Assembly: GCF_000233715.2 (NCBI RefSeq)
Contig: NC_021184.1
Location: 62,001-126,000 of the forward strand
Reading direction: 5' to 3'
DNA length: 64,000 nt
DNA from: Desulfoscipio gibsoniae DSM 7213
Lineage (GTDB): Bacteria > Bacillota > Desulfotomaculia > Desulfotomaculales > Desulfallaceae
Shown here: piece after piece, positions 1 through 64,000 of the stretch
Layout of the letters: each line of letters starts with the position of its first letter
Position numbering within the stretch: the stretch's first letter is position 1
Position numbers and translations under genes: made by a program
The notes under the pieces: generated by a model
What the model was told of the DNA's origin: nothing
The model's database searches: none
What the model saw: only the letters and a program-made list of their open reading frames with translations

Positions 1-2
1 CC

Positions 3-1121
3 ATTGAAGCAGTAGCATCAACCGGGGGGATGATAATGCCTCCGATTATGGGCGCCGGTGCTTTTATTATGGCTGAGTTTACAGGCATACCGTACTGGGA
101 TATTGTTGTGGTTTCCATTATCCCGGCAGCTCTATATTACTTTTATTTGTATCTGATGGTTGATTTCCAAGCTCAAAACCTTGGCCTTAAAGGTCTACCC
201 AAAGAGGAGTTGCCGGATCCTAAAAAGATCTTCAAAGAAGGATGGTACTATATTGTCCCCATCGGTGTCATAATTTATATGCTGGTGGCGGGGTATTCCC
301 CTCCTATGGCGGCAGTTATAGGTTGCGTGCTTACCGTGGCATGCAGTTACCTGAATAAGAATACCCGAATGAGTCCTAAAGATATTTATAACGCGCTCAC
401 AAAAGCCGCAATATCATCTTTGATTGTGGGCTCAACGGTTGCCGCTATTGGTATTATCATTGGTGTCGTTTATTTAACAGGTCTCGGTCTTAAATTTACA
501 GACATTATTTTGTCACTATCAGGCGGTTTTTTGCCACTGGCAATTGTTTTTGTGGGTATTGCTTCGTATGCATTGGGAATGGGTGTTACCGCTACAACTT
601 CCTATATTATTTTAGGCGTTTTGGCAGCACCCGCCTTGCAAGAACTTGGCGTTGGATTGCTTGCCGCTCACTTAATCGTTTTTTGGGTTACCCAGATAGC
701 CAACATCAACCCGCCCGTTTGTTTGGCGGCCTTTGCAGCCGCTGCCATTGCCAAGGCTGAACCAATGAAAACAGGCATAACTGCTTTGATTTTTGCTCAA
801 CCATTATATATTATGCCCTTTATATTCGCCTACGTGCCGGCCATGTTACTGGAAGGAGAGATCGGCGTTATAATACGAGCTGTTTTGTCCGTCACTATCG
901 GGTTTTATTTTGCGGCCAGTTTCTTCCAGGCCTGGATGGTGCGTAAAGTGAGGTTCATTGAGCGCTTGCTTATAGCGGGAATTGCAGTAATGCTCTTATT
1001 GGCCCATCCTACTACCGACTATATCGGTTTTATCGCGGCTATTGTCATGTTTGTTTTCCTATTTATCACCAGGGATAAGACCTTTGGTAAAACAACAACT
1101 AGCAGTAAAGCAACAACTTAA
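3..1121 (+). CDS. TRAP transporter fused permease, C-terminal part (5' end outside window)
   Basis: The reading frame is open from the first bases of the window, so the N-terminal part is missing. About 370 residues remain. They are strongly hydrophobic with around ten predicted membrane segments, and begin at the TRAP large-subunit signature ASTGGMIMPPIMGAGAF. This family imports organic acids using an ion gradient together with a periplasmic-type binding protein. The later motifs ATTSYIILG and ANINPPVCLAAFAAAA, and the Lys/Thr-rich tail, fit the 4TM/12TM fused (DctQM-like) permease type. The next genes are fumarase and succinate dehydrogenase/fumarate reductase, so a C4-dicarboxylate is a reasonable substrate guess, but the sequence itself does not show specificity. 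Confidence 0.85.
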   Translation: MEAVASTGGMIMPPIMGAGAFIMAEFTGIPYWDIVVVSIIPAALYYFYLYLMVDFQAQNLGLKGLPKEELPDPKKIFKEGWYYIVPIGVIIYMLVAGYSPPMAAVIGCVLTVACSYLNKNTRMSPKDIYNALTKAAISSLIVGSTVAAIGIIIGVVYLTGLGLKFTDIILSLSGGFLPLAIVFVGIASYALGMGVTATTSYIILGVLAAPALQELGVGLLAAHLIVFWVTQIANINPPVCLAAFAAAAIAKAEPMKTGITALIFAQPLYIMPFIFAYVPAMLLEGEIGVIIRAVLSVTIGFYFAASFFQAWMVRKVRFIERLLIAGIAVMLLLAHPTTDYIGFIAAIVMFVFLFITRDKTFGKTTTSSKATT

Positions 1122-1210
1122 TTTATAAAGATTTAACTTTGTATTTAATTTTATCGTTACCTACTTAATTGCCTTATAAATAGGCATTCTTTGAAGGAGG
1201 CGGTATATCT

Positions 1211-1216
1211 ATGTAA
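1211..1216 (+). promoter_or_regulatory. start-stop codon pair (ATG TAA) behind a strong SD
   Basis: A good SD (AAGGAGG, ending at 1200) is followed about 10 bases later by ATG and immediately by TAA. This lies 55 bases before the real fumarase SD. It could be a one-codon leader or the remnant of a lost gene start; nothing further can be seen. Confidence 0.3.
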
Positions 1217-1270
1217 AATGGTCGTCAGCTGATTAGTTTAATGAATTAATTATATTTAGGAGGTGGACAA

Positions 1271-2173
1271 GTGTTGAAACAGCAAGTGGCAAATTCATTT
1301 TATAAGACAATTGAAGAAATATGTAAAGATCTATATATTAAAGCCTTAAAAGATTTGCCTTCGGACGTAAGGCAGGTTATGAAAGAAGCGTATGATAAAG
1401 AGGAAACAGAAACCGGTAAACAGGTATTGGCCACAATGTTGGAAAACATCGGTGTTGCTGATAAAAATGATCGCCTAATTTGTCAGGACACGGGCATCCC
1501 CATTTATTTTGTAAAGGTCGGAAATAAATTAAGCATTGATTTTGTAGAACTTGAGGCCGCAATAATAAAAGGCTGCCAAAGGGCGACCGTTGAGCACCCG
1601 TTGCGTTCCAGCGTAGTTTCACCCTTAAAACGGGAAAACAATCAAAATAGCTCGGGTTATCGCATACCAGCCATTCACTATGATGTGGTCCAGGATAATG
1701 CCAAGGTTGAAATATTAATGGTACCCAAAGGATCCGGTTCTGAAAATATGAGTTTCCTGAAAATGCTTATCCCTGCCGAAGGTGTTAGAGGGGTTAAGAG
1801 GTTTATACTGGAAACTATTGCCAAAAATGTTGGGGCCAATCCCTGCCCTCCGTATGTGGTAGGTATTGGTTTAGGCGGTACTGCGGACCTGTGCATGAAG
1901 TTAGCTAAAATTGCTGCAGTCACACGTCCAATTGGTTCCCGAAATCCCGATCCTGAAATGGCCGCGTTTGAGGAAGAAATGTTTAAAGCCATTAATGAAT
2001 TGGGGATAGGACCTATGGGTTTGGGTGGCGTTAATACTGCAATTGACGTACATGTGGAACATGCTTATACGCACATTACCCAGAACCCGGTGGCTATCAA
2101 TATTCAATGTTGGCCTGCCCGTCGTGCCAGGGCGGTCATTAGTGCAGATAGTAGTTACCAAGTCGGTTACTAG
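1271..2173 (+). CDS. fumA: fumarate hydratase, class I, alpha subunit
   Basis: This is the alpha chain of the oxygen-sensitive [4Fe-4S] fumarase, which interconverts fumarate and malate in the cytoplasm. It is 300 residues long, the usual size for the split two-subunit form. Likely cluster cysteines lie in CQDTGIP, ANPCPPYVVG and NIQCWPARRA, and GIGLGGTAD is a further family block. The GTG start at 1271 sits behind AGGAGGTGG (1258-1266). The beta subunit follows after 15 bases, and the sdh genes follow that, forming one C4-dicarboxylate module. The last codons resemble the usual alpha-subunit end, so the chain appears complete. Confidence 0.93.
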   Translation: MLKQQVANSFYKTIEEICKDLYIKALKDLPSDVRQVMKEAYDKEETETGKQVLATMLENIGVADKNDRLICQDTGIPIYFVKVGNKLSIDFVELEAAIIKGCQRATVEHPLRSSVVSPLKRENNQNSSGYRIPAIHYDVVQDNAKVEILMVPKGSGSENMSFLKMLIPAEGVRGVKRFILETIAKNVGANPCPPYVVGIGLGGTADLCMKLAKIAAVTRPIGSRNPDPEMAAFEEEMFKAINELGIGPMGLGGVNTAIDVHVEHAYTHITQNPVAINIQCWPARRARAVISADSSYQVGY

Positions 2174-2188
2174 AAGGGGGGGTAAATA

Positions 2189-2779
2189 ATGGCTGAGTAT
2201 ACTCTAAAGACTCCATTAACCGAAGAAGACGTAAGAAAGCTTAAAGTTGGGGATAAGGTAACATTAGAAGGTGTTATTTTCGGTATCAGAGATGCGAATT
2301 TAATTCGTATGTTTGACGGTAAAGTTCCTGCACCGACAGATTTAACCGGGGCGGCATGTATTCATACAGCCCCAAACGTTCGTAAAATTGGTGAAGGTAA
2401 ATACGAACCCGTTTGTATTGGGACAACAACTAGCAGTCGTATGGATAGGTTTACTCCGGGACTTATGGAACAATACGGAGTGCGTGCTGTTATTGGCAAG
2501 GCTGGCATGATGGAAGCAAGTATGGAGGCCATGAAAAAACACGGCGGTTGCTATCTGGCAATCGTTGGTGGAGCGGCTGCATGGGAAACCGATAAGATAT
2601 TGGAAATCGAAGATGTGTGGTGGGAGGACCTGATGCCTGAGGCTATCTGGAAATTTAAGGTAAATAATTTCGGACCGCTTATAGTGGCAATGGACTCTTA
2701 CGGTAACAATTTATATTTTGATGTTAAGGCGAAAGCAGTTTCAAAGTTAGAGGAAATATATAAGAAAATTGGTGCTTAA
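2189..2779 (+). CDS. fumB: fumarate hydratase, class I, beta subunit
   Basis: This is the partner of the upstream alpha chain. It matches the C-terminal swivelling domain of class I fumarases and the related tartrate dehydratases. Its 196 residues are normal for the family. Recognisable blocks are GTTTSSRMDRFTP, GKAGM and HGGCYLAIVGGAAA. The ATG at 2189 follows GAAGGGGGGG. Residues for tartrate versus fumarate cannot be distinguished with confidence, but the neighbouring succinate dehydrogenase genes favour fumarate. Confidence 0.92.
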   Translation: MAEYTLKTPLTEEDVRKLKVGDKVTLEGVIFGIRDANLIRMFDGKVPAPTDLTGAACIHTAPNVRKIGEGKYEPVCIGTTTSSRMDRFTPGLMEQYGVRAVIGKAGMMEASMEAMKKHGGCYLAIVGGAAAWETDKILEIEDVWWEDLMPEAIWKFKVNNFGPLIVAMDSYGNNLYFDVKAKAVSKLEEIYKKIGA

Positions 2780-2852
2780 TAATACTGCAAGTCCGTGGTC
2801 ATTAATGTCCACGGACTTGAAACAGTGCAACAATTTTCAAGGAGGGAAAATG

Positions 2853-3242
2853 ATGTCAAAACAGGGTATAGCAACCTACCACAGATATGTGAACCGCAGT
2901 CAGGTTTGGAGTGCAGTGGGGATGTGGGCATGGTTGCTACATCGTATAACTGGCATTGGCCTTTTACTATATATAATGATTCATGTTACAACCATGGCTA
3001 CTTCATTAATAAGTGGGGCTGAAACATTCAATACTACCCTGTCTTATCTAATGAGTAACACTATACTCCATTACGCGGAACTCCTGTTAGTGGGGGCGGT
3101 TATATATCACGGATTAAACGGCATTCGTCTTTTGTTATTTGATATTGGGATCGGCTTTAGCAGACAAAAGGAAATATTTTGGGTGACCATGGTTATCGGT
3201 GCTGCAATATGGATTTATGTTATATTCCTGAAACTTTCCTAA
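2853..3242 (+). CDS. sdhC: succinate dehydrogenase/fumarate reductase cytochrome b anchor (SdhC)
   Basis: This is a membrane anchor of about 130 residues with three hydrophobic segments. The motif WLLHRITGIGLLLYIMIHV is typical of SdhC, and its histidines are candidate haem ligands; HYAELLLVGAVIYHGLNG supplies another. The open frame runs from 2769, but the SD GGAGGG at 2841-2846 places translation at ATG 2850 or 2853; 2853 has the better spacing. A second small anchor gene follows, so this is the two-anchor form rather than the single five-helix SdhC common in Firmicutes. Confidence 0.85.
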   Translation: MSKQGIATYHRYVNRSQVWSAVGMWAWLLHRITGIGLLLYIMIHVTTMATSLISGAETFNTTLSYLMSNTILHYAELLLVGAVIYHGLNGIRLLLFDIGIGFSRQKEIFWVTMVIGAAIWIYVIFLKLS

Positions 3243-3269
3243 GAATAATAATGGGGGAAGGTGTGTTTT

Positions 3270-3596
3270 ATGAATGCTTGGGTTTGGTTACTTCAGAGAA
3301 TTAGCGCTGCTTTATTGTTGATTATTTTAGGTTTGCACGTATGGCTGATATACGTTACAAACCCTGTAGAAGTAATTAGTTTTGATGAAGCTAAAGGCAG
3401 ATTGACATCAGCTTCCTATATTGTGCTTTATGCCCTGCTGCTTTTATTTGGGCTGTTTCATGCCTTTAACGGATTATATGCAGTTATGGTTGATATGGGA
3501 CTTAAGGCACGGCTAATAACTATTTGCATATTATTGGTTGTTGGGTTGGCTCTTTTAGTGTCAGGGATGTATTCGGTCCTGCAATATATTATATAA
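3270..3596 (+). CDS. sdhD: succinate dehydrogenase/fumarate reductase second membrane anchor (SdhD-like)
   Basis: This protein has about 108 residues and three hydrophobic helices. The motif WLLQRISAALLLIILGLHVW resembles the first helix of SdhC and suggests quinone-site and haem-ligand positions. The helix FGLFHAFNGLYAVMVD matches the SdhD/FrdD pattern. ATG 3270 follows GGGGGAAGG; an in-frame GTG at 3261 lies inside that SD and is rejected. The gene sits between sdhC and the iron-sulfur subunit with a gap of about 20 bases on each side, which supports a four-subunit complex. Confidence 0.8.
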   Translation: MNAWVWLLQRISAALLLIILGLHVWLIYVTNPVEVISFDEAKGRLTSASYIVLYALLLLFGLFHAFNGLYAVMVDMGLKARLITICILLVVGLALLVSGMYSVLQYII

Positions 3597-3613
3597 GCTA
3601 GGAGGCGAGTTGA

Positions 3614-4339
3614 TTGTCTTCACAAGAAATAACTGCCAAGATATTTCGTTATGATCCAGAGGTCGACGCGGAGCCCAGGTTTGATACTTTTAAAGTGCCG
3701 GTCATAAAGAATATGGCGGTTCTTGATGTGGTCATGCATGTGCAAAATTATATTGATAAAACTTTGGCTTTCCGTTGTTCCTGTCGGATAGGTATGTGTG
3801 GTTCATGTGCGATGTATATCAACGGAAGGCCCAGGTTGGCATGTCGAACCCAGGTATCGAGCCTTGGTTCCTCGGAAATAACTATCATGCCGCTTCCCAA
3901 TTTACCCATCATTAGAGATTTGGCAACGAATATGGAACCATTTTTTGAGAAGTGGAAACAAATTAAGCCTTATTTCGTTAATAATCCGGATGCAAAAGAA
4001 CCAGCAGTAATTAGGCCGGACTCAGACGAAAGGGAAAATATAGACGCAATGCTTGACTGCATTACATGTGGTTGCTGTTACGGCGCTTGTTCAATGGTTG
4101 CCACAAACGAGGAATACCTTGGACCCGCCGCTCTTAACAGGGCTTATACCCTTATCGCGGATAAGCGCGATATAATCAGAGTGGAAAGATTAAAAGTAGT
4201 GGGGCATTCCTATGGGGTGTGGAGATGTCACGACCAATTTAACTGTGCGGAAGTGTGTCCTAAAGGACTGATTCCCACCCAGTCTATACAGCAGTTGAAA
4301 AAGCGTTGTGTAATGAAGAAGTTTGGAATCTTTAAATGA
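3614..4339 (+). CDS. sdhB: succinate dehydrogenase/fumarate reductase iron-sulfur subunit
   Basis: This is the electron-transfer subunit linking the flavoprotein to the membrane anchors. Of its 241 residues, the N-terminal plant-type ferredoxin fold has cysteines at about 55, 57, 62, 65 and 77 (CSCRIGMCGSC and ACRTQ). The C-terminal domain carries CITCGCCYGAC (about 149-159) and CHDQFNCAEVCPKG (about 205-218) for the 4Fe-4S and 3Fe-4S centres. The TTG start at 3614 lies behind AGGAGGCGAG. The gene order sdhC-sdhD-sdhB-sdhA is consistent with one operon. Confidence 0.92.
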   Translation: MSSQEITAKIFRYDPEVDAEPRFDTFKVPVIKNMAVLDVVMHVQNYIDKTLAFRCSCRIGMCGSCAMYINGRPRLACRTQVSSLGSSEITIMPLPNLPIIRDLATNMEPFFEKWKQIKPYFVNNPDAKEPAVIRPDSDERENIDAMLDCITCGCCYGACSMVATNEEYLGPAALNRAYTLIADKRDIIRVERLKVVGHSYGVWRCHDQFNCAEVCPKGLIPTQSIQQLKKRCVMKKFGIFK

Positions 4340-4385
4340 GCATATTCTGAAGCTATAAAAAACTCTGCGAGGAGTGTGTTTTTTT

Positions 4386-6119
4386 GTGGAAGAAATAAAA
4401 ACTGATGTATTAATCGTGGGAAGTGGCGGAGCTGGTTTATTTGCAGCGTTACACGTTTATGATAACAACCCTAGCTTAAATGTCGTCTTGGCGACCAAGG
4501 GACTAATAGGAAAATGTGGATGCAGTCGTATGGTACAAGGTGGCTTAAACGTAGTGCTTAACCCTGATGATTCTGTTAAGAAGCACTTCTTGGACACAAT
4601 TAAGGGTGGTGGGTACGTTAATAACCAGGATCTGGCCTGGACGCTGGTAAATGATGCACCTGCAACAGTACACGAGCTGGACATTAAAGTTGGTTGTTTT
4701 TGGGACAGAGCCGAAGATGGGAAAATACACCAGAAGGCATTTGCCGGCCAGTCCTTTGACAGGACAGTTCACGTTGCTGACCTAAGTGGTATTCAAATTA
4801 TAGCCCGTTTAACGGATCAGATTTTTCGAAGAGAAGATAAAATTAAAGTGCTGGAAGAAACACGTGCCCTGGATCTGTTAACCACAGAGGAAGGAGACCG
4901 TGTGGTAGGCGCAGTGATGGCTAATATCAGAACCGGGGAAATATTTGTTGTAAATGCCAAGGTTGTTGTGGTAGCTACTGGCGGAGCGGCTTCAATGTAT
5001 AAAATATCCGCCCCCTCTTTTGATAAAACCGGCGATGGTATGGCTATGTGTTTCCGTGCTATGGCAGAATTTGTGGATATGGAGATGTTGCAGTTCCACC
5101 CTACAGGTTTGCTGGCAGGTCAATCCAGGCTTAGTGGAAGCGTGTTGGAGGAAGGTTTGAGGGGTGCAGGCGGTTATATGATTAATGGTTTAGGTGAAAG
5201 ATATATGGAACGATACGACCCCGAACGCATGGAACGCTCCACACGTGACCGCGTTGCCCGGGCGGGTTACATGGAGATTATGGCCGGACGTGGAACTGAA
5301 AATGGTGGTGTAATGATTGATATGAGGCATCTTGGGGCCGAATTTGTAGAGAAAAAATTCCCCGGCATGTGCGAGCGCGTTCATGATATTGGTAAAGATT
5401 TGGCAAGGGAACCTGTAGAGGTTAGCCCAACAGCGCACTTTCAAATGGGCGGTGTAAAAATTGATATTCATTGCCAGTCAAATTTAAAAGGTTTGCTGGT
5501 GGCCGGGGAGGACTCGGGTGGTGTGCATGGTGCAAACCGATTGGGGGGGAATGGCATATGTGAATCAACCGTATTTGGCCGTAGGGCGGGAGATGCTGCA
5601 GCGGCCTTGGCCGAACAAGAACATTTACGTCCATACAGGCAGGAACAATTGGAAGAAATAAGACAGCGTTGGCTTAAATATTATAAGCGCACCAGTGGTG
5701 TCGATATATACACGATCAGGGATGAAATAAAGACTTTGATGTGGGAAAAAGTTGGCGTGGTACGCGATGGTAAAAAACTTGAGGAAGCGATAAGCCGGTT
5801 AGACGAGTTGTTGGAAATGGCGGGTATCGCCTATGTTTACAACAGAACCCTTAGCAGTTACAATATGGAATGGAATGATATAATAAACGTTACTAATTGG
5901 ATTACTGTAGCTCGTATGGTGGCTAGTGCAGCCCTGCTAAGAACGGAAAGCCGCGGATCTCATTATAGATCTGATTATGCATCAACAGATAATGATAAAT
6001 GGTTGGTCAATATACACCAAAAAAATAAGGGTCAAATGGAAATAGAACAATATACTAAGCCTATTAATGCACCGCGTTTTTCCGTCGAGGATATAAGAAA
6101 AGTAAATCCACAGTACTAG
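4386..6119 (+). CDS. sdhA: succinate dehydrogenase/fumarate reductase flavoprotein subunit
   Basis: This is the FAD-containing catalytic subunit that interconverts succinate and fumarate. It has about 577 residues. The dinucleotide-binding motif VGSGGAG is near the N terminus, followed by the dicarboxylate site HPTGLLAG and the catalytic-arginine region RSTRDRVARA, with HFQMGG near residue 355 and GGNGICESTVFGRRAG towards the end. The position that carries the covalent FAD histidine in E. coli SdhA is here a cysteine, in GKCGCSRMVQGG. The start is uncertain: GTG 4374 overlaps the SD AGGAG, so GTG 4386 is preferred because it gives the usual short N terminus. Direction of catalysis cannot be read from sequence. 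Confidence 0.92.
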   Translation: MEEIKTDVLIVGSGGAGLFAALHVYDNNPSLNVVLATKGLIGKCGCSRMVQGGLNVVLNPDDSVKKHFLDTIKGGGYVNNQDLAWTLVNDAPATVHELDIKVGCFWDRAEDGKIHQKAFAGQSFDRTVHVADLSGIQIIARLTDQIFRREDKIKVLEETRALDLLTTEEGDRVVGAVMANIRTGEIFVVNAKVVVVATGGAASMYKISAPSFDKTGDGMAMCFRAMAEFVDMEMLQFHPTGLLAGQSRLSGSVLEEGLRGAGGYMINGLGERYMERYDPERMERSTRDRVARAGYMEIMAGRGTENGGVMIDMRHLGAEFVEKKFPGMCERVHDIGKDLAREPVEVSPTAHFQMGGVKIDIHCQSNLKGLLVAGEDSGGVHGANRLGGNGICESTVFGRRAGDAAAALAEQEHLRPYRQEQLEEIRQRWLKYYKRTSGVDIYTIRDEIKTLMWEKVGVVRDGKKLEEAISRLDELLEMAGIAYVYNRTLSSYNMEWNDIINVTNWITVARMVASAALLRTESRGSHYRSDYASTDNDKWLVNIHQKNKGQMEIEQYTKPINAPRFSVEDIRKVNPQY

Positions 6120-6148
6120 AATCGCAATTTAAAAATAGTTACCATAAT

Positions 6149-6208
6149 GGCGTATTTCCATGTGGGACTTATTTTTGGTAAACTTATATGGAAGTACGCC
6201 AATTTTTA
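6149..6208 (+). terminator. imperfect hairpin after sdhA
   Basis: Arms of 13 bases at 6149-6161 and 6188-6200 pair with a single G-T wobble. The loop is long (26 bases) and AATTTTT follows. It may terminate the sdh transcript or act as an operator for the regulator gene just downstream. Confidence 0.45.
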
Positions 6209-6270
6209 AAATACCTATTTTTTAAAACATATTGGAGGGATAAGATATTAAATTAGGTTATTTTCATCCC

Positions 6271-6972
6271 GTGGTTACCGAAAAAACAAGTAGAGCTCAA
6301 AGAATTGTAGATCAAATTCGCGATCTTATAGCGAGCGGGAAATTGCAAACAGGTGATAAACTGCCACCTGAACGGGAACTGGCGGACATCTTTAATGTAA
6401 GTCGTACTTCTGTTAGGGAAGCAATTCGAATTTTAGAAACCATGGGTTTAGTTGAGATTAAAAAAGGACACGGTGTTTTTGCGAAAAAAGCTACCCTTGA
6501 TTCTGTTCTCAGTAATGCGGCGGATGCCCTTGTTTTAAGTAATAAAGAAATGAAGCAGCTATTCGAAATAAGAAAGGTGCTTGAAACTCAAGCCGCAGCT
6601 TGGGCTGCCGAAAGGGCAAGTGAAACAGAGATCGAGGAAATAAAGACAATAATTAAAGAGGTAAAATTTTTAAATAAGCAAAAACTTGATATAGCTGTTG
6701 CAAATCAATATGATAAAAAGTTTCATGCAGCAGTTATAGAAGCTTCACGTAACGATGTCTTGGTTAAAATAATGTCGGGTTTATTTGATACTTTAGATAA
6801 GGCTCGCGTTAAGACCGCGATAATTCCAGGTCGAGCGTTAATGTCAATTAATGATCATGAAGCAATATCTAGCGCCATATGTGAACGAAACCCCCAAAAG
6901 GCTAAACAGGCCATGTACGATCATATAGAAAGCGTTGAAAAAACAATGGAAAATCAAGGTAATACGGATTAA
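6271..6972 (+). CDS. GntR-family regulator of the FadR/FCD type
   Basis: This is a DNA-binding regulator, 233 residues from the GTG at 6271. The N-terminal winged helix-turn-helix contains the classic PPERELADIFNVSRTSVREA block and is followed by an FCD ligand domain rich in helices. Such regulators usually sense organic acids and control neighbouring catabolic genes, so the sdh/fum genes and the downstream UxaA-like gene are candidate targets. The GTG at 6271 has no SD. A good SD (TTGGAGGGA) ends at 6240, and the codon at the right distance is ATT 6247 in the same frame, so translation may really begin there with the additional residues KLGYFHP. Confidence 0.85.
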   Translation: MVTEKTSRAQRIVDQIRDLIASGKLQTGDKLPPERELADIFNVSRTSVREAIRILETMGLVEIKKGHGVFAKKATLDSVLSNAADALVLSNKEMKQLFEIRKVLETQAAAWAAERASETEIEEIKTIIKEVKFLNKQKLDIAVANQYDKKFHAAVIEASRNDVLVKIMSGLFDTLDKARVKTAIIPGRALMSINDHEAISSAICERNPQKAKQAMYDHIESVEKTMENQGNTD

Positions 6973-7005
6973 TAAAAACCAAATTCGTGAGGGTGTGGTC
7001 AAGCT

Positions 7006-7923
7006 GTGAATTTTTTGGGTTATATCAGACCTGACGGTAATATTGGTGTCAGGAATAAAATATTAATTATATCTACTGATTTTAAAACAGATAGAATATG
7101 CATAAATGTTGCGGGTATTATTTTAAATGCTGTTCCGGTTGTAAGCGGTCCTACTATGGGGCAACTTTATGGCGATTATCTGGTAACAATGATTAAAAAC
7201 CCAAACACAGCTGGTGCCGTGGTATTGGGTTCGGGTTCCTGTGATATTGTTGAAAAACTGGTTAAAATCATGGCTGAAATTGGCAAACCGGTTGTGGTAA
7301 TAAATATAAGCGAATCCGGGGGGATAATTGATTCTACCACTAAAGCCTGCCGAGAAGCTATGCTTCTGGTAAGGGAAGTCAGTACCTTCCGGCGCCAGTC
7401 TGTATTTTTGTCAAGGTTGATATTGGGATTGGTGTATGAGGAAAATGAGAAAAACTCTAAAATGGAAGACCTGCTATATTATTTCATTGAGCATGTTATA
7501 AAAAATAACGGCCGTATTATTACAGCAAAAAGAGTAACAAATAAACAGAATAAAATCAATAACTACCCTGTAGTGAAAAAATTAGAAGCCGGTGATAATA
7601 TTGTTGATAAACAGGGTGGTCTATATGAAATTAATTATTCGGGTAATCAATATAAAGATTTGTTGAATTTTGCCTCAAAAGGGGCTCAACTTGTAATTTC
7701 GTTATCTGACCGCTCACATCCGGCTGCTCACTCTTTAGTACCGATTGTTAATATAACAGCTGATAAAGAGCTTTATAATTACTTGCAAGATGAAATAGAG
7801 ATGAATTTATCTGAGCTTGACTATCAGAAATATGATATTAAGGATTATAGTTTATTAATTTTAAATGAAGTTATTGCTAGCGCTTCCGGTAAATTGACTA
7901 AGGGTGAAATATTCAAAATCTGA
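7006..7923 (+). CDS. degenerate UxaA/altronate-dehydratase-like protein
   Basis: This 305-residue protein begins with the UxaA-family C-domain signature FLGYIRPDGNIGVRNKIL. Family members normally continue with conserved cysteine/histidine metal-binding blocks. Here those positions read SGPTMGQLYG and LGSGSCDIVE, so the usual metal site appears mostly lost. The family's separate N-terminal SAF domain is not fused to it. The last 120 residues are low in recognisable motifs and the gene is AT-rich. It follows the FadR-type regulator by 33 bases and may be its partner or target. A dehydratase activity should not be assumed. Confidence 0.6.
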   Translation: MNFLGYIRPDGNIGVRNKILIISTDFKTDRICINVAGIILNAVPVVSGPTMGQLYGDYLVTMIKNPNTAGAVVLGSGSCDIVEKLVKIMAEIGKPVVVINISESGGIIDSTTKACREAMLLVREVSTFRRQSVFLSRLILGLVYEENEKNSKMEDLLYYFIEHVIKNNGRIITAKRVTNKQNKINNYPVVKKLEAGDNIVDKQGGLYEINYSGNQYKDLLNFASKGAQLVISLSDRSHPAAHSLVPIVNITADKELYNYLQDEIEMNLSELDYQKYDIKDYSLLILNEVIASASGKLTKGEIFKI

Positions 7924-8100
7924 TCAGCAGTACCTGGGATTATTAATTTTTACCGAAATCACACATAATAAGTTAGAACTGGAAAAAGGTGGTTGTTAAA
8001 CTAACCATAAAAAATATATATTGCTGCTTCCCTAAGTTAATTTTATACATTTTTTCCATCATTACCCCATATATCATTTTATAAGTGATTGGGGGTGTAA

Positions 8101-8367
8101 ATGATGGAATGGCAGCTGGCGGTTATAGTCTTGGCGGTGCTGGCTGGCTTGTATATTGCAAATACTTTCATGTACAGGCCGCTGCGCCGGTTATTGAGCC
8201 TGGCCGTATGCCTGGTTACGGGTACGGTGCTGATAACGCTACTGAACTGGTGCTTGGTTTTTTTTAACATGCATGTGGCCTTCAACCTTTTTACCGTGCT
8301 GGTGGCGGGCATTTTACACTTGCCGGGCCTGGTGATGCTGGTGGTGCTGAGCCACTGGTTTGTTTAG
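8101..8367 (+). CDS. bofA: BofA-family pro-sigma-K processing inhibitor
   Basis: This is a small membrane protein of 88 residues with two or three hydrophobic segments. The C-terminal block NLFTVLVAGILHLPGLVML matches the end of B. subtilis BofA (NLVTTAISGILGIPG). BofA holds the SpoIVFB protease inactive in the outer forespore membrane until engulfment is complete. A GGGGGTG SD precedes a double ATG at 8101/8104. The gene is single, with its own upstream region and a separate promoter for the next genes. Confidence 0.85.
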   Translation: MMEWQLAVIVLAVLAGLYIANTFMYRPLRRLLSLAVCLVTGTVLITLLNWCLVFFNMHVAFNLFTVLVAGILHLPGLVMLVVLSHWFV

Positions 8368-8412
8368 AAAATACGGTATGCAGTATAAAAATTCTTTAAT
8401 ATAGCTAATTTC

Positions 8413-8441
8413 TTGACGGGTTAATATTGTTGCAATATACT
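8413..8441 (+). promoter_or_regulatory. sigma-A-type promoter upstream of the P-loop ATPase/kor genes
   Basis: TTGACG (8413-8418) and TATACT (8436-8441) are separated by exactly 17 bases, in AT-rich DNA about 90 bases before the next gene. Confidence 0.7.
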
Positions 8442-8526
8442 AAAAACAGTGTTAAAAAAATCATAAAAAGCTTCTAGATTATTTAAACTATAACACAAGA
8501 TACTAAAATTATTAAATTTCGCGGGG

Positions 8527-9201
8527 GTGAAGATTATTGGCCCGCGGGTAGTAGAGGCTTACGTTGGAGAATACGCCAGCGGTAAAAGTGAAGTAGCCGT
8601 TAACAGGGCAGTTGATCTGGCCGCTGCCGGCCGGGAAGTTACCCTGGTGGACTTGGATATTGTTGAGCCGTGTTACACGCTGCGTCCCATAAAAAGGGAG
8701 CTGCAGCAAAAAGGGATTACCGTGCTGGCCTGGGAAACTAAGGACACTATGGGATTGGGCGAAACTGGCAATGTGCTCAGGGCGGAAAACCGCTGGGCGC
8801 TGCGACGCTCCGGGGATATTGTGCTGGACATTGGTTATGGAGTGGAAGGTGCTAAAACCCTTAACCTACTTGAAGGAGCGGGGGCGGATCCCGATTTAAA
8901 GATTTATGCCGTCATAAATATTGCCAGGCCAATGACGGGCAGTATAACAGATATAGTGGAGTATATACGGGAATTGGGTAGAGTGCACGGTATTATCAAC
9001 AACAGCCATCTGGGAGACGAAACTGATGTGGACATAGTTCAGCAAGGAGCATGGATGGTGGATGAAGCAGCCCGGCAATTGCAATTACCTGTGGTGGCTA
9101 CCACGGCGGTCCCGGAAATTGCGGCATTAATGGGACCGGTGGATGTAGCCGGGCACCAGGTAAGGAAACTGGTAAGGTATATGCCGCGCACATTTTGGTA
9201 A
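8527..9201 (+). CDS. P-loop ATPase of unknown role, next to 2-oxoacid oxidoreductase genes
   Basis: The protein has about 224 residues and a variant phosphate-binding loop, GEYASGKSEVAVNRA (GxxxSGKS). It is followed by the strand VTLVDLDIVEPCYT and by VLDIGYG, and resembles the MinD/CobQ-type P-loop fold. I do not recognise a named family. It lies in front of the kor genes and shares their promoter at 8413, so a maturation or regulatory role for that enzyme is possible but unproven. The start is unclear: GTG 8527 lies within the SD-like GGGGGTGA, while in-frame ATT 8533 has better spacing. Confidence 0.6.
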   Translation: MKIIGPRVVEAYVGEYASGKSEVAVNRAVDLAAAGREVTLVDLDIVEPCYTLRPIKRELQQKGITVLAWETKDTMGLGETGNVLRAENRWALRRSGDIVLDIGYGVEGAKTLNLLEGAGADPDLKIYAVINIARPMTGSITDIVEYIRELGRVHGIINNSHLGDETDVDIVQQGAWMVDEAARQLQLPVVATTAVPEIAALMGPVDVAGHQVRKLVRYMPRTFW

Positions 9202-9246
9202 TAAATTTTCTCCATGGGAGTCAAGATTCAGGAGGTGTACAAGTCA

Positions 9247-10335
9247 ATGCCAGAAAAACCGATTCAGGGTGAAAAAAGGGTATTCATGACCGGTAACGAA
9301 GTGGTGGCCTGGGCCGCCGTGGCGGCCGAGGCCGACATTATGTACGGTTATCCCATAACACCCCAAAATGAAATTATGCATTACTGGACCAGGATGCTGC
9401 CCAAGTATGGCCGCAGGTTTCTACAGACCGAGGATGAGCTGTCAGCGGGATTCACCACCGCAGGCGGTGTGCTGGCCGGTCGAAGAGCTTTTACAGCCAC
9501 TGCCGGGCCGGGCAATACTTTAATGCAGGAACCATTGAGTATGGCTGAGGCAATGCGGCTGCCGGTAGTGGTAATTGTGCAGCAGCGTGGCGGTCCTTCC
9601 ACCGCTACGGTGATTTATTCCCAGCAGGAAGTTACCATGACTACGCTGGGCGGCAACGGTGAGGGATTAAGGGTGGTTTATTCCACCGCCACCCACCAGG
9701 AGCTTTTTGATTATACCATTAAGTCCTTTAATACTGCGTGGAAATACCGCTTCCCCACTTTTGTGCTGGGTGATGGTTACCAAGCTAAGATGCGGGAGTC
9801 GCTGACCATGTATGATCCCGCGTCACGGGGCATTACTATGGTGCCAACCGAGCCTTATGTTGGGCGGCCCGGCATGCCGGGAGTGGACAGAGAGCCTACC
9901 CATTTAAGAAATACTTACAATGTGGAAGAAGAGCTGTTTGAAGTACTGGAGCAGTACCTGGCTGATTACGCCAAGGCTGCACCCGAGATTGCTGAATATG
10001 ATGCCTTTGATACCGATGACGCTGAGCTGGTGGTAATATCCCATGGTGTGGTTTCCCGTGCCTGCAAGGAAGCGGTTAAAGAGTTAAGGGAAGAAGGTTA
10101 CAAGGTGGGTTATTTCCGTCCTATCACCCTTCGCCCGCTGCCTGTGGATCAGCTGCGGGATGTAGCCGGCAAAGCCAAACAGTTGCTGGTGGTAGAATCC
10201 GCCAACGGCCAGCTGGACAGGTTGATAAAAGAAGCTATTTATGGTTGCACAACTGAGATGCTTTCTCTGTTTAAGCCGGGTGTAGGTATTACCACTGAGG
10301 AAGTAGTAGCCAGGGTGAAGGAAATTAAAGGTTAA
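9247..10335 (+). CDS. korA: 2-oxoacid:ferredoxin oxidoreductase, alpha subunit
   Basis: This is the pyrimidine-domain subunit of a CoA-dependent 2-oxoacid:ferredoxin oxidoreductase, most likely for 2-oxoglutarate or a branched-chain 2-oxoacid. It has about 363 residues. The N-terminal block MTGNEVVAWAAVAAEAD and YGYPITPQNEI are typical of KorA/VorB-type chains, followed by EDELSAGFTTAGG. The C-terminal domain II has VVSRACKEAVKELREEG. ATG 9247 follows AGGAGGTG (9230-9237); an upstream in-frame ATG at 9214 lies before the SD and is less likely. Unusually, 244 bases separate it from korB. Confidence 0.88.
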   Translation: MPEKPIQGEKRVFMTGNEVVAWAAVAAEADIMYGYPITPQNEIMHYWTRMLPKYGRRFLQTEDELSAGFTTAGGVLAGRRAFTATAGPGNTLMQEPLSMAEAMRLPVVVIVQQRGGPSTATVIYSQQEVTMTTLGGNGEGLRVVYSTATHQELFDYTIKSFNTAWKYRFPTFVLGDGYQAKMRESLTMYDPASRGITMVPTEPYVGRPGMPGVDREPTHLRNTYNVEEELFEVLEQYLADYAKAAPEIAEYDAFDTDDAELVVISHGVVSRACKEAVKELREEGYKVGYFRPITLRPLPVDQLRDVAGKAKQLLVVESANGQLDRLIKEAIYGCTTEMLSLFKPGVGITTEEVVARVKEIKG

Positions 10336-10579
10336 GGACAGATTTGCAAGCCCGGTTATGAAAAATACCGGAAAATTTAGGCAAATTGTTTTGTGGTTTT
10401 ATGTGTTAACATTAGTATATAAACCGGAAATAAAGATATAGGGCTGGTACAAGGAACCGGTATATATTACGGTTTATTTATAAAAAACCGGTACAATTAA
10501 GGTTAGCGCTTTATTGCAGATTGCAAATTAATATTACCATTATGATTATTGCTGAGAGGATTGAAAGGGGGCTTTTGTA
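10336..10579 (+). other. korA-korB intergenic region with repeated ACCGG motifs
   Basis: This is a 244-base gap inside an otherwise compact gene set. It is AT-rich and contains five CCGG motifs, four within ACCGG, plus the inverted pair ACCGGTATATATTACGGT. It may hold a second promoter or an operator. No open frame is visible in it. Confidence 0.45.
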
Positions 10580-11341
10580 ATGTCAGTACAGCCTGCCATG
10601 CCCAAATGCTGGCGTGTGGAATCCAAACCCCATAAATTCTGCCCGGGTTGTGGTCACGGACTGGTGCTCAAGGCGCTGGGACAAGCCATTGATGAGCTGG
10701 GCATTCAAGATAAGGTTGTTTTTGGCTGTGACATTGGCTGTTCGCTGTTGTCCGTGGACTTTTTCAACGTAGACACTGTACAAACTCACCACGGCCGTAC
10801 AACACCGGTAATTACGGGTGTCAAACGGGCCAATACGGATGTAATCGGGGTTGCTTATATGGGTGACGGCGGTGGTTACGCTATTGGTGCACAACACCTG
10901 GTAAGTGCGGCGACCCGTAACGAACGGATTACGGCGATTTTGGTTAACAACACCCAGTACGGCATGACCGGCGGCCAGATGGCGCCAACTACCATGCCGG
11001 GTCAAAAAACTGAAACGTCACCTTATGGCCGTGATGTAAATACTATGGGTTACCCCACCCAAGGACCGGAAATGGTGGCGGCCATCACCCAGGAGGGTGC
11101 TTATGTGGCTCGGGGTACTGTGGCCAATATAAAGCAACTTAAAGGTTTTATTAAAAAAGCACTGGAAAATCAAATGGCCGGGAACGGGTTTAGTTTTGTG
11201 GAAGCACTATCCACCTGCCCCACCAACTGGCGTACCAACGCCGAAGACACCTGGAAATTTGTTGAGCAAGATATGACTAAATATTTTAAGGTAGGGGAAA
11301 TTAAAGTACCCGGTCCCCGGGAGGAGAAGGAGGGACAATAA
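10580..11341 (+). CDS. korB: 2-oxoacid:ferredoxin oxidoreductase, beta subunit
   Basis: This is the thiamine diphosphate-binding subunit, 253 residues. Motifs are HKFCPGCGHGLVLKAL near the N terminus, FGCDIGCSLL, and the TPP/Mg2+ site GDGGGYAIGAQHL followed by NNTQYGMTGGQ. It works with the alpha, gamma and delta chains to decarboxylate a 2-oxoacid and pass electrons to ferredoxin. ATG 10580 has GAAAGGGGG upstream. It ends three bases before korC. Confidence 0.92.
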   Translation: MSVQPAMPKCWRVESKPHKFCPGCGHGLVLKALGQAIDELGIQDKVVFGCDIGCSLLSVDFFNVDTVQTHHGRTTPVITGVKRANTDVIGVAYMGDGGGYAIGAQHLVSAATRNERITAILVNNTQYGMTGGQMAPTTMPGQKTETSPYGRDVNTMGYPTQGPEMVAAITQEGAYVARGTVANIKQLKGFIKKALENQMAGNGFSFVEALSTCPTNWRTNAEDTWKFVEQDMTKYFKVGEIKVPGPREEKEGQ

Positions 11342-11344
11342 TAA

Positions 11345-11911
11345 ATGGCTAAGCCGGTAAAAATTATCCTGGCCGGCGAAGGTGGCCAGGGAGTACAGTC
11401 GGTGGCGGAAATTATCGCCGAGGCGGCCAACGAAGAAGGGCGCGAGGCGCTGTATATACCCAATTTCGGCGTTGAGCAGCGGGGTGGTGTTTCAGTAGCT
11501 TACTTGCAGATTGGCGATGAAGCTATTGGAGCGCCCAAGTTTCAAATCGGTGATATTGTAATAGCACTTAGTGACCGGGCTGTTCGCCGCACCAAGCAGT
11601 ATGCGGGGCCCGAGACTATATTTGTTTACGATTCCGGTATTGAAGATATTGAAGATGATCTACCCAAGAACGCTAAAAAGGTACTGGGTATTCCAGCTAT
11701 CGAGGTGTCCAAGAAGGAACTGCATCCCCGGGTGTTTAATATAATTATCATGGGTGCGGTGCTGAAGGCCACCGAGGTGGTGGCAGTAGAGGACGCCAAG
11801 GCGGCCGTGGAGAAAAAGCTGGGCTATAAATTCGAAAAGAATCCCAAGCTCCGGGAAATGAATTTCCGGGCCATTGAACGCGGCATGGAATTGGTGGCCA
11901 GCATATTGTAA
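11345..11911 (+). CDS. korC: 2-oxoacid:ferredoxin oxidoreductase, gamma subunit
   Basis: The protein has 188 residues. The opening block KIILAGEGGQGVQSVAEII is the signature of the gamma (CoA-binding) domain of this enzyme class, followed by NFGVEQRGGVS. ATG 11345 lies three bases after the korB stop, with AAGGAGGGAC before it. The downstream ferredoxin-like gene completes a four-subunit set. Confidence 0.92.
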   Translation: MAKPVKIILAGEGGQGVQSVAEIIAEAANEEGREALYIPNFGVEQRGGVSVAYLQIGDEAIGAPKFQIGDIVIALSDRAVRRTKQYAGPETIFVYDSGIEDIEDDLPKNAKKVLGIPAIEVSKKELHPRVFNIIIMGAVLKATEVVAVEDAKAAVEKKLGYKFEKNPKLREMNFRAIERGMELVASIL

Positions 11912-11925
11912 GGGGGGTATTTTAA

Positions 11926-12174
11926 ATGGCTCAAACCTTCAAGGGGCGTACCCTGGAAGTGGAAAAAGGTTTTTGGACATTGTTCCCCGGGCTTTGCAAG
12001 GGATGCGGCCTGTGTATTCAAAAGTGTCCCAAAAAGTGCATGAGCTGGTCTGATGTACTGGGGGTATATGGTACGCCTTCGGTGGAGATAAACGATGAGT
12101 GTATTGCATGCGGCATCTGCCAGAATTTCTGCCCGGATTGTGCCATAGCAGTGGAGAAAAAGAAGGAACAATAA
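11926..12174 (+). CDS. korD: 2-oxoacid:ferredoxin oxidoreductase, delta (ferredoxin-like) subunit
   Basis: This 82-residue 2x[4Fe-4S] protein carries the cysteine motifs CKGCGLCIQKCPKKC and CIACGICQNFCPDC. It passes electrons from the beta subunit towards ferredoxin. The second motif has an unusual cysteine arrangement (CPDCAIAV), but all four ligands of a standard cluster are present. ATG 11926 follows AAGGGGGG. An intrinsic terminator follows at 12206. Confidence 0.92.
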   Translation: MAQTFKGRTLEVEKGFWTLFPGLCKGCGLCIQKCPKKCMSWSDVLGVYGTPSVEINDECIACGICQNFCPDCAIAVEKKKEQ

Positions 12175-12205
12175 GGAAAAAAATTAAAATAAGTTTGTAC
12201 AAGCC

Positions 12206-12241
12206 AAGCTGCGGGATGTCTTTTGTCCCGCAGCTTTTTTA
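12206..12241 (+). terminator. intrinsic terminator after korD
   Basis: Perfect 11-bp stem (12206-12216 with 12226-12236), 9-base loop and a T tract. Confidence 0.9.
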
Positions 12242-12378
12242 GTGTGGCAGGATAATTTATTATTAAATGTGTTTTAACTGCGTTAATTAATATTGCTTAT
12301 GGTACTATGAATGAAAATGGATGGTAATCCCAAGGGACCGGCAGCGGTTCAATAACATATACTAATAAGGGTGATGTT

Positions 12379-12588
12379 ATGAACGGCTGTGTTTGCTTTT
12401 TTTGTGGATCTGAGAGGACTATGGAACAGGGTATCTATATTCGGGGATACTATATTTGTCCGGATTGCGAAGCGAAAATTTGTTGTTTAACCTTGGACAG
12501 CGTTAATTATGATTATTACAGAAACGGGCTTAAAAGAATATGGTGTTTGACGGGTAATTGTTCACCTTCTGATGATGCTTGTTTTTGA
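12379..12588 (+). CDS. csfB: Gin/CsfB-type anti-sigma-G factor
   Basis: This 69-residue protein has CFFCG and CPDCEAKI zinc-binding pairs and the block YDYYRNGLKRIW, which parallels YAFYVKKLKSI in B. subtilis CsfB (Gin). Gin is a small zinc protein that blocks sigma-G (and sigma-E at late stages) in the wrong compartment during sporulation. Gene order supports this: in B. subtilis csfB also stands upstream of yaaO-tmk-holB. Its 3' end overlaps a convergent gene by about 73 bases. Confidence 0.8.
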   Translation: MNGCVCFFCGSERTMEQGIYIRGYYICPDCEAKICCLTLDSVNYDYYRNGLKRIWCLTGNCSPSDDACF

Positions 12589-12776
12589 GCCAACCTGTCC
12601 CGGCGGTGGGCCAATTCCAAATCGCATCTGATCTGGCTAAGGGTGGCTAAATTAATACCGGTGCGATATGAGATTTCCAGGTCAGAGGTGCCTTTTTTCC
12701 AGGCCCTTATCAGGCCGGGCACATTGGTGCGATATTTTTGGGAAAGTTTTTCAGTATTGATTTTTATTGCCTTCAC
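12516..12776 (-). CDS. small helix-turn-helix-like protein of unknown function
   Basis: This is an 86-residue basic protein read from the minus strand. Residues 15-60 look like a resolvase/HTH_23-style helix-turn-helix (LIRAWKKGTSDLEISYRTG then LATLSQIRCDLE). The start codon GTG lies just after AAAGGAG. It converges on and overlaps the end of csfB. The overlap could mean the C-terminal tail is not conserved. I do not recognise a named family. Confidence 0.5.
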   Translation of the reverse strand: MKAIKINTEKLSQKYRTNVPGLIRAWKKGTSDLEISYRTGINLATLSQIRCDLELAHRRDRLAQKQASSEGEQLPVKHHILLSPFL

Positions 12777-12932
12777 ACTCCTTTCATAATCCTTAATTTT
12801 ATTTTGGCCGCCGCTGACATCTTTATGAGGTGAATGAAATGTAAATTGAGGGTTAAAAAAGGTTGATTTCTGGTCCGTTGGTTAACAATATGATAAAATA
12901 AAATGTTAACAAAAGATTTGAGGAGAGATCCA

Positions 12933-14396
12933 TTGTCAATCAACCAGGAGCATACCCCTTTGGTAGAGGCATTGCGTAAATATGATCGTAATCACGTCGT
13001 GCGTTTTCATGTTCCCGGCCATGGCGGCGGCCCGGGGTTGCCCGCAGCTATAAGGTGGGGTAATCTGCCGGGATGGGATGTTACTGAGCTGGCGGGGTTG
13101 GATGATTTGCACAACCCCGCAGGTGTGATAGCTGCAGCTCAGCAAAGCGCTGCAGAGCTTTATAACGCCCGGTGTACTTTTTTTTTAGTGAATGGTACTA
13201 CGGTGGGCCTGCAGGCCTTGATTGCAGCCACTTGCAGTGAAGATAAGGCTCTGGTGTTGCCGCGCAACGTGCACCGGTCGGTGCTGGGCGGATTGCTGTT
13301 CAGTGGAGCCCGCCCGGTTTTTATAGATCCGGTTATTGTGCCCGGGTTTGACTTTGCCGCTGGATTTTTGCCGGACAAGCTGGATATTGCTCTGCGGCAA
13401 AACCCCGGCGCAGGGGCTGTGCTAGCCGTTCATCCCTGCTATTACGGGGTGGTTGGTGATCTGGCCGGGGTGGACAAGGTATGCCGGCGGCACGGGGTGC
13501 CTTTACTGGTGGATGAAGCCCATGGCACGCACCTTTGCTTGCACCCCGACCTGCCTGCTGATGCATTGTCCCTGGGTGCTGATGCAGTGGTACAGAGTGT
13601 GCATAAGACGGGGGGGGCGCTTACCCAGGCCTCCTGGTTGCACCTGGGCAGTGACCGTATAGCACGGGAAAGGGTGGCTGATGCGTTGCGCTTACTCCAG
13701 ACCAGCAGCCCTTCATATATTTTAATGGCCTCGCTTGATGCGGCCAGACGGCAGCTTGCTTTACAAGGACAGTCCAGGTTGGATCTTTTATTGGCTCTTG
13801 CCGAGGAGGCGGCAGATAAAATAAACCAAATACCTGGCCTGGCAGTGCTGGGTAAAGAGCACTTGTTGGTACCAGGTGCTGTGGATTATGATCCAACTCG
13901 CTTGGTGATTTCGGTACAGGGATTGGGGATTGGCGGGTATGCGGCAGCCCGTGAGCTGGCCGCTGCCCATGGTATATATATAGAAATGTCTGATACCAAT
14001 AACCTGGTGATAGTATTGTCCCTGGGTGCGGGCCGGTCAGATGTGCTGGCGTTGGTGAGTGCCTTAACTGAAATTAGCCGGTCTGTGGGGGCCGGGCAAA
14101 CTGTTGGCCGAAACTGTAATGGGCTGCCCCCGGCTGGCCCGCCACTGCCGCTACAGGCTATGACACCGCGCCAGGCCTGGCTGGCGGGGCAAAAAAAGGT
14201 GGCACTGGAGGAAGCCAGGGGATTAGTGGGCGCGGAAATAATCGCGGTTTATCCGCCAGGTATTGCGGTAATATATCCCGGGGAGGAAATTACCCCGGAG
14301 GTCATAGAATACTTATTACAGGTGCGGGAAATCGGTTTGCACATTCAGGGTGCTGCAGATCCTACGCTTACAACGATGCGGGTGGTAGATATATAA
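12933..14396 (+). CDS. Orn/Lys/Arg decarboxylase family protein (YaaO-type)
   Basis: This is a PLP-dependent fold-type I decarboxylase, about 487 residues. Motifs are HVPGHGGGPG near the N terminus, VDEAHGTH for the PLP-contacting aspartate, and SVHKTGGALTQAS with the Schiff-base lysine. A smaller C-terminal domain follows. The length fits the short YaaO/SpeA-like group, which decarboxylates arginine or lysine and may feed polyamine synthesis; substrate is not settled. TTG 12933 follows GAGGAG (12920-12925), better than the in-frame ATG 12903 which lacks an SD. The csfB-yaaO-tmk order is as in B. subtilis. Confidence 0.85.
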   Translation: MSINQEHTPLVEALRKYDRNHVVRFHVPGHGGGPGLPAAIRWGNLPGWDVTELAGLDDLHNPAGVIAAAQQSAAELYNARCTFFLVNGTTVGLQALIAATCSEDKALVLPRNVHRSVLGGLLFSGARPVFIDPVIVPGFDFAAGFLPDKLDIALRQNPGAGAVLAVHPCYYGVVGDLAGVDKVCRRHGVPLLVDEAHGTHLCLHPDLPADALSLGADAVVQSVHKTGGALTQASWLHLGSDRIARERVADALRLLQTSSPSYILMASLDAARRQLALQGQSRLDLLLALAEEAADKINQIPGLAVLGKEHLLVPGAVDYDPTRLVISVQGLGIGGYAAARELAAAHGIYIEMSDTNNLVIVLSLGAGRSDVLALVSALTEISRSVGAGQTVGRNCNGLPPAGPPLPLQAMTPRQAWLAGQKKVALEEARGLVGAEIIAVYPPGIAVIYPGEEITPEVIEYLLQVREIGLHIQGAADPTLTTMRVVDI

Positions 14397-14477
14397 GCTA
14401 CTGGTTTTGATACAGTTGCATAGATAAGCAAGTTTAAAATCCTTGGTTAATGCTGCAACGTAAGGGGAGTTTAACAA

Positions 14478-15095
14478 TTGCTAGCGGGTAAATTTATTGT
14501 ATTTGAAGGTATTGACGGGGCGGGTAAGACCACCCAGATGGAGCTGCTGGCCGGTTTCTTTAAAAGGAAGGGTATGCCGGTACTGTGTACCCGGGAACCG
14601 GGAGGGACCCGGATTGGGGGTAGGTTGCGGAACCTTCTTTTAGACCCTGCCTGCCATGATATAAACCACCGTACCGAGGCGATTCTTTACGCGGCGGACC
14701 GGGCCCAACATGTTTATGAAATAATAAGGCCTGCTTTAGACAGGGGAATTACGGTGCTCTGTGACAGGTTTGTATATTCCACCCTGGCCTACCAGGGGTG
14801 GGGGCGGGGTATGGACATGGCGCTGCTGCTGCAGCTAAATGAGCTGGCCACCGGCGGTTTACTGCCGGATGCGGTGGTGTTGTTGGATATAGCCGTGCCG
14901 GAAGGCATGCGCCGGGTGATGGGACAGCGTTCTCCGGATCGCCTGGAAGGTGAAAAGCACGTTTTTTTCCGGCGGGTGCGGGAGGGCTACCTGGACCAGG
15001 CCGCCAGGCGGCCTGATATTTTTCAGGTGATACGGGGGGATGGGACGGTGGAAGAGGTTCACCGGAAAATTATTGAGGCATTAGGTGAATTATAA
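14478..15095 (+). CDS. tmk: thymidylate kinase
   Basis: Phosphorylates dTMP to dTDP for DNA synthesis. It has 205 residues. The P-loop FEGIDGAGKTTQ, the REPGGT substrate loop and CDRFVYSTLAYQGWGRG are all present, as is a lid region QRSPDRLE. The TTG start at 14478 follows AAGGGGAG. It lies between yaaO and holB as in B. subtilis, although the small yaaQ and yaaR genes found there are absent. Confidence 0.95.
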   Translation: MLAGKFIVFEGIDGAGKTTQMELLAGFFKRKGMPVLCTREPGGTRIGGRLRNLLLDPACHDINHRTEAILYAADRAQHVYEIIRPALDRGITVLCDRFVYSTLAYQGWGRGMDMALLLQLNELATGGLLPDAVVLLDIAVPEGMRRVMGQRSPDRLEGEKHVFFRRVREGYLDQAARRPDIFQVIRGDGTVEEVHRKIIEALGEL

Positions 15096-15143
15096 GTTAT
15101 ACACTAATAAATTTTAATGGCTGTTTGTTTGGGGGTAGAGTTG

Positions 15144-16139
15144 ATGCCGGTGTTAAGGGACGTGGTAGGCCACGAACAAGTTAAAAAGCGTCTAAAAAAT
15201 GCCCTGACCGGACGGGTCAACCATGCTTATCTTTTTGGCGGGCCGCCGGGAGTTGGTAAAAAAACCGCCGGTCTTGCCTTTGCCCGGGCGTTATTGTGCC
15301 AGCGGGGCAAGGGGGATGCCTGCGGGGAATGTGATGACTGTACCATCTCGGAGCGAGGTGTGCATCCCGATTTGCACATTATCCGTCCGGAAGGTGCTTC
15401 CATAAAAATTCATCAGTTGCGAGCTATGCAGGACGGGGCTGCCTTTACCGCCTTTGGTACGGGCAGGCAGGTTTTTTTGGTAGAGCAGGCCGAGAAGATG
15501 AGTTTAGCGGCGGCTAATTGTTTTTTAAAAATATTGGAGGAACCCCCATCAGGGGTGGTATTTATACTGATTACCGATGACTTGTCCGGGATGTTGCCCA
15601 CAGTTATGTCCCGCTGCCAGCAATATCGCTTTGGCTTTCTGTCCGGGGAGGAAGTGCTGCAGGTATTGGCTAATACAGGCACAGATGCGGGGTATGATGA
15701 CGATAGCGCCCGGGTGGCGGCAACGTTGTGCGGGGGATGTCCGGGCCGGGCTCTGGCGATGCTTAACGGGTCGGATAAGCGTGGTGCCATGCTGGAGCTA
15801 TTGATGCGGGTAGTCCGGGAAAGGCCGGGCAGTGTATTTGCTCCAGTGGAGGAATTGGCTGAGCGGGAAAACCTGGCGGGGTTTATCAATTATGTGATTC
15901 TTTTTTTTAGGGATGTGTTAATTTGGCAAATAACCGGTTCCACAGAGCTTGTAATCAATGTGGACCGGCATTCATATATTGTCGAATTGGCCGGTGCTTA
16001 TGCAAAACCGGAAGTAATGGATATACTGGTAACGGCGGAAAAAGCATCGGGTCGTTTGGCAAGCAATGTTAATCAGCGCCTGGTGCTGGATTCTTTGCTA
16101 TTTAAAATTGCCGGCCTGGGGGACAATGATCGGGGGTAG
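15144..16139 (+). CDS. holB: DNA polymerase III, delta' subunit
   Basis: Clamp-loader subunit of about 331 residues. It has GGPPGVGKKTAGLAFA (P-loop-like), the zinc module CxxxxxxxxCGECDDC, VEQAEKMSLAAANCFLKILEEPP (region of the Walker B/sensor) and MSRCQQ with the SRC arginine-finger motif. ATG 15144 (or TTG 15141) follows GGGGGTAGAG; the in-frame ATG at 15117 is less well placed. It precedes ricT by 6 bases. Confidence 0.92.
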   Translation: MPVLRDVVGHEQVKKRLKNALTGRVNHAYLFGGPPGVGKKTAGLAFARALLCQRGKGDACGECDDCTISERGVHPDLHIIRPEGASIKIHQLRAMQDGAAFTAFGTGRQVFLVEQAEKMSLAAANCFLKILEEPPSGVVFILITDDLSGMLPTVMSRCQQYRFGFLSGEEVLQVLANTGTDAGYDDDSARVAATLCGGCPGRALAMLNGSDKRGAMLELLMRVVRERPGSVFAPVEELAERENLAGFINYVILFFRDVLIWQITGSTELVINVDRHSYIVELAGAYAKPEVMDILVTAEKASGRLASNVNQRLVLDSLLFKIAGLGDNDRG

Positions 16140-16145
16140 TGGATA

Positions 16146-17078
16146 TTGCCGTATACTGTAGTAGGGATACGTTTTAAAGCGGCTGGTAAAATATATTACT
16201 TTGATCCCGGAGAGCTGCATTTATCAATAAACGATGGGGTTATTGTGGAAACATCCAGGGGGGTTGAATATGGAACCGTGGTGACCGGGCCCCGGGAAGT
16301 GTCCGAGGAGGAACTGGTAGGTGCCTTGAAGATGGTACTGCGCCGGGCTAATGATGATGATTTGGATCAGCTGCAGGCCAACCGGGAGAAAGAAACCAGG
16401 GCAATGGAGATCTGCCAGGAAAAGATTGAAGTCCACGGGCTGCCCATGAAACTGGTGGATGTGGAACAAACTTTTGACGGTAATAAAATTATTTTTTATT
16501 TTACTGCCGATGGTCGTATAGATTTCCGGGAACTGGTCAAGGATCTGGCTGCGGTTTTCCGGACCCGCATTGAACTACGCCAAATTGGTGTGCGGGATGA
16601 GGCTAAAATGATGGGTGGACTGGGCTGCTGTGGCAGGGAATTATGTTGTGCCACCTGGCTGGCTGACTTTGCTTCGGTATCCATTCGGATGGCCAAGGAG
16701 CAAAACCTATCACTTAATCCCACAAAGATTTCGGGTATATGCGGCCGCTTAATGTGCTGCCTGAAATTTGAAAACGAAGTTTATGAGCAGGCCAAGGAAG
16801 GTTTCCCGGAACTCGGTAAAAGGGTAACCACTCCGGATGGTGATGGCAGGGTGAGCGGCATTAATATTTTAAAGCGAACAGTTAATGTGGAGCTGCGGGA
16901 GAGTAAGCTGATCAAAGAGTATCCCTGCAGTGCAATTGAAGTGGAATCCGTGGAAGGTGATCATGGTGAAGCCCCTAACGTTAAAAATGAAGGCGCTGGA
17001 GGCCAGGGCTCAGGACCTGTTATCCGAAATCAAAAACTTGAAAAATGTTGTCGAAGTGCTCGAAGCAGAAAATGCTAA
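16146..17078 (+). CDS. ricT: PSP1-domain protein RicT (YaaT)
   Basis: This 310-residue protein has the PSP1 C-terminal domain. Its hallmark cysteine clusters GGLGCCGRELCC and GICGRLMCC ligate iron-sulfur clusters in the B. subtilis RicAFT complex, which stimulates RNase Y-dependent mRNA processing and affects sporulation and competence. The start is TTG 16146. The last 39 codons overlap yabA in another frame by 116 bases. Its tail (rich in Gly, Arg and Cys) does not look like a conserved part and may be an extension past an ancestral stop. Confidence 0.9.
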   Translation: MPYTVVGIRFKAAGKIYYFDPGELHLSINDGVIVETSRGVEYGTVVTGPREVSEEELVGALKMVLRRANDDDLDQLQANREKETRAMEICQEKIEVHGLPMKLVDVEQTFDGNKIIFYFTADGRIDFRELVKDLAAVFRTRIELRQIGVRDEAKMMGGLGCCGRELCCATWLADFASVSIRMAKEQNLSLNPTKISGICGRLMCCLKFENEVYEQAKEGFPELGKRVTTPDGDGRVSGINILKRTVNVELRESKLIKEYPCSAIEVESVEGDHGEAPNVKNEGAGGQGSGPVIRNQKLEKCCRSARSRKC

Positions 17079-17283
17079 GCTCCGGCAGCAATTGATCATG
17101 ATGTATGATGTTCAGAATAATGATGGGACCGGCTATATTGATACGCCCAATAAGGTTACGGGACGACAGAACCTGGCTAATCTTTACAACCAGGGTTTTC
17201 ATGTATGTAATATTTATTTTGGTCAGATACGGGATAGCGAGTGCCTATTTTGCGCCGCCTTTCTGCACCGTGAACAGGGGTGA
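16963..17283 (+). CDS. yabA: replication initiation control protein YabA
   Basis: This protein of about 107 residues has an N-terminal leucine-zipper-like coiled coil (LEARAQDLLSEIKNL, VVEVLEAENAKLRQQL). A C-terminal zinc module follows: FHVCNIYFG and SECLFCAAFL. In B. subtilis YabA binds DnaA and DnaN and restrains initiation. ATG 16963 follows GGAAGGTGA. It begins 116 bases inside the ricT frame and ends 3 bases before rsmI, so expression is likely coupled to both. Confidence 0.88.
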   Translation: MVKPLTLKMKALEARAQDLLSEIKNLKNVVEVLEAENAKLRQQLIMMYDVQNNDGTGYIDTPNKVTGRQNLANLYNQGFHVCNIYFGQIRDSECLFCAAFLHREQG

Positions 17284-17286
17284 CAG

Positions 17287-18150
17287 TTGATGCAGTCAGA
17301 TGAAGGTAAAGGCGTTTTATACCTTTGCGCCACACCTATCGGCAATTTAGAGGATATTACCTTGAGGGCACTTAAGGTGTTGAGAGAGGTGGATCTGGTG
17401 GCGGCTGAAGACACCCGCCATACCCGCAAGCTGTTCAGTCACTACGGTATTCATACTGCTCTGACCAGCTATCATGAGCATAACCGGCAATCGAAAGGCA
17501 AATATATTGTAGAGCAACTAGCTAGAGGTCAAAATGTGGCATTGGTAAGTGACGCCGGTACGCCGGGTGTATCCGACCCGGGGGAAGAGTTGGTGAAGGA
17601 GGCTTTAGAAAGAGGTATCCGGGTGACGCCGATACCGGGATCCAGTGCTTTGCTGGCCGCGCTGACTGTATCCGGCCTGCCGCTGGCCAGGTTCGTGTTC
17701 GAAGGTTTTTTACCTGCCAAAAACAAGGAGCGGCGCCGTCGTATGACTGAACTGGCCCGGGAATTCAGAACCATCGTATTGTATGAGTCTCCCCACCGGT
17801 TACCGAAAACATTGGGTGAGCTGGCGGATACTTTAGGTGACCGGCGGGTATGCGTGGCCCGGGAATTGACCAAGCTGTATGAAGATGTACAACGCGGCAC
17901 TCTAAAACAAATGCAAGAGAAGTTTGACAGCCAGTCGCTTCGGGGGGAATTGGTACTGGTTATTGAAGGATGTCCCGCCGGAGGGGAGCAAGAACCGGTT
18001 ATGGATGGCAGTTTAGCTTTATCGCCGGAGGCATATGTGCGTTTGCTGCAGGAAGAAGGTGTGCCGCCCAGCAAGGCTATAAAAATAGTAGCCCGCCTGA
18101 GGAATATCCCCCGGCGGGAACTATACAATAAAATAAATAAGACCACATAA
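17287..18150 (+). CDS. rsmI: 16S rRNA (cytidine1402-2'-O)-methyltransferase
   Basis: This SAM-dependent tetrapyrrole-methylase-fold enzyme methylates the ribose of C1402 in 16S rRNA. Of 287 residues, signature blocks are LCATPIGNLEDITLRAL, AAEDTRHTRKL, SDAGTPGVSDPGE and FEGFLPAKNKERRRR. TTG 17287 or ATG 17290 follow AGGGGTGA. Long open frames on the opposite strand here are shadows. An 11-bp inverted repeat with a long loop (18149-18194) lies where this gene converges with abrB. Confidence 0.95.
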   Translation: MMQSDEGKGVLYLCATPIGNLEDITLRALKVLREVDLVAAEDTRHTRKLFSHYGIHTALTSYHEHNRQSKGKYIVEQLARGQNVALVSDAGTPGVSDPGEELVKEALERGIRVTPIPGSSALLAALTVSGLPLARFVFEGFLPAKNKERRRRMTELAREFRTIVLYESPHRLPKTLGELADTLGDRRVCVARELTKLYEDVQRGTLKQMQEKFDSQSLRGELVLVIEGCPAGGEQEPVMDGSLALSPEAYVRLLQEEGVPPSKAIKIVARLRNIPRRELYNKINKTT

Positions 18151-18182
18151 AGCCATGTACTGTGCTTATGTATCCAATTTTT

Positions 18183-18449
18183 TTACATGGCTTTAACTTC
18201 TTCTTTTACATTTTCAAACATGGCCAGGGCGCAATTTCTGCAGACAAGTTTGCCCTTATAGTGTTGCACATCGGCAGCGTTGCCGCAGAACACACAAGCA
18301 GGCTCGTATTTCTTTAAAATTATTTTTTCGGCATCAACGTAGATTTCCAGGGCATCTTTTTCATCAATGCCAAGTGTGCGACGTAATTCGATGGGAATTA
18401 CCACGCGGCCCAGCTCGTCCACTTTTCTGACAATACCTGTTGATTTCAA
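18183..18449 (-). CDS. abrB: AbrB-family transition-state regulator
   Basis: This is an 88-residue DNA-binding protein. The N-terminal swapped-hairpin domain reads KSTGIVRKVDELGRVVIP and ELRRTLGIDEKDALEIYVD, nearly identical to B. subtilis AbrB, the repressor of stationary-phase genes. The C-terminal region carries CVFCG and CRNC, a zinc-ribbon-like element. The TTG start at 18449 follows GGGGAGGG on the minus strand. The frame extends upstream to 18545, but that part has no SD. It sits at the usual abrB-metG junction, divergent from metG. Confidence 0.92.
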   Translation of the reverse strand: MKSTGIVRKVDELGRVVIPIELRRTLGIDEKDALEIYVDAEKIILKKYEPACVFCGNAADVQHYKGKLVCRNCALAMFENVKEEVKAM

Positions 18450-18600
18450 ATCTTTCCCTCCCCTCAATTGCAATGCATGAATTCGACATAAAATGATTTT
18501 AATACACAAGTAAATGGTACCAATGATGGCAGTAAAAGTCAACATTTTTTTTATAAAAACTTGGCTTTTTTTGTATAAAAAATCTTGTTTTAGGGAAAAC

Positions 18601-18630
18601 TTGACAAGATAGACATCATTACTTTAAAAT
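18601..18630 (+). promoter_or_regulatory. sigma-A-type promoter of metG
   Basis: TTGACA (18601-18606) and TAAAAT (18625-18630) with an 18-base spacer, just before the T-box leader. Confidence 0.7.
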
Positions 18631-18639
18631 CATTATGTC

Positions 18640-18915
18640 GATACAGGTCATGATGGAGAGGAGTAAATACGGGAGAACCGCCCAGCGAGTGGGGAAGGTG
18701 TGAGCCCACCGGGGAAACCGTATTGAACATGGCTCCGGAGCTGTCGGCTGAATTTCAGTAGGCCGTACCGGGTTAAGCGCCGTTATCAAGCTTGGGGTAT
18801 CGGGAAACAAGTTCCCCGTACCTTAATGAGGCCTTTTCTGACAAGAGAAGGTAAAATAGGGTGGTAACGCGGGATAACATTTTCGCCCCTGGGTAAACCG
18901 GGGGCGTTATTTATT
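18640..18915 (+). ncRNA. T-box leader, methionine specifier, upstream of metG
   Basis: The leader has the T-box hallmarks. There is a GGAGAGGAGTA K-turn region near 18654, AGCGAGT in the Stem I apical part, and the conserved T-box sequence AGGGTGGTAACGCG at about 18858-18871. The specifier lies in GAACATGGCTCCGGAG, so the codon is ATG (18729-18731), matching methionine and the gene downstream. The terminator is the 9-bp stem CGCCCCTGG/CCGGGGGCG (18885-18907) followed by a T-rich run. Uncharged tRNA-Met would stabilise the antiterminator and allow metG transcription. Confidence 0.9.
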
Positions 18916-18999
18916 TTATGGTAGTATACGAGACGCCATTAAGTAAATAACGGTACATGATTTTAATTGCAAATTATAACAGTGTCAGGAGGAAAAAGT

Positions 19000-20556
19000 A
19001 TGGAACCAAAGAAAACTTTTTACATAACCACACCAATTTACTATCCCAGCGACAACTTGCATATAGGACACGCTTATACCACCGTGGCGGCCGATGCTAT
19101 GGCTAGATTTAAAAAGTTAACCGGATATGATGTCCGGTTTTTAACGGGTTCTGACGAGCATGGTCAGAAAATTGAACGCTCGGCCCGGGAGCGGGGTGAG
19201 ACGCCGATTGAATACGTGGATAAAATTGTAGCGGGTTTTAAGCAGCTATGGAGTAGTTTGAACATCGATTACGATGATTTTATCCGCACCACTGAGGGTA
19301 GGCACAAAAAAGTGGTGCAAAAGGTTTTTCAAAAATTATACAATCAGGGTGATATTTATAAGGCCAGCTACAAGGGTTGGTACTGTACACCCTGCGAAAC
19401 ACTGTGGACAGAGGCGCGTCTGGAAAACGGCAACTGTCCCGACTGCGGTCGCTCTGTCGAGCCGCTGGAGGAAGAAAGCTATTTCTTTAAAATGTCCAAG
19501 TATGCTGATCGCATGCTCAAATATATTGAGGATAACCCCGACTTTATCCAGCCTGCTTCACGGCGCAATGAAATGGTCAGCTTTATTAAAAGCGGCCTTG
19601 AAGACCTTTGCGTATCCCGTACTACCTTTGACTGGGGTATTACCGTGCCTTTTGATGATAAACATGTTATTTACGTTTGGGTTGATGCCCTGACCAACTA
19701 TATTTCCGCGCTGGGGTATGGTGAGGAAAACGATGCTCTGTACCAAAAATTCTGGCCGGCTGATATCCATCTGGTGGGAAAAGATATCGTTCGTTTTCAC
19801 ACCATTATCTGGCCCATTATACTCATGGCTTTGGAATTACCTTTGCCCAAGCAAGTAGTGGGGCATGGTTGGGTGCTGCTGGACAGTGGTAAGATGAGCA
19901 AGTCCAAAGGCAATGTGGTGGACCCTCTGGTGCTTATCGACAAGTATGGGGTGGATGCCATACGTTATTACCTGCTGCGGGAAATGCCCCTGGGCGCGGA
20001 CGTTATTTATTCGGAGGAGGCGCTGGTGCACCGTATCAATGTCGACCTGGCCAATGATTTTGGCAATTTGTTCAACCGTACCTGTGCCATGGCCAATAAA
20101 TATTTTAAAGGACGCCTTGAAACACCGGATGCGCCCGAGGGGCCGGATAACGAATTGCTGGAATTGGCCCGAACTACCCCGTCCGAAGTGATAGATTTTA
20201 TGGAGCGACGGGAAATTTCCAATGCTTTGGCAGCTATACTGCGCTTGGTAGGCCGGGCCAACAAGTACTTGGAAGAAACAGCACCCTGGGCGCTGGCCAA
20301 GGATCCGGCCAAGCAGGACCGCTTAAACACTGTGCTGTACAATGTGGCCGAAGCATTGCGTTTTGCTACAGTTATGGCAACCCCTTATATGCCGGGCCTG
20401 CCCGGGCGTGCCTGGCCCCTATTGGGCATTGAGGGACAGCCACACCTGCACACCTGGGAGTCTCTGCAGTGGGGTAAGCTGCCGGACGGAACGGTGCTCA
20501 AGCGCGGAGAACCGCTGTTCCCGCGTATTGATCCGGCTACTTTGGGGGAAGCATAA
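19000..20556 (+). CDS. metG: methionyl-tRNA synthetase
   Basis: Class I aminoacyl-tRNA synthetase of about 518 residues that charges tRNA-Met. It shows TTPIYYPSDNLHIGHAY (the HIGH box), LTGSDEHGQKIE, the zinc knuckle CTPCETLW with CPDCG, and KMSKSKGN. ATG 19000 lies behind AGGAGG (18987-18992). The C-terminal EMAP/Arc1p-like tRNA-binding domain of longer MetRS proteins is absent. The frame ends where tatD begins (TAATG). Expression is under the T-box upstream. Confidence 0.96.
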   Translation: MEPKKTFYITTPIYYPSDNLHIGHAYTTVAADAMARFKKLTGYDVRFLTGSDEHGQKIERSARERGETPIEYVDKIVAGFKQLWSSLNIDYDDFIRTTEGRHKKVVQKVFQKLYNQGDIYKASYKGWYCTPCETLWTEARLENGNCPDCGRSVEPLEEESYFFKMSKYADRMLKYIEDNPDFIQPASRRNEMVSFIKSGLEDLCVSRTTFDWGITVPFDDKHVIYVWVDALTNYISALGYGEENDALYQKFWPADIHLVGKDIVRFHTIIWPIILMALELPLPKQVVGHGWVLLDSGKMSKSKGNVVDPLVLIDKYGVDAIRYYLLREMPLGADVIYSEEALVHRINVDLANDFGNLFNRTCAMANKYFKGRLETPDAPEGPDNELLELARTTPSEVIDFMERREISNALAAILRLVGRANKYLEETAPWALAKDPAKQDRLNTVLYNVAEALRFATVMATPYMPGLPGRAWPLLGIEGQPHLHTWESLQWGKLPDGTVLKRGEPLFPRIDPATLGEA

Positions 20557-21380
20557 TGGATTTGCAGACAGGTCAAAATCAACGGACAGAGGCTGGGCGG
20601 GGGTTGGTTGGTGAACTGTTTGACACCCACGCCCACCTTTACGATGAACAATTTACCGCTGATCTTGAACAGGTGTTTGATCGTATGGCCCAGGCCAAAG
20701 TCACCCGTGTGCTGTGCGTGGGTTATGATGTACTTTCATCGGAAAAGGCATTGTCTATGGCTGAGAACCGCTCTGGAGTTACAGCCGCGGTGGGGGTGCA
20801 CCCGCATGATGCCGAGGATGTTGCACCGGATTATCTGACCCGGTTGACTGACCTGGCCCGCCACCCCCGGGTGGCTGCGCTGGGTGAAATAGGTCTTGAT
20901 TACTACAGGGATCTTTCACCGCGTCCGGTGCAGCAACGGGTTTTTCGGGAGCAGCTGGCCCTGGTGCGGGAGCTGGGTATGCCGGTGATCATTCATGTGC
21001 GTGATGCTTTCGGAGATTTACTGGATATTTTGCGCCGAGATGGTATCAGCCCGGCCGGGGGAGTAATGCATTGCTTTAGCGGCAGTTGGGAAATAGCTCA
21101 ACAGGCTTTGGGGATGGGTTTTTATATTTCCCTGGCCGGGCCGGTGACCTTTAAAAAAGCCCCCAAGCTAAAGGAAATTGCCATGCGGGTGCCGGCAGAT
21201 CGCCTGCTTATAGAAACTGACTGCCCATTTTTAGCCCCGGAGCCATTTAGAGGGCGGCGCAATGAGCCTGCTTATGTCAGATATGTGGCTGAGCACATTG
21301 CTATGTTACGGGACATGCCGCTGGATGAGCTGGCTTGGATCACCACTGATAACGCCAAAAAGCTGTTCAATGTGGAGTAA
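20556..21380 (+). CDS. tatD: TatD-family metal-dependent DNase
   Basis: This TIM-barrel hydrolase has about 274 residues. Conserved metal ligands are seen in FDTHAHL, VGVHPHDAE, GEIGLDYYRD, IHVRDA, MHCFSGSWE and ETDCPFLAPEPFRGRRNEP. It overlaps the metG stop by one base (ATG 20556); a later TTG near 20604, nearer the conserved FDTHAHL, is also possible. It corresponds to dayD/yabD of B. subtilis, in the same place after metS. Confidence 0.92.
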   Translation: MDLQTGQNQRTEAGRGLVGELFDTHAHLYDEQFTADLEQVFDRMAQAKVTRVLCVGYDVLSSEKALSMAENRSGVTAAVGVHPHDAEDVAPDYLTRLTDLARHPRVAALGEIGLDYYRDLSPRPVQQRVFREQLALVRELGMPVIIHVRDAFGDLLDILRRDGISPAGGVMHCFSGSWEIAQQALGMGFYISLAGPVTFKKAPKLKEIAMRVPADRLLIETDCPFLAPEPFRGRRNEPAYVRYVAEHIAMLRDMPLDELAWITTDNAKKLFNVE

Positions 21381-21477
21381 GGTTAGCTTAGTTTCTAAAA
21401 GCACCGAACGTGCTTATAGAATTTATGTATATGGATTTATACTAATCAAGCATATACCAGATAAGGGGGCTGATTTA

Positions 21478-22023
21478 TTGGAAAAAGCATTAGATGTTAC
21501 CAGGGGGTTAACACTGGTTTTTACAGGAAACGGCAAGGGCAAAACCACCGCGGCGCTGGGTATGGCGCTGCGGGCCTGGGGGCAGGGCATGAAGGTTTTG
21601 ATTCTGCAGTTTATCAAGGGCGGTTGGAAATACGGTGAACTTAAGGCAGCGGAAAAATTAGGTCCAAGGTTTGTTATGCAGCAGATGGGGGAAGGTTTCA
21701 TCAAAGGCTCTAATGACGAGGGTTTGGAGTTGCACCGCACTGCTGCCCAAAAAGCGTTGAAAGAAGCCCAACAAGTTATACTGGAGGGGGCGGCCGATAT
21801 GGTTGTCCTGGATGAAATAAATTACGCTGTGCATTATGGGTTGGTGGATAAAAGGGATGTTCTGGATATTATCCGCAGTAAGCCTCCCCACCTGCATCTG
21901 GTGCTTACCGGGCGCAATGTGTCCGACGAAGTGGCTGAAATGGCTGATCTGGTAACCGAGATGCGGGAAGTAAAACATCCCTTTGTTGCTGGTATTCCGG
22001 CCCAAAAAGGTATTGAGTTTTAA
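21478..22023 (+). CDS. cobO: cob(I)alamin adenosyltransferase (CobO/BtuR type)
   Basis: About 181 residues. The P-loop GNGKGKTTAALGMALRA is the signature of the CobA/CobO/BtuR family, followed by VLDEINYAVHYGLV and VLTGRNVSDEVAEMADLVTEM. It adenosylates corrinoids from ATP. The frame is open from 21262, inside tatD, but TTG 21478 has an AAGGGGG SD at 21463-21469 and begins at the conserved part. It is inserted between tatD and yabE, where B. subtilis has none. An intrinsic terminator follows at 22056. Confidence 0.92.
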   Translation: MEKALDVTRGLTLVFTGNGKGKTTAALGMALRAWGQGMKVLILQFIKGGWKYGELKAAEKLGPRFVMQQMGEGFIKGSNDEGLELHRTAAQKALKEAQQVILEGAADMVVLDEINYAVHYGLVDKRDVLDIIRSKPPHLHLVLTGRNVSDEVAEMADLVTEMREVKHPFVAGIPAQKGIEF

Positions 22024-22055
22024 TGCGGCGGGTTATTTAATATAGGCATGTTTTA

Positions 22056-22084
22056 ACAGCTGCTATATGGCGGCTGTTTTTTTT
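22056..22084 (+). terminator. intrinsic terminator after cobO
   Basis: 8-bp stem with one G-U pair (ACAGCTGC/GCGGCTGT) and a run of eight T. Confidence 0.85.
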
Positions 22085-22398
22085 GTAATAATTTAACTGG
22101 GAGGCTTTTCAAGTATTGTAAAAAATGGTAAAGTAATAAATACCGGGACAGGTAGCGTAGAAATAAAGCAATACTGGTGGCGTGTTTTGCAATTTACCAG
22201 CACGGCAGGAAAAAGGCATTATGTGGCGAATATATATAAGCCAAGTGTTACCGAAGATAGCCTTCCAACATTTTAACTAATTAAACTGTAATAGCATAGT
22301 ATATTAAAAACTTGGGATTTTTACAGAACAGGTGTTTATCTTGGGGCCATGCCGGTAAAGAGTGTTTTGTATTTTCCGAGGGAGGGATAGTTATTAGT
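22085..22398 (+). other. intergenic leader upstream of yabE
   Basis: About 310 AT-rich bases with no convincing gene. The yabE frame is open back into it (to 22312), but the codons there look non-conserved. The SD GGGAGGG ends at 22386. No riboswitch was recognised. Confidence 0.4.
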
Positions 22399-23394
22399 TT
22401 GGACAAAAGTGCGGCGGAGTGTACTACAACCGACAACTTCTTTAATGGCAGGGTTGCGGCGGCTTTGCTGGCTATAATTCTGTTGGTGGTGGCCATCATT
22501 TCAGCTTACCAGGGTGCTAAGAAGGAAGTTAATTTGCTGGTGGATGGTAAACAACGACGGGTGCATACATTTCATAATGATGTACAAGGGCTTTTGCAGG
22601 AAAACGGCATTGTTTTGGCCGCCAAAGATAGAGTGTCTCCAGACCCGGCTACTGCCCTGGATGACGGCATGACGGTAAACGTGCGCAGGGCTGTATCGGT
22701 TAAGTTGCAGGTGGGCAATGAGCAGTACCAGGTGCTCAGCTCGGCCGAGACGGTTGGTGAGGTGCTCAATGAAGAAGGTGTGGTGCTCGGGGAGCGGGAT
22801 ATAGTTACTCCGGCCCTTGGCACTCGTTTTGATAAAGAAGTTTGTATCCAAGTGGATCGAATTACCACCCGGGTAATTGAAGAGGAAGTGCCAATTCCTT
22901 ACGAGATAAAGCGAGAAAATGACGCTACGTTATTCAGGGGGATTGTCCGGGTAATCAAAAGCGGTAGTGAAGGTTTGGAAAAAAGGATTTGGGAAATAGT
23001 TTATAAAAACGATAAAGAGATGGAAAAGCGACTATTAGCCAGTACTATGTTGCAAGAACCTGTGGATCAGGTAGTCAGGGTGGGCACCATGCAGACCGTT
23101 ACCAGGGGGGGCAATGACATCAGGTTCTCCCGAGCTTATGACATGGTGGCTACAGCTTATACTTATACGGGAAATAATACAGCTAGCGGGATTAGTCCCC
23201 ATGTGGGGGTTGTGGCAGTTGATCCATCGGTAATTCCCATGGGTAGCCGGTTGTATGTGGAAGGATATGGTTACGGCAGAGCGATGGATAAGGGCTCGGC
23301 AATCAAAGGAAATCGTATCGATGTTTTTATGGAAAGCCATAGTCAGGCTACGAGCTGGGGAAGACGTTCGGTGAAAGTATATTTACTTGAGTAA
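22399..23394 (+). CDS. yabE: YabE-like cell-wall protein with G5 and 3D domains
   Basis: This is a membrane-anchored or exported protein of about 332 residues. A single N-terminal hydrophobic segment (VAAALLAIILLVVAIISAY) is followed by two ubiquitin-like DUF348 repeats, a G5 domain (EEEVPIPYEIKREND) and a C-terminal 3D domain of the Sps/YabE type with AYTYTGNNTASG, VAVDPSVIPMGS and GNRIDVFMES, whose aspartates are the presumed catalytic residues of a lytic transglycosylase-like fold. TTG 22399 is used here, but the SD (22381-22386) is better spaced from in-frame ATT 22393. The gene lies between tatD and ksgA as in B. subtilis. Confidence 0.88.
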   Translation: MDKSAAECTTTDNFFNGRVAAALLAIILLVVAIISAYQGAKKEVNLLVDGKQRRVHTFHNDVQGLLQENGIVLAAKDRVSPDPATALDDGMTVNVRRAVSVKLQVGNEQYQVLSSAETVGEVLNEEGVVLGERDIVTPALGTRFDKEVCIQVDRITTRVIEEEVPIPYEIKRENDATLFRGIVRVIKSGSEGLEKRIWEIVYKNDKEMEKRLLASTMLQEPVDQVVRVGTMQTVTRGGNDIRFSRAYDMVATAYTYTGNNTASGISPHVGVVAVDPSVIPMGSRLYVEGYGYGRAMDKGSAIKGNRIDVFMESHSQATSWGRRSVKVYLLE

Positions 23395-23399
23395 ATAAT

Positions 23400-23428
23400 G
23401 AGAGGCAATGCCTCTCGTTTTTATTTTT
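23400..23428 (+). terminator. intrinsic terminator after yabE
   Basis: GAGAGGC/GCCTCTC 7-bp stem, 3-base loop and a T-rich tail. Confidence 0.85.
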
Positions 23429-23495
23429 TGTTTAAACTTGGTATGATATATGTAATATGATTAATAAAAATTTGCGTAGTACGGAGGTATATATA

Positions 23496-24368
23496 ATGGA
23501 TCCCGTATCACCCAGTACGGTAAGGGATTTATTGCAGCGTCACCAATTTAGAATCAAAAAAAAATTAGGACAGAATTTCCTTATTGATGGAAATATAATA
23601 AATAAGATATTGAATGCTGCCGCATTGAATAATCATGATATAGTGGTGGAAATTGGTCCGGGGATTGGCGCGCTTACCTGTAGATTGGCACAAAAAGCCC
23701 GTCAGGTTTTAGCTGTGGAAATTGACCGCACCGTGTTCCCATTGTTGGCGGAAACGTTGGGTGAGCTGGATAATGTTACGCTGGTGGAAGCCGACGCATT
23801 AAAAACTGATTTTGACCGGTTGGTGCAAGACGCAATCGGAGACCCTGCATGTGGATACAAGGTGGTTGCTAACTTGCCGTATTATATAACCACCCCCTTA
23901 ATTATGCACTTATTGGAAGAGTGTTCTTACGCCCGAAAAATTGTTGTTATGGTGCAGGAGGAGGTAGCCAGGCGGCTTACCGCCCTACCAAATACCAAGG
24001 ATTACGGGGCGCTTACCGTGGCCGCCAACTATTACGCAAAGGTGGAAATGGCTTTCAAGGTGCCCCGGACCGTGTTTCTGCCGCGCCCGGAAGTGGATTC
24101 GGCAGTGGTAAGTATGACAGTAAGGGAAAGCCCGGCGGTTTGTGTTAAAAGTGAGAAAATTTATTTTGCCCTGGTCAGGGCGGCTTTTCAACAGAGGCGC
24201 AAAACATTGCTTAATGCATTAACCAGTTTAGATAGAGACTTTCCAAGAGATAAGTGGCTTAATGTTTTGCGACAGGCTGAAATTGACCCGATGCGCCGTG
24301 GTGAGACATTGAATTTGTATGAGTTTGCTCGTTTGGCTGATATCTATTTTCAATGCAGGCAATATTAA
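23496..24368 (+). CDS. ksgA: 16S rRNA dimethyladenosine transferase KsgA (RsmA)
   Basis: Dimethylates A1518 and A1519 in 16S rRNA. It has about 290 residues. Motifs are KKLGQNFLID, VVEIGPGIGALT (SAM site), VEADAL and NLPYYITTPLIMH (the NLPY catalytic motif), then PRTVFLPRPEVDSAVV. ATG 23496 has the SD GGAGG (23483-23487); the frame extends back to 23457 without an SD. The RNase M5 gene (rnmV) that stands between yabE and ksgA in B. subtilis is missing here. Confidence 0.95.
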   Translation: MDPVSPSTVRDLLQRHQFRIKKKLGQNFLIDGNIINKILNAAALNNHDIVVEIGPGIGALTCRLAQKARQVLAVEIDRTVFPLLAETLGELDNVTLVEADALKTDFDRLVQDAIGDPACGYKVVANLPYYITTPLIMHLLEECSYARKIVVMVQEEVARRLTALPNTKDYGALTVAANYYAKVEMAFKVPRTVFLPRPEVDSAVVSMTVRESPAVCVKSEKIYFALVRAAFQQRRKTLLNALTSLDRDFPRDKWLNVLRQAEIDPMRRGETLNLYEFARLADIYFQCRQY

Positions 24369-24382
24369 AGGAGATGGACTAA

Positions 24383-24853
24383 TTGTTTTTTACCAGTCCT
24401 TCCAAGGGGAAATTGTCATTTATTGAAATGATGGATGACATTATTAACTATATTAGAGGTCTGCCCAGTTCATCATACAAAATTATTATCGGTACTGATT
24501 CCATGGTCAGGGACGAAACCTGTTTTGTAACCGCCGTTGTGGTACACCGCCTGGGTAAGGGGGCCAGATACTATTACCGAAAGAAAACGCAGCGCAAGAT
24601 AAAAAGCCTGCGTCAAAAAATATTTTACGAAACAGCCCTCAGCTTAGAATTGGGCGGAAAAATAACGGAATATTTTTCCGAAAGCGGTTATGCTGAAATG
24701 CCGGTAGAAGTGCATATTGATGTGGGTAACCAGGGTGAAACCCGCGATTTGATTAAAGAAGTAGTGGGGATGGTCGTTGGCAGTGGCTTTCAGGCTAAAA
24801 TCAAACCCGATGCCTACGGTGCCTCCTCTGTCGCCGACAAGCATACCAAGTAA
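24383..24853 (+). CDS. YkuK/DUF458-family RNase H-like protein
   Basis: This 156-residue protein has the DUF458 pattern: IIIGTDSMV with the aspartate of an RNase H-like first strand, FVTAVVVHRLGKG, then EVHIDVGNQGETRDLI and YGASSVADKHTK. B. subtilis YkuK is the comparison. Function is unproven in this family. TTG 24383 follows AAAGGAGATGG. It follows ksgA by 14 bases and is probably co-transcribed. Confidence 0.8.
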   Translation: MFFTSPSKGKLSFIEMMDDIINYIRGLPSSSYKIIIGTDSMVRDETCFVTAVVVHRLGKGARYYYRKKTQRKIKSLRQKIFYETALSLELGGKITEYFSESGYAEMPVEVHIDVGNQGETRDLIKEVVGMVVGSGFQAKIKPDAYGASSVADKHTK

Positions 24854-24864
24854 AAATAGAAATA

Positions 24865-25651
24865 TTAAGGGTTGCTCTCGATCAAGTCCCACCGGCGTTC
24901 CTGGTGGTAGCCGATATATTCCAGCCCGCCCAGTATACGATTACCGATTTGGCCGTCTTTGGCGTACATAGCGGACAGGCAATCACCGATAATGGTCTCT
25001 GTAATTTTATCGGTATGATGGGAACCCCTCAGGGGTGAACCAAGGTACATGTGGCTTGTCTCAGCGGCCACACCGACGCGCAGGCCGGCCCGGGCGGCTT
25101 TGGCCAGCAGCAGGGGAGGTACGGCAAAATCCGCCGGGTCTGCCAACCGCAGCAGCCTGCGGGAAACGGCATGTGGTCCGTGGGAGGGCGTAGCGGTGCC
25201 GATGATATGGAAAAGATTTAAGTGGCGGTTGAGTTCTTCCCGTACTTTGAGTAAGCGGGCCGCGGGGGGGCGTAATACTGTACTGTGCATAAGTTGGGTA
25301 ACAATTGGTCAAAGCCAGGTCCAGTCCCTGGTTTCGGACAGCCAACACCAACTTGGCTAACAGTTCTTCATTTGCCCCGAACATGTCGCCATCAATAAAT
25401 AATATCCCGTCAGCATCCAGCCGGACAGCTTCCACTGCCCCTACCGCACGGGGAACATCTATACCCAGAGGTTCTGCATACCACAATGGTGCCAGAAGAG
25501 GGCAGTTTATGCTTTCCAAAACGTCCAGTGAATTGTCGGTACAACCATTTAGCACAGGGATAATACATTCCAGTTGGTTAACAGGTAAATTGGCAATTAC
25601 TTTTGCCAGGCTTTTTGCTTCGTTTTTAGCGGGTATTACTGCAATAAACAC
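24865..25651 (-). pseudogene. frameshifted family 2 glycosyltransferase
   Basis: On the minus strand the frame begins at 25651 (GTG behind AAAGGAGGGG) with FIAVIPAKNEAKSL and later FIDGDMFG (the metal-binding DxD region), typical of GT2-type nucleotide-sugar transferases. It breaks near 25264-25270. The conserved C-terminal half, including GTATPSHGPHAVSRR, continues in another frame to 24865. A run of seven G on the plus strand lies exactly at the break; removing one base gives one reading frame of about 261 residues. So this is a recent lesion or a sequencing error. The opposite-strand neighbours are ykuK and yabG. Confidence 0.7.
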
Positions 25652-25737
25652 GGGTAGCCCCTCCTTTTCATGCCGCTAAATATACTGTCCCGGGCGTTTA
25701 CATGGAATTATTCATGTTCATGCACCAATGTTAATTT

Positions 25738-25789
25738 AAAGTATGCCACCCTATGGTAAAAGTTTCTTGACCATAGGGTGGCATACTTT
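25738..25789. repeat. perfect 20-bp inverted repeat between divergent genes
   Basis: AAAGTATGCCACCCTATGGT (25738-25757) is repeated as its exact inverse at 25770-25789 with a 12-base loop and a T-rich tail. It lies between the minus-strand glycosyltransferase and plus-strand yabG. It looks like a terminator for plus-strand transcripts from ksgA/ykuK, or an operator. Confidence 0.6.
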
Positions 25790-25805
25790 TATTTTTATAT
25801 TATTT

Positions 25806-25835
25806 CACACCTTTACCCTGCTAATTCATAAGATG
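25806..25835 (+). promoter_or_regulatory. possible sigma-K promoter of yabG
   Basis: CACAC (25806-25810) and CATAAGATG (25827-25835) resemble the sigma-K pattern AC-N16/17-CATANNNTA with one mismatch. The match is weak, but yabG is a sigma-K gene in B. subtilis. Confidence 0.3.
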
Positions 25836-25861
25836 TAGAAAAAACAATGGGGGGTTGCTGA

Positions 25862-26737
25862 TTGGATATAAAAGTTGGTGATGTAGTAGGGCGAAAGTCA
25901 TACGGTATGGATATTTATTTCAAGGTAATTGAAATTGCCGCAGAAGGTGGCGGCAACCAAATGGCTCGCTTAAATGGCCTGGACATGAGGCTTTGTGCCA
26001 ATGCGCCCCTTGCAGATTTGGTAAAAATTGAACCAGGTAAATTGGCGGATTACTGGAGGATGACCATGAGCAAAAACCACGAGGCCATGCGCAGAGTTTT
26101 TACGCGTCGGCAGCAGGATCGTGAAAGGACATTGATGCGTTCGGTGCCTAGCACTAATCCAGGGGAATTGGATAGCTTTGATGTGCCGGGGCGAGTATTG
26201 CACATCGACGGTGATGGTGAGTATCTTGATTTGTGTATGACCACTTACCGGCAATTACAAATTCCAGCTGAAGGTCTTAACATTCCAGAAAACCAGCAGG
26301 CGCAAAAAGTATATGATTTGTTGTCGGAGCACCGGCCTGATTTATTGGTGCTTACCGGACATGATGGATTTACAAAAGGTACTAAGGATTTTTCAAATAT
26401 CAATAATTACTATAACTCCGGCCATTTTGTAGCGGCTGTGCGAGAAGCCCGTCGCTATGAAAAAAGTCGTGATGATTTAGTCATCTTTGCCGGGGCTTGT
26501 CAATCCCATTATGAGTCATTGCTTGAGGCTGGAGCTAATTTTGCCAGTTCTCCCCAACGTGTGTTGATACATGCCTTTGACCCAGTGTTTGTCATAGAAA
26601 AAATTGCTTATACATCCATTTATGATCCCATAAGCTTGCAAGATATCATTGCCGGTACAATTACCGGTTTTGATGGCATTGGGGGCATGGAAACCAGGGG
26701 CAAATATCGTATGGGGGTGCCCCGCTCCCCCTATTAA
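25862..26737 (+). CDS. yabG: sporulation-specific protease YabG
   Basis: This 291-residue cysteine-type protease processes spore coat proteins at coat maturation. The sequence follows YabG closely: VGDVVGRKSYG at the start, HIDGDGEYLDLCM, VLTGHDGFTKG, SGHFVAAVREAR and FAGACQSHYE. The candidate catalytic residues are a histidine and a cysteine of the GHD and AGACQSHYE blocks. TTG 25862 follows GGGG. It is downstream of ksgA as in B. subtilis, though with the ykuK and glycosyltransferase genes inserted between. Confidence 0.92.
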   Translation: MDIKVGDVVGRKSYGMDIYFKVIEIAAEGGGNQMARLNGLDMRLCANAPLADLVKIEPGKLADYWRMTMSKNHEAMRRVFTRRQQDRERTLMRSVPSTNPGELDSFDVPGRVLHIDGDGEYLDLCMTTYRQLQIPAEGLNIPENQQAQKVYDLLSEHRPDLLVLTGHDGFTKGTKDFSNINNYYNSGHFVAAVREARRYEKSRDDLVIFAGACQSHYESLLEAGANFASSPQRVLIHAFDPVFVIEKIAYTSIYDPISLQDIIAGTITGFDGIGGMETRGKYRMGVPRSPY

Positions 26738-26794
26738 TCGGTAACCCTTTTTCACCGGCATGCATAAAATGGCATCAGAAAAGGAGGTGTGGCT

Positions 26795-27796
26795 ATGGAA
26801 AGGCATTATCGCGTCCTTGATAAAGTACAGAGGCGCATTTTAAAAATGCCCAATGTTGTTGGTGTAGGAGTGGGATATAAGCAGGTGGGCCTTACCCAAA
26901 CTAATAAACCGGCGATTATTATTTTTGTGGAAAAAAAAGTACCTGCAGCTAATTTGCAGCGCAGCCAAAAATTACCACCAAAGATAGACGGTTTGGAAAC
27001 CGATGTTATTGAAATCGGCCGGGTGAGGTTATTGGATAGGGTTATGAAAATGCGTCCTGCCCTTCCCGGCAGTAGTGTTGGTCATTATAAAATCAGTGCC
27101 GGTACTTTTGGTGCCGTGGTTAGAGATAAAAATACCGGAGAAAAGTTGATTTTATCTAACAACCATATACTGGCCAACGGGACAAACGGCAGCGATGGCC
27201 GGGCCAGTGTGGGCGATGCTATTTTGCAACCGGGACCCTATGACGGTGGAAAGGCAAGTGACAAAATAGCCGAATTAATTAGGTTTATTCCATTGATTAG
27301 AACTGCCCAGCCCTCCGAATGCCCGGTGGCGGTGGGTGTGGCCGGCATTGGTAACCGGTTTATTAGGCTAATACGTCCGGCATATGAAATGCGCTTTTAT
27401 AAATACAGTCGTTCCACAAATATAGTGGACTGTGCCGTAGCCCGGCCAATAAAAACCGGTTTGATTGGCGAAGAACTGGTAGAGTTGGGCGCGGTGACCG
27501 GGGTGGAGGAAGCCCGGGAAGGAATGTGGGTGCAAAAGAGCGGTCGGACCACAGGGGTTACCTCTGGCTTGGTTACCGCTATGGGAGTGACTTTAAAGGT
27601 GAGCCTTTCTGATGATGAATCAGGCTGGTTCAGTGACCAGGTGGTGGCGGATGTTATGTGTCAACCGGGTGATAGTGGCTCGCTGATCATAGGTAAAGAA
27701 AACAAAGCTGTGGGTCTTTTATTTGCAGGTTCTGATACGCATTGCATCTTTAACCGCATTCAAAATGTACTTAATCTGTTGGAAATAGAATTTTAG
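26795..27796 (+). CDS. trypsin-like serine protease (S1-fold), no signal peptide
   Basis: About 333 residues. SNNHILANG carries the catalytic histidine, VDCAVARP the aspartate and CQPGDSGSLII the serine, in the right order for an S1-type chymotrypsin fold. No signal peptide is visible, so it may act in the cytoplasm or inside the mother cell. ATG 26795 has AAGGAGG (26781-26787) at good spacing; the GTG at 26789 is too close. It follows yabG by 57 bases, which suggests a spore-related role, but this is inference. Confidence 0.75.
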   Translation: MERHYRVLDKVQRRILKMPNVVGVGVGYKQVGLTQTNKPAIIIFVEKKVPAANLQRSQKLPPKIDGLETDVIEIGRVRLLDRVMKMRPALPGSSVGHYKISAGTFGAVVRDKNTGEKLILSNNHILANGTNGSDGRASVGDAILQPGPYDGGKASDKIAELIRFIPLIRTAQPSECPVAVGVAGIGNRFIRLIRPAYEMRFYKYSRSTNIVDCAVARPIKTGLIGEELVELGAVTGVEEAREGMWVQKSGRTTGVTSGLVTAMGVTLKVSLSDDESGWFSDQVVADVMCQPGDSGSLIIGKENKAVGLLFAGSDTHCIFNRIQNVLNLLEIEF

Positions 27797-27844
27797 TTGC
27801 CGGACGGGGGCTAAAAGTCTACGCTGCCGGAGGAGGTTTGATAC

Positions 27845-28237
27845 GTGAAAGTTTACCAGACCAGCGATGTAGCCCTCACATTTTTTAATGATATTCCGGC
27901 TATTGGCCCCCGCTTACCCAGCAAGGAAGACGCCCTCAAAGTAGCGGAGAGCTACTTACGGTTAATTGATAAACTAGCCCGGGGGAAAAAAGGTAACCCG
28001 CACTGCAGTATCAGTTTTTTAAAGCAAACGGATGGGCTTTATACGTTAATATTGAGGGGTTCCGGCATGGCTTTGGAGACACTATGCAATTTGGATGAGT
28101 TAATGCTGCAGCGTTTTAAAAAAGGCTTAAAAAACAAACTTTTTATTTTAACCTGCTTCTTTGACGCTCCGGATGGCCAGGTGATGTGCCTGGCCTTGAC
28201 GGAAGGTGTGGGCGCAGTGCTCTATTCACCGGGGTAG
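27845..28237 (+). CDS. hypothetical protein
   Basis: This 130-residue protein has no signal peptide, membrane segment or motif I can name. It has alternating beta-strand and helix-like stretches, such as YTLILRGSGMALETLCNL. The GTG start at 27845 follows a strong GGAGGAGG, so it is probably translated. It lies 48 bases after the protease gene and may be co-transcribed with it. A long palindrome lies just downstream. Confidence 0.55.
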   Translation: MKVYQTSDVALTFFNDIPAIGPRLPSKEDALKVAESYLRLIDKLARGKKGNPHCSISFLKQTDGLYTLILRGSGMALETLCNLDELMLQRFKKGLKNKLFILTCFFDAPDGQVMCLALTEGVGAVLYSPG

Positions 28238-28250
28238 AATGTAATTCTTT

Positions 28251-28311
28251 GGTGCCGGGTGTTGAAAGGTTGAAAGATTATAAATCTTTCAACCTTTCAA
28301 CACCCGGCACC
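28251..28311. repeat. 29-bp perfect palindrome, dispersed repeat copy 1
   Basis: The arms 28251-28279 and 28283-28311 are perfect inverse copies with a 3-base loop. The outer 18 bases GGTGCCGGGTGTTGAAAG are identical to those of the repeat at 37281. It has no T-run after it and so is not a normal terminator. Confidence 0.85.
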
Positions 28312-28537
28312 ATTAAGTACCATTTAACAGCTATTTTAAGCCAATAAAACCCTCAAACCATAAACTATTAATTTAACCTAATTTATAGGGGATCGCCTTA
28401 ATTTACCCAAATTGCTATGCTTGTCTCATATTGGTATCATTAATGTCAGCCATCCATACATTGGACAGGCACACTTGGAGCAGTTGTGGATGTGCTTTGC
28501 AAAAAAAGGCATAACAGGAAAGGGGAGAGTAAATAAG
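28312..28537 (+). other. gene-free stretch between the palindrome and the CAP-domain gene
   Basis: About 225 bases of AT-rich sequence. The CAP gene frame is open backwards to 28412, but those codons lack an SD. A clear SD (AAAGGGGAG) appears only near 28520. No RNA structure was recognised. Confidence 0.4.
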
Positions 28538-30226
28538 TTGCAAACATGGAACAAATGGCTAGCTATGATTCCCTTGATGGCGGTATTATTGGCGTTTTCA
28601 TTGCTGGCCGGGCCCGTTTGGGCAGCCGACAATCCAGTGGAAAAAGCCGGTAACGACTTAATAGTGACACAAGATTTGCCTAATGGTGAAATGGTGGTCA
28701 CGGATGACCATGCGGTGACAGGGCAAACCGTTAAACAGTCTGCCGGCTTGGGCGATGTCACCCTTAGTATGCCTTTGGTCGTGGGAGGCATCGAAGGGTC
28801 CGAATTATCGGCTGAAGCTAACCAATTGTTTAAGCTGATTAATAATGAGCGGAGCAAAGCCGGCCTGGAACCGCTGGCAGCGGACAATATGCTGACCGTA
28901 CTGGCTCGATTGAAGGCAAAGGATATGGCGGAGAAAAAGTACCTGGGATCCAGCTCCCCCATTTACGGTACAGTTGAAGATATGTTAAACGAGGCCAAGG
29001 TAGAGTACCGGTCGGTTGGTGAAAACCTGGTCCGGGCCACCAGCGCCGAGGCAGCCCATGCCTTATTTATGCGGTACAGTACCTTAAAAAATCGCGTTTT
29101 AAATTCCGACTTTGACCGGATTGGCGTGGCGGTGGTGCCGGCAGGCAGTTACTGCTACGTGGTGGAAATCTTTATTGATGAAGAGGAGCAAATCCAGCAG
29201 AACCCGGATGAAGAAACCAAAACGGGTAACGACGAAGAAGGTAGCGGAGCTGACGAACAAACTGGTGTAAAGCCCGGTCAGGATACTAAACCGGCACCTG
29301 AGCCTGAACCCCAGCCTGTTTCCGGTATGTCGGCTGATGAACAGCAGATGTTCAACCTGGTTAACCAGGAAAGAACCCGGCAAGGCTTAAGCCCGTTGCA
29401 GTTTGATGCCGCACTGCAGCAGCAGGCCCGTTTGAAGGCCGCGGATATGGTGGAAAAAAACTATTTCAGCCATACTTCACCGACCTACGGCTCACCCTTT
29501 GATATGCTGCAGCATGCCGGTATCAAATATACTTACGCCGGTGAGAACCTGGCTATGGCCCCATCGGTGCAGCAGGCTCACAATGGCTTGATGAATTCCA
29601 GCGGCCACCGGGCCAATATATTAAACGCTAATTATGACCGCGTGGGTATTGCTGTGCAAAGTAAGGGCTACCAAAAATATTTTGTACAGATATTCACCGG
29701 GGGACAGCGCAACACCAGCCCGGCTCCAAAGCCTGAACCCGCGCCTGCGCCGCAACCGGAGCCTGCGCCACAGCCTGAGCCCGCTCCCAACCCGGAGCCC
29801 AATCCGGCACCACAGCCCGGTAACGGTTCCGATGTTAATAGTTTGACGTCTGATGAACAGAAAATGTTCCAACTAATTAATCAAGAGAGAGCCAAAAACG
29901 GGACGGCTCCGCTCAAGGTCAATAATGAACTGGTCAAGCTGGCCCGGTTGAAGGCCCAGGATATGATTAACAAAAATTACTTCAGCCATACCTCACCGAC
30001 CTATGGGTCACCCTTTGATATGATGAAGCAGTTCGGCATCCGGTACAGTTACGCCGGTGAAAACCTGGCCGGTGCCCCTACAGTGGCAATGGCCCACGAA
30101 AATCTGATGAATTCCTCGGGGCACAGAAAAAATATCTTAAACACCAATTTCACCGAGGTGGGCATAGGTATTGTAAATGGTGGACCTTACGGCAAAATGT
30201 TCGTGCAAATGTTTATTCAGCCGTGA
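28538..30226 (+). CDS. secreted protein with three CAP (SCP-like) domains
   Basis: About 562 residues. An N-terminal signal peptide with core MIPLMAVLLAFSLLAG and probable cleavage after PVWA is followed by three CAP/SCP domains at about 97-210, 270-388 and 441-562. They are separated by Pro/Glu-rich linkers (PEPAPAPQPEPAPQPEPAP type). Domains 2 and 3 keep the CAP active-site signature FSHTSPTYGSP and NSSGHR. Domain 1 reads LGSSSP and STLKNR in those places and has lost the histidines. TTG 28538 is the start that gives a sensible signal peptide, with the SD AAAGGGGAG upstream. An intrinsic terminator follows. Confidence 0.88.
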   Translation: MQTWNKWLAMIPLMAVLLAFSLLAGPVWAADNPVEKAGNDLIVTQDLPNGEMVVTDDHAVTGQTVKQSAGLGDVTLSMPLVVGGIEGSELSAEANQLFKLINNERSKAGLEPLAADNMLTVLARLKAKDMAEKKYLGSSSPIYGTVEDMLNEAKVEYRSVGENLVRATSAEAAHALFMRYSTLKNRVLNSDFDRIGVAVVPAGSYCYVVEIFIDEEEQIQQNPDEETKTGNDEEGSGADEQTGVKPGQDTKPAPEPEPQPVSGMSADEQQMFNLVNQERTRQGLSPLQFDAALQQQARLKAADMVEKNYFSHTSPTYGSPFDMLQHAGIKYTYAGENLAMAPSVQQAHNGLMNSSGHRANILNANYDRVGIAVQSKGYQKYFVQIFTGGQRNTSPAPKPEPAPAPQPEPAPQPEPAPNPEPNPAPQPGNGSDVNSLTSDEQKMFQLINQERAKNGTAPLKVNNELVKLARLKAQDMINKNYFSHTSPTYGSPFDMMKQFGIRYSYAGENLAGAPTVAMAHENLMNSSGHRKNILNTNFTEVGIGIVNGGPYGKMFVQMFIQP

Positions 30227-30307
30227 TTAGTAATACAGTGCAATTGAATAGTTAGCAAAGCCTTGGGGACTGCTGCACTGTCTCCAAAGCGTAGCGAAAG
30301 AAAAAAG

Positions 30308-30337
30308 GAAGGACTAAATGAGTCCTTCTTTTTTTCC
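30308..30337 (+). terminator. intrinsic terminator after the CAP gene
   Basis: GAAGGACT/AGTCCTTC 8-bp stem, 5-base loop and a long T tract. Confidence 0.85.
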
Positions 30338-30425
30338 CTTTTTGCATAGTTTGATAATATTGTCTGCACATTTTAGACAGTCCCTCATATATTATTATAG
30401 AACTCGCATGAAAGGAGGAGATTGT

Positions 30426-31964
30426 ATGGTTGCTGCCCAGACAGCGGTTAAGGAGACTATTACCGTAAGCCAAGTGGTCAGCGAAAATTCCAAGCAAACC
30501 GTGGTGCGCGGGACATTTATGATACCAGACCCCAAACCGGACGTGGATCAGATTATCTCCATTGATAAGACGGCCAGCGTTAAAAAGACCAGACTTTTAC
30601 CTGATAAAGTAGTGGTCGAAGGAACACTTACTTTGCAAATTGTATACGTGGCCTTTGAAAAGGATCAATCTGTACACCATATGCACGCGCAGGTCCCTTT
30701 TACCGCCTACGTTGATTTGCCGGGTGCACTGCCCGACATGGACGTAAGAGTGGATGTCTTTGTTGAAGATGTTAAACTTAATCCCAGCAGCAAGGATGTT
30801 CGGCAGTTTGATGTAATAGCGGTACTGGATGTATCGGCCAAGGTGACCGAAACCCGGGAGGTCGAGGTGCTTACCGAAGTACCGGATAATATGCATGCCA
30901 GCTACGACGTTATTCACATTGATGATGTAGTGGGCCGGGAATCTGCTCAGGTGATTGTCAGTGAAGAGTTTGATGAACCCGACGAAAAACCCGAGCCTAA
31001 AAAGGTGCTGGATGTTGATGCCACTGCTATGGTTACAGATGCTCGCATTGTGGCAGACAAGGTGATCATCGACGGCGAATTAACCTTGCAGATTATGTAC
31101 GTAGGCGCAGTGCCGGAACAGTCCGTGCATAATATGCACAAAACCATCAAGTTTACTGATTTTGTTGAGGTGCCCGGGGCCGACCCGGAAATGGATGTGG
31201 TTGTGGACGCTGTGGTGGAAGATTGTGATGTAGAGATTAAAGGTGACCCATTTTTCAGCGCGAGTTGTGTGATAAGGCTGGATGCCCGGGTTACAGAACC
31301 CAGGGAGGTCCGGGTAGTTACCGAATGCACAGGCAACACAGTGGAAACCGTAGAGCTTAATGTTGAGCATATTATTGGCGAAGATTCTTCGCAGGTGGTG
31401 GTACGGGAAACTTTTGAAACTCCCGATCCTAAACCTTGTCCCGAAAAGGTGCTAAATGTATCCATAGACGAAATTAAAGTAACTGAAAAGAAAATTATTA
31501 AAAATAAGGTAATAACTAAGGGTTATGTAGATGTAAAGATTGTTTACGTCTCCGCCAAGCCCGATCAAGCTGTGCATGCTATGCACCAGCGGCTTAATTT
31601 CCGCACTTTTGTGGAAATTAAAGGTGCTGTCGAAGGTATGGATGTAGTTGTCAAGCCTGTGGTGGAATATATCAATGCCGAGGCGACCATGGGGTGTGAT
31701 GTCAATATTGAGGCGGTTATCAAAGTCAGGGTACGGGTTACCGAAACGATGCGCCGGTCTGTGTGTGCTGATGTTGTGAAAGACGAAGAGTGTCCCGTTG
31801 GTCAGGTAATCGATTACACCATCAAGTCCGGTGATAGGCTTTTCCAGTTGGCCCAGCGCTACAGTACCACCGTGAATAGGATACTGGCTGAAAACCCGGG
31901 GATAAACCCCAATAATTTACAAGTTGGTCAGGTCATTAAAATACCCTGCGGGGCCAAGGGTTAA
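30426..31964 (+). CDS. triple-SPOCS (DUF3794) plus LysM protein
   Basis: The protein has about 512 residues. Three SPOCS repeats of about 130-150 residues each are recognisable by the pattern LQIVYV (or LTLQIMYVG) followed by VHxMH and a Pro/Gly-Asp-Met turn (residues near 5-135, 155-300 and 315-450). A C-terminal LysM reads YTIKSGDRLFQLAQRYST. The domain set resembles the SpoVID/SipL spore morphogenetic family, where LysM binds cortex peptidoglycan and SPOCS bind partners; SipL of C. difficile has this layout. ATG 30426 follows AAAGGAGGAG. It precedes a second SPOCS gene. A spore-envelope role is likely but inferred. Confidence 0.85.
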   Translation: MVAAQTAVKETITVSQVVSENSKQTVVRGTFMIPDPKPDVDQIISIDKTASVKKTRLLPDKVVVEGTLTLQIVYVAFEKDQSVHHMHAQVPFTAYVDLPGALPDMDVRVDVFVEDVKLNPSSKDVRQFDVIAVLDVSAKVTETREVEVLTEVPDNMHASYDVIHIDDVVGRESAQVIVSEEFDEPDEKPEPKKVLDVDATAMVTDARIVADKVIIDGELTLQIMYVGAVPEQSVHNMHKTIKFTDFVEVPGADPEMDVVVDAVVEDCDVEIKGDPFFSASCVIRLDARVTEPREVRVVTECTGNTVETVELNVEHIIGEDSSQVVVRETFETPDPKPCPEKVLNVSIDEIKVTEKKIIKNKVITKGYVDVKIVYVSAKPDQAVHAMHQRLNFRTFVEIKGAVEGMDVVVKPVVEYINAEATMGCDVNIEAVIKVRVRVTETMRRSVCADVVKDEECPVGQVIDYTIKSGDRLFQLAQRYSTTVNRILAENPGINPNNLQVGQVIKIPCGAKG

Positions 31965-31993
31965 TAAAAAAAATTATCGAAGGAGGTTGTGAT

Positions 31994-33112
31994 ATGGCCA
32001 TACAATATTTTTATAGTGAGCCCGATAACGTTTTATGTGTAAAAATAAAAGTTCCGGTGGTTCTGGCGGAAGAAGAAGTGCAGGTGATTGTCGACAACGT
32101 AGCCGCTCTGCCCGAGCTGGCCCAGAAAATTGACCATATTGATGCCCGGCTGCTTGATTTTGAAGCCCGGCCGGTATTCGTTCACGAAAACGGTGATCGG
32201 TGGGTCAGTGTCATTGAAGAAGAGGGCTGGGAGCGCTTTGGCTGGCATTGGGTGAAGCACCGCCAGCCCGTGGTGAAAAAGGTGCTGGTCAGCGGCACAC
32301 TGCACAAGCAAATTTTTTATGTGGATAAAGATGATCACGTCAAGCACGTGGGCGAAGATATTCCTTTTGCCGACGATGTGACCCTGGATGTGCCCCAGCC
32401 CGTGGTGGATGAGGATGATGTATTCGTCCAGCTGCACCATAAAAAAATCGATATGCGCTGGGACTTAAGGCGGGGGTCCCGGCTGCACCAGACCGGGGTG
32501 ATGATTTTCCAGGTTAAAGTGGTTGAGGAAAGACAAATTTTCGTGCAGGTATGCCCGCAGCTGGACCGCAAGTGCGTCCGGGGCGTTAACCTGGTTAAAG
32601 ACGGCAGCTTTGAGGCCTGGGGCACCAATACTGCCCCGGTTTTCTGGGGTGCCAGCAACGTATTGCGCTATAATAATGGTGCTTTAATGGGTAATATCCC
32701 CAATGAGCCGGCTTCACTGTTCCAGACCATTAACCGGCAAGGTGCCAACAACAACAATATTGTACCCACCGGGGAATACCGGCTGTGCTTTGATGCAATG
32801 GAAATTCCCGGTTTCAGAGAGGTTTTAGGGGGGACGGCTTCCTTTAACTTAACGGCGGAACTGCTTTTCTATGATCTTTACGGCAATATGGTTACCGGCG
32901 AAACCAAAACCTGGAATGCCGGAAACATAGCTGATCAATCATTCACTAACTTATGTCTCAACGCCGTTGCTCCTGAGGAGGCCCGGGAAGCGCTGGTAAG
33001 GTTTAGCTTTGAACCGAATTCGCTAAACACCAGTGCCGTGGTAATTGACAATGTCAAACTTGAGTGCATGCGGGTGCAAAACCGTTATTTTGAACAGTTT
33101 TACCAGGGCTAA
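31994..33112 (+). CDS. SPOCS (DUF3794) protein with C-terminal beta-sandwich module
   Basis: This 372-residue protein has one SPOCS domain at about 90-185 (HKQIFYVDKDDHVKHV and the repeat-typical PFADDV). Residues 200-365 look like a beta-sandwich of the carbohydrate-binding or jelly-roll type, beginning NLVKDGSFEAWG. ATG 31994 follows AAGGAGGTTGTG. The gene is 29 bases after the LysM/SPOCS gene and likely co-transcribed. It may link spore proteins to a polysaccharide, but this is inferred. Confidence 0.75.
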   Translation: MAIQYFYSEPDNVLCVKIKVPVVLAEEEVQVIVDNVAALPELAQKIDHIDARLLDFEARPVFVHENGDRWVSVIEEEGWERFGWHWVKHRQPVVKKVLVSGTLHKQIFYVDKDDHVKHVGEDIPFADDVTLDVPQPVVDEDDVFVQLHHKKIDMRWDLRRGSRLHQTGVMIFQVKVVEERQIFVQVCPQLDRKCVRGVNLVKDGSFEAWGTNTAPVFWGASNVLRYNNGALMGNIPNEPASLFQTINRQGANNNNIVPTGEYRLCFDAMEIPGFREVLGGTASFNLTAELLFYDLYGNMVTGETKTWNAGNIADQSFTNLCLNAVAPEEAREALVRFSFEPNSLNTSAVVIDNVKLECMRVQNRYFEQFYQG

Positions 33113-33155
33113 TTATTAATCAACAAGTTTATTAGAAGGCATATAAGCTGCCGAA

Positions 33156-33183
33156 GGGATGGTTTAAGACCATCTCTTTTTTC
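33156..33183 (+). terminator. intrinsic terminator after the SPOCS genes
   Basis: 8-bp stem (GGGATGGT with ACCATCTC, one G-U pair), TTAAG loop and a T-rich run. Confidence 0.75.
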
Positions 33184-33355
33184 TTAATCAGGCGGTTGTA
33201 AAAGCGGGTGCATATTTGTCAGGTAGTATATTGCAACGGCTTTTTACGGTACAGCAGGCCGCTCTACAGGAATTTATTGTTATTAGTTAATTTAACTATT
33301 TTAACTTTCCAGGCATATATTTGTTAAGAGCTTGAAAACGAAGGGGGAAAAATCA

Positions 33356-33652
33356 ATGATGAACAATATGGGTAATTTCATGCCGCTAGTGCAAGAACTG
33401 CAGGAACAATTGAAAAAAATGACGGTTAAAGTAAGCGCCGGTGAAGGAGCGGTGCAGATAGTGATGAATGGCAACCAGGAGGTGGTGCAGCTGCACTTTA
33501 AGCCTGAATCGGTTCAGGACCCGGCCCGGTTGGCCCAGTTGACCACCGAAGCTTTTAATGAGGGTATGCGGGAATCCAAAAAAATGGTGCGCGAGCAATT
33601 ATCCAAATTAACGGGCGGCCTGGCCATCCCTACTGTGCCGGGTTTGATTTGA
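33356..33652 (+). CDS. YbaB/EbfC-family protein, paralogue away from the usual recR locus
   Basis: This 98-residue protein has the YbaB pattern: QELQEQLKKMTVKVSAGEGAVQIVMNGNQEV, then a helix with ARLAQLTTEAFNEG. YbaB proteins bind DNA as dimers. The usual ybaB lies beside dnaX and recR, and this copy is elsewhere; it is followed by small unknown genes and ends in a hydrophobic tail GLAIPTVPGLI. Double ATG at 33356/33359 behind AAGGGGG. Confidence 0.75.
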   Translation: MMNNMGNFMPLVQELQEQLKKMTVKVSAGEGAVQIVMNGNQEVVQLHFKPESVQDPARLAQLTTEAFNEGMRESKKMVREQLSKLTGGLAIPTVPGLI

Positions 33653-33670
33653 TAGAGGTGGTATCATATC

Positions 33671-33931
33671 ATGCCCGGTGCTGATTTGGAAAAAAGAATG
33701 GCTGAATTGTTGGAAATAAAGGGTAAGCACAATCTTGATAATGATCAATTTTTATTGTTCATGGGCCTCACCAATCTAATGGGTATTATTAATTTGCTTG
33801 AGGTGCGGGTCACCGGTGGTGCAAAGGGGAACGGCGCCCGCCGGTCTCCGTCGCCTCAGGAAATGGTGCCTTTTTTGGGTATGTTTGGCGGTCCCAAGGT
33901 CAGAGGGCAAGCTGATGGTGTAGCCAAATAA
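33671..33931 (+). CDS. small hypothetical protein, family with 34551 gene
   Basis: 86 residues. Residues 4-47 (LEKRMAELLEIKGKHNLDND then LLFMGLTNLMGIINLLEVR) align with the first half of the 200-residue protein encoded at 34551 (KIEEILAKILDYQSKHKVDD, LLNLMGMVNVLNRRE). The tail is Gly/Pro-rich with MVPFLGMFGGPK. It is 18 bases after the YbaB-like gene. Function unknown. Confidence 0.6.
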   Translation: MPGADLEKRMAELLEIKGKHNLDNDQFLLFMGLTNLMGIINLLEVRVTGGAKGNGARRSPSPQEMVPFLGMFGGPKVRGQADGVAK

Positions 33932-33956
33932 AAAAGGGCTGCCGGTAGGCCGCCCT
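33930..33956 (-). terminator. minus-strand terminator at the convergent junction
   Basis: AAGGGC.GCC/GGC.GCCCTT stem with a GGTA loop; read on the minus strand it ends in a T-run (plus-strand A6 at 33930). It fits the end of the minus-strand gene at 33978. Confidence 0.65.
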
Positions 33957-33977
33957 TGGTCAGCTTGTCGTTAAAAG

Positions 33978-34436
33978 CTATTGTTTGTTTGTGGTTGATA
34001 TTTCGGCAGGCAGCACTGCCGGGGTAGGTTCTATTACTGTTGTAGTGGTTATATCACTGTTGTACGATGGTGGTGTGTCATGGGTATCCAGTGAAATTGA
34101 TGACTCATTGGGTTGATCCAGTGCGGGTTTTGAATCAGGCTCCTTATCGTTTGGGAAATGGGGCTGATCCACCAGCGGCAGATCATCCGCCGGTGAATGA
34201 TTATTAAACTCGGCCCCGGGTTGTTCCCGGGGTGTATTATTGCCAGGGGACACTGTTAATTGATAAACGGCATTGTGCAGTGCATTTATACCCCTTTGCA
34301 TTTCTTGAACGGTGTTTTGGGTACCATCAATCATTTCAATTAACCGGCGTAACCATGGCTCCAGGTTTTGCCCCCCCAAGGCCAAAACAATGAATAAGGG
34401 AATCATTTCCCAAGGGTTTAAATTTGAGCGGGTCAA
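33978..34436 (-). CDS. hypothetical protein with hydrophobic N-terminus and Pro/Thr-rich tail
   Basis: This 152-residue protein on the minus strand starts with NLNPWEMIPLFIVLALGGQN, followed by a helical LRRLIEMIDGTQNTVQEM region and a long disordered tail rich in Pro, Thr, Asp and Asn. The start is TTG behind AAAGGAGAA. The hydrophobic segment and the cluster context suggest a membrane-associated partner of the neighbouring small proteins. The family is not recognised. Confidence 0.55.
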   Translation of the reverse strand: MTRSNLNPWEMIPLFIVLALGGQNLEPWLRRLIEMIDGTQNTVQEMQRGINALHNAVYQLTVSPGNNTPREQPGAEFNNHSPADDLPLVDQPHFPNDKEPDSKPALDQPNESSISLDTHDTPPSYNSDITTTTVIEPTPAVLPAEISTTNKQ

Positions 34437-34550
34437 AGAAATTCTCCTTTCGTTTAATATTTTATAGTTAGACTATGAAATAGACTATGCAAATGTTCGG
34501 TAAAGACGTTGCTTTATGGTAATTTAAAGCAGTAAGAGGGGTGTTGGAAA

Positions 34551-35153
34551 GTGGATGAAAACCATAAAATTGAGGAGATTTTGGCAAAAATATTGGATTA
34601 TCAGTCAAAGCACAAAGTAGATGATGATAGTATTTTAATAATGCTCAGTTTGCTTAACCTGATGGGCATGGTTAATGTTTTAAACCGCCGGGAGGAAAGC
34701 TGCGCCGCACCTACCGGGACAGGTACCGGTCTTGGAAATATAGAAGCGTTACTGGGACCGCTTATGGCTTTGATGGCTTCCGGTATGGGTAAGGGCGGGA
34801 GCGGCAGTGGGCAGGGATCCTTTAACCCGGCGGCATTACTGAGCCTGTTGAGTGGCGGCCTGGGAGGCGGCCAAAGCAAGGGGGCTGCACCTGACCTTTC
34901 CGCGCTATTTGGCCTCCTGGGCCCCTTACTGGGCATGGGGGCCGGCCAGCCGTCCGGTTCATCACCTGACCAGGTGAAGGGCGCTGGAAATGGATCTACT
35001 AAGTCGCAGCCCGTGCAGCGGGAGATAAATCTGGATGAAAAATATAAAACCCCCACCACTGGCGCGGCCAGCGCCGGGATTGATGCCGCGGGGGAAAAAA
35101 AGGAACGGCCACCCAAGCCCGGTGAAGTATTGAAATGGAAATTTGGGACATGA
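34551..35153 (+). CDS. Gly/Leu-rich protein, longer relative of the 33671 gene
   Basis: About 200 residues from GTG 34551. The N-terminal 50 residues match the 33671 protein. Then come two Gly/Leu/Met-rich hydrophobic stretches (NIEALLGPLMALMASGMGKG, LLSLLSGGLGGG, LLGPLLGMGAGQ) and a charged C-terminal tail. No enzymatic motif is visible. It resembles a surface- or coat-type low-complexity protein, but this is speculative. The open frame opposite is a shadow. Confidence 0.55.
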   Translation: MDENHKIEEILAKILDYQSKHKVDDDSILIMLSLLNLMGMVNVLNRREESCAAPTGTGTGLGNIEALLGPLMALMASGMGKGGSGSGQGSFNPAALLSLLSGGLGGGQSKGAAPDLSALFGLLGPLLGMGAGQPSGSSPDQVKGAGNGSTKSQPVQREINLDEKYKTPTTGAASAGIDAAGEKKERPPKPGEVLKWKFGT

Positions 35154-35183
35154 TAGACATAAAGGATAACCGGGGGTGATTGT

Positions 35184-35417
35184 TTGGGCGATAACGACAG
35201 AACTGTCCGAGAAACGGTTTGGGTGGGTGGATTGCACGACGCGGATGGCGGTCGAGAAATTGAACATAATTTAATCCAGGTGGACGGGGTGGAGCATGTA
35301 CAAGTTGAATTAAATGAAGGCGCGGTGACCGTTGATTACGACCCGGCGGTTATAAGTGGTGAATACTTGCGCCGGACCCTGAATTCCCTGGGCTATTCGC
35401 CATATGTACGCTATTAA
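35184..35417 (+). CDS. HMA-like small protein lacking the metal-binding CxxC
   Basis: 77 residues. The pattern (WVGGLHDADGGREIEHNLIQ, GVEHVQVELNEGAVTVDYDP, LRRTLNSLGYSP) is that of the ferredoxin-like heavy-metal-associated fold. The loop that normally holds GMTCxxC is GLHDADGGR, so the cysteines are absent and copper binding by that site is unlikely. TTG 35184 follows GGGGGTGAT. It ends just at an intrinsic terminator. Confidence 0.65.
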   Translation: MGDNDRTVRETVWVGGLHDADGGREIEHNLIQVDGVEHVQVELNEGAVTVDYDPAVISGEYLRRTLNSLGYSPYVRY

Positions 35418-35442
35418 GCGGGCTTTACGGGGCCCGCTTTTT
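35416..35442 (+). terminator. intrinsic terminator after the HMA-like gene
   Basis: AGCGGGC/GCCCGCT 7-bp stem and a T tract. Confidence 0.85.
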
Positions 35443-35477
35443 ACATTAAAGCAACCAATAATAAGGCAGGGATGTAC

Positions 35478-35924
35478 ATGAGTGCTAAGCTGTTGGCATT
35501 GCTGATCGCCGCTGCATCAGGGGTGGCCATGGCACTGCAGGGCTCGCTTAACGCTGCTTTAGGTAAGATAATCGGTCTATTGGAGACCACTTTCATAGTG
35601 CATTTGGTGGGTTTATTGGTAATTTTTTTGCTGTTGTTTGTGTTCCGCATGGGTGACGGTGACTGGCACCGCTATGCTGAAGCGCCCTGGTATACGTATC
35701 TTGGCGGTATACTGGGTGTGGTTATTGTATATTTAGTGGTGCGCTCCATTCCCGTTCTAGGGGTGGCGGTGGCTACCACCGCTATTATTGTGGGTCAGGT
35801 GCTGATGGCCTGCCTCGTAGATCATTTGGGGATGTTTGGCCTGGAAAGAGTGCCCTTTACCTGGTACCGGGTGGCCGGTACCGCTTTAATGGCCTCGGGC
35901 GCCTTTTTGCTATTAAAAAAGTGA
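35478..35924 (+). CDS. DMT-superfamily membrane protein of the DUF606/YdcZ type
   Basis: About 148 residues with five hydrophobic helices. ASGVAMALQGSLNAALG and VGLLVIFLLLFVF match the DUF606 group. Substrate unknown. ATG 35478 is better spaced from CAGGGA than the ATG at 35472. Its last bases overlap the end of the convergent ZIP gene by 12. Confidence 0.8.
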   Translation: MSAKLLALLIAAASGVAMALQGSLNAALGKIIGLLETTFIVHLVGLLVIFLLLFVFRMGDGDWHRYAEAPWYTYLGGILGVVIVYLVVRSIPVLGVAVATTAIIVGQVLMACLVDHLGMFGLERVPFTWYRVAGTALMASGAFLLLKK

Positions 35925-36632
35925 GTTTATCCGGAGCATAAAACAAAAGCCAATAGCCATACCGCACAGGGCAAAAATGCCGTGATTGCCCATTGAGGCA
36001 GGTACCAGCTTTTCAGTTACGATGAATATCATGGCACCGGCGGCAAGGGCTAAAAGCAGTGCATTAATAGCAGGTGAAGCTTGCAGTATAAATAAACCCA
36101 GCAATGTGCCCAGAGGGGTGACCAGGCTAATTAAGGCATTGAGGGTAATTACCCGGCCGCCGCCCATGCCGCTGGCCCTTAAAGGGGCCGCGGTGGCCAT
36201 GCCCTCCGGTATATTGTGCAGTCCAATGGCCAGGGCCAGCATTGGCCCCAGTTGTGCCGAAGCCGAGTAACCCGCGGCTATGGCGATACCTTCGGGCAGA
36301 TCATGCATAGCGATGCCCAGAGCAATTAAATAACCCATACGCAAGTAAACCTGACTGGTATGGCGGCCGGGCATTAATTTAGTAAGTAAAAAGTCAAGGC
36401 CGTTTACCAGTAAAAAGCCGCCGGCAAAACCCAGCAGGCAAATACCCGGGCTGCCGTAGGCCAGTGATGTAGGCAGTAGATCCATCATGACCACAGCTGC
36501 CATTACACCCGAAGCAAGCCCCAGTAATAGCGCCAGCATCCATTCCTTCATTTGTCCAAAAAGCATTATTACTGCTGCACCCAGGCAGGTGCCCAGTCCG
36601 GCGATAAGGGCATGAATTAGTATATTAATCAA
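35913..36632 (-). CDS. ZIP-family metal transporter
   Basis: This 239-residue protein has about eight membrane helices. The ZIP signatures HDLPEGIAIA and HNIPEGMATA supply the metal-binding histidine and glutamate residues; the loop LMPGRHTSQ follows helix 3. It imports divalent metal such as Zn(II) into the cytoplasm. It is read on the minus strand 18 bases after the L,D-transpeptidase gene, so the two form one operon. Confidence 0.9.
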   Translation of the reverse strand: MINILIHALIAGLGTCLGAAVIMLFGQMKEWMLALLLGLASGVMAAVVMMDLLPTSLAYGSPGICLLGFAGGFLLVNGLDFLLTKLMPGRHTSQVYLRMGYLIALGIAMHDLPEGIAIAAGYSASAQLGPMLALAIGLHNIPEGMATAAPLRASGMGGGRVITLNALISLVTPLGTLLGLFILQASPAINALLLALAAGAMIFIVTEKLVPASMGNHGIFALCGMAIGFCFMLRINSLF

Positions 36633-36650
36633 TTAATCACCTTCACAATA

Positions 36651-37223
36651 TTAGGGAATGGTAATAATTTGCCCTATGGCTATCCGGTTGGGATTGGTGA
36701 TATTGTTGATGGCAATTAGTGTTTCCAGTGTTGTATTAAAGGATTGTGCTATTTTCCACAGGGTATCACCGGGCTGAACTGTATATGTTTTGCCGTTTCC
36801 GCCTCCGGCGCTGTTGCTTTCGGTAGCGGGTTTGAAAGCGGGAACCGCGTCTGTTTGGTAGCGGCTGTATATATGCACCGGGGTACCGATAGGTATTTGG
36901 GGGAAAAGTTCTTCGACGTGGTGGTTATGCATACGGATACAGCCCAGCGATACGGCCTGCCCGATGGATGAAGGGTTGTTGTTGCCATGAATACCGTAAT
37001 TACCGCCGGGGATGGTTAGTCCCATCCAGCGGGTTCCCAGAACGCCTCCGGGATTGACTGTTTTATTCTTGACCTTGTAATTGCCCGGTGGGGTGGGAGT
37101 GGAAGGCTTACCCACCGCTACGGGGTATTCTTTAATTAGCCGCTCTCCGTTATAATAATATAATTTGCGAATGACCGTATTAATGGACAAGCGGCTGCCG
37201 GCCTCTAGTTTGGAAGGCGCCAA
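36651..37223 (-). CDS. L,D-transpeptidase with C-terminal LysM
   Basis: 190 residues. The YkuD domain includes the catalytic motif HGNNNPSSIGQAVSLGCIRM with the histidine and cysteine of the active site. A C-terminal LysM follows (YTVQPGDTLWKIAQSFNTT). No signal peptide is seen at the N terminus, so location is uncertain; some spore-associated Ldts lack one. The start TTG 37223 is behind AAAGGAG on the minus strand. It makes 3-3 cross-links or other L,D-bonds in peptidoglycan. Confidence 0.88.
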   Translation of the reverse strand: MAPSKLEAGSRLSINTVIRKLYYYNGERLIKEYPVAVGKPSTPTPPGNYKVKNKTVNPGGVLGTRWMGLTIPGGNYGIHGNNNPSSIGQAVSLGCIRMHNHHVEELFPQIPIGTPVHIYSRYQTDAVPAFKPATESNSAGGGNGKTYTVQPGDTLWKIAQSFNTTLETLIAINNITNPNRIAIGQIITIP

Positions 37224-37280
37224 ATAACCACACTCCTTTTACGTATATGCTCCATCCTTCAAAGCTTTGCACTTTTGGTA

Positions 37281-37338
37281 GGTGCCGGGTGTTGAAAGTT
37301 GTAAAATCTATGATTTTCAACTTTCAACACCCGGCACC
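37281..37338. repeat. palindrome, dispersed repeat copy 2
   Basis: The outer arm GGTGCCGGGTGTTGAAAG and its inverse CTTTCAACACCCGGCACC flank an inner stem that differs from copy 1 (28251) but still pairs apart from a one-base bulge. It lies in front of ispE. Confidence 0.85.
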
Positions 37339-37407
37339 AAAGATACCTTGACCAATACTCACTTAAATGTATGTAATAGTTTGGACAAAAATGTCTTAAC
37401 ACAGTAC

Positions 37408-37436
37408 TTGTCCTTCCGGCATTTTTTGGATATACT
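37408..37436 (+). promoter_or_regulatory. sigma-A-type promoter of ispE
   Basis: TTGTCC (37408-37413) and TATACT (37431-37436) are 17 bases apart. Confidence 0.65.
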
Positions 37437-37478
37437 AAAAACCATTAACGATACGTAAAGGATTTGGTGAAATAAAAA

Positions 37479-38330
37479 ATGCTGGTTAAGGCATATGCCA
37501 AGATCAACCTGCTTCTTGATGTATTGGGCACAAGACCGGATGGATATCATGAACTGGTCACCGTTATGCAGACCCTGGAACTGCATGATACAGTGGTTAT
37601 TACTAAAGCCAGGGAGATTGAACTTATTGTAGAGGGGGCTGATTTGCCCTGCGGCCGGGATAACCTGGCCTTTCGGGCGGCCGATTTGTTGCGTCGCCAG
37701 GTAGGCTATGCCGGGGGTGCCAGTATTAAACTAATTAAACGGATTCCCCTGGCTGCCGGGTTGGCCGGGGGATCGGCGGACGCAGCTGCGGTTTTGTGCG
37801 GTTTGAATAGTCTCTGGGGCTTGGGCATGAGAATGGGTAAACTGTTGGACCTGGGAGCCGTTATTGGTTCGGATGTGCCCTTTTGTCTGCAAGGCGGCAC
37901 GGCCTTGGTGAGGGGACGTGGTGAAAGGGTTGATCCGTTGCCCGGTTTGCCATCGCTTGGTGTGGTGCTGGCCAAGCCTTGCTTCGGGGTAAGTACGGCA
38001 GAGGTGTATCATCGATATGACGATATTGAAAATCCGCTGCATCCTGACAGCCAGGGTATGTTGCAGTCTGTGCGTGGGGGCGATGTGAGTGGTTTAGTTG
38101 CTTGTCTGGGTAACGCCTTGGAGCAGGTTACTTCTTCTATGCACCCGGAAATCGAACATATTAAAAGTATTTTAGCTGCTACCGGTGCCTTGGGTGTTTT
38201 GATGAGCGGCAGTGGACCTACTGTATTTGGTTTGTTTGACAACGAAACTGCGGCGCGGCAGGCAGCGGGCAGGTTGAAAAATGGCAACTTTGGGGTTTGG
38301 GTTACCAATTTTTATGACCCCCGAAGCTGA
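37479..38330 (+). CDS. ispE: 4-diphosphocytidyl-2-C-methyl-D-erythritol kinase
   Basis: GHMP kinase of the MEP isoprenoid pathway, 283 residues. KAYAKINLLLDVLGTRPDGYHEL is the N-terminal signature. PLAAGLAGGSADAAAVL is the ATP-binding loop and MSGSGPTVFGLF the third GHMP motif. ATG 37479. In B. subtilis ispE is also near purR and spoVG, so location agrees. Confidence 0.95.
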   Translation: MLVKAYAKINLLLDVLGTRPDGYHELVTVMQTLELHDTVVITKAREIELIVEGADLPCGRDNLAFRAADLLRRQVGYAGGASIKLIKRIPLAAGLAGGSADAAAVLCGLNSLWGLGMRMGKLLDLGAVIGSDVPFCLQGGTALVRGRGERVDPLPGLPSLGVVLAKPCFGVSTAEVYHRYDDIENPLHPDSQGMLQSVRGGDVSGLVACLGNALEQVTSSMHPEIEHIKSILAATGALGVLMSGSGPTVFGLFDNETAARQAAGRLKNGNFGVWVTNFYDPRS

Positions 38331-38402
38331 TGGGCGAAGCCTTGCGGGTTGAATTGAAATAGTGGTAAAATGTATTAAACTACTTAAAAGGGGCGGGGGA
38401 AT

Positions 38403-39089
38403 TTGAACGAACCGAAATTAATACCGATTAAACTAGATAACTATAAACCCCTGCGGGAAATAGTATTTGAAACTCTACGGGAGGCAATCATTCAGGGACG
38501 CCTTGCGCCAGGGGAGCGACTAATGGAAATCCAGCTGGCCGAAGAAATGGGGGTTAGCCGCACCCCGGTGCGGGAGGCCATCAGGAAACTGGAACTGGAA
38601 GGTTTTGTCGTCATGGTTCCGCGCAAGGGGGCTTATGTGGCGGGCATTTCCGTAAAGGATATCGTAGATGTTTTCGAGGTGCGGGCCGCGCTGGAAGCAC
38701 TGGCTGCAGGCCTGGCCGCGGAAAGGGCTACTGCCGAGGAGCTTGAAGAAATGGAGCGGGCTTCGCTGCATATTTACGAAGCGGGCGATGGCCAGATAGA
38801 TAGTATAGTTGAAAGGGATACTAATTTTCATAATTTAATCTATAGAGCCAGCCGCAATCAGCGTTTGGTACAAATAATCACTCTTTTAAAAGAGCAGATA
38901 CAGCGTTTCCGTACAGCGTCACTATCTCAACCCGGACGTTTGAAACATGCCGTTGATGAGCACAAGGCCATTATTGAGGCTATAAGTGACCGAAATGCGG
39001 AATTGGCATACCATCTGGCACGGGAACATATTGAAACTGCTGAACAGACTTTCCTTAATGCATTGGGGGAGGTAAAAAAAGGTGATTGA
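38403..39089 (+). CDS. GntR-family regulator (FCD domain)
   Basis: 228 residues, similar in layout to the regulator at 6271. The N-terminal winged helix contains LAEEMGVSRTPVREAIRKLE; an FCD domain follows with histidines that commonly bind metal (FHNLIYRASRN and AREHIETAEQ). TTG 38403 lies behind GGGGCGGGG. It overlaps the next gene by 8 bases, so they are translationally coupled. Target unknown. Confidence 0.88.
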   Translation: MNEPKLIPIKLDNYKPLREIVFETLREAIIQGRLAPGERLMEIQLAEEMGVSRTPVREAIRKLELEGFVVMVPRKGAYVAGISVKDIVDVFEVRAALEALAAGLAAERATAEELEEMERASLHIYEAGDGQIDSIVERDTNFHNLIYRASRNQRLVQIITLLKEQIQRFRTASLSQPGRLKHAVDEHKAIIEAISDRNAELAYHLAREHIETAEQTFLNALGEVKKGD

Positions 39090-39840
39090 TGCTCTAGTGC
39101 TGGCCGGTAGCCCTAATAACGGTGCTTTAAGGGAGTGCAGCGCCGCCAGGTATGAAGCTATGATTGATATCAAGGGTAAATTGATGGTGGAATATGTGGT
39201 GGATGCACTCAGGCAATGTGATCGTATCGGGCGGATAGCCATTGTTGGCCCTCGAACTGAGCTGGCGGCGCACTTTAATTGCGGCAAGCGAGAGATACTG
39301 GTGGAGCATGGTGGTCATCTCACTGAAAATGTGCTGCGGGGCCTGCAAGGACTTCCCGGTGCCCAAAGGGTATTGCTGCTTACCTCTGATATTCCGCTGA
39401 TTACCCGGCGAGCCATTGAAAACTTTATCGATCTCTGTGGTGATGAGCAAGCTGATTTGTATTACCCCGTAGTGCCCAGGGAAGTGGTTGAAAAACGGTA
39501 TTCCACTACCAGGCGCACTTATGTGCAATTAAAAGAGGGTATTTATACAGGGGGCAATATTTTTTTATTTAACCCGGGTATTGTGGAAGAATGCATGCCC
39601 CGGGGGCAAAAGCTGGTTGACGCTCGAAAAAGCCCGTTAAAGCTTTGCCGTCTGGTGGGTCTGTTATTTTTAATTAAGTTTTTAATGAAGAATATTTCAT
39701 TGCAGGAGGCACAAAAAAAAGTATCGCTGCTGCTCGGTATTAAGGGGCGGGTGGTGATTAGCCCCTTCCCTGAAGTAGGGGTGGATGTGGATAAGCCCAG
39801 CGACCTTGAGTTGGTGAATAAACAATTGGGATTGGCCTGA
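39082..39840 (+). CDS. MobA-like nucleotidyltransferase family protein
   Basis: 252 residues. The N-terminal LVLAGSPNN with LLLTSDIPLITRRAIENF (the metal-binding aspartate) places it in the NTP-transferase superfamily with MobA and GlmU. The usual loop GxGxRM is replaced by AGSPNNGALRECSA, so it is an unusual member. The second half has YTGGNIFLFNPGI and VGVDVDKPSDLEL. It overlaps the GntR regulator by 8 bases and sits beside spoVG-glmU. Substrate unknown. Confidence 0.78.
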   Translation: MIDALVLAGSPNNGALRECSAARYEAMIDIKGKLMVEYVVDALRQCDRIGRIAIVGPRTELAAHFNCGKREILVEHGGHLTENVLRGLQGLPGAQRVLLLTSDIPLITRRAIENFIDLCGDEQADLYYPVVPREVVEKRYSTTRRTYVQLKEGIYTGGNIFLFNPGIVEECMPRGQKLVDARKSPLKLCRLVGLLFLIKFLMKNISLQEAQKKVSLLLGIKGRVVISPFPEVGVDVDKPSDLELVNKQLGLA

Positions 39841-39845
39841 TAAAA

Positions 39846-39879
39846 AGCCCCGCGTGTATAATAAGCAGCGGGGTTTTTT
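39846..39879 (+). terminator. intrinsic terminator upstream of spoVG
   Basis: CCCCGC/GCGGGG core stem and TTTTTT. Confidence 0.8.
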
Positions 39880-39946
39880 GTGCCCTGAGTGTTATAAAAT
39901 TATGTCCAATTTTTTTAATTAAATTTTCCAATATTATTGTACATTT

Positions 39947-39974
39947 GCAGGGATTTTTATCTATTTGTAGAAGG
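39947..39974 (+). promoter_or_regulatory. sigma-H-like promoter of spoVG
   Basis: GCAGGGATTTT and GTAGAAGG resemble the sigma-H elements (RnAGGAWWW ... RnnGAAT) and the B. subtilis spoVG promoter. AT-rich DNA precedes them. Confidence 0.5.
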
Positions 39975-40023
39975 TTTTATGATAAAACTTGGCATAAATG
40001 GTTAACTGGAAGGTGGTGAATGC

Positions 40024-40278
40024 ATGAATGTTACCGATGTGCGGGTGCGCAAAGTGTTGACCGAGGGAAAAATGAAGGCAATTGTTTCGGTAACCTTGGA
40101 TGATATGTTTGTCATTCATGATGTCAAAGTAGTGGAAGGTCAAAACGGGTTGTTTGTGGCCATGCCCAGCCGTAAAACCCCAGGTGGTGAATTTAGAGAT
40201 ATAGCCCACCCTATTAATACCTTCGCCCGGGAAATAATTCAGGACGCGGTACTCAAAGCTTATAATGAAGCTATATAA
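40024..40278 (+). CDS. spoVG: septation and RNA-binding regulator SpoVG
   Basis: This 84-residue protein is nearly identical in pattern to Spo[31 protein letters not shown] and [19 protein letters not shown]. It binds nucleic acids and affects septation, virulence and sporulation genes in Firmicutes. ATG 40024 follows GGAAGGTGGTG. It has a sigma-H-like promoter and its own terminator. Next comes glmU, as in B. subtilis. Confidence 0.96.
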
Positions 40279-40305
40279 TAACAAAGAAGGCTATATATAA
40301 TAATA

Positions 40306-40332
40306 AAAGAGAGCTTAAATGCTCTCTTTTTT
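40306..40332 (+). terminator. intrinsic terminator after spoVG
   Basis: AAAGAGAGC/GCTCTCTTT 9-bp stem and TTTT. Confidence 0.88.
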
Positions 40333-40404
40333 AACTATAGGCTTAATATTTGATTTCAGCTGACTCAAATATTTGTCATTGTGAAAGGGAATAACATTTT
40401 TTTG

Positions 40405-40433
40405 TTGAATTAAAACAGCGTGTGCCATAATAT
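40405..40433 (+). promoter_or_regulatory. sigma-A-type promoter of glmU-prs
   Basis: TTGAAT (40405-40410) and TAATAT (40428-40433), 17-base spacer. Confidence 0.65.
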
Positions 40434-40473
40434 ATGTACACGATAATATGACCACTAGGAGGTTTTTGGCTAC

Positions 40474-41853
40474 ATGCGGTTAGCAGCGGTAATACTGGCG
40501 GCAGGCAAGGGAACCAGAATGAAGTCAGGTTTACCCAAGGTCTTACACCAAGTGTGTGGGCGGGCCATGGTGGAGCATGTGCTCCTGGCAGTGCAAAAAG
40601 TAGGTGTTCAGAAAACCGTTTTAGTGGTGGGCCATCAAGGTGAATTAGTGGCGGAGATGGTGGGTGATCAGGTAGAAACAGCCTACCAGGCGGAGCAACT
40701 GGGTACGGCCCACGCACTGCTGCAGTGCCGCGATGCTCTTAAGGATTTTAATGGTGATATACTGGTGGTTTGTGGAGACACACCGCTGCTGCGGCACCAA
40801 ACACTGTCCCAATTGTATACTGAACACAGTCGCAGTGGGTTTGCAGCTACCGTGCTGACAGCGGATTTGAGCGACCCTGCCGGTTATGGGCGGATTATTC
40901 GCAGTACCACTGGTGGTATATTGAAAATCGTAGAGCAAAAGGATGCCACCCCCGCCGAACTGTTAGTTTCGGAGATCAATACCGGTGTTTATTGCTTTAA
41001 AGCCGACGGGTTATTTGAAGCACTGTCGGAGATTAGATCTGACAATGCTCAGGGCGAATATTACCTAACGGATATAATTGAATACTATATCTCCCGGGGT
41101 GACTCTGTGGGCGCTGTATTCGCGGGTGATGCTGCTGAAATTATAGGCGTAAATGACCGTTGTCAGTTGGCAGTGGTGGAAAAGGTGTTGCGCCGGCGTA
41201 TTCTGGACAAGCTGATGATGTCTGGGGTTACAATTATGGACCCCGCATCAATCTTTATAGATGATACTGTACATATTGGACCGGATTCCATTATATACCC
41301 TTTTACCTTTATAGAAGGAAAATCGAAAATTGGCGAGAATTGTACTATAGGACCATCATCCAGGTTGGTCAATGTCTCTTTGGGGAGCCGGGTCAACGTG
41401 CAGAACTCGGTAATTACCGAAAGTCGGGTGGGGGATGGGTGCAATATCGGTCCCTTTGCTTATATTCGCCCGGGATGCGTGTTGGAAAAGGACGTCAAAG
41501 TAGGAGATTTTGTGGAGCTTAAAAATTCCCACCTCGGTGAGGGTAGTAAAGTACCGCACCTGAGTTACGTGGGTGATGCCGAGGTGGGGCGGGGATCAAA
41601 CATTGGTGCCGGCACCATTACTTGCAACTACGATGGTGAAAAGAAATCATCCACAAAAATTGGTGCATATGCTTTCATCGGCAGTAACACTAACTTGGTG
41701 GCTCCAGTGGTGGTTGGTGATGGTGCCATAACCGGAGCAGGTTCCACTATCACCAAAGATGTGCCCCCCGGTGCGCTGGGTGTAGCCCGGGATAAACAGA
41801 AAAATATTGAAGGCTGGGCTCAAAAAAGAAAAAAATTATCCGGAAAAAAATAA
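40474..41853 (+). CDS. glmU: bifunctional GlcNAc-1-P uridyltransferase/GlcN-1-P acetyltransferase
   Basis: 459 residues. The N-terminal uridyltransferase has [19 protein letters not shown] and VVCGDTPLL. The C-terminal left-handed beta-helix has hexapeptide repeats ([28 protein letters not shown]). It makes UDP-GlcNAc for peptidoglycan. ATG 40474 follows AGGAGG. The prs gene follows 28 bases later. Confidence 0.96.
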
Positions 41854-41881
41854 GAAATATATTTTTTGGAGGTACGCGCAC

Positions 41882-42826
41882 ATGCCATCCCGACAACGGC
41901 TGAAAATTTTTACCGGGAACGCCAACTTTGCCTTGGCGGAGGAGATTGCTCACTATCTTGGTGTTTCCGTGGGAGCTGCCAAGGTCACTCGTTTTAGCGA
42001 TGGGGAAATACAGGTTAAAATAAATGAAAGCGTGCGGGGAGCAGATGTTTTTATTATTCAACCCACCTGCGAGCCGGTAAACGAGCATTTAATGGAGTTG
42101 CTTGTTATGGTGGATGCCGTGCGCAGGGCATCGGCCCGCAGGATTACCGCAGTAACTCCCTATTACGGGTATGCTCGGCAGGATCGTAAGGCCCGGGCCC
42201 GCGATCCCATCACTGCCAAACTGGTTGCTAATTTAATAACTGCCAGTGGTGCCCGCCGGGTTATTACCATGGATTTACATGCCGGGCAGATCCAGGGCTT
42301 TTTTGATATACCGGTAGATCATCTACCTGGTGTACCCCTATTGGCCCAGTATTTTATGCAGCAGAAAGTGGACAATGTAGTGGTGGTAAGTCCTGATTTG
42401 GGCGGTGTGCAGCGGGCCAGGGATTTAGCGGAAAGAATCGGTGCCCCCATTGCCATTATCGATAAAAGACGTCCTGAACCCAATGTGGCTGAAATAATGA
42501 ATATTATCGGTGACATTCGCGGTAAGAAAGTAATTATGATTGATGATATTATAGACACGGCCGGTACTATTACTCAGGGAGCAGCGGCTCTTAAAAAATG
42601 GGGGGCGGAGGATATTTATGTTTGTTGTACTCACCCCGTACTCAGCGGCCCTGCGGTGGAGCGGTTGGCCGGCGCGCCCATCAGAGAGGTGCTGGTTACC
42701 AATACTATTCCCCTGCCGGAAAGTAAAGTGATAAATAAAATTAAAATACTTTCGGTGGCACCGCTTTTGGGAGAGGCTATTATTCGCATACATGAGGATT
42801 TATCGGTAAGTAAACTTTTTGACTGA
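41882..42826 (+). CDS. prs: ribose-phosphate pyrophosphokinase
   Basis: About 314 residues, the normal length. It has [35 protein letters not shown] (ATP/flexible loop) and [18 protein letters not shown] (PRPP-binding loop). ATG 41882 follows GGAGG; the frame runs back to 41807 inside glmU without an SD. It makes PRPP for nucleotide, His and Trp synthesis. Confidence 0.96.
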
Positions 42827-42852
42827 ATAAGCCCCGTTTAACGGGGCTTATT
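42826..42852. terminator. bidirectional terminator between prs and the PRC-barrel gene
   Basis: AATAAGCCCCGT/ACGGGGCTTATT, a 12-bp stem with a 3-base loop, flanked by an A/T-rich run on both sides between convergent genes. Confidence 0.85.
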
Positions 42853-42869
42853 ATTTGGCGTTGGCCGGG

Positions 42870-43634
42870 TTAATTTTTATGGGGTGGGTTATTGGGTGCT
42901 GTGGGTTCCTCCGGCTGTTCAATGGGCGCTAAATGATCTATTTGCTCCTTAGTTTCGGTGATAGGTTCATCAATCGGGGGAGTGTTTTCGTCGCTGGTTT
43001 TTTTACTGCGTTTAATCTTAATGATAGAACTGTTTACATTAGAACCCAGTTCCCGTGTTTTTTGTACAGTTGACTCCCATATGTGGCTTGTGGATTCCCT
43101 TACACCGCGCAATTTTTCCTGTAAACCCCCGTCCAGTTTGACTGCTTCATCCAATGCTTGATCTGAGCAGACGATCATATCTTTACCTATGGTAAGGACA
43201 TGATTAATATCTAAAAAGGCTTTGCCGCTGAATAGGCCATTCATAAAACTACCGCTAAACTCCATGCCGATCATTTCCCCCGAAGCCATATTTACGTAAT
43301 AATCATCTGCTTCACCCAGCAGGGTGCCGCTTTCGGTTACGATACGGGCACCGTTTACTTTAACTTTATTTTTTGTCAGGCTGATTATTTCCGGCAGGTT
43401 GGTACCTTTTTGCACCATGGTGCCGTGCTTAATCGTGACAGCGTCTTCGCCTACACTGTGGACATTGATGTAAGGAATGAATTTTTGATCGTTGAACCAA
43501 CCTTTTTGTTCTATCATCAGGGCAGCCACCCTTTTTAACCCGGGATCAATCACCAGGCCTTTGATGATGCCGATTTGCTGACCCTCTTCCAGGCTTATTA
43601 CCGGCATGGATATAAATTGTTTGCTTTTGCGCAT
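42870..43634 (-). CDS. PRC-barrel domain protein
   Basis: About 254 residues. Two PRC-barrel domains are seen (KSKQFISMPVISLEEGQQIG followed by DPGLKRVAALMI; and VNGARIVTESGTLLGEADDYYV). A basic segment (IIKIKRSKKTSDEN) and a Pro/Glu-rich acidic tail follow. ATG 43634 is chosen; GTG 43643 is too near the SD AGGGGGTG. It is convergent with prs and divergent from rplY, an arrangement known in Peptococcaceae. Role unknown. Confidence 0.8.
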   Translation of the reverse strand: MRKSKQFISMPVISLEEGQQIGIIKGLVIDPGLKRVAALMIEQKGWFNDQKFIPYINVHSVGEDAVTIKHGTMVQKGTNLPEIISLTKNKVKVNGARIVTESGTLLGEADDYYVNMASGEMIGMEFSGSFMNGLFSGKAFLDINHVLTIGKDMIVCSDQALDEAVKLDGGLQEKLRGVRESTSHIWESTVQKTRELGSNVNSSIIKIKRSKKTSDENTPPIDEPITETKEQIDHLAPIEQPEEPTAPNNPPHKN

Positions 43635-43740
43635 TATTAACACACCCCCTGTGCGCCTTAATTATTATACTTAATGTTATGTTGATGGCAGGCATGATAT
43701 AACCGCTAAAAGGGAATATTATCCTAGAGGAGGTTTGAAA

Positions 43741-44370
43741 ATGGCAAATTTTAATCTGCAAGTCGATTACAGGTATCAAAGGGGTAAAAGTTACCGCAAA
43801 CGGTTGGCCCGCCGGGATATGATACCGGGGGTGGTTTACGGCAAGGCGGTGGGCAGTATCCCTGTGGAAATGGAGTTAAAACCGTTAAAAAAGATTTTAT
43901 CCGAGGGTGCCAACTCTTTGATTGATCTTACAATCAAGGGGTCGGGAGGTGAAGAAGAGCGACATTACAAAGTGCTGATTAAAGATATGCAGTACGGTGC
44001 TATAAAGCATAATTTGCTTAGTGTGGATTTGCACCAGATTTCTCTGGATAATGTTATTCAGGCGGTCGTGCCGATTAATTTTACAGGAGCGGTTAACGAC
44101 GGTATTGTGCAATACACTCTGCGGGAGTTGCAGATATCCTGTCTGCCTGCTGATATACCACGGGAAGTGGTCGTTAATGTTGACGGTCTCTCTGTGGGGG
44201 ATACCATTGCTGTCCGGGATATTGCAGTTCCGGATAATGTGGAGTTGTTGGACGATCCCGCCACCACTGTGGTAACTGTAGTGGCGCAGCGAACTGAGGA
44301 AACAACAGATGTTGAAGGTGAGCCCGGTGATGGTGAGATGGGCGCGGACGGAGATGAAACACAGGCATAA
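43741..44370 (+). CDS. rplY: 50S ribosomal protein L25 (general stress protein Ctc form)
   Basis: About 209 residues, the long two-domain Ctc form with an L25 N-terminal domain (5S rRNA binding; RRDMIPGVVYGKAVGSIPVEM) and a TL5-like C-terminal domain ending in a Glu/Asp/Gly-rich tail. ATG 43741 follows AGGAGG (43728-43733); TTG 43735 is too close. In B. subtilis ctc is directly followed by pth; here 11 kb of accessory DNA intervenes. Confidence 0.95.
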   Translation: MANFNLQVDYRYQRGKSYRKRLARRDMIPGVVYGKAVGSIPVEMELKPLKKILSEGANSLIDLTIKGSGGEEERHYKVLIKDMQYGAIKHNLLSVDLHQISLDNVIQAVVPINFTGAVNDGIVQYTLRELQISCLPADIPREVVVNVDGLSVGDTIAVRDIAVPDNVELLDDPATTVVTVVAQRTEETTDVEGEPGDGEMGADGDETQA

Positions 44371-44439
44371 AAGTTTATGAACAATTCTGCCTCATCGTGC
44401 ATATTCTGGGATATGCATTGTTATAAGGAGGCGATATTG

Positions 44440-44721
44440 ATGGCTGATGCCACTGGAACCGGATATCCTCCCGGTGGGTATCCGGGCGGCGGTATGGGAG
44501 GTTCGTACTGTCCAGGATACGGTATGACCTTTAACGATCGATTGCAAAGCTTGGTGGGGAAAAATATTACCGTCTATGTAAGCGAAGAATCTACCCCCGT
44601 TACAGGGATGTTGCATGGCGTAGGCTCTAATTATGTGGAAGTGCACCGGATGACCAATAATATCAGAGAGGCTTTGATTATACCCATGAATGCTATAACA
44701 GCAATTTCAGCACCTTTATAA
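44440..44721 (+). CDS. small Gly/Tyr-rich protein with a short beta-rich domain (spore-coat-like)
   Basis: 93 residues from ATG 44440, which follows AAGGAGGCG. The N-terminal Gly/Pro/Tyr-rich stretch (TGYPPGGYPGGGMGGSYC) resembles small coat proteins. The C-terminal half (NITVYVSEEST, GMLHGVGSNYVEVH, ALIIPMNAITAIS) looks like the DUF2642/YuzF small beta-barrel. A diverged partial copy of its 3' half lies at 46403-46537. The gene is the last one before the accessory island. Confidence 0.6.
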   Translation: MADATGTGYPPGGYPGGGMGGSYCPGYGMTFNDRLQSLVGKNITVYVSEESTPVTGMLHGVGSNYVEVHRMTNNIREALIIPMNAITAISAPL

Positions 44722-44750
44722 ATTAATTTTCTTAATAAGCTTGCTCGGTC

Positions 44751-44783
44751 ACCCTCTCTTTTTCAGGAGAGGGTTATTTGTTT
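44751..44783 (+). terminator. intrinsic terminator after the 44440 gene
   Basis: ACCCTCTC/GAGAGGGT stem followed by TTATTTG. A diverged copy of the sequence TCACCCTCTCTTTTT recurs at about 46687. Confidence 0.7.
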
Positions 44784-44943
44784 GCCAATTTTCAATTATG
44801 TAGAAGACCCGGATAATCCTAATGGAATAATAAGGCAAAACATGGATCATATCCCCAAATCCACCATCCTCCGCTGTCGTTTTTACACTGTGGCATTTAA
44901 GGGAACGAAAAAGTATATTACTTTTAAAATCCGGCCAAAATGA
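44782..44943 (+). CDS. possible 53-codon small protein, doubtful
   Basis: An open frame from TTG 44782 to TGA 44943 encodes a basic peptide (VEDPDNPNGIIRQNMDH, STILRCRFYTVAFKG). AGGAGAGGG lies upstream, but as part of the terminator stem. It may be a fragment of a lost gene. It resembles nothing I can name. Confidence 0.25.
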   Translation: MPIFNYVEDPDNPNGIIRQNMDHIPKSTILRCRFYTVAFKGTKKYITFKIRPK

Positions 44944-44987
44944 AATAATAACAGGAGAAACGCTTTCTTTATTTCAATATTACTGGT

Positions 44988-45030
44988 AAAATGAAATAAC
45001 AGTATTATTTTCAGATTGTTATTTCATTTT
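44988..45030. promoter_or_regulatory. 13-bp inverted repeat in front of fic
   Basis: AAAATGAAATAAC at 44988-45000 and its exact inverse GTTATTTCATTTT at 45018-45030 flank 17 bases. A further copy of AAAATGAAATAA lies at 44937-44948. The second arm ends one base before the fic SD, so the site could be an autoregulatory operator, or form an RNA hairpin that controls translation. Confidence 0.55.
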
Positions 45031-45044
45031 GGGAGATGTGGCCA

Positions 45045-46187
45045 ATGAAAAACAGGGCAGGAGAATATCGAACCAACTTGACCGGCGAACTTCAATACAA
45101 ATCATTTATACCAAAGCCACTGCCGCCGGACCCGCCTATCGAGATCGGCGAAGAGACCGCAGGTCTTTTGTCCAAGGCGAACAGAAGCATCGGCATTTTG
45201 GAAGGTCTTTCGAGGCAGATACCGAATATTGAGCTTTTTGTTTCTATGTATGTTCGCAAAGAGGCCCTCTTGTCTTCACAGATAGAGGGAACGCAGGCTA
45301 CTCTGGATGATATTTTAGACCCGAAGATTGAGGAAAACACCAATCGCCATGTGGCGGATGTCATTAACTATATAAAAGCATCACAATATGCAAAGGCAAG
45401 GCTTAAAGAGCTGCCCATTTGCAATCGTCTCATTAAAGAAACCCATAGGGTCTTAATGCAGAATGTTCGGGGGGAGGAAAAAAATCCGGGAGAATTCAGA
45501 CGCAGTCAGAACTGGCTGGGGCCGGTAGGCAGCACGTTAAAAAATGCCCGCTATATTACGCCTAATCCAGAGGACATGATAGAAGCCATGTCTGATTTGG
45601 AAAAGTTTATTAATAACGAGGATGAGCTGGAGCCTTTAATTAAAACCGCTCTGATTCATTATCAATTTGAAACCATCCACCCGTTTTTGGACGGCAACGG
45701 GAGAATCGGACGGCTTTTAATCAACCTTTTTCTGATGGAAAAAAAAATTTTAAGTTATGAAACCTTATACATCTCTTATTTTTTAAAGCGCAACCGGATT
45801 GAGTATTATGACCGTTTGACGGAGGTTCGAGCAAAAGGAAACTTTGAGCAGTGGGTTAAATTCTTTTTGCTGGCCACCTATGAGTCTGCACTGGACGCCA
45901 TCCAAACCATTGGTGAATTGGTTAAACTGCATAATAAAAATAGGGAGATTGTAAAAAACACAGGAAAAGCCGCTAAAACCATCATGAAGGTATTTAATTA
46001 CCTGGAAGGCAGCCCCATCATTGACATCAAGAAAACCAGTGAAGAGTTAGGGGTATCTTTTAACGCGGCGTCCAATGCTGTTAATAAACTTGTCCGGCTG
46101 GGTATTTTAAAACAGACGGAAAATGTTCAAAGAAACAGGGTGTTTGCCTACGAAGAGTATTTAAACATTCTGCGTAAAGACACCTAG
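45045..46187 (+). CDS. Fic-family protein with winged-helix C-terminus
   Basis: About 381 residues. The Fic core motif HPFLDGNGRIGR (about 212-223) is intact and so may transfer AMP or another nucleotide to a protein. The inhibitory motif SSQIEGT (about 77-83) is at the N-terminal side, so the protein is of the class self-inhibited by an N-terminal helix. A C-terminal winged helix (IDIKKTSEELGVSFNAASNAVNKLVRLGIL) suggests DNA binding or autoregulation. ATG 45045 has GGGAG at good spacing. It is in the accessory island, and a scarred second copy is at 55031. Confidence 0.9.
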   Translation: MKNRAGEYRTNLTGELQYKSFIPKPLPPDPPIEIGEETAGLLSKANRSIGILEGLSRQIPNIELFVSMYVRKEALLSSQIEGTQATLDDILDPKIEENTNRHVADVINYIKASQYAKARLKELPICNRLIKETHRVLMQNVRGEEKNPGEFRRSQNWLGPVGSTLKNARYITPNPEDMIEAMSDLEKFINNEDELEPLIKTALIHYQFETIHPFLDGNGRIGRLLINLFLMEKKILSYETLYISYFLKRNRIEYYDRLTEVRAKGNFEQWVKFFLLATYESALDAIQTIGELVKLHNKNREIVKNTGKAAKTIMKVFNYLEGSPIIDIKKTSEELGVSFNAASNAVNKLVRLGILKQTENVQRNRVFAYEEYLNILRKDT

Positions 46188-46190
46188 CAA

Positions 46191-46219
46191 AAGCACCTGA
46201 TAACAAGGGTGCTTATTTT
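46191..46219 (+). terminator. intrinsic terminator after fic
   Basis: AAGCACC/GGTGCTT 7-bp stem and ATTTTA. A copy is kept downstream of the fic scar near 55145-55172. Confidence 0.65.
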
Positions 46220-46251
46220 ACATATTTTACCCGGTCGTCGAATTGGGCAGC

Positions 46252-46403
46252 TTAATCCATTTCGCGATCTAAGTAACCTTTTTCCAGCTGTATCATGATA
46301 GCTGTTAGCATGCGGGTTGGACTAAGTGAGGGGCGTCCTTTGCCTTGGCTGTAAAAGTGGTCGAATTGTTCATCTTTTAAGTTCTCATCTACCCCCTGTG
46401 ACG
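46252..46403 (-). mobile_element. IS1182-type transposase fragment
   Basis: The minus strand encodes FYSQGKGRPSLSPTRMLTAI then QLEKGYLDREMD, the usual N-terminal block of IS1182/IS5-type transposases (KGRPSxxPxxLL ... LxxLSDREL). It stops at 46252, so only about 45 codons remain. Its 5' side joins directly to the partial copy of the 44440 gene, in opposite orientation. Confidence 0.6.
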
Positions 46404-46537
46404 CTTCCACCCCGGTGACGGGTACGCTGCATGGTGTGGGTTCCAATTACGTTGAAGTGCACCGAACGGTTAATAATACCAACGATTCCGTGTTAATACC
46501 CCTGCGTGCTATAACAGCTGTTTCCGTTCCGAGGTAA
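46403..46537 (+). pseudogene. 3' fragment of a second copy of the 44440 gene
   Basis: This encodes ASTPVTGTLHGVGSNYVEVH and then VLIPLRAITAVSV before a stop at 46537. It matches residues 49-93 of the 44440 protein with about two-thirds identity and the same frame and end. The 5' half is missing and is replaced by the transposase remnant. Confidence 0.7.
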
Positions 46538-46861
46538 ACAATCTTATAGACCACCATGCCGCTTGCGCGGCACCATCAGAAGATGAAAATTAGCCTAAGG
46601 CCTATTGCTCTATATGTGGGCACGTTGTTGAGTTTTGCTTGCAATATGTTGTGGTTGGTTGTTTTTTCAGGATAGAGCTATTCTTGATCACCCTCTCTTT
46701 TTAGGAGGCTGAAGCTAGGGGCTTTACGGCGCTAAAAATTTACAATATATTTACCTGTATTACAATATATTTACCTGTATATGTAAGTAAATTTAACATT
46801 GCCATGTTATAAATTCCTTAGATACCAAAAGGTATCAAAAAAAATTGAAAGGAGTTTGGTC
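46538..46861 (+). other. intergenic region with tandem repeat, upstream of the PHP gene
   Basis: About 320 bases without a gene. It includes a diverged copy of the terminator from 44751 (near 46687), then a tandem 20-base repeat. Confidence 0.5.
46741..46780. repeat. tandem duplication of a 20-base unit
   Basis: TACAATATATTTACCTGTAT occurs twice head-to-tail with no change. TTAC is followed downstream by GTAA, giving a small inverted element as well. It sits 80 bases before the PHP gene and could be a doubled operator or promoter. Confidence 0.8.
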
Positions 46862-48472
46862 ATGGTGAAAAACAGCAAACTATCCTCAAAAGTATTGGCA
46901 TTCATCTTAGCGTTTGCTATGATGATCGGATGCATGCAATCCGCTGTCATGGCATCTCCCACAGATGAATCCATGGATGAAAATGGAACGGAGGAGCAAA
47001 CCAAAATGGGAATGGTCACTTCCGGACAAGCTGGTTGGGTTTCCGGCGATATTCATAACCATTCCAGATATTCCGATGGTTCCGGAACGATTTTTGAGAA
47101 TTTTGCTCAGGCGCAAAAAGTCGGTATGGATTTTATCAATATCAGCGATCATGATAATTCCAGAGGTTGGGCGGACGCCCAGGTTGCCGGACCGCAATAC
47201 AATATTATTCCGATCAGGGGCAACGAATACAGCGGCTATGGCCACGCTGTGTTTATGAATGTGAATCAGGAAAAGAACTACAATGCAGGAGTACTGCCCA
47301 AGGCAGCCATTGACAACTTCAAAGCAGATACAAACGGCGAGGGGCTTGCTTACGCCGCTCACCCGTACGATGGAACGGTAGAAGCCGATCCATGGGGTAA
47401 AAATGATTCGTGGAACGCGGATCTGGACGGAATTGAGGTTTGGAACGGCTGGTATGCTTCAAATTATACGGCAAACGCTAAAGCACGGGTTCAATGGGAT
47501 ATCTTGAACAATCAGGGCAGGCATTTGTATGGCATTGCGGATACCGATACCCATTCCGCAGCGGGTATAGGATCAGTATACACCACCGTTTATGTGGATG
47601 AATACTCGGTTGAAGGTATCGTCAATGGGTTCAAAGCAGGGCATATGTATGGTTCCAATGGCCCCGTCATTGACTTTAGCGTAGGCAGCGCCATGATGGG
47701 AGACGACGTCGCGGTTCCGCAGGAAGGCAAATATGTAGATGTTGATCTCAGCGGTTATTGCATTGAGGATTTGGCCAGAGTCCTGCTTATAAAGAACGGC
47801 GAGATCGTCTATACAAAAAACATTGACGCCGCTTCATTCAATGAAACCGTTGAAGTATTTGTCAATCCCGGCGACTTTATCCGTATGGAAGTAGAAGGCA
47901 AGGAAACTGCGACTAAAAAACTGACCAACGGTTCTTACAGTACCCCTGCGTTCGACACCTCGGCTCCATTCGCGTTTTCCAATCCGATCTTTTTCTTCGA
48001 ACAAGCGCTTGACAAAACCGCTCTTAACGATAAAATAGCCGAATCAGAGTTGTTGAATCGGTTCGACTATACGCATGCTTCATGGAATGATTTCCAGACA
48101 GCGTTGAATGAAGCGAAAAGAGTTAGTTTAGCCGATGAAACCTCGCAAAATGAGATCGACACAGCGCTGGAAACTCTTGTAGCGGCAATAAACGCCTTGA
48201 AAACACCGGAAATTTTCACAACCGTAAGCTCAAACGGCGATGGTCAAGCTCATATAGACTTTGCAATAAGGTCGGCGAATGGTAAAGACTATACGGTGTG
48301 GATATGCGAGGATTACGATGGCACATATTACCTTGCCGACGCTAACTTCAACAGTCAAGGTGCGCATGTAAAAAGCCTGACGAACGGTAAAACATATTAC
48401 GCTTATATTTTGTATTCAGACGGTGCCGTTTTTGAAGAGAGTAACGTCGTGATACTCAATCCCAGCATTTGA
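46862..48472 (+). CDS. secreted CehA/PHP-type metallohydrolase with a FIVAR-like domain
   Basis: About 536 residues. A signal peptide (VLAFILAFAMMIGCMQ, cleavage near VMAS) precedes a CehA/McbA-type PHP domain: GDIHNHSRYSDGSG, FINISDHDN, AYAAHPYDG and GIADTDTHS hold the metal-binding His/Asp residues. The cysteine of IGCMQ could be a lipobox, though a simple signal peptidase site is also possible. Residues 395-460 resemble a FIVAR sugar-binding module (FDYTHASWNDFQTALNEA). ATG 46862 follows GAAAGGAG. It is probably a cell-surface phosphoesterase; substrate unknown. It lies in the accessory island. Confidence 0.8.
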   Translation: MVKNSKLSSKVLAFILAFAMMIGCMQSAVMASPTDESMDENGTEEQTKMGMVTSGQAGWVSGDIHNHSRYSDGSGTIFENFAQAQKVGMDFINISDHDNSRGWADAQVAGPQYNIIPIRGNEYSGYGHAVFMNVNQEKNYNAGVLPKAAIDNFKADTNGEGLAYAAHPYDGTVEADPWGKNDSWNADLDGIEVWNGWYASNYTANAKARVQWDILNNQGRHLYGIADTDTHSAAGIGSVYTTVYVDEYSVEGIVNGFKAGHMYGSNGPVIDFSVGSAMMGDDVAVPQEGKYVDVDLSGYCIEDLARVLLIKNGEIVYTKNIDAASFNETVEVFVNPGDFIRMEVEGKETATKKLTNGSYSTPAFDTSAPFAFSNPIFFFEQALDKTALNDKIAESELLNRFDYTHASWNDFQTALNEAKRVSLADETSQNEIDTALETLVAAINALKTPEIFTTVSSNGDGQAHIDFAIRSANGKDYTVWICEDYDGTYYLADANFNSQGAHVKSLTNGKTYYAYILYSDGAVFEESNVVILNPSI

Positions 48473-49035
48473 TTTCCTCCCTATGGCTAAAGCCAGGGCT
48501 TACTTACTTTGATTGGTATTTACGTGATGCTTACGGAATTCGAATAATTCCATCCCATCAGTTCACACTCAATTTAATAGAGCGAGACTTATTAAGGATG
48601 GAAGGCTAAGCAACAAAAAGGGTTGTTGACAACGCATTTTCAGAATTTATACGTTGAAAGCCCTCAGACTCTGTCTGGGGGCATTACAAAAAAACCCTTT
48701 GAAACGAGTAGTTTCAGGTGTTTTGCTTTATTAATAACAATTAACAAACTTAGAGGAATTATTTAACAGCAAATTAATTCTTGTTTAAAGCTTAGCTACT
48801 ATCATAATGGATAATTTAGGGGGAGTCTGGTTCCGGTAATATCTGTTCACCGCAAACTGTTTCGCGGCACAATTAGGAAGAAAGATGAAAGGAAATGAAC
48901 GAGGCAGTAGCGGGGGCGCTTTCCGGGATGCCGGCGTGGAAAGGAGGTGTAGGAGACTTTTTTGGGTTTTGGCTGGGGATGGAAGAGGAGTTAAATGAGA
49001 GTCAGTACGCAAAAAAAAATTAAGGAGAGGACCTG
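48473..49035 (+). other. gene-free stretch of about 560 bases
   Basis: No convincing gene on either strand. It contains a hairpin at 48660-48682 (10-bp stem GCCCTCAGAC/GTCTGGGGGC with one G-U and a 3-base loop) and GAAAC/GTTTC near 48702. It could be the remnant of a mobile element end; the short minus-strand frame here is low in coding signal. Confidence 0.4.
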
Positions 49036-50478
49036 ATGAAAAGAACTGTATCTTTTATTTTAACGTTGATGGTACTGCTTGCAATGATTCCAACTGTTGG
49101 ATTGGCAAGTGAAGCAGGCGAAGAGCTGACCTATACAAAACCGTATCTGCTTACTTTAAATCCAAGCAATGAAATGAATGTAGTCTGGATCTCAAAAGAA
49201 AGCGGAGAAGGTTTTGTGGAATTCGGTCTAACGGAAGATTTGGGAACAACAGTTGCGGCAACACAATACGAAATTGAGGGACTTAGAACATCAATAACTC
49301 CAGAAGGTTATGACCCAGATCCTGCTAAAAATCCTGAGTTAAACGTTTTTCAACAAATCGCAACTCTACAAAACCTGAAGCCTAATACGATTTACTATTA
49401 TCAAGCAACCACAAAGGTTGGAGACAAAATTGAAAAATCAAAAGTTTACAACTTCAAAACTGCTCCTGTAAATGGTGAAGACTTTACTTTTGCATTATTA
49501 TCTGACCTTCAATTAAAGGCTGAAAGCCCTGCAACAGTGAAACAAATTGGTCAACATAAACCCGACTTCATCATCTACGGCGGTGACTTGCAAAATACTC
49601 CATGGAAAGCAGGAGAATGGTTCTTTGTAGAAGATTGCTACATCGCTCCAGCTGAAATAGGCAAAACCTGGTTTGAAATCATGCAACAAGAAGAAGACGG
49701 AGCGGAACTGCTGCAATACACTCCAATCTTTATAACTCCCGGCAATCACGAAGTAGACGACCAGAGAATTATGAGCGATAAAGAGATGGCAACAAATAAC
49801 CCTGACGACTGGTCACTTTCCATCTACATGCAAATGTTCAGACCTCTTTATCCTGAACAAGAATACTATCCAAACGGAAAACACTGGTACAGTGTAGATT
49901 ATGGCGATATGCACATCTCTAGTATCTCAGCTTTCAGATGGCATCCTTGGAGCGGTTTCGAAGCTCCAGGCTGGATTATGTTTGACGACATATCAGAAGG
50001 AAGCCCACAAGTAAGATGGCTTAAAAATGACCTGAAAACAACAGATGCAAAATACAAATGGGTAAACATGCATTGGCATATGCTTAATAGAGGAAACGAC
50101 GGCTGGTATCCCTATTCTGAACCTCTGGTGGAGAAAGATGGCACAGTAAAATATCCTCATGGCGACTACGCCTGGAATGTACTTAGACCTCTATTTGAAA
50201 AATATGATGTAAATGGCGTTAACTTCGGACATTCCCACGTTTACGAAAGATACTTGATCAACGATGTAAATTACATTGAAGCGGCGTCTATAGGTAACAA
50301 CTATAGGGTTGCAGATGATCCATATCACCCATCAGGCTACAAACCAGTCATCGAAGAAAACTCCATTCGCTCTTTCATGATCATAACGAAAGATGAAAAT
50401 GGCCTTACTGCACAAGGTTTTGCAGCAAGCGGTCCAAACCAAGGCCAGGTATTTGACAGCTTCATAATTGCAGAATAG
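49036..50478 (+). CDS. secreted purple-acid-phosphatase-like metallophosphoesterase
   Basis: 480 residues. A signal peptide (SFILTLMVLLAMIPTVGLAS) precedes a fibronectin-like N-terminal domain and a calcineurin-type phosphoesterase domain with the full metal set: LLSDLQL, YGGDLQ, GNHEVDD, NMHWHML and FGHSHVYER. It is expected to hydrolyse phosphomonoesters or nucleotides outside the cell. ATG 49036 follows AAGGAGAGG. The gene is A-rich compared with the core genes, consistent with transfer. Confidence 0.88.
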   Translation: MKRTVSFILTLMVLLAMIPTVGLASEAGEELTYTKPYLLTLNPSNEMNVVWISKESGEGFVEFGLTEDLGTTVAATQYEIEGLRTSITPEGYDPDPAKNPELNVFQQIATLQNLKPNTIYYYQATTKVGDKIEKSKVYNFKTAPVNGEDFTFALLSDLQLKAESPATVKQIGQHKPDFIIYGGDLQNTPWKAGEWFFVEDCYIAPAEIGKTWFEIMQQEEDGAELLQYTPIFITPGNHEVDDQRIMSDKEMATNNPDDWSLSIYMQMFRPLYPEQEYYPNGKHWYSVDYGDMHISSISAFRWHPWSGFEAPGWIMFDDISEGSPQVRWLKNDLKTTDAKYKWVNMHWHMLNRGNDGWYPYSEPLVEKDGTVKYPHGDYAWNVLRPLFEKYDVNGVNFGHSHVYERYLINDVNYIEAASIGNNYRVADDPYHPSGYKPVIEENSIRSFMIITKDENGLTAQGFAASGPNQGQVFDSFIIAE

Positions 50479-50576
50479 ATTTGAGTTTAAATTAACTAAA
50501 AATATTAACTCTAGTAATACAATATATTTAACATAAAGTTACTAGAATAAATTAAAATGGCAAGCTTTTCTAGCAA

Positions 50577-50606
50577 AACCACCGCGCAAGAGGTGGTTCT
50601 TTTTTC
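50577..50606 (+). terminator. intrinsic terminator after the phosphatase gene
   Basis: AACCACC/GGTGGTT stem and a T-run. Confidence 0.8.
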
Positions 50607-50637
50607 ATTATTTATCAGGAGGAGGCTTTACGGGAAA

Positions 50638-50994
50638 ATGAGTGACTCAAAAGTAGCTGTAAAAGACGCCAGAAAGGTATCTATGAAACAAGGTGCTTGT
50701 TCGAGCGCACTGATGCTTATTCTGAACCGCGAATTTGGAAGACCCATGGACAAAGAAGTGCGTGCAGCGGAACCACTTGCAGGCGGAATACTGCAGCAGG
50801 GTTATCAATGCGTAATGCTGTGGGGATCCTCGCTGGCGGTGGGTGCGGAATCATATCACAGGAGCGATAATCTAGATCAGGCCGTCGCCACAGCTATAAC
50901 AGCAACACAACATCTCATGGAATCATTCGTAAACCGGACGAAACACGTCAACTGCTTTGATATAACCTGCTGTGATTGGACAAAAAAAAATTGA
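50638..50994 (+). pseudogene. C_GCAxxG_C_C-family protein, truncated at the C-terminus
   Basis: 118 residues from ATG 50638, which follows AGGAGGAGG at a slightly long distance. It has the family hallmarks GACSSALMLILNREFGR and PLAGGILQQGYQCVMLWGSS with HVNCFDITCCDW near the end. In this redox-protein family the chain normally runs well beyond the last cysteine pair. Here it stops at CCDWTKKN, close to the left end of an IS3-type element, so the end may have been cut by the insertion. Confidence 0.6.
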
Positions 50995-51110
50995 AATGAC
51001 GAAATTCTTAATCACCGGGATATAATGGTCCCAGGAAATGCGACACGATTTTGCACGGAATAAGCGACACCAATCTCGAAGTAAACTGAGAAGTGAAAGG
51101 AGCACATCCC

Positions 51111-52245
51111 ATGCAAAAAAAAACAGTGGTTACCTGAGCAAAAATTGCAGATCGTTTTAGAAGCCTTAAAAGAAGAACGCCACATTGGAGAAATTGCATC
51201 GGAATACGGAGTACATGTTAGTGTGATTCACCGCTGGAAGAAGGAGCTCTTAGAAGGCGCTGACAAGGTGTTCACCACATCTAAGAGTGCTAAGGCTGCT
51301 GCCCAAGAAAAGCGTAAACAAGAAGAAACCATCGAAAACTTATACGCCCAAGTCGGCCGTCTAACAACACAGTTGGATTGGCTTAAAAAAAAATCTGGCG
51401 GTATCTTACCCCGTGAATGAACGAAAAGCTATGGTGGATTGGGATATTTCGAATTCACACTTGACCATAAAAGCTCAGGCCGGGTTATTATCCTTGAATC
51501 GAACGGGTCTATACTGGACTGCCAAAAGGGTGTCTAAACACGAAGTGGAGATTAAGCACCTTATTGACAAGATCCACACGTAGCACCCATTTAAAGGCTC
51601 CAGGCGGATTGCAGAAGACATTAATAACAAGGATGGCGTAGCTTACAAGGTCAACCGCAAACGCATTCAACGATATATGCGGGAACTGGGAATACGGGTG
51701 ATTTACCCCGGCCCCAACCTCAGCAAACGCAATAGGGCCAGTATGTATACCATACCTGCTTCGCAATGTCAAACCGGCCCATCCTAACCATGTCTGGGGA
51801 ATCGACATCACGTATTGTACCATGCAAGGCCGTTGGATGTACCTGGTAGCTATTATTGACTGGTATTCCAGGATGATTGTTAGTTACGAGCTCTCCGATA
51901 CGATGAATAAAGAATTTGTGATTAAAGCTGTAAACAAAGCCATTGAAACACACGGAGCCCCTATCATATTGAATTCTAATCAGGGCAGCCAATTTACCAG
52001 CCCCCTTTTATATAAATACCCTGAAAGAAAATGGCATCAAGATTAGCATGGACGGTAAAGGTAGGGCCCTGGATAACGCCATTACAGAGCGCTTTTGGAG
52101 AACCATCAAATGGGAAGATATTTACTTAAAGAACTACGAAACCCCTCTTGCTCTCCGCCAAGGAATTGTTACTTACATACGTTGGTACAATTTCGAACGC
52201 CCGCACACATCTATTGGCAAGAAGACTCCAGCGGATGTTTATTAA
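51111..52245 (+). mobile_element. decayed IS3-family insertion sequence (orfA/orfB)
   Basis: OrfA begins at ATG 51111 and is a helix-turn-helix protein (QWLPEQKLQIVLEALKEER, IHRWKKELLE, QLDWLKKKSG). OrfB encodes the integrase-type DDE transposase (AMVDWD, HPFKGSRRI, NHVWGIDITYC, ILNSNQGSQFTS, AITERFWRTIKWEDIYL). The frame is broken at two nine-A runs (51115-51123, 51385-51393), by TAG at 51582-51584, and by single-base shifts near 51745 and 52005. The second catalytic Asp (NSDQGS) is Asn. The element cannot be active. Terminal repeats were not identified. Confidence 0.85.
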
Positions 52246-52575
52246 AATGCTACAACTAACTTACCGCAGCAATCTGCATAACCAAGATATTTGAAAATGA
52301 TGGCCAATTAGCTACTAAGTTAATATTTAAGAACCCTCGCTGTCAAACCTTGAGCAAGCTGATGTGAACAAAGAGACCGCCGGTCTTGACTCCATGTGCT
52401 GTTTAATTGATAACCCGACGGGAAAGCGGATTTGCCAAGGTATCTTTCACAGACATTTGTATCTTGCAACGCAACATTGGTTGGCAATATGAAAAGAAAA
52501 AGATAGCGGGCTAAGGCCCGCGAAAGGAATTTCGGGTCGCATTTAAGAACCGGGAGGTAAAACGCCATAGATAGG
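52246..52575 (+). other. gene-free stretch after the IS3 element
   Basis: About 330 bases with no supported gene or RNA. A minus-strand frame of 103 codons crosses it but has no plausible motif or SD. Confidence 0.4.
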
Positions 52576-52857
52576 ATGTCTTTGCTTTCGTTGCTTTTGG
52601 TCTCGCTGCCCGAAGCACTGCTGGTGACCATGTTGGGGTTTCAACTGGCGGGCCTTGGCATAACGTCACACCATTTAATAAAAACCGGTATGATCCAAAC
52701 GGCATCTTCGTATTTCATCAGGCTGGCTCCCATACCGTTCGGACTGCACAGCCTGGTGCAGATAGTTATTTATATATTTATTTTGCGACTCGTGGGGATG
52801 GTGATTTTCAATGGCTGCCACCTTCTTCCAAATCTAATACCTGGAAGGAGGCGCTAA
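52576..52857 (+). pseudogene. N-terminal membrane fragment of a sensor-kinase-like protein
   Basis: 93 codons with two or three hydrophobic segments: SLLSLLLVSLPEALLVTML, SSYFIRLAPIPFGLH and IVIYIFILRLVGMVI. The PEALLV/SYFIRLxPIPFGxHxLxQ pattern resembles the N terminus of Spo0B-type membrane histidine kinases in this group. The kinase part is missing; the frame ends in HLLPNLIPGRRR. It is likely a remnant, possibly still translated (SD GGGAGGT near 52552). Confidence 0.45.
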
Positions 52858-52977
52858 CTCAAAATGAGAAGCAATAAAAAGATAATTTTTTCAAAAACTA
52901 CTAATATGTACAAGATGGTTTATGAAACTATTAACTTATTTACCTATACAAATGTTGTTATCGATTAGGTTCATAAC

Positions 52978-52999
52978 AGGGTGGTAATTTTACCACCCT
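52978..52999. repeat. 10-bp inverted repeat before the 53028 gene
   Basis: AGGGTGGTAA and TTACCACCCT are exact inverses with a 2-base loop. Confidence 0.6.
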
Positions 53000-53027
53000 A
53001 TCTATTAATGAAGAATGTGAGGCTCTT

Positions 53028-54092
53028 ATGCAGTTATTATATTTAATTTTGAGGCCAGATACTTTATGGGGAATATTCATATTAACCATATTATTATTTT
53101 TAACATTATTTCTATTTTTGCCTACCGCAGTAATACACAGAAATAAGATATTAGAAATGATAGCTCAAAACAAACCGCTTGTTTTAATACTTTTTTTATT
53201 TCTTATTATGATAGTAATTGTTCAAATTGACTTTAAATTGGTTACTTCCTATAACTTTGCTAAAAAATATGGGTGGGAGATTGATGAGGTCAGGTCTGTA
53301 CATGAAGTCATGTTTAAAGATGGAATATCATTAAATCAAATTAATAATCAAAGTTTATCAAACGAAGACCAGTTACAAGTTTACCTTATAAACGACCCTC
53401 GTGAAATGTCGGCCATAATCTGTTCGGAAGCTTTAGGATTTGCATATGATCAAATCATTGATAGAAAGATAAAATTATACTCACTAGCTGTAAAACATGA
53501 TATAAAGTTTAGCCATGATGGAATTTTATTTACACCTGATATAGAATTAAAAATTGGCTTTCTGGATGATAAAATTGTTTTTGGAACGCTCTTTATACTA
53601 AGCCAAACTGGTTCTGGATATTATCCGGTAAACTTCAATGAGGATAGCATAAAGGAAGAAATCTTAAAAGTATATGATAATAGACCTTATTATGTTTCCA
53701 TTTATGGCGATGTACGCATTAGTTTCTTGCCGGGAGGGTATCAGCTGTTTCATTATCCTTATAATACTTCTGTTATTTTCCCCCAAGTAGAAATTAGTCC
53801 GGAAACCTTAGATCCAATAATACCGGCTGAGATTGTTAAGGTGGGATTTGATAACCGGTATATTATAGCATTGCAAAATGAGTATACTACAGGTGAAAAA
53901 AATAAATTTTTAGATATACCATTAGATAAATATTATATATTAGATACTGAAAATGAAACCGTTTATAGTTATGACACATTAGAAAATTTTGAAAATCAAC
54001 GAAGGCAATTAAAGATAGACAATATTGAATTCCAAGATATTAATTCGTTTTCAGTAATGAGCTATGACCGATTTGCTAATAAGGAATTGTAA
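53028..54092 (+). CDS. membrane-anchored hypothetical protein
   Basis: 354 residues, strongly AT-rich. Two hydrophobic helices at the N terminus (about 15-33 and 50-66, the second IVIVQIDFKL) are followed by a long soluble domain. The last 90 residues (IVKVGFDNRYIIALQ, YYILDTENETVYSYDTLENF) resemble the DUF3997 type. A weak SD precedes ATG 53028. No enzyme motif is visible. Base composition suggests transfer relative to the core genes. Confidence 0.6.
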   Translation: MQLLYLILRPDTLWGIFILTILLFLTLFLFLPTAVIHRNKILEMIAQNKPLVLILFLFLIMIVIVQIDFKLVTSYNFAKKYGWEIDEVRSVHEVMFKDGISLNQINNQSLSNEDQLQVYLINDPREMSAIICSEALGFAYDQIIDRKIKLYSLAVKHDIKFSHDGILFTPDIELKIGFLDDKIVFGTLFILSQTGSGYYPVNFNEDSIKEEILKVYDNRPYYVSIYGDVRISFLPGGYQLFHYPYNTSVIFPQVEISPETLDPIIPAEIVKVGFDNRYIIALQNEYTTGEKNKFLDIPLDKYYILDTENETVYSYDTLENFENQRRQLKIDNIEFQDINSFSVMSYDRFANKEL

Positions 54093-54095
54093 AAA

Positions 54096-54323
54096 TCAGC
54101 CCATTGGTACTGGGAAAGGCAGAGACTTTGCCAGATAGAACAAGGCGGTAATATCGACCATAGAGGAATCTAAACAGTAACCACAGTAGAAGTTATAAGT
54201 TACTTCATTAACTCCCCGTTTGGCATACCTATCCAGTTCCAAATCGAATTTATCGGGCACCTGTACACCCGCTTTTACCAGGGCTTCCCGGGCTTTCATC
54301 AAAGACTGGTCAGCATAATACAA
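54096..54323 (-). pseudogene. C-terminal remnant of an unidentified gene
   Basis: A minus-strand frame of 75 codons (longer if read back to 54374) reads LMKAREALVKAGVQVPDKF and NEVTYNFYCGYCLDSSM. It looks like a real protein end but has no SD or natural start. The frame is closed by a stop upstream near 54375. I do not recognise the family. Confidence 0.35.
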
Positions 54324-54420
54324 CCGAATAACATCCGGGAGGAATAAATTAAACCATGGGAAAACCGGAATTGACTAAACAATACCTGTATATTAACATG
54401 TGTATAAGGAGGTGTGTGGC

Positions 54421-54621
54421 ATGCGCACCAATATTGTAATTGACGACGCTTTAATGCAAAAAGCAATGGAGGTTTCCGGCCTTAAAACTAAAAGAGAAGT
54501 GGTGGAAAAGGCTATGCTTGAGTTTGTAGCAAGCCGCACACGTAAGGATTTAAAGGAATTGCGGGGCAAAATAAGATTTGCCGACGACTATAATTACCGG
54601 ACTCTACGGGGGGGCCGGTAG
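54421..54621 (+). CDS. VapB-type antitoxin
   Basis: 66 residues from ATG 54421, which follows AAGGAGGTG. It is the ribbon-helix-helix VapB pattern: MRTNIVIDDALMQKAMEVSG, LKTKREVVEKAMLEFVA. The C-terminal part would bind VapC. Its stop overlaps the GTG start of the vapC remnant by one base. Since VapC is frameshifted, the antitoxin is probably an orphan. Confidence 0.82.
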   Translation: MRTNIVIDDALMQKAMEVSGLKTKREVVEKAMLEFVASRTRKDLKELRGKIRFADDYNYRTLRGGR

Positions 54622-55027
54622 TGATACTCGTTGACACTCAGTTCTAATCAGCTTTCTCAAAGGCCAAACCGATAACAAAACATTACTTTTTGATGAAGTT
54701 TTGGCTCGCGATATACCTTTTGGTATTTCACCCTATATCTTTCAGGAGATTTTGCAGGGGGCAAGAAATGAAAAAGAATACCGGCAGTTGCGCGACTATC
54801 TTTCAACACAAACCATTTACTTTTTGCCGGAAGAAAAAGCTACTTATGAAAAAGCAGCACGCTTATATTTTGACCTGCGGCGCAAAGGCATAACGCCGCG
54901 TAGCACCATTGACATACTGATTGCGCTCACCGCCATGGAATACAGACTCTTGCTTTTGCACAATGATCGAGATTTTGATTTAATGGCTGAGCAAGTAGAT
55001 GCTCTTCAAATTCTTAAAATGATATAA
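54621..55027 (+). pseudogene. frameshifted VapC (PIN-domain) toxin
   Basis: GTG 54621 overlaps vapB and begins VILVDT, but the frame ends after two codons. A one-base deletion near 54638 explains this: the remaining frame gives ISFLKGQT, then LLFDEVLARDIPFG and ends STIDILIALTAMEYRLLLLHNDRDFDLMA, a standard PIN-domain VapC. The second half (54701-55027) is open. The catalytic first Asp (VDT) is cut off from the rest, so the toxin is expected to be inactive. Confidence 0.75.
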
Positions 55028-55030
55028 TTA

Positions 55031-55175
55031 AGCACGTTAAAAAATGCCCGCTATATTCCACCTAATCCAGAGGACATGATAGAAGAAACCGGCTGTTTAC
55101 CTACGAAAAGTATTTAAATATTCTGCGTAAAGACACCTGGCGTGAGCACCTGAGAAAAAGGGGTGCTTATTTTAT
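55031..55175 (+). pseudogene. scar of a second fic copy (internal deletion)
   Basis: Bases 55031-55085 match 45531-45585 of fic with only two or three changes, and 55084-55140 match 46131-46187 (last codons of fic) at about 88%. The 547 bases between are missing, with a 2-base overlap (AG) at the joint. The fic terminator hairpin also recurs downstream. No working protein is possible. Confidence 0.85.
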
Positions 55176-55322
55176 GCCCATTTAGGAAGATGTGGTTTCC
55201 CATATGAGAATCAGGAGAGGGACGCTTGTTTTTTACTTGGCTTTTTATTATTATACATATCGAATATAACGGCAGTAAGTTAACCTATATTAATACACAA
55301 TTTAGGGCAAAGGAAGATTTGT

Positions 55323-55556
55323 ATGCGTGCAGTTATTCAGAGAGTGGCAAAAGCTCAAGTTCTTGTAGACGGACAGGTTGTATCGCGGATATCCAAAGGA
55401 TTGCTGGTTCTTATCGGTATTGGAATCAATGATACTATCGATACCGCAGATTACCTGGTCAAAAAAATCGTAGATTTAAGGATTTTTGAGGATTCCGCCG
55501 GCAAAATGAATTTGTCCATTAAAGATATAAACGGTGAGTTATTGCTAGTTATATAA
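55323..55556 (+). pseudogene. dtd: truncated D-aminoacyl-tRNA deacylase
   Basis: 77 codons match the N-terminal half of DTD ([46 protein letters not shown]) and stop at NGELLLVI. The normal protein has about 149 residues, with the catalytic block SQFTL just after this point. The end is thus lost, and the frame runs into the pth leader. AAAGGAAG precedes ATG 55323. Confidence 0.85.
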
Positions 55557-55605
55557 AATAATTATGGCATATCGCGGCAAAATATTAAAGCGGAGGTTAT
55601 GTATC

Positions 55606-56181
55606 TTGAAACTGGTGGTGGGATTAGGTAACCCGGGGTCCAAATACGCGCTGACCAGGCATAATGCCGGTTTTATGGCGGTGGACCGGCTGGCGGAGCG
55701 GCTGGATACGCCGGTGGACCGTAATTTTTTACGCTCCCTGGTGGGACAAGGAGTTTGGGCGGGGGAGAAAATTATACTGGCCAAGCCCCAGACATATATG
55801 AATCTAAGCGGGCAGGCGGTGGTTGCACTGCTAAACTGGTACAAGCTCGCCCCTGCCGATTTGATAGTTATTTACGATGACCTGGACCTGCCCCCCGGCA
55901 GGCTGCGTATTCGGGATCGCGGCAGCGCCGGCGGGCACCGGGGACTGGCTTCAATTATCAACCTGCTGGGGACCGGAGATTTTATCCGGGTGCGCATCGG
56001 CATCGGGCGTCCTCCGGTGCCCGGCCCCGAGGTGGCGGATTGGGTGCTGGCCCGTCCTGCTTCGGAGGATATGGAGGCCATTCACCGGGTATTGGAAACC
56101 GTGCCCGGGGTGGTGGAGGAGATCGTCCGGGCCGGGGTGGTGTCCGCCATGAATAAGTTTAACGGTAACAAGACAGTATAA
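55606..56181 (+). CDS. pth: peptidyl-tRNA hydrolase
   Basis: About 191 residues. KLVVGLGNPGSKYALTRHNAGF (N-terminal with catalytic His), KPQTYMNLSGQAV, IYDDLDLPPGRLRIR and GGHRGLASII are all present. TTG 55606 follows GGAGG (55592-55596). It restores peptidyl-tRNAs released from stalled ribosomes. In B. subtilis (spoVC/pth) it lies after ctc. Confidence 0.96.
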   Translation: MKLVVGLGNPGSKYALTRHNAGFMAVDRLAERLDTPVDRNFLRSLVGQGVWAGEKIILAKPQTYMNLSGQAVVALLNWYKLAPADLIVIYDDLDLPPGRLRIRDRGSAGGHRGLASIINLLGTGDFIRVRIGIGRPPVPGPEVADWVLARPASEDMEAIHRVLETVPGVVEEIVRAGVVSAMNKFNGNKTV

Positions 56182-56222
56182 GCCTGCCGTCAAAGGTCAA
56201 TATTATAAGCAGGGGAATTTAT

Positions 56223-56591
56223 TTGTTTGTAGTTGCGGGTTTGTTGTCTGCAGTAATAGCTCGCTATATACTGGGCCTTGTTGGCCGGGCCGATGATGCA
56301 GTCATGATTGTGCTGGCGGCACCGGTGGTGGAGGAAGTGTCTAAAACTGGGTTGGCGCTGCTTTGGGGCGCTGATGTCTTCCTGGTACATATAGTATTCG
56401 GTGGTACGGAACTTTTTTCGGATTCCCTGGGCGGGCGCGGTATATGGCCCGGCCTTGCGGCATTGGTGCTGCACAGTCTACTGGGTTTTGGGACTGCCTG
56501 GCTTTTGATGCATGCCGGGGTAACAGTGGCGTTGGCGCTGGCGATTGTTTTGCACGGGCTGTGGAATTACACGGCGGTCCGGCTGTTATAA
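56223..56591 (+). CDS. short PrsW-like membrane protein
   Basis: 122 residues with three or four hydrophobic segments. PVVEEVSKTG matches the EExxK motif, FGGTELF the FxxxE motif, and LVLHSLLGFG with IVLHGLWNYT supply histidines, as in PrsW-type intramembrane proteases (which act in anti-sigma-factor cleavage). PrsW is usually about 200-250 residues, so this is a minimal relative. TTG 56223 follows AGGGG. It lies between pth and fin, where B. subtilis has none. Confidence 0.6.
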   Translation: MFVVAGLLSAVIARYILGLVGRADDAVMIVLAAPVVEEVSKTGLALLWGADVFLVHIVFGGTELFSDSLGGRGIWPGLAALVLHSLLGFGTAWLLMHAGVTVALALAIVLHGLWNYTAVRLL

Positions 56592-56629
56592 CTCGTTTAA
56601 GCTATTATATATGGCGGTGAAAATTAAAA

Positions 56630-56854
56630 ATGAAAATTTATCACATTTGTGAATGCTGTGACCGGGTGTTTAAAGTTACCGAATCAGCCGGTCGGGCTGC
56701 ATGCGTTGACAACTTGACTGGTGACAACACCGGGGATATAATGATGAGGGAACCTGAAAATGGAAGCGGTGTGGCTTCAGGCTTATGCGAAGAGTGCCGT
56801 GAGGAAATATACGGTTCCGAGGATCATTTTTTTTATTCCCCTAGACTTAATTAA
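56630..56854 (+). CDS. fin: anti-sigma-F factor Fin
   Basis: 74 residues. Two CxxC pairs (HICECCDRVF and GLCEECREEIY) fit the zinc-dependent Fin (YabK) fold, and it lies between pth and mfd as in B. subtilis. Fin displaces sigma-F in the forespore and helps the switch to sigma-G. ATG 56630 has a weak SD (GCGGTGAAA). Confidence 0.82.
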   Translation: MKIYHICECCDRVFKVTESAGRAACVDNLTGDNTGDIMMREPENGSGVASGLCEECREEIYGSEDHFFYSPRLN

Positions 56855-56870
56855 TAAGGAAAAAGGCCGG

Positions 56871-56902
56871 AGCTTTAGCCTGATGGCGCTAAAGCTTTTT
56901 TT
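56871..56902 (+). terminator. intrinsic terminator after fin
   Basis: AGCTTTAGC/GCTAAAGCT 9-bp stem and seven T. Confidence 0.88.
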
Positions 56903-56932
56903 GTGATGCCTTGTTATGGCTGGTGATCTTAA

Positions 56933-59900
56933 ATGCAAGGTTTGTTGAAATTAATTAAAGATACCACAGAATATGCTGGTCTGGTGAAGGTTTTAGCTGC
57001 CAACCGGAGCCAGCAGCAGGTGTTTGGACTAACGGGTGCCCAGCGCAACCTGTTGATCGCGGCGCTGGTTAACGCGGGTTACCCAACTGCACTGGTTGTT
57101 ACCCCGGGTGAGGTGGAAGCCGGGCAAGTGGCGGATGATTTAACCGCGTTGCTGCCGCAAATGAGAGTGGTGCAATTCCCCGTCAATGAACAGCTACCCT
57201 ACCAGGTGTTGGCACATGGTATGGAGGTGACGGTTGCCCGTTTGGGGGTGCTGGAAGGTTTATGCCGGTCTGAACCAATGATTATTGTGGCGCCGGTGGA
57301 GGCGCTGATGAGCCGGTTAAGCCCGCCGGATGTGTTTGCGGGTGCTGGTTTTGAATTAGTTATTGGTAACCGGCAGGATACTGGTGAACTGGGACAGCGC
57401 CTTGTAGCCATGGGCTATGAAAGAGTCGATTTGGTAGAAAGGGCAGGACAATTTAGTATGCGCGGCGGCATTGTGGACGTTTTTCCCATGACATCTGCTG
57501 TGCCTGCGAGATTGGAATTCTTTGATGATGAAGTTGATTCCATACGCCTGTTTGATGTGGAGTCACAGCGTTCCGATAAAAAAATCGAACGGCTTGCCGT
57601 TTTCCCCGCGAGGGAGATGGTGGCCAGCCAGAAAATATGGGCCATGGGATACAGCGCTGTTCAGGCGGAGTACCGGATTGGACAGCGCAAACTGGCCAAA
57701 TCCGGTGATCACGCAGCGCTTGGCTTTTTCCAAGAGCACTTTGGACATTTGTTGGATATGCTGAATAACGGTGTTTATTTTATGGGGTTAGAACAATTTA
57801 TACCGTATTTCTACCCCCGCCCGGTAAGTCTACTGGATTATCTTCCCCGGGGAACACCTGTGTTGATGGATGAGCCGTTAAAGATCAGGGAAGTAGTGCA
57901 TAGTATTCAGAGGGAGCGAGCCGAGACATACGCCGACCTTCTGACCAGGGGTAAGGTGCTGCCGGGCCAGGTCAAGTGTTACCTGAACTGGGAAGAGTTA
58001 TATGAAGGCATCACCGCCCGGCGGGCGGTATATTTTTCTTTTATGCCCCGCCAGGCACCGTTTATCCGCCCGCAAAATATAATTAATTTCACTGCTAAAT
58101 CAATGCATAGTTTCCTGGGCCACACTGATATTCTTGCTGACGAGATAAGGCAATGGCGCCGCAACGCTAATGCTGTGGTGCTTCTGGTAACGGGGCAGGA
58201 CAGGGGGCGCCACTTGCTGGACGCACTCAGGGATGAAAAGGTAGACGTTTTTTATGTATCATCCCTGGACCGGGAGGTGAAGCCAGGCAATGTGGTGATT
58301 AGCCACGGCCAACTTACCGGGGGTTTTGAGCTGGTCAATGCCAGGCTGGTGGTGATCACCGAGGGGGAAATATTCGGACAGCGCAAGCGTAAAAAGCGGG
58401 AGCAATTCCGGGAGGCGGGCAACCGGCTGGAGCCCTTTACTGATTTAAAGGCTGGGGACTACGTGGTGCATGTCAACCACGGCATTGGGCGCTACCTGGG
58501 TATTGTGCCGCTGGATATCGGGGGTATTCGCAAGGAATATTTATTAATTAAATACGCAGCCGAAGATAAGTTGTATGTGCCCACAGACCAGGTGTCACTG
58601 CTGCAAAAATACCTGGGTGCCGAGGCTGACAGTCCGCGGCTTTCTAAACTGGGCGGCGCGGAATGGAACCGGGTGAAGAGCCGGGTTCGGGAAGCGGTGC
58701 GGGATATGGCACAGGAGCTATTAGCCCTTTATGCTGCCCGGGAAACAGTACGGGGATATGCCTTTGGGTCGGATACAGTGTGGCAGAAGGAATTTGAAGG
58801 TGTCTTTCCCTATGAAGAAACACCCGACCAGCTGCGGGCCGTAAATGATGCCAAGCGGGATATGGAGAGCCCGCGGCCAATGGACCGGCTGCTTTGCGGC
58901 GATGTGGGTTATGGCAAAACCGAGGTGGCGCTGCGGGCAGCATTTAAAGCGGTAATGGAAAGCAAGCAGGTGGCTGTGCTGGTGCCAACCACCATACTGG
59001 CCCAGCAGCATTATAATACCTTCCGGGAACGTTTTGCAGGTTACCCTGTGACGGTAGAGATGCTCAGCCGTTTCCGAACGCCACGGGAACAGCGCCAGAT
59101 TGTTCAGGCTCTTAAAGAAGGGCGCATAGACATAGTCATTGGTACTCACCGGCTGGTGCAGGAAGATATTATATTCAAAGACCTGGGTTTATTGGTGGTG
59201 GACGAAGAACAGCGCTTTGGAGTGTCACACAAGGAAAAGCTGAAAAAATTGCGCACCAGCGTGGATGTTTTGACCCTGACTGCCACGCCCATTCCCCGCA
59301 CATTGCATATGTCGCTGGTAGGGGTGCGCGACACCAGTTTGCTGGAGACGCCGCCGGAAAACAGGTTTCCGGTGCAGACCTATGTGTTGGAGGAAGACCC
59401 GCTGCTGATCCGGGAGGCCATCCGGCGGGAGCTGGGCCGGGACGGCCAGGTGTTTTATGTGCATAACCGGGTGGCTGACCTGGATAACGTAGCTATGTGG
59501 ATCAAGGGATTGGTGCCCGAAGCACGCATTATCACCGCCCACGGGCAGATGCGGGAGGAAGAGTTGGAACAAATTATGCTTGACTTTATTGATGGGGACT
59601 ATGATGTGCTGTTATGTACCACCATCATAGAAAGTGGTTTGGACATTCCTAATGTTAATACGTTAATTATTAGAGAAGCTAATAACTTTGGACTGGCTCA
59701 GCTTTATCAGTTGCGCGGCCGGGTAGGCCGTGCCAACCGCCTGGCCTATGCTTACCTTACCTTTCGTAAGGACAGGGTTTTGAACGAGGTGGCCGAAAAA
59801 AGATTGGCGGCCATCAGGGAATTCACTGAATTTGGTTCAGGTTACAAAATTGCTATGCGTGACCTGGAAATCAGAGGCGCCGGTAACTTGCTGGGGGCGG

Positions 59901-60451
59901 AACAGCACGGCCATATTGCTGCAGTGGGCTTTGATTTATACTGCCGGCTGTTGGAGGAGGCGGTGCGGGAGGCCCGGGGACAGCAGGAGGAACAACCGGT
60001 GGAAACCGTGGTGGAACTTCCTGTGGAGGCCTATATACCAAACCAATATATTGCAGACGCCAATCAAAAGGTAGAAATGTATCGGCGTATTGCCTCTTTA
60101 CAACGGGTAAGCACCATTGCCGACCTGGAAGAAGAATTGGTGGACCGTTTTGGCGATTTACCCCGGGAGGTGCAGAACCTGCTAAAGGTATCACGGATCA
60201 GGGTTATGGCCGGACATTTAAAGATAAAATCTGTTAACAAACAGCAGGGTTTCTACCGCCTGACTTTTGCTCCAGGACATGCCCTCAACGGAGAAAAGCT
60301 GGTAGCGGTGGGAGAGCGTTATCGCAATAAAGTAAAATTTAGTAACGCAGATGGTGACTTTGAGATTCGTTATAAAATACGTGAGGCCGGGCGCTCGCCC
60401 GCTGAGCAGCTGGATGAGTTGGAAAGATTTTTGAAAAAGCTGGCTGATTAA
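56933..60451 (+). CDS. mfd: transcription-repair coupling factor
   Basis: 1172 residues, the usual length. It has a UvrB-like N-terminal module (about 1-300, SMRGGIVDVFPM), a CarD-like RNA-polymerase-interacting domain (DLKAGDYVVHVNHGIGRYLG, near 502), a helicase core with CGDVGYGKTEVALRA (Walker A, near 654) and DEEQ (near 756), TATPIPRTL and the TRG motif region, and a C-terminal regulatory domain. Mfd removes stalled RNA polymerase and recruits UvrA. The ATG at 56933 follows GGTGATC. Confidence 0.97.
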   Translation: MQGLLKLIKDTTEYAGLVKVLAANRSQQQVFGLTGAQRNLLIAALVNAGYPTALVVTPGEVEAGQVADDLTALLPQMRVVQFPVNEQLPYQVLAHGMEVTVARLGVLEGLCRSEPMIIVAPVEALMSRLSPPDVFAGAGFELVIGNRQDTGELGQRLVAMGYERVDLVERAGQFSMRGGIVDVFPMTSAVPARLEFFDDEVDSIRLFDVESQRSDKKIERLAVFPAREMVASQKIWAMGYSAVQAEYRIGQRKLAKSGDHAALGFFQEHFGHLLDMLNNGVYFMGLEQFIPYFYPRPVSLLDYLPRGTPVLMDEPLKIREVVHSIQRERAETYADLLTRGKVLPGQVKCYLNWEELYEGITARRAVYFSFMPRQAPFIRPQNIINFTAKSMHSFLGHTDILADEIRQWRRNANAVVLLVTGQDRGRHLLDALRDEKVDVFYVSSLDREVKPGNVVISHGQLTGGFELVNARLVVITEGEIFGQRKRKKREQFREAGNRLEPFTDLKAGDYVVHVNHGIGRYLGIVPLDIGGIRKEYLLIKYAAEDKLYVPTDQVSLLQKYLGAEADSPRLSKLGGAEWNRVKSRVREAVRDMAQELLALYAARETVRGYAFGSDTVWQKEFEGVFPYEETPDQLRAVNDAKRDMESPRPMDRLLCGDVGYGKTEVALRAAFKAVMESKQVAVLVPTTILAQQHYNTFRERFAGYPVTVEMLSRFRTPREQRQIVQALKEGRIDIVIGTHRLVQEDIIFKDLGLLVVDEEQRFGVSHKEKLKKLRTSVDVLTLTATPIPRTLHMSLVGVRDTSLLETPPENRFPVQTYVLEEDPLLIREAIRRELGRDGQVFYVHNRVADLDNVAMWIKGLVPEARIITAHGQMREEELEQIMLDFIDGDYDVLLCTTIIESGLDIPNVNTLIIREANNFGLAQLYQLRGRVGRANRLAYAYLTFRKDRVLNEVAEKRLAAIREFTEFGSGYKIAMRDLEIRGAGNLLGAEQHGHIAAVGFDLYCRLLEEAVREARGQQEEQPVETVVELPVEAYIPNQYIADANQKVEMYRRIASLQRVSTIADLEEELVDRFGDLPREVQNLLKVSRIRVMAGHLKIKSVNKQQGFYRLTFAPGHALNGEKLVAVGERYRNKVKFSNADGDFEIRYKIREAGRSPAEQLDELERFLKKLAD

Positions 60452-60627
60452 GCATTATAAGGATGCCGGCAATAGCCTGCCCAAATAACCGGCTTTGTAG
60501 CAGATGGCCCAAATTGTGTTTATAAGGACGCCGGGCCATGCTATTGTCGGGCACGTTCCTTTGCTATATAATTAAGTGTATTGTTGCCGCTCATGTATGC
60601 GGCTATTATTAAGGGAGGAGATAAATT

Positions 60628-61653
60628 TTGCGTAAAAATAGTATTCTTTATATGAGTTTGACGCTTTTACTGGTAGCGCTTGTTCTTGGGGGATGCGGTG
60701 GCAGTCAGGTGGTAGCTACGGTGAACGGTGAAGATATAACATCCCAGGAACTGGATGAAGAAGTAACCAAATGGAAGAATAGTCTGGCCCAACAAGGTTT
60801 TAACCTGGAAGGTGAGCAGGCAAAAGAAATTGAAGAGGTTGTATTGAATCAGCTGATTGACAGCCGTTTGGCAATGGCCGAAATTAAACGTTTGGACCTG
60901 ATGCCTACGGATAAAGAAGTGGAAGAAGCGGTTCAAGGAACGAAAGAACAGTTGGGCGGTGAAGCTGAATTTAAGAAATATTTGGCAGCCTACGGAATAA
61001 ACGAACCCCAACTGAGGGACGATCTTAAACAACAGCTGGCCGTTAATAAACTTGTAGAGCAAATAAGTGCAGAAGTGCCCCAGCCAACCGAGGCCGAGAT
61101 AAAAGAATACTTTGACCAAAACGGTGCTCAGTATAATGACCCGGAACAGCGGCAGGTTAGTCATATTTTAATAGGCGTAGGCGATTATTCCAACGGTAAG
61201 GATCGTTCAGAAATGGATGCCAAGGTGCTGGCGCTGCAGGTAGTGGACAAGGTGGCCTCGGGTGCCGACTTTGGCGAATTAGCCAAACAGTACAGTGATG
61301 ACATGGGCAGCAAAGATAACGGTGGTCAGTACCCGCCCTTTAGCAAGGGCAGCGGTTTTGCTGAAGAATTTGAAAGCGCTGCTTTTAATCTGAAGGAGAA
61401 CGGCCAGTATACTAAAGAGCCTGTCAAAACGACGTTTGGTTATCATATTATTCGGCTGGACAAAATTATTCCCGCTAAAACACATACACTGGACGAAGTT
61501 AAGGACCAAATAGCTGCTAGTTTACACGATGAGAAAATTAACAAGAAAGCAAGCGAATATATGCAAGAGCTGCGTGATAAAGCAAAAATAGTAAACAATT
61601 TAGCCAAGGAGTCAGCTGCTCCGGCAAAGGAAAATCAATCGACAAAAGAATAG
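60628..61653 (+). CDS. prsA: PrsA-type peptidyl-prolyl isomerase lipoprotein
   Basis: 341 residues. A signal with lipobox ALVLGGCG anchors it to the outer face of the membrane. A SurA/PrsA N-terminal domain precedes a parvulin PpiC domain (QVSHILIGVGDYSNG, GADFGELAKQYSDD, GGQYPPFSKGSG, TTFGYHIIRLD). It helps fold secreted proteins. TTG 60628 follows AAGGGAGGAG. It lies between mfd and spoVT. Confidence 0.92.
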   Translation: MRKNSILYMSLTLLLVALVLGGCGGSQVVATVNGEDITSQELDEEVTKWKNSLAQQGFNLEGEQAKEIEEVVLNQLIDSRLAMAEIKRLDLMPTDKEVEEAVQGTKEQLGGEAEFKKYLAAYGINEPQLRDDLKQQLAVNKLVEQISAEVPQPTEAEIKEYFDQNGAQYNDPEQRQVSHILIGVGDYSNGKDRSEMDAKVLALQVVDKVASGADFGELAKQYSDDMGSKDNGGQYPPFSKGSGFAEEFESAAFNLKENGQYTKEPVKTTFGYHIIRLDKIIPAKTHTLDEVKDQIAASLHDEKINKKASEYMQELRDKAKIVNNLAKESAAPAKENQSTKE

Positions 61654-61701
61654 ACATTTCTTGGTAAGGTGAAAATAAATTTGCTTTGTATTGGAAAAAA
61701 A

Positions 61702-61732
61702 TGAATAAATGCCCCCCTTCGGTTATATACTA
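61702..61732 (+). promoter_or_regulatory. sigma-G/F-type promoter of spoVT
   Basis: TGAATA (61702-61707), 18-base spacer, TATACTA (61726-61732); this is one base off the sigma-G consensus (TGAATA-N18-CATACTA). Confidence 0.65.
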
Positions 61733-61785
61733 TCATAGAAAGTTTTATCGTGATTATCCACTGGTAAAGGAGGGAAGGGCGACCC

Positions 61786-62346
61786 ATGAAGGCAACGGGT
61801 ATAGTGCGTCGCATAGATGATCTCGGTAGGGTGGTTATCCCAAAAGAAATAAGACGGACACTTAGAATCCGCGAAGGCGATCCGTTGGAGATTTTTGTTG
61901 ATCGGGAAGGCGAGGTAATACTAAAAAAATATTCGCCAATCGGTGAGCTGGGTGATTTTGCTAAAGAATATGCGGATTCGCTGCATGAAGCGCTGGGACA
62001 CATATCCTTAATTGCTGACCGGGATGCCATTATAGCTGTTTCCGGAGCACCTAAAAAGGAATTTTTAAATAAACCGATAAGCAATGCCATAGAAAAGGTT
62101 ATGGAAGAACGTAAGGCTGTGGTTATTAATAACCCGGGAATTGATCCGCATTATGTGGATTGTATGATTATTGAGGACGGTGAATGCAAGTATACGGCGG
62201 AGGTTGTTGCGCCGATTATTTCTGAGGGAGATCCCATTGGTGCTGTAATTCTTGCCTCTCGTGAACCAAACGTGAACATGGGAGAACTGGAATTAAAACT
62301 GGCCGAAACAGCGGCGGGTTTTCTAGCCAAGCAAATGGAACAATAA
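61786..62346 (+). CDS. spoVT: stage V sporulation regulator SpoVT
   Basis: 186 residues. The AbrB-type N-terminal DNA-binding half (MKATGIVRRIDDLGRVVIPK) is joined to a GAF-like C-terminal domain (ALGHISLIADRDAIIAVSGA, EVVAPIISEGDPIGAVILAS). It tunes sigma-G-dependent genes in the forespore. ATG 61786 follows AAAGGAGGGAAGG. A sigma-G-type promoter lies upstream, and a terminator follows. Confidence 0.95.
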   Translation: MKATGIVRRIDDLGRVVIPKEIRRTLRIREGDPLEIFVDREGEVILKKYSPIGELGDFAKEYADSLHEALGHISLIADRDAIIAVSGAPKKEFLNKPISNAIEKVMEERKAVVINNPGIDPHYVDCMIIEDGECKYTAEVVAPIISEGDPIGAVILASREPNVNMGELELKLAETAAGFLAKQMEQ

Positions 62347-62371
62347 CGACCCTAAAGGGTCGTTTTTTTTT
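62346..62371 (+). terminator. intrinsic terminator after spoVT
   Basis: ACGACCCT/AGGGTCGT 8-bp stem, 2-base loop and a T8-9 run. Confidence 0.85.
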
Positions 62372-62502
62372 GTCCCGGGCGTGATTAACCGGGGAATATC
62401 CTCCGGGGTGATTTTTTATTTTGCTAAAAGGATTTTCAGTTAAGTGTCGCGTAATTGGTAAGAATAACAGTAAGGTTATCACTATTCAGGGGGTTTTTAA
62501 TA

Positions 62503-63984
62503 TTGACAACTAAGGTAATTGTGGTGGGACTTGGACCCGGCAGCCAGGACGCTCTGCCTGCGGTAAACCTGGAGGTATTAAAGTGTGCCCGGCGTCTTTT
62601 TTTGCGCACCGGGGTGCACCCCGTAGTCGATTGGCTTAAAGAACAAGGTATCGCCTTTGATACCTTTGATAAGTACTACGAGCAGGCGGATAGCTTTGAC
62701 GATGTCTACCGGCGTATTGCAGAAGATGTGCTGGCTGCCGCCGGGCAGGGGACTGTGGTATACGCCGTGCCCGGCCACCCGCTGGTGGCCGAAACAGCTG
62801 TGGATATGATTATGCGTAAGGCCGAGCAGAGGGGGATATCTACAGAAGTATTACCGGCCATGAGTTTTTTGGATGAGCTATATGCAGTATTAAAAGTAGA
62901 TCCGGTGCAAGGGATACAGATTATTGATGGGCTTAAATTGGACGGCTGTTTGCTGAACCCGGCGTTGGGGGTGGTGATGGTTCAGGTTTATAGCCGACTG
63001 GTAGCTTCTGATGTTAAACTATCCTTGCTGGAAATGTACCCTGCGGAGCACTTGGTGGCTATTGTCCGTGCGGCTGGTGTGCCGGGTGAACAAAGGGTTG
63101 AATATGTGCCGCTGTTTGAAATGGACCGGCTTGATTGGCTGGATCATCTCACTAGTATATATATACCGCCGATTAGCCGGGCAGCTGACAGTATGAAAGC
63201 TGACTTTCCGCTGGACCCGCTGGTGGACATTATGGGCCGGTTGCGGGGTGAGGGGGGGTGTCCGTGGGACCGGGAACAGGATCACCATACTCTGACACCC
63301 TATTTGCTTGAGGAAACTTACGAAGTGCTGGAGGCCATCCAGCAGGAAAATATGTATAATATTTGTGAAGAATTGGGAGACTTATTACTACAGATAGTGT
63401 TCCATGCTCAAATAGCTCGGGAAAACGGTTTATTTGACATTAATGATGTGGTGCGCGGCATTTGCCAAAAGATGATCCACCGTCACCCACATGTTTTTGG
63501 TAATATACAGGTTAACAATAGCGACGAAGTGCTGGCTAATTGGGAAATCATTAAGCAAGGTGAAAAGGATGGTGGTGCGAAAAAGAAGGAGTCGGTATTG
63601 GATGGGGTACCCCGTGGCTTACCAGCCATGCCACGCTCTTATAAAATACAGGCCAAGGCGGCCCGGGTGGGTTTTGACTGGCCCGATTATCGGGGGGCGC
63701 TGGATAAAGTTGATGAGGAACTGGTCGAGTGGAAGGAAGCACTGGCAAGTGGACAACGGGATAGGATTGAACTGGAGACCGGTGATATGCTATTTGCCGT
63801 AGTCAATACAGCCAGATTAACGGGCATTGACCCCGAGGTGGCTCTAACGGCCACAATTAATAAATTTATATGTAGATTTAAGTGGATGGAAAAAGAAGCC
63901 GCCGTTCAGGGATTGAATCTTGCCGACATGACTCTGGCCGAGATGGATGAGTTGTGGGAAAAAGCCAAGAATAAAGAAATATGA
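62503..63984 (+). CDS. mazG: MazG with N-terminal tetrapyrrole-methylase-like domain (YabN type)
   Basis: About 494 residues. The N-terminal SAM-methylase-like domain (VGLGPGSQDALP, YAVPGHPLVAE) is fused to MazG (LRGEGGCPWDREQDHHTL, LLEETYEVLEAI, EELGDLLLQIVFHAQIA), a nucleoside triphosphate pyrophosphohydrolase. The Glu/Asp residues of these blocks bind Mg2+. TTG 62503 follows CAGGGGG; the frame is open upstream to 62455 without SD. It follows spoVT; in B. subtilis yabM lies between them and is not seen here. Confidence 0.92.
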   Translation: MTTKVIVVGLGPGSQDALPAVNLEVLKCARRLFLRTGVHPVVDWLKEQGIAFDTFDKYYEQADSFDDVYRRIAEDVLAAAGQGTVVYAVPGHPLVAETAVDMIMRKAEQRGISTEVLPAMSFLDELYAVLKVDPVQGIQIIDGLKLDGCLLNPALGVVMVQVYSRLVASDVKLSLLEMYPAEHLVAIVRAAGVPGEQRVEYVPLFEMDRLDWLDHLTSIYIPPISRAADSMKADFPLDPLVDIMGRLRGEGGCPWDREQDHHTLTPYLLEETYEVLEAIQQENMYNICEELGDLLLQIVFHAQIARENGLFDINDVVRGICQKMIHRHPHVFGNIQVNNSDEVLANWEIIKQGEKDGGAKKKESVLDGVPRGLPAMPRSYKIQAKAARVGFDWPDYRGALDKVDEELVEWKEALASGQRDRIELETGDMLFAVVNTARLTGIDPEVALTATINKFICRFKWMEKEAAVQGLNLADMTLAEMDELWEKAKNKEI

Positions 63985-64000
63985 AGGAAAAAAATGTAGT

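Follow-up and report, generated by a model that had tools for sequence, protein, structure and literature searches.

Current knowledge of spore coat assembly derives mainly from Bacillus subtilis and Clostridioides difficile. YbaB proteins constitute a nucleoid protein family whose members bind DNA, YqfQ is a glycine-rich Bacillus spore protein, and YjcZ-type proteins are tiny, hydrophobic sporulation proteins. Among sporulation genes, sleB-ypeB are classic forespore genes, and sigma-K promoters follow the consensus AC - 15-17 nt - CATANNNTA. In C. difficile, SipL (CD3567), as described in passages of PMC6436350 and PMC10681294, harbors three DUF3794/SPOCS domains followed by a C-terminal LysM domain and is encoded near yabG. 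Moorella is given as a genus without SipL in a passage of PMC8745062. For CsxC of Clostridium sporogenes, the pertinent section of PMC4942563 gives an exosporium location and 14 cysteines in 273 aa.

The locus considered here lies in a 64,000-nucleotide stretch of DNA from the spore-former Desulfoscipio gibsoniae DSM 7213, published under the name Desulfotomaculum gibsoniae (hereafter the window, to which all coordinates refer). Seven ORFs reported between 30426 and 35417 by a first-pass annotation of the window were verified at their positions and are genuine genes. Its descriptions of the individual products likewise hold up: a triple-SPOCS/LysM protein, a SPOCS/beta-sandwich protein, a second YbaB-like copy, two related Gly/Leu-rich proteins, a protein with a hydrophobic N-terminus and a low-complexity tail (confirmed by eye), and an HMA-like protein devoid of cysteine. 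The gene set is kept across the order to a degree that exceeds chance, which answers the call of that annotation for a conservation check among spore-formers. By reading, the 5 kb comprise four transcription units and no single unit; terminator-like hairpins on the + strand follow the first two genes (33153..33179) and the last (35416..35439).

The first gene (30426..31964, + strand) encodes a 512-aa protein in which three SPOCS (DUF3794/PF12673) domains precede a LysM domain at the C-terminus. PF12673 matches in three stretches (210.2 bits), LysM (PF01476) covers residues 500-543 of the 548-aa ORF, and no other triple-SPOCS protein was found in the genome at an E-value of 0.001. The sporulation protease gene yabG (25862..26737, + strand; PF05582, 402.6 bits) is located about 3.7 kb upstream. 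Because the domain architecture is that of the C. difficile protein and yabG is nearby in both, the SPOCS/LysM protein is, as judged by sequence, SipL; the earlier statement that the gene set matches no known system thus fails for this member, which is already known. SpoIVA is also encoded in the genome. The surroundings differ from those in C. difficile in that three genes intervene between yabG and sipL and in that a SPOCS-CBM gene and a module of small proteins come next.

The SPOCS-CBM gene (31994..33112, + strand), which shares an operon with sipL, encodes 372 aa, consisting of a SPOCS-like all-beta region (about 15-185) and a CBM16/CBM4-like sandwich (about 195-360). Its one PF12673 match stays just below the Pfam cut-off (22.3 versus 23.6 bits), and the sandwich is seen in the AlphaFold model (pLDDT 84.3, pTM 0.50), in which the C-terminal half adopts a predicted CBM16/CBM4-type beta-sandwich fold (VIA Z 15.7 against 2zey_B, rmsd 2.5 over 132 residues). 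Near-equal fold scores were obtained with other CBMs, phage tail spikes, F-box lectin domains, and domains of insecticidal proteins. The protein was matched in 42/60 relatives, in some of them through the CBM half alone. Residues 19-133 weakly resemble CsxC (NF045794, E 2.4e-5). An assignment as CsxC was rejected because the score of 24.5 bits does not reach the family cut-off of 135; moreover, the SPOCS-CBM protein has 6 cysteines in 372 aa and a CBM-like domain, in contrast to the cysteine content of CsxC quoted above.

The remaining genes are small. A YbaB/EbfC paralogue of 98 aa (33356..33652, + strand) scores above cut-off with both PF02575 (76.9 versus 25.5 bits) and TIGR00103 (53.7 versus 49.45 bits), and the solved relatives 1ybx, 1j8b, and 1pug match the profile of this fold family. 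The genome contains only one further YbaB match (C1:53494), about 42 kb upstream. Unlike the nucleoid-associated members, the copy at this locus is a diverged second one, paired with a Gly/Leu gene and flanked by sporulation-linked neighbours. It is the first gene of this pair; the second, Gly/Leu protein A (33671..33931, + strand, 86 aa), starts 18 bp after it and possesses a conserved helical-hairpin N-terminus with a short tail (profile GLN2, E 1.6e-17). Gly/Leu protein B (34551..35153, + strand, 200 aa) shares this N-terminal domain, and used as a query it matches protein A at E 2.1e-5. Its hairpin (residues 3-50) is followed by Leu/Gly repeats and a C-terminal VLKWKFG, which reads KWDxRLG in several relatives; a structural model (mce0309ee0243), confident for the N-terminal hairpin only, places helices at 3-21 and 25-50. 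Protein B was matched in 51/60 relatives at an E-value of 0.1. Between the two lies, on the - strand, the gene of a small hydrophobic-helix protein (33978..34436, 152 aa, MIN family) with a coil and a low-complexity tail, several relatives of which carry the motif NPFTLFLILILLIL. It matched nothing in Pfam at an E-value of 1 or in NCBIfam at 0.1. Pfam searches with 50 Gly/Leu proteins and 10 further Gly/Leu and helix proteins returned scattered weak matches to unrelated families only, and no NCBIfam match was obtained at 0.1 for those tested; to judge from these searches, the Gly/Leu and helix proteins used as queries are not described by any Pfam or NCBIfam model. Compared by description only, they resemble YqfQ and YjcZ-type proteins in general style (short Leu/Gly repeats and very small hydrophobic-helix proteins, respectively), whereas their weak Pfam matches pointed to unrelated families. 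The last gene (35184..35417, + strand, 77 aa) encodes an HMA-fold protein with a PF00403 match above the Pfam cut-off (36.4 bits) and zero cysteines. In contrast to CopZ, whose cut-offs it does not reach, members of this family have at most one cysteine (29/29), and no CxxC was found in any of the 29; a role as metal chaperone was rejected because the metal site is absent. The gene is present at 28/56 order loci.

The first-pass annotation regarded the 5 kb as a single module. This does not stand: apart from the division into four transcription units, the YbaB paralogue, the Gly/Leu hairpin protein, and the small hydrophobic-helix protein form a separable three-family core that recurs at loci without sipL. 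Among the 60 relatives sampled in the order (locus maps exclude G014, G030, G031, and G041), 56 loci were examined; YbaB adjoins the Gly/Leu gene in all 41 loci that have such a YbaB, and 40/43 gaps between the two measure 5-40 bp. The binomial p calculated for YbaB adjacency presumes two copies per 2.4-Mb genome and independent genomes and serves as a rough guide. All 53 matches to the Gly/Leu profile outside the order but within the phylum were inspected as well. A separate scan of named genomes kept 79 loci from 151 confirmed matches, and 20/29 of the distant loci L161-L189 were used. YbaB is encoded within 3 kb in 32/53, always on the common strand (32/32) and within 100 bp in 25. A helix gene lies equally near in 37/53, and one or the other in 50/53; the helix count is partly circular, since the helix profile was derived from Gly/Leu neighbours, whereas the YbaB count is not. 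These phylum modules stand beside sipL (within 3 kb in 8/53), beside sleB-ypeB as identified by Pfam, or elsewhere, and a NAL1-like protease gene, represented in the window at 26789..27796 (+ strand; PF25608), is often near (at most 3 kb from Gly/Leu in 23/53). At least two ybaB copies occur in 43/62 Gly/Leu-positive genomes versus 14/237 others. SpoIVA is encoded in 59/62 versus 191/237, the three Gly/Leu-positive genomes without it being only 61-75% complete. YbaB is missing beside some Gly/Leu genes, for example at L074, L076, and L079 and, next to sleB-ypeB, at L234, L238, and L240. The idea of a fixed three-protein machine is therefore unsupported. Since the Gly/Leu gene is absent at 7/56 order loci and 191/250 SpoIVA-positive phylum genomes have no Gly/Leu match, the module is not generally essential for sporulation.

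Promoter sequences point to the cell compartment in which part of the locus may be expressed. Upstream regions were scored against the sigma-K consensus, and the counts were tested against resampled controls (3-8% overall). Both sipL and the helix gene are preceded by sites matching 10/10 positions, namely CACA - 15 nt - CATATATTA (30367..30394, + strand, 31 nt before the ATG) and AACA - 16 nt - CATAGTCTA (34469..34497, - strand, 32 nt before the start codon), with CATA-type sites at 30386-30394 and 34469-34477, respectively. The site of yabG matches 9/10 positions, and YbaB and Gly/Leu B in the window reach 8/10, at 33 nt and 86 nt, respectively. Across genomes, sigma-K-like sites were found before 24/36 helix genes in the phylum (3% in resampled controls) and 11/21 in the order, 11/20 yabG, and 15/32 sipL genes, and before none of the ispE, ksgA, RNaseH-like, SPOCS-CBM, EamA, and GntR genes. 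YbaB itself shows 2/25 in the order, which is not significant, and a weak 7/35 in the phylum, and the Gly/Leu gene has no clear signal (2/24, 2/53, and 0/20 when behind YbaB). The excess is blurred by unlabelled ORFs (7/80 versus 3%), the gene at 27845 (5/24 versus 3%), the Zip gene (4/19 versus 5%), and YkuD (4/22 versus 7%). Order groups comprise one sequence per genus, unlabelled ORFs excepted; phylum groups comprise one per genome, so that kinship inflates the p-values; helix counts are based on ORFs of at least 60 aa, one per locus (36 rows). The outcome of a cruder analysis was broadly comparable, although the sigma-K signal of the order YbaB and Gly/Leu genes was somewhat stronger there. 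The promoters of sipL and the helix gene thus fit late mother-cell expression under sigma-K, from which an envelope role may be derived.

A coat or spore-surface role is therefore the best reading of the sequence evidence, and the module probably helps to build the spore envelope. To the proposal as a whole, in which sipL, the SPOCS-CBM gene, and the three-family module act in the late mother cell under sigma-K at the spore envelope, we assign a probability of roughly 0.6. The suggestion of a spore coat or surface group made in the first-pass annotation survives in this form, backed by conservation and by the sigma-K-like promoters of sipL and the helix gene, but not as one assembly unit. In the proposed pathway, SipL, like its C. 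difficile counterpart, would act via SpoIVA to nucleate the coat, and the SPOCS-CBM protein would join the SipL layer and present or bind glycan. The hydrophobic-helix protein may be placed at the outer forespore membrane. The Gly/Leu protein, for its part, could form an insoluble layer of the envelope by self-assembly, for which the hydrophobic hairpin and the Leu/Gly repeats would be used. The YbaB-fold dimer probably arises from the transcript that also encodes Gly/Leu; it would be a partner of that protein, or a chaperone of its assembly, and would not pack the chromosome.

An alternative would leave YbaB closer to its family's function: it would bind DNA and regulate genes of the late mother cell, comparable to GerE of B. 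subtilis, with the Gly/Leu and helix products as unrelated coat proteins sharing an operon. DNA binding in the family, the above-cut-off PF02575 and TIGR00103 matches, and the late mother-cell setting suggested by the promoters of neighbouring helix genes would suit such a regulator, which we nevertheless regard as improbable, since the close and repeated pairing with Gly/Leu at different loci suggests a direct partner and since the branches of the paralogues are longer than those of the main copies. In the YbaB tree, the 47 module copies of the order fall on one side of a branch (SH-aLRT 95), whereas 7 phylum module copies group beside the main copies in a quick tree built on 104 columns with long branches; on the same 104 columns and long branches, a tree in which the main copies form one group is not rejected by the AU test (p 0.745). 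Here the main copies are the 30 best matches plus that of the window genome, picked by match and not by dnaX-recR neighbourhood. A single as well as a multiple origin of the module copies would be compatible with this tree. A literature search on YbaB and sporulation or the spore coat, judged partly by titles, found no report of a spore YbaB among the papers listed.

Less probable still is a forespore function, with YbaB compacting the spore chromosome and the helix protein tethering it to the inner membrane. Nucleoid association of the family, the many genomes with Gly/Leu and helix genes beside sleB-ypeB, and a small sigma-G excess before the HMA-like gene (3/16 versus 3%) speak in its favour, as against the missing sigma-G signal of the module genes (helix 0/36, YbaB 2/35, Gly/Leu 2/53) at the very loci where sleB has 20/24 sigma-G and 1/24 sigma-K sites, on account of which it was set aside. 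Phylum sipL genes show a sigma-G excess of 2/8 versus 3%. That these are ordinary sipL surroundings, with unrelated housekeeping or accidental genes held together by slow rearrangement, would agree with a ksgA-ispE block that is largely syntenic in the order and includes genes without obvious spore role, yet it is already unlikely given that the three-family set recurs beyond the order in places where sipL is lacking, and the sigma-K-like promoters before the helix gene leave it the least probable reading.

The putative envelope module is apparently undescribed and widely conserved. It would extend the parts list of the spore envelope to sulfate reducers, syntrophs, and other anaerobic spore-formers, to which it would add a conserved set of genes with sigma-K-like promoters, two families missed by the Pfam and NCBIfam models in these searches, and the fold of a nucleoid protein in the context of sporulation. 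More tentatively, and with somewhat less than even odds, a YbaB-fold protein may have been diverted from its nucleoid role to a sigma-K-linked module that, together with a self-assembling Gly/Leu protein and a small membrane-anchored protein, would form a distinct new envelope layer or scaffold in many anaerobic spore-formers. Proteomics of spores and localisation studies can be aimed directly at the module genes. Upstream of yabG, an ORF at 25305-25679 matches no family and is probably a non-coding shadow; several relatives instead have, at this place, an ORF on the minus strand that spans about 260 aa.

Every gene listed for the cluster in the first-pass annotation is present in the window, and gaps, strands and terminator-like hairpins suggest four transcription units. 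These would be sipL with the SPOCS-CBM gene at 31994-33112 (unit 30426-33112, plus strand), the YbaB paralogue (33356-33652) with the Gly/Leu hairpin gene A (33671-33931; unit 33356-33931, plus strand), a gene for a small hydrophobic-helix protein alone on the minus strand (34436-33978), and Gly/Leu gene B (34551-35153) with a gene for an HMA-fold protein lacking CxxC (35184-35417; unit 34551-35417, plus strand). The window covers positions 62001-126000 of a genome made up of a single contig of 4,855,529 bp. Desulfotomaculum gibsoniae strain Groll is described as spore-forming, its spores being spherical and central (PMC4148979). Elsewhere in the window, an ordinary T-box leader (18641-18893; RF00230, 103.9 bits) lies upstream of a 529-aa ORF at 18967.

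The protein encoded at 30426 is assigned to SipL: it carries three SPOCS domains, with a LysM domain at its C-terminus. It is the sole triple-SPOCS and LysM protein in the genome, where a SPOCS search returned five domains: its own three, one in the next gene and one in a paralogue at contig position 4158218. C. difficile SipL is described as having three DUF3794 domains and a LysM domain, and its gene as lying downstream of yabG and veg; the domain make-up is alike, and yabG is nearby in the window too, at 25862. The earlier view that the set matches no known system does not hold for SipL and its neighbourhood, which are already known. Among 60 relatives from the Desulfotomaculales, 56 have the SipL domains and 59 SpoIVA. 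Four genomes of one family (L098-L101) carry a tandem pair of SipL-like genes, and at these loci Gly/Leu, YbaB and helix genes are all absent.

In the AlphaFold model of the SPOCS-CBM protein (pLDDT 84.3, pTM 0.50) the N-terminal half is all-beta, and the C-terminal half is a sandwich that matches CBM16 modules (Z 15.7, rmsd 2.5, 132 residues). Since numerous CBMs and other sandwich domains follow closely in score, this C-terminal half, as modelled, is called a CBM-like sandwich in its general fold only. The protein is matched in 42/60 relatives at E 0.001, some hits covering the CBM half alone. A paralogue in the same genome (L295:7943-9202, contig position 4157942; 73% identity over 342 residues) has a C-terminal half that, by eye, contains a Pro-rich insert. 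A nearby protein (L295:10809-11894) has an N-terminal LysM-like stretch, again by eye, and a C-terminal domain akin to the CBM half; such partial matches occur in many relatives.

The cluster is conserved across the order. One locus was mapped in each of 56 genomes; the counts are biased frequencies because loci were picked by a hit to SipL, SPOCS-CBM or Gly/Leu protein and some end at a contig edge. SipL occurs in 54 loci, SPOCS-CBM in 39, the YbaB paralogue in 41 and the HMA-like gene in 28, while members of the minus-strand family are present in 32. Gly/Leu genes are found in 49, of which 33 have at least two; the full set, with two Gly/Leu genes, is found together in 11. YbaB adjoins a Gly/Leu gene in all 41 loci that have it, with gaps of 5-40 bp in 40/43 cases, and mostly comes first; two families (f3, f12) have Gly/Leu first. 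In a SipL scan of named genomes (79 loci), Desulfoscipio geothermicus MAGs and Sporotomaculum syntrophicum are among those with the loci closest to that of the window. The arrangement, in some cases without single genes, is present in Sporotomaculum, Desulfofundulus, Desulfotruncus, Desulfovirgula, Desulfocucumis, Pelotomaculum and Desulforamulus; at the distant named loci L161-L189 except L170, no Gly/Leu or YbaB gene adjoins sipL. In seven loci of two families (L086, L088, L090, L093, L094, L103, L106) the YbaB paralogue is separated from the HMA-like gene by two extra genes, one for a subtilisin-like protease (by eye, ~365 aa) and one for a coil protein of 180-200 aa.

The conserved part of the Gly/Leu proteins spans ~44 residues, with two predicted helices, the second very hydrophobic. 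The remaining Leu/Gly/Asn-Pro repeats were predicted at low confidence. A W motif lies near the C-terminus in 44/49 long members from the order. Among 50 members scanned no Pfam match recurred (eight families, one member each; best E 1.2e-4), and a search for solved structures related to the hairpin found none (best E 0.66). At the thresholds used, neither Pfam nor NCBIfam gave a meaningful match to any Gly/Leu or helix protein tested.

The order-built Gly/Leu profile matched 30 of 299 Bacillota genomes and, once extended with these matches and re-searched, 62, of which 53 lie outside the order. All 53 of these loci were inspected. In 32/53 there is a YbaB gene no more than 3 kb away, always on the same strand, and in 25 of these it is within 100 bp. 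Helix genes, whose small products were recognized by the hydrophobic motif NPFTLFLILILLIL and/or an amphipathic stretch resembling 'LKPFLGPKGQ', occur within 3 kb in 37/53. A YbaB or a helix gene is present in 50/53; the YbaB adjacency is independent of how loci were found, the helix profile, seeded from the same neighbours, being partly circular. This profile matches 14 ORFs of the order loci, several sharing the motif NPFTLFLILILLIL, and by sequence the minus-strand family belongs with the phylum helix proteins; the window's own protein has no match to the profile and joins solely via its order family. Gly/Leu matches were also found in 3/20 distant genomes searched through loci, one at the same coordinates as genome G328. 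In a Thermosediminibacterales MAG (L297), helix genes, YbaB and Gly/Leu stand in a row; in Natroniella (L298), the Gly/Leu gene is divergent from a small hydrophobic-helix ORF, seen by eye and outside every profile used.

At least two ybaB copies occur in 43/62 Gly/Leu-positive vs 14/237 other genomes (Fisher p 6e-25, kinship ignored), and SpoIVA in 59/62 vs 191/237 (p 0.004, kinship ignored); the three positives without SpoIVA are 72, 75 and 61% complete. Because most SpoIVA-positive genomes have no detectable module, it is no general requirement of sporulation.

Promoters were scanned in the 110 bases before each gene against Markov-resampled controls, with consensus patterns for sporulation sigma factors; sigma-K sites were counted at 9 or 10 of 10 positions. 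The patterns are supported by sleB of the same loci, with sigma-G sites in 20/24 (4% expected) and sigma-K in 1/24. Sigma-K sites precede yabG in 11/20 genera, sipL in 15/32 (sigma-E sites also in 19/32), the minus-strand family in 11/21 and the phylum helix genes in 24/36, the expected rate being 3-8% for these and the NAL1-like genes; in the window, both the minus-strand gene and sipL are preceded by perfect sigma-K-like sites. Mother-cell regulators including sigma-E reportedly control yabG in C. difficile. For YbaB the count is 7/35 in the phylum (2% expected) and a non-significant 2/25 in the order, with a weak sigma-E excess (10/25 vs 20%). The few sites before Gly/Leu genes (2/24, 2/53; 0/20 behind YbaB) are, we assume, as expected of transcription from an upstream promoter. 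None precede ispE, ksgA, RNaseH-like, EamA, GntR or SPOCS-CBM genes; the HMA-like gene has no sigma-K and 3/16 sigma-G sites.

Products of late mother-cell expression would lie outside the forespore, and a role of the module in coat, crust or outer membrane is most likely from these patterns; for YbaB and Gly/Leu, whose own promoter signal is weak, the case depends on their coupling to the helix gene. A forespore nucleoid role for the YbaB paralogue seems unlikely. Within an envelope module, sequence style and gene pairing suggest that the helix protein would be a hydrophobic anchor, the Gly/Leu protein a self-assembling layer and the YbaB-fold protein its partner. Since YbaB is absent beside some Gly/Leu genes, the core appears to be the Gly/Leu protein, with YbaB in a helper role. 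The literature searched gave no account of a YbaB of spores; the module's proteins may have been described elsewhere or under other names.

The module's position varies: sipL is within 3 kb in 8/53 phylum loci, and other copies lie beside sleB-ypeB or elsewhere. Pfam confirmed all six YpeB and five Hydrolase_2 neighbours tested. Where Gly/Leu and helix genes adjoin sleB-ypeB (L213, L218, L234, L238, L240, L257 and others), sigma-K-like sites precede the helix genes and sigma-G-like sites sleB; genes for two compartments apparently stand side by side. The NAL1-like protease gene adjoining yabG (26789-27796) has sigma-K-like sites in 14/31 genera and lies within 3 kb of a Gly/Leu gene in 23/53 phylum loci; its product may be a second protease that processes the spore envelope. 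Directly ahead of sipL, 28412-30226 encodes a protein with three CAP (SCP-like) domains; a CAP gene is found in 39/56 order loci, and several distant genomes also have one close to sipL.
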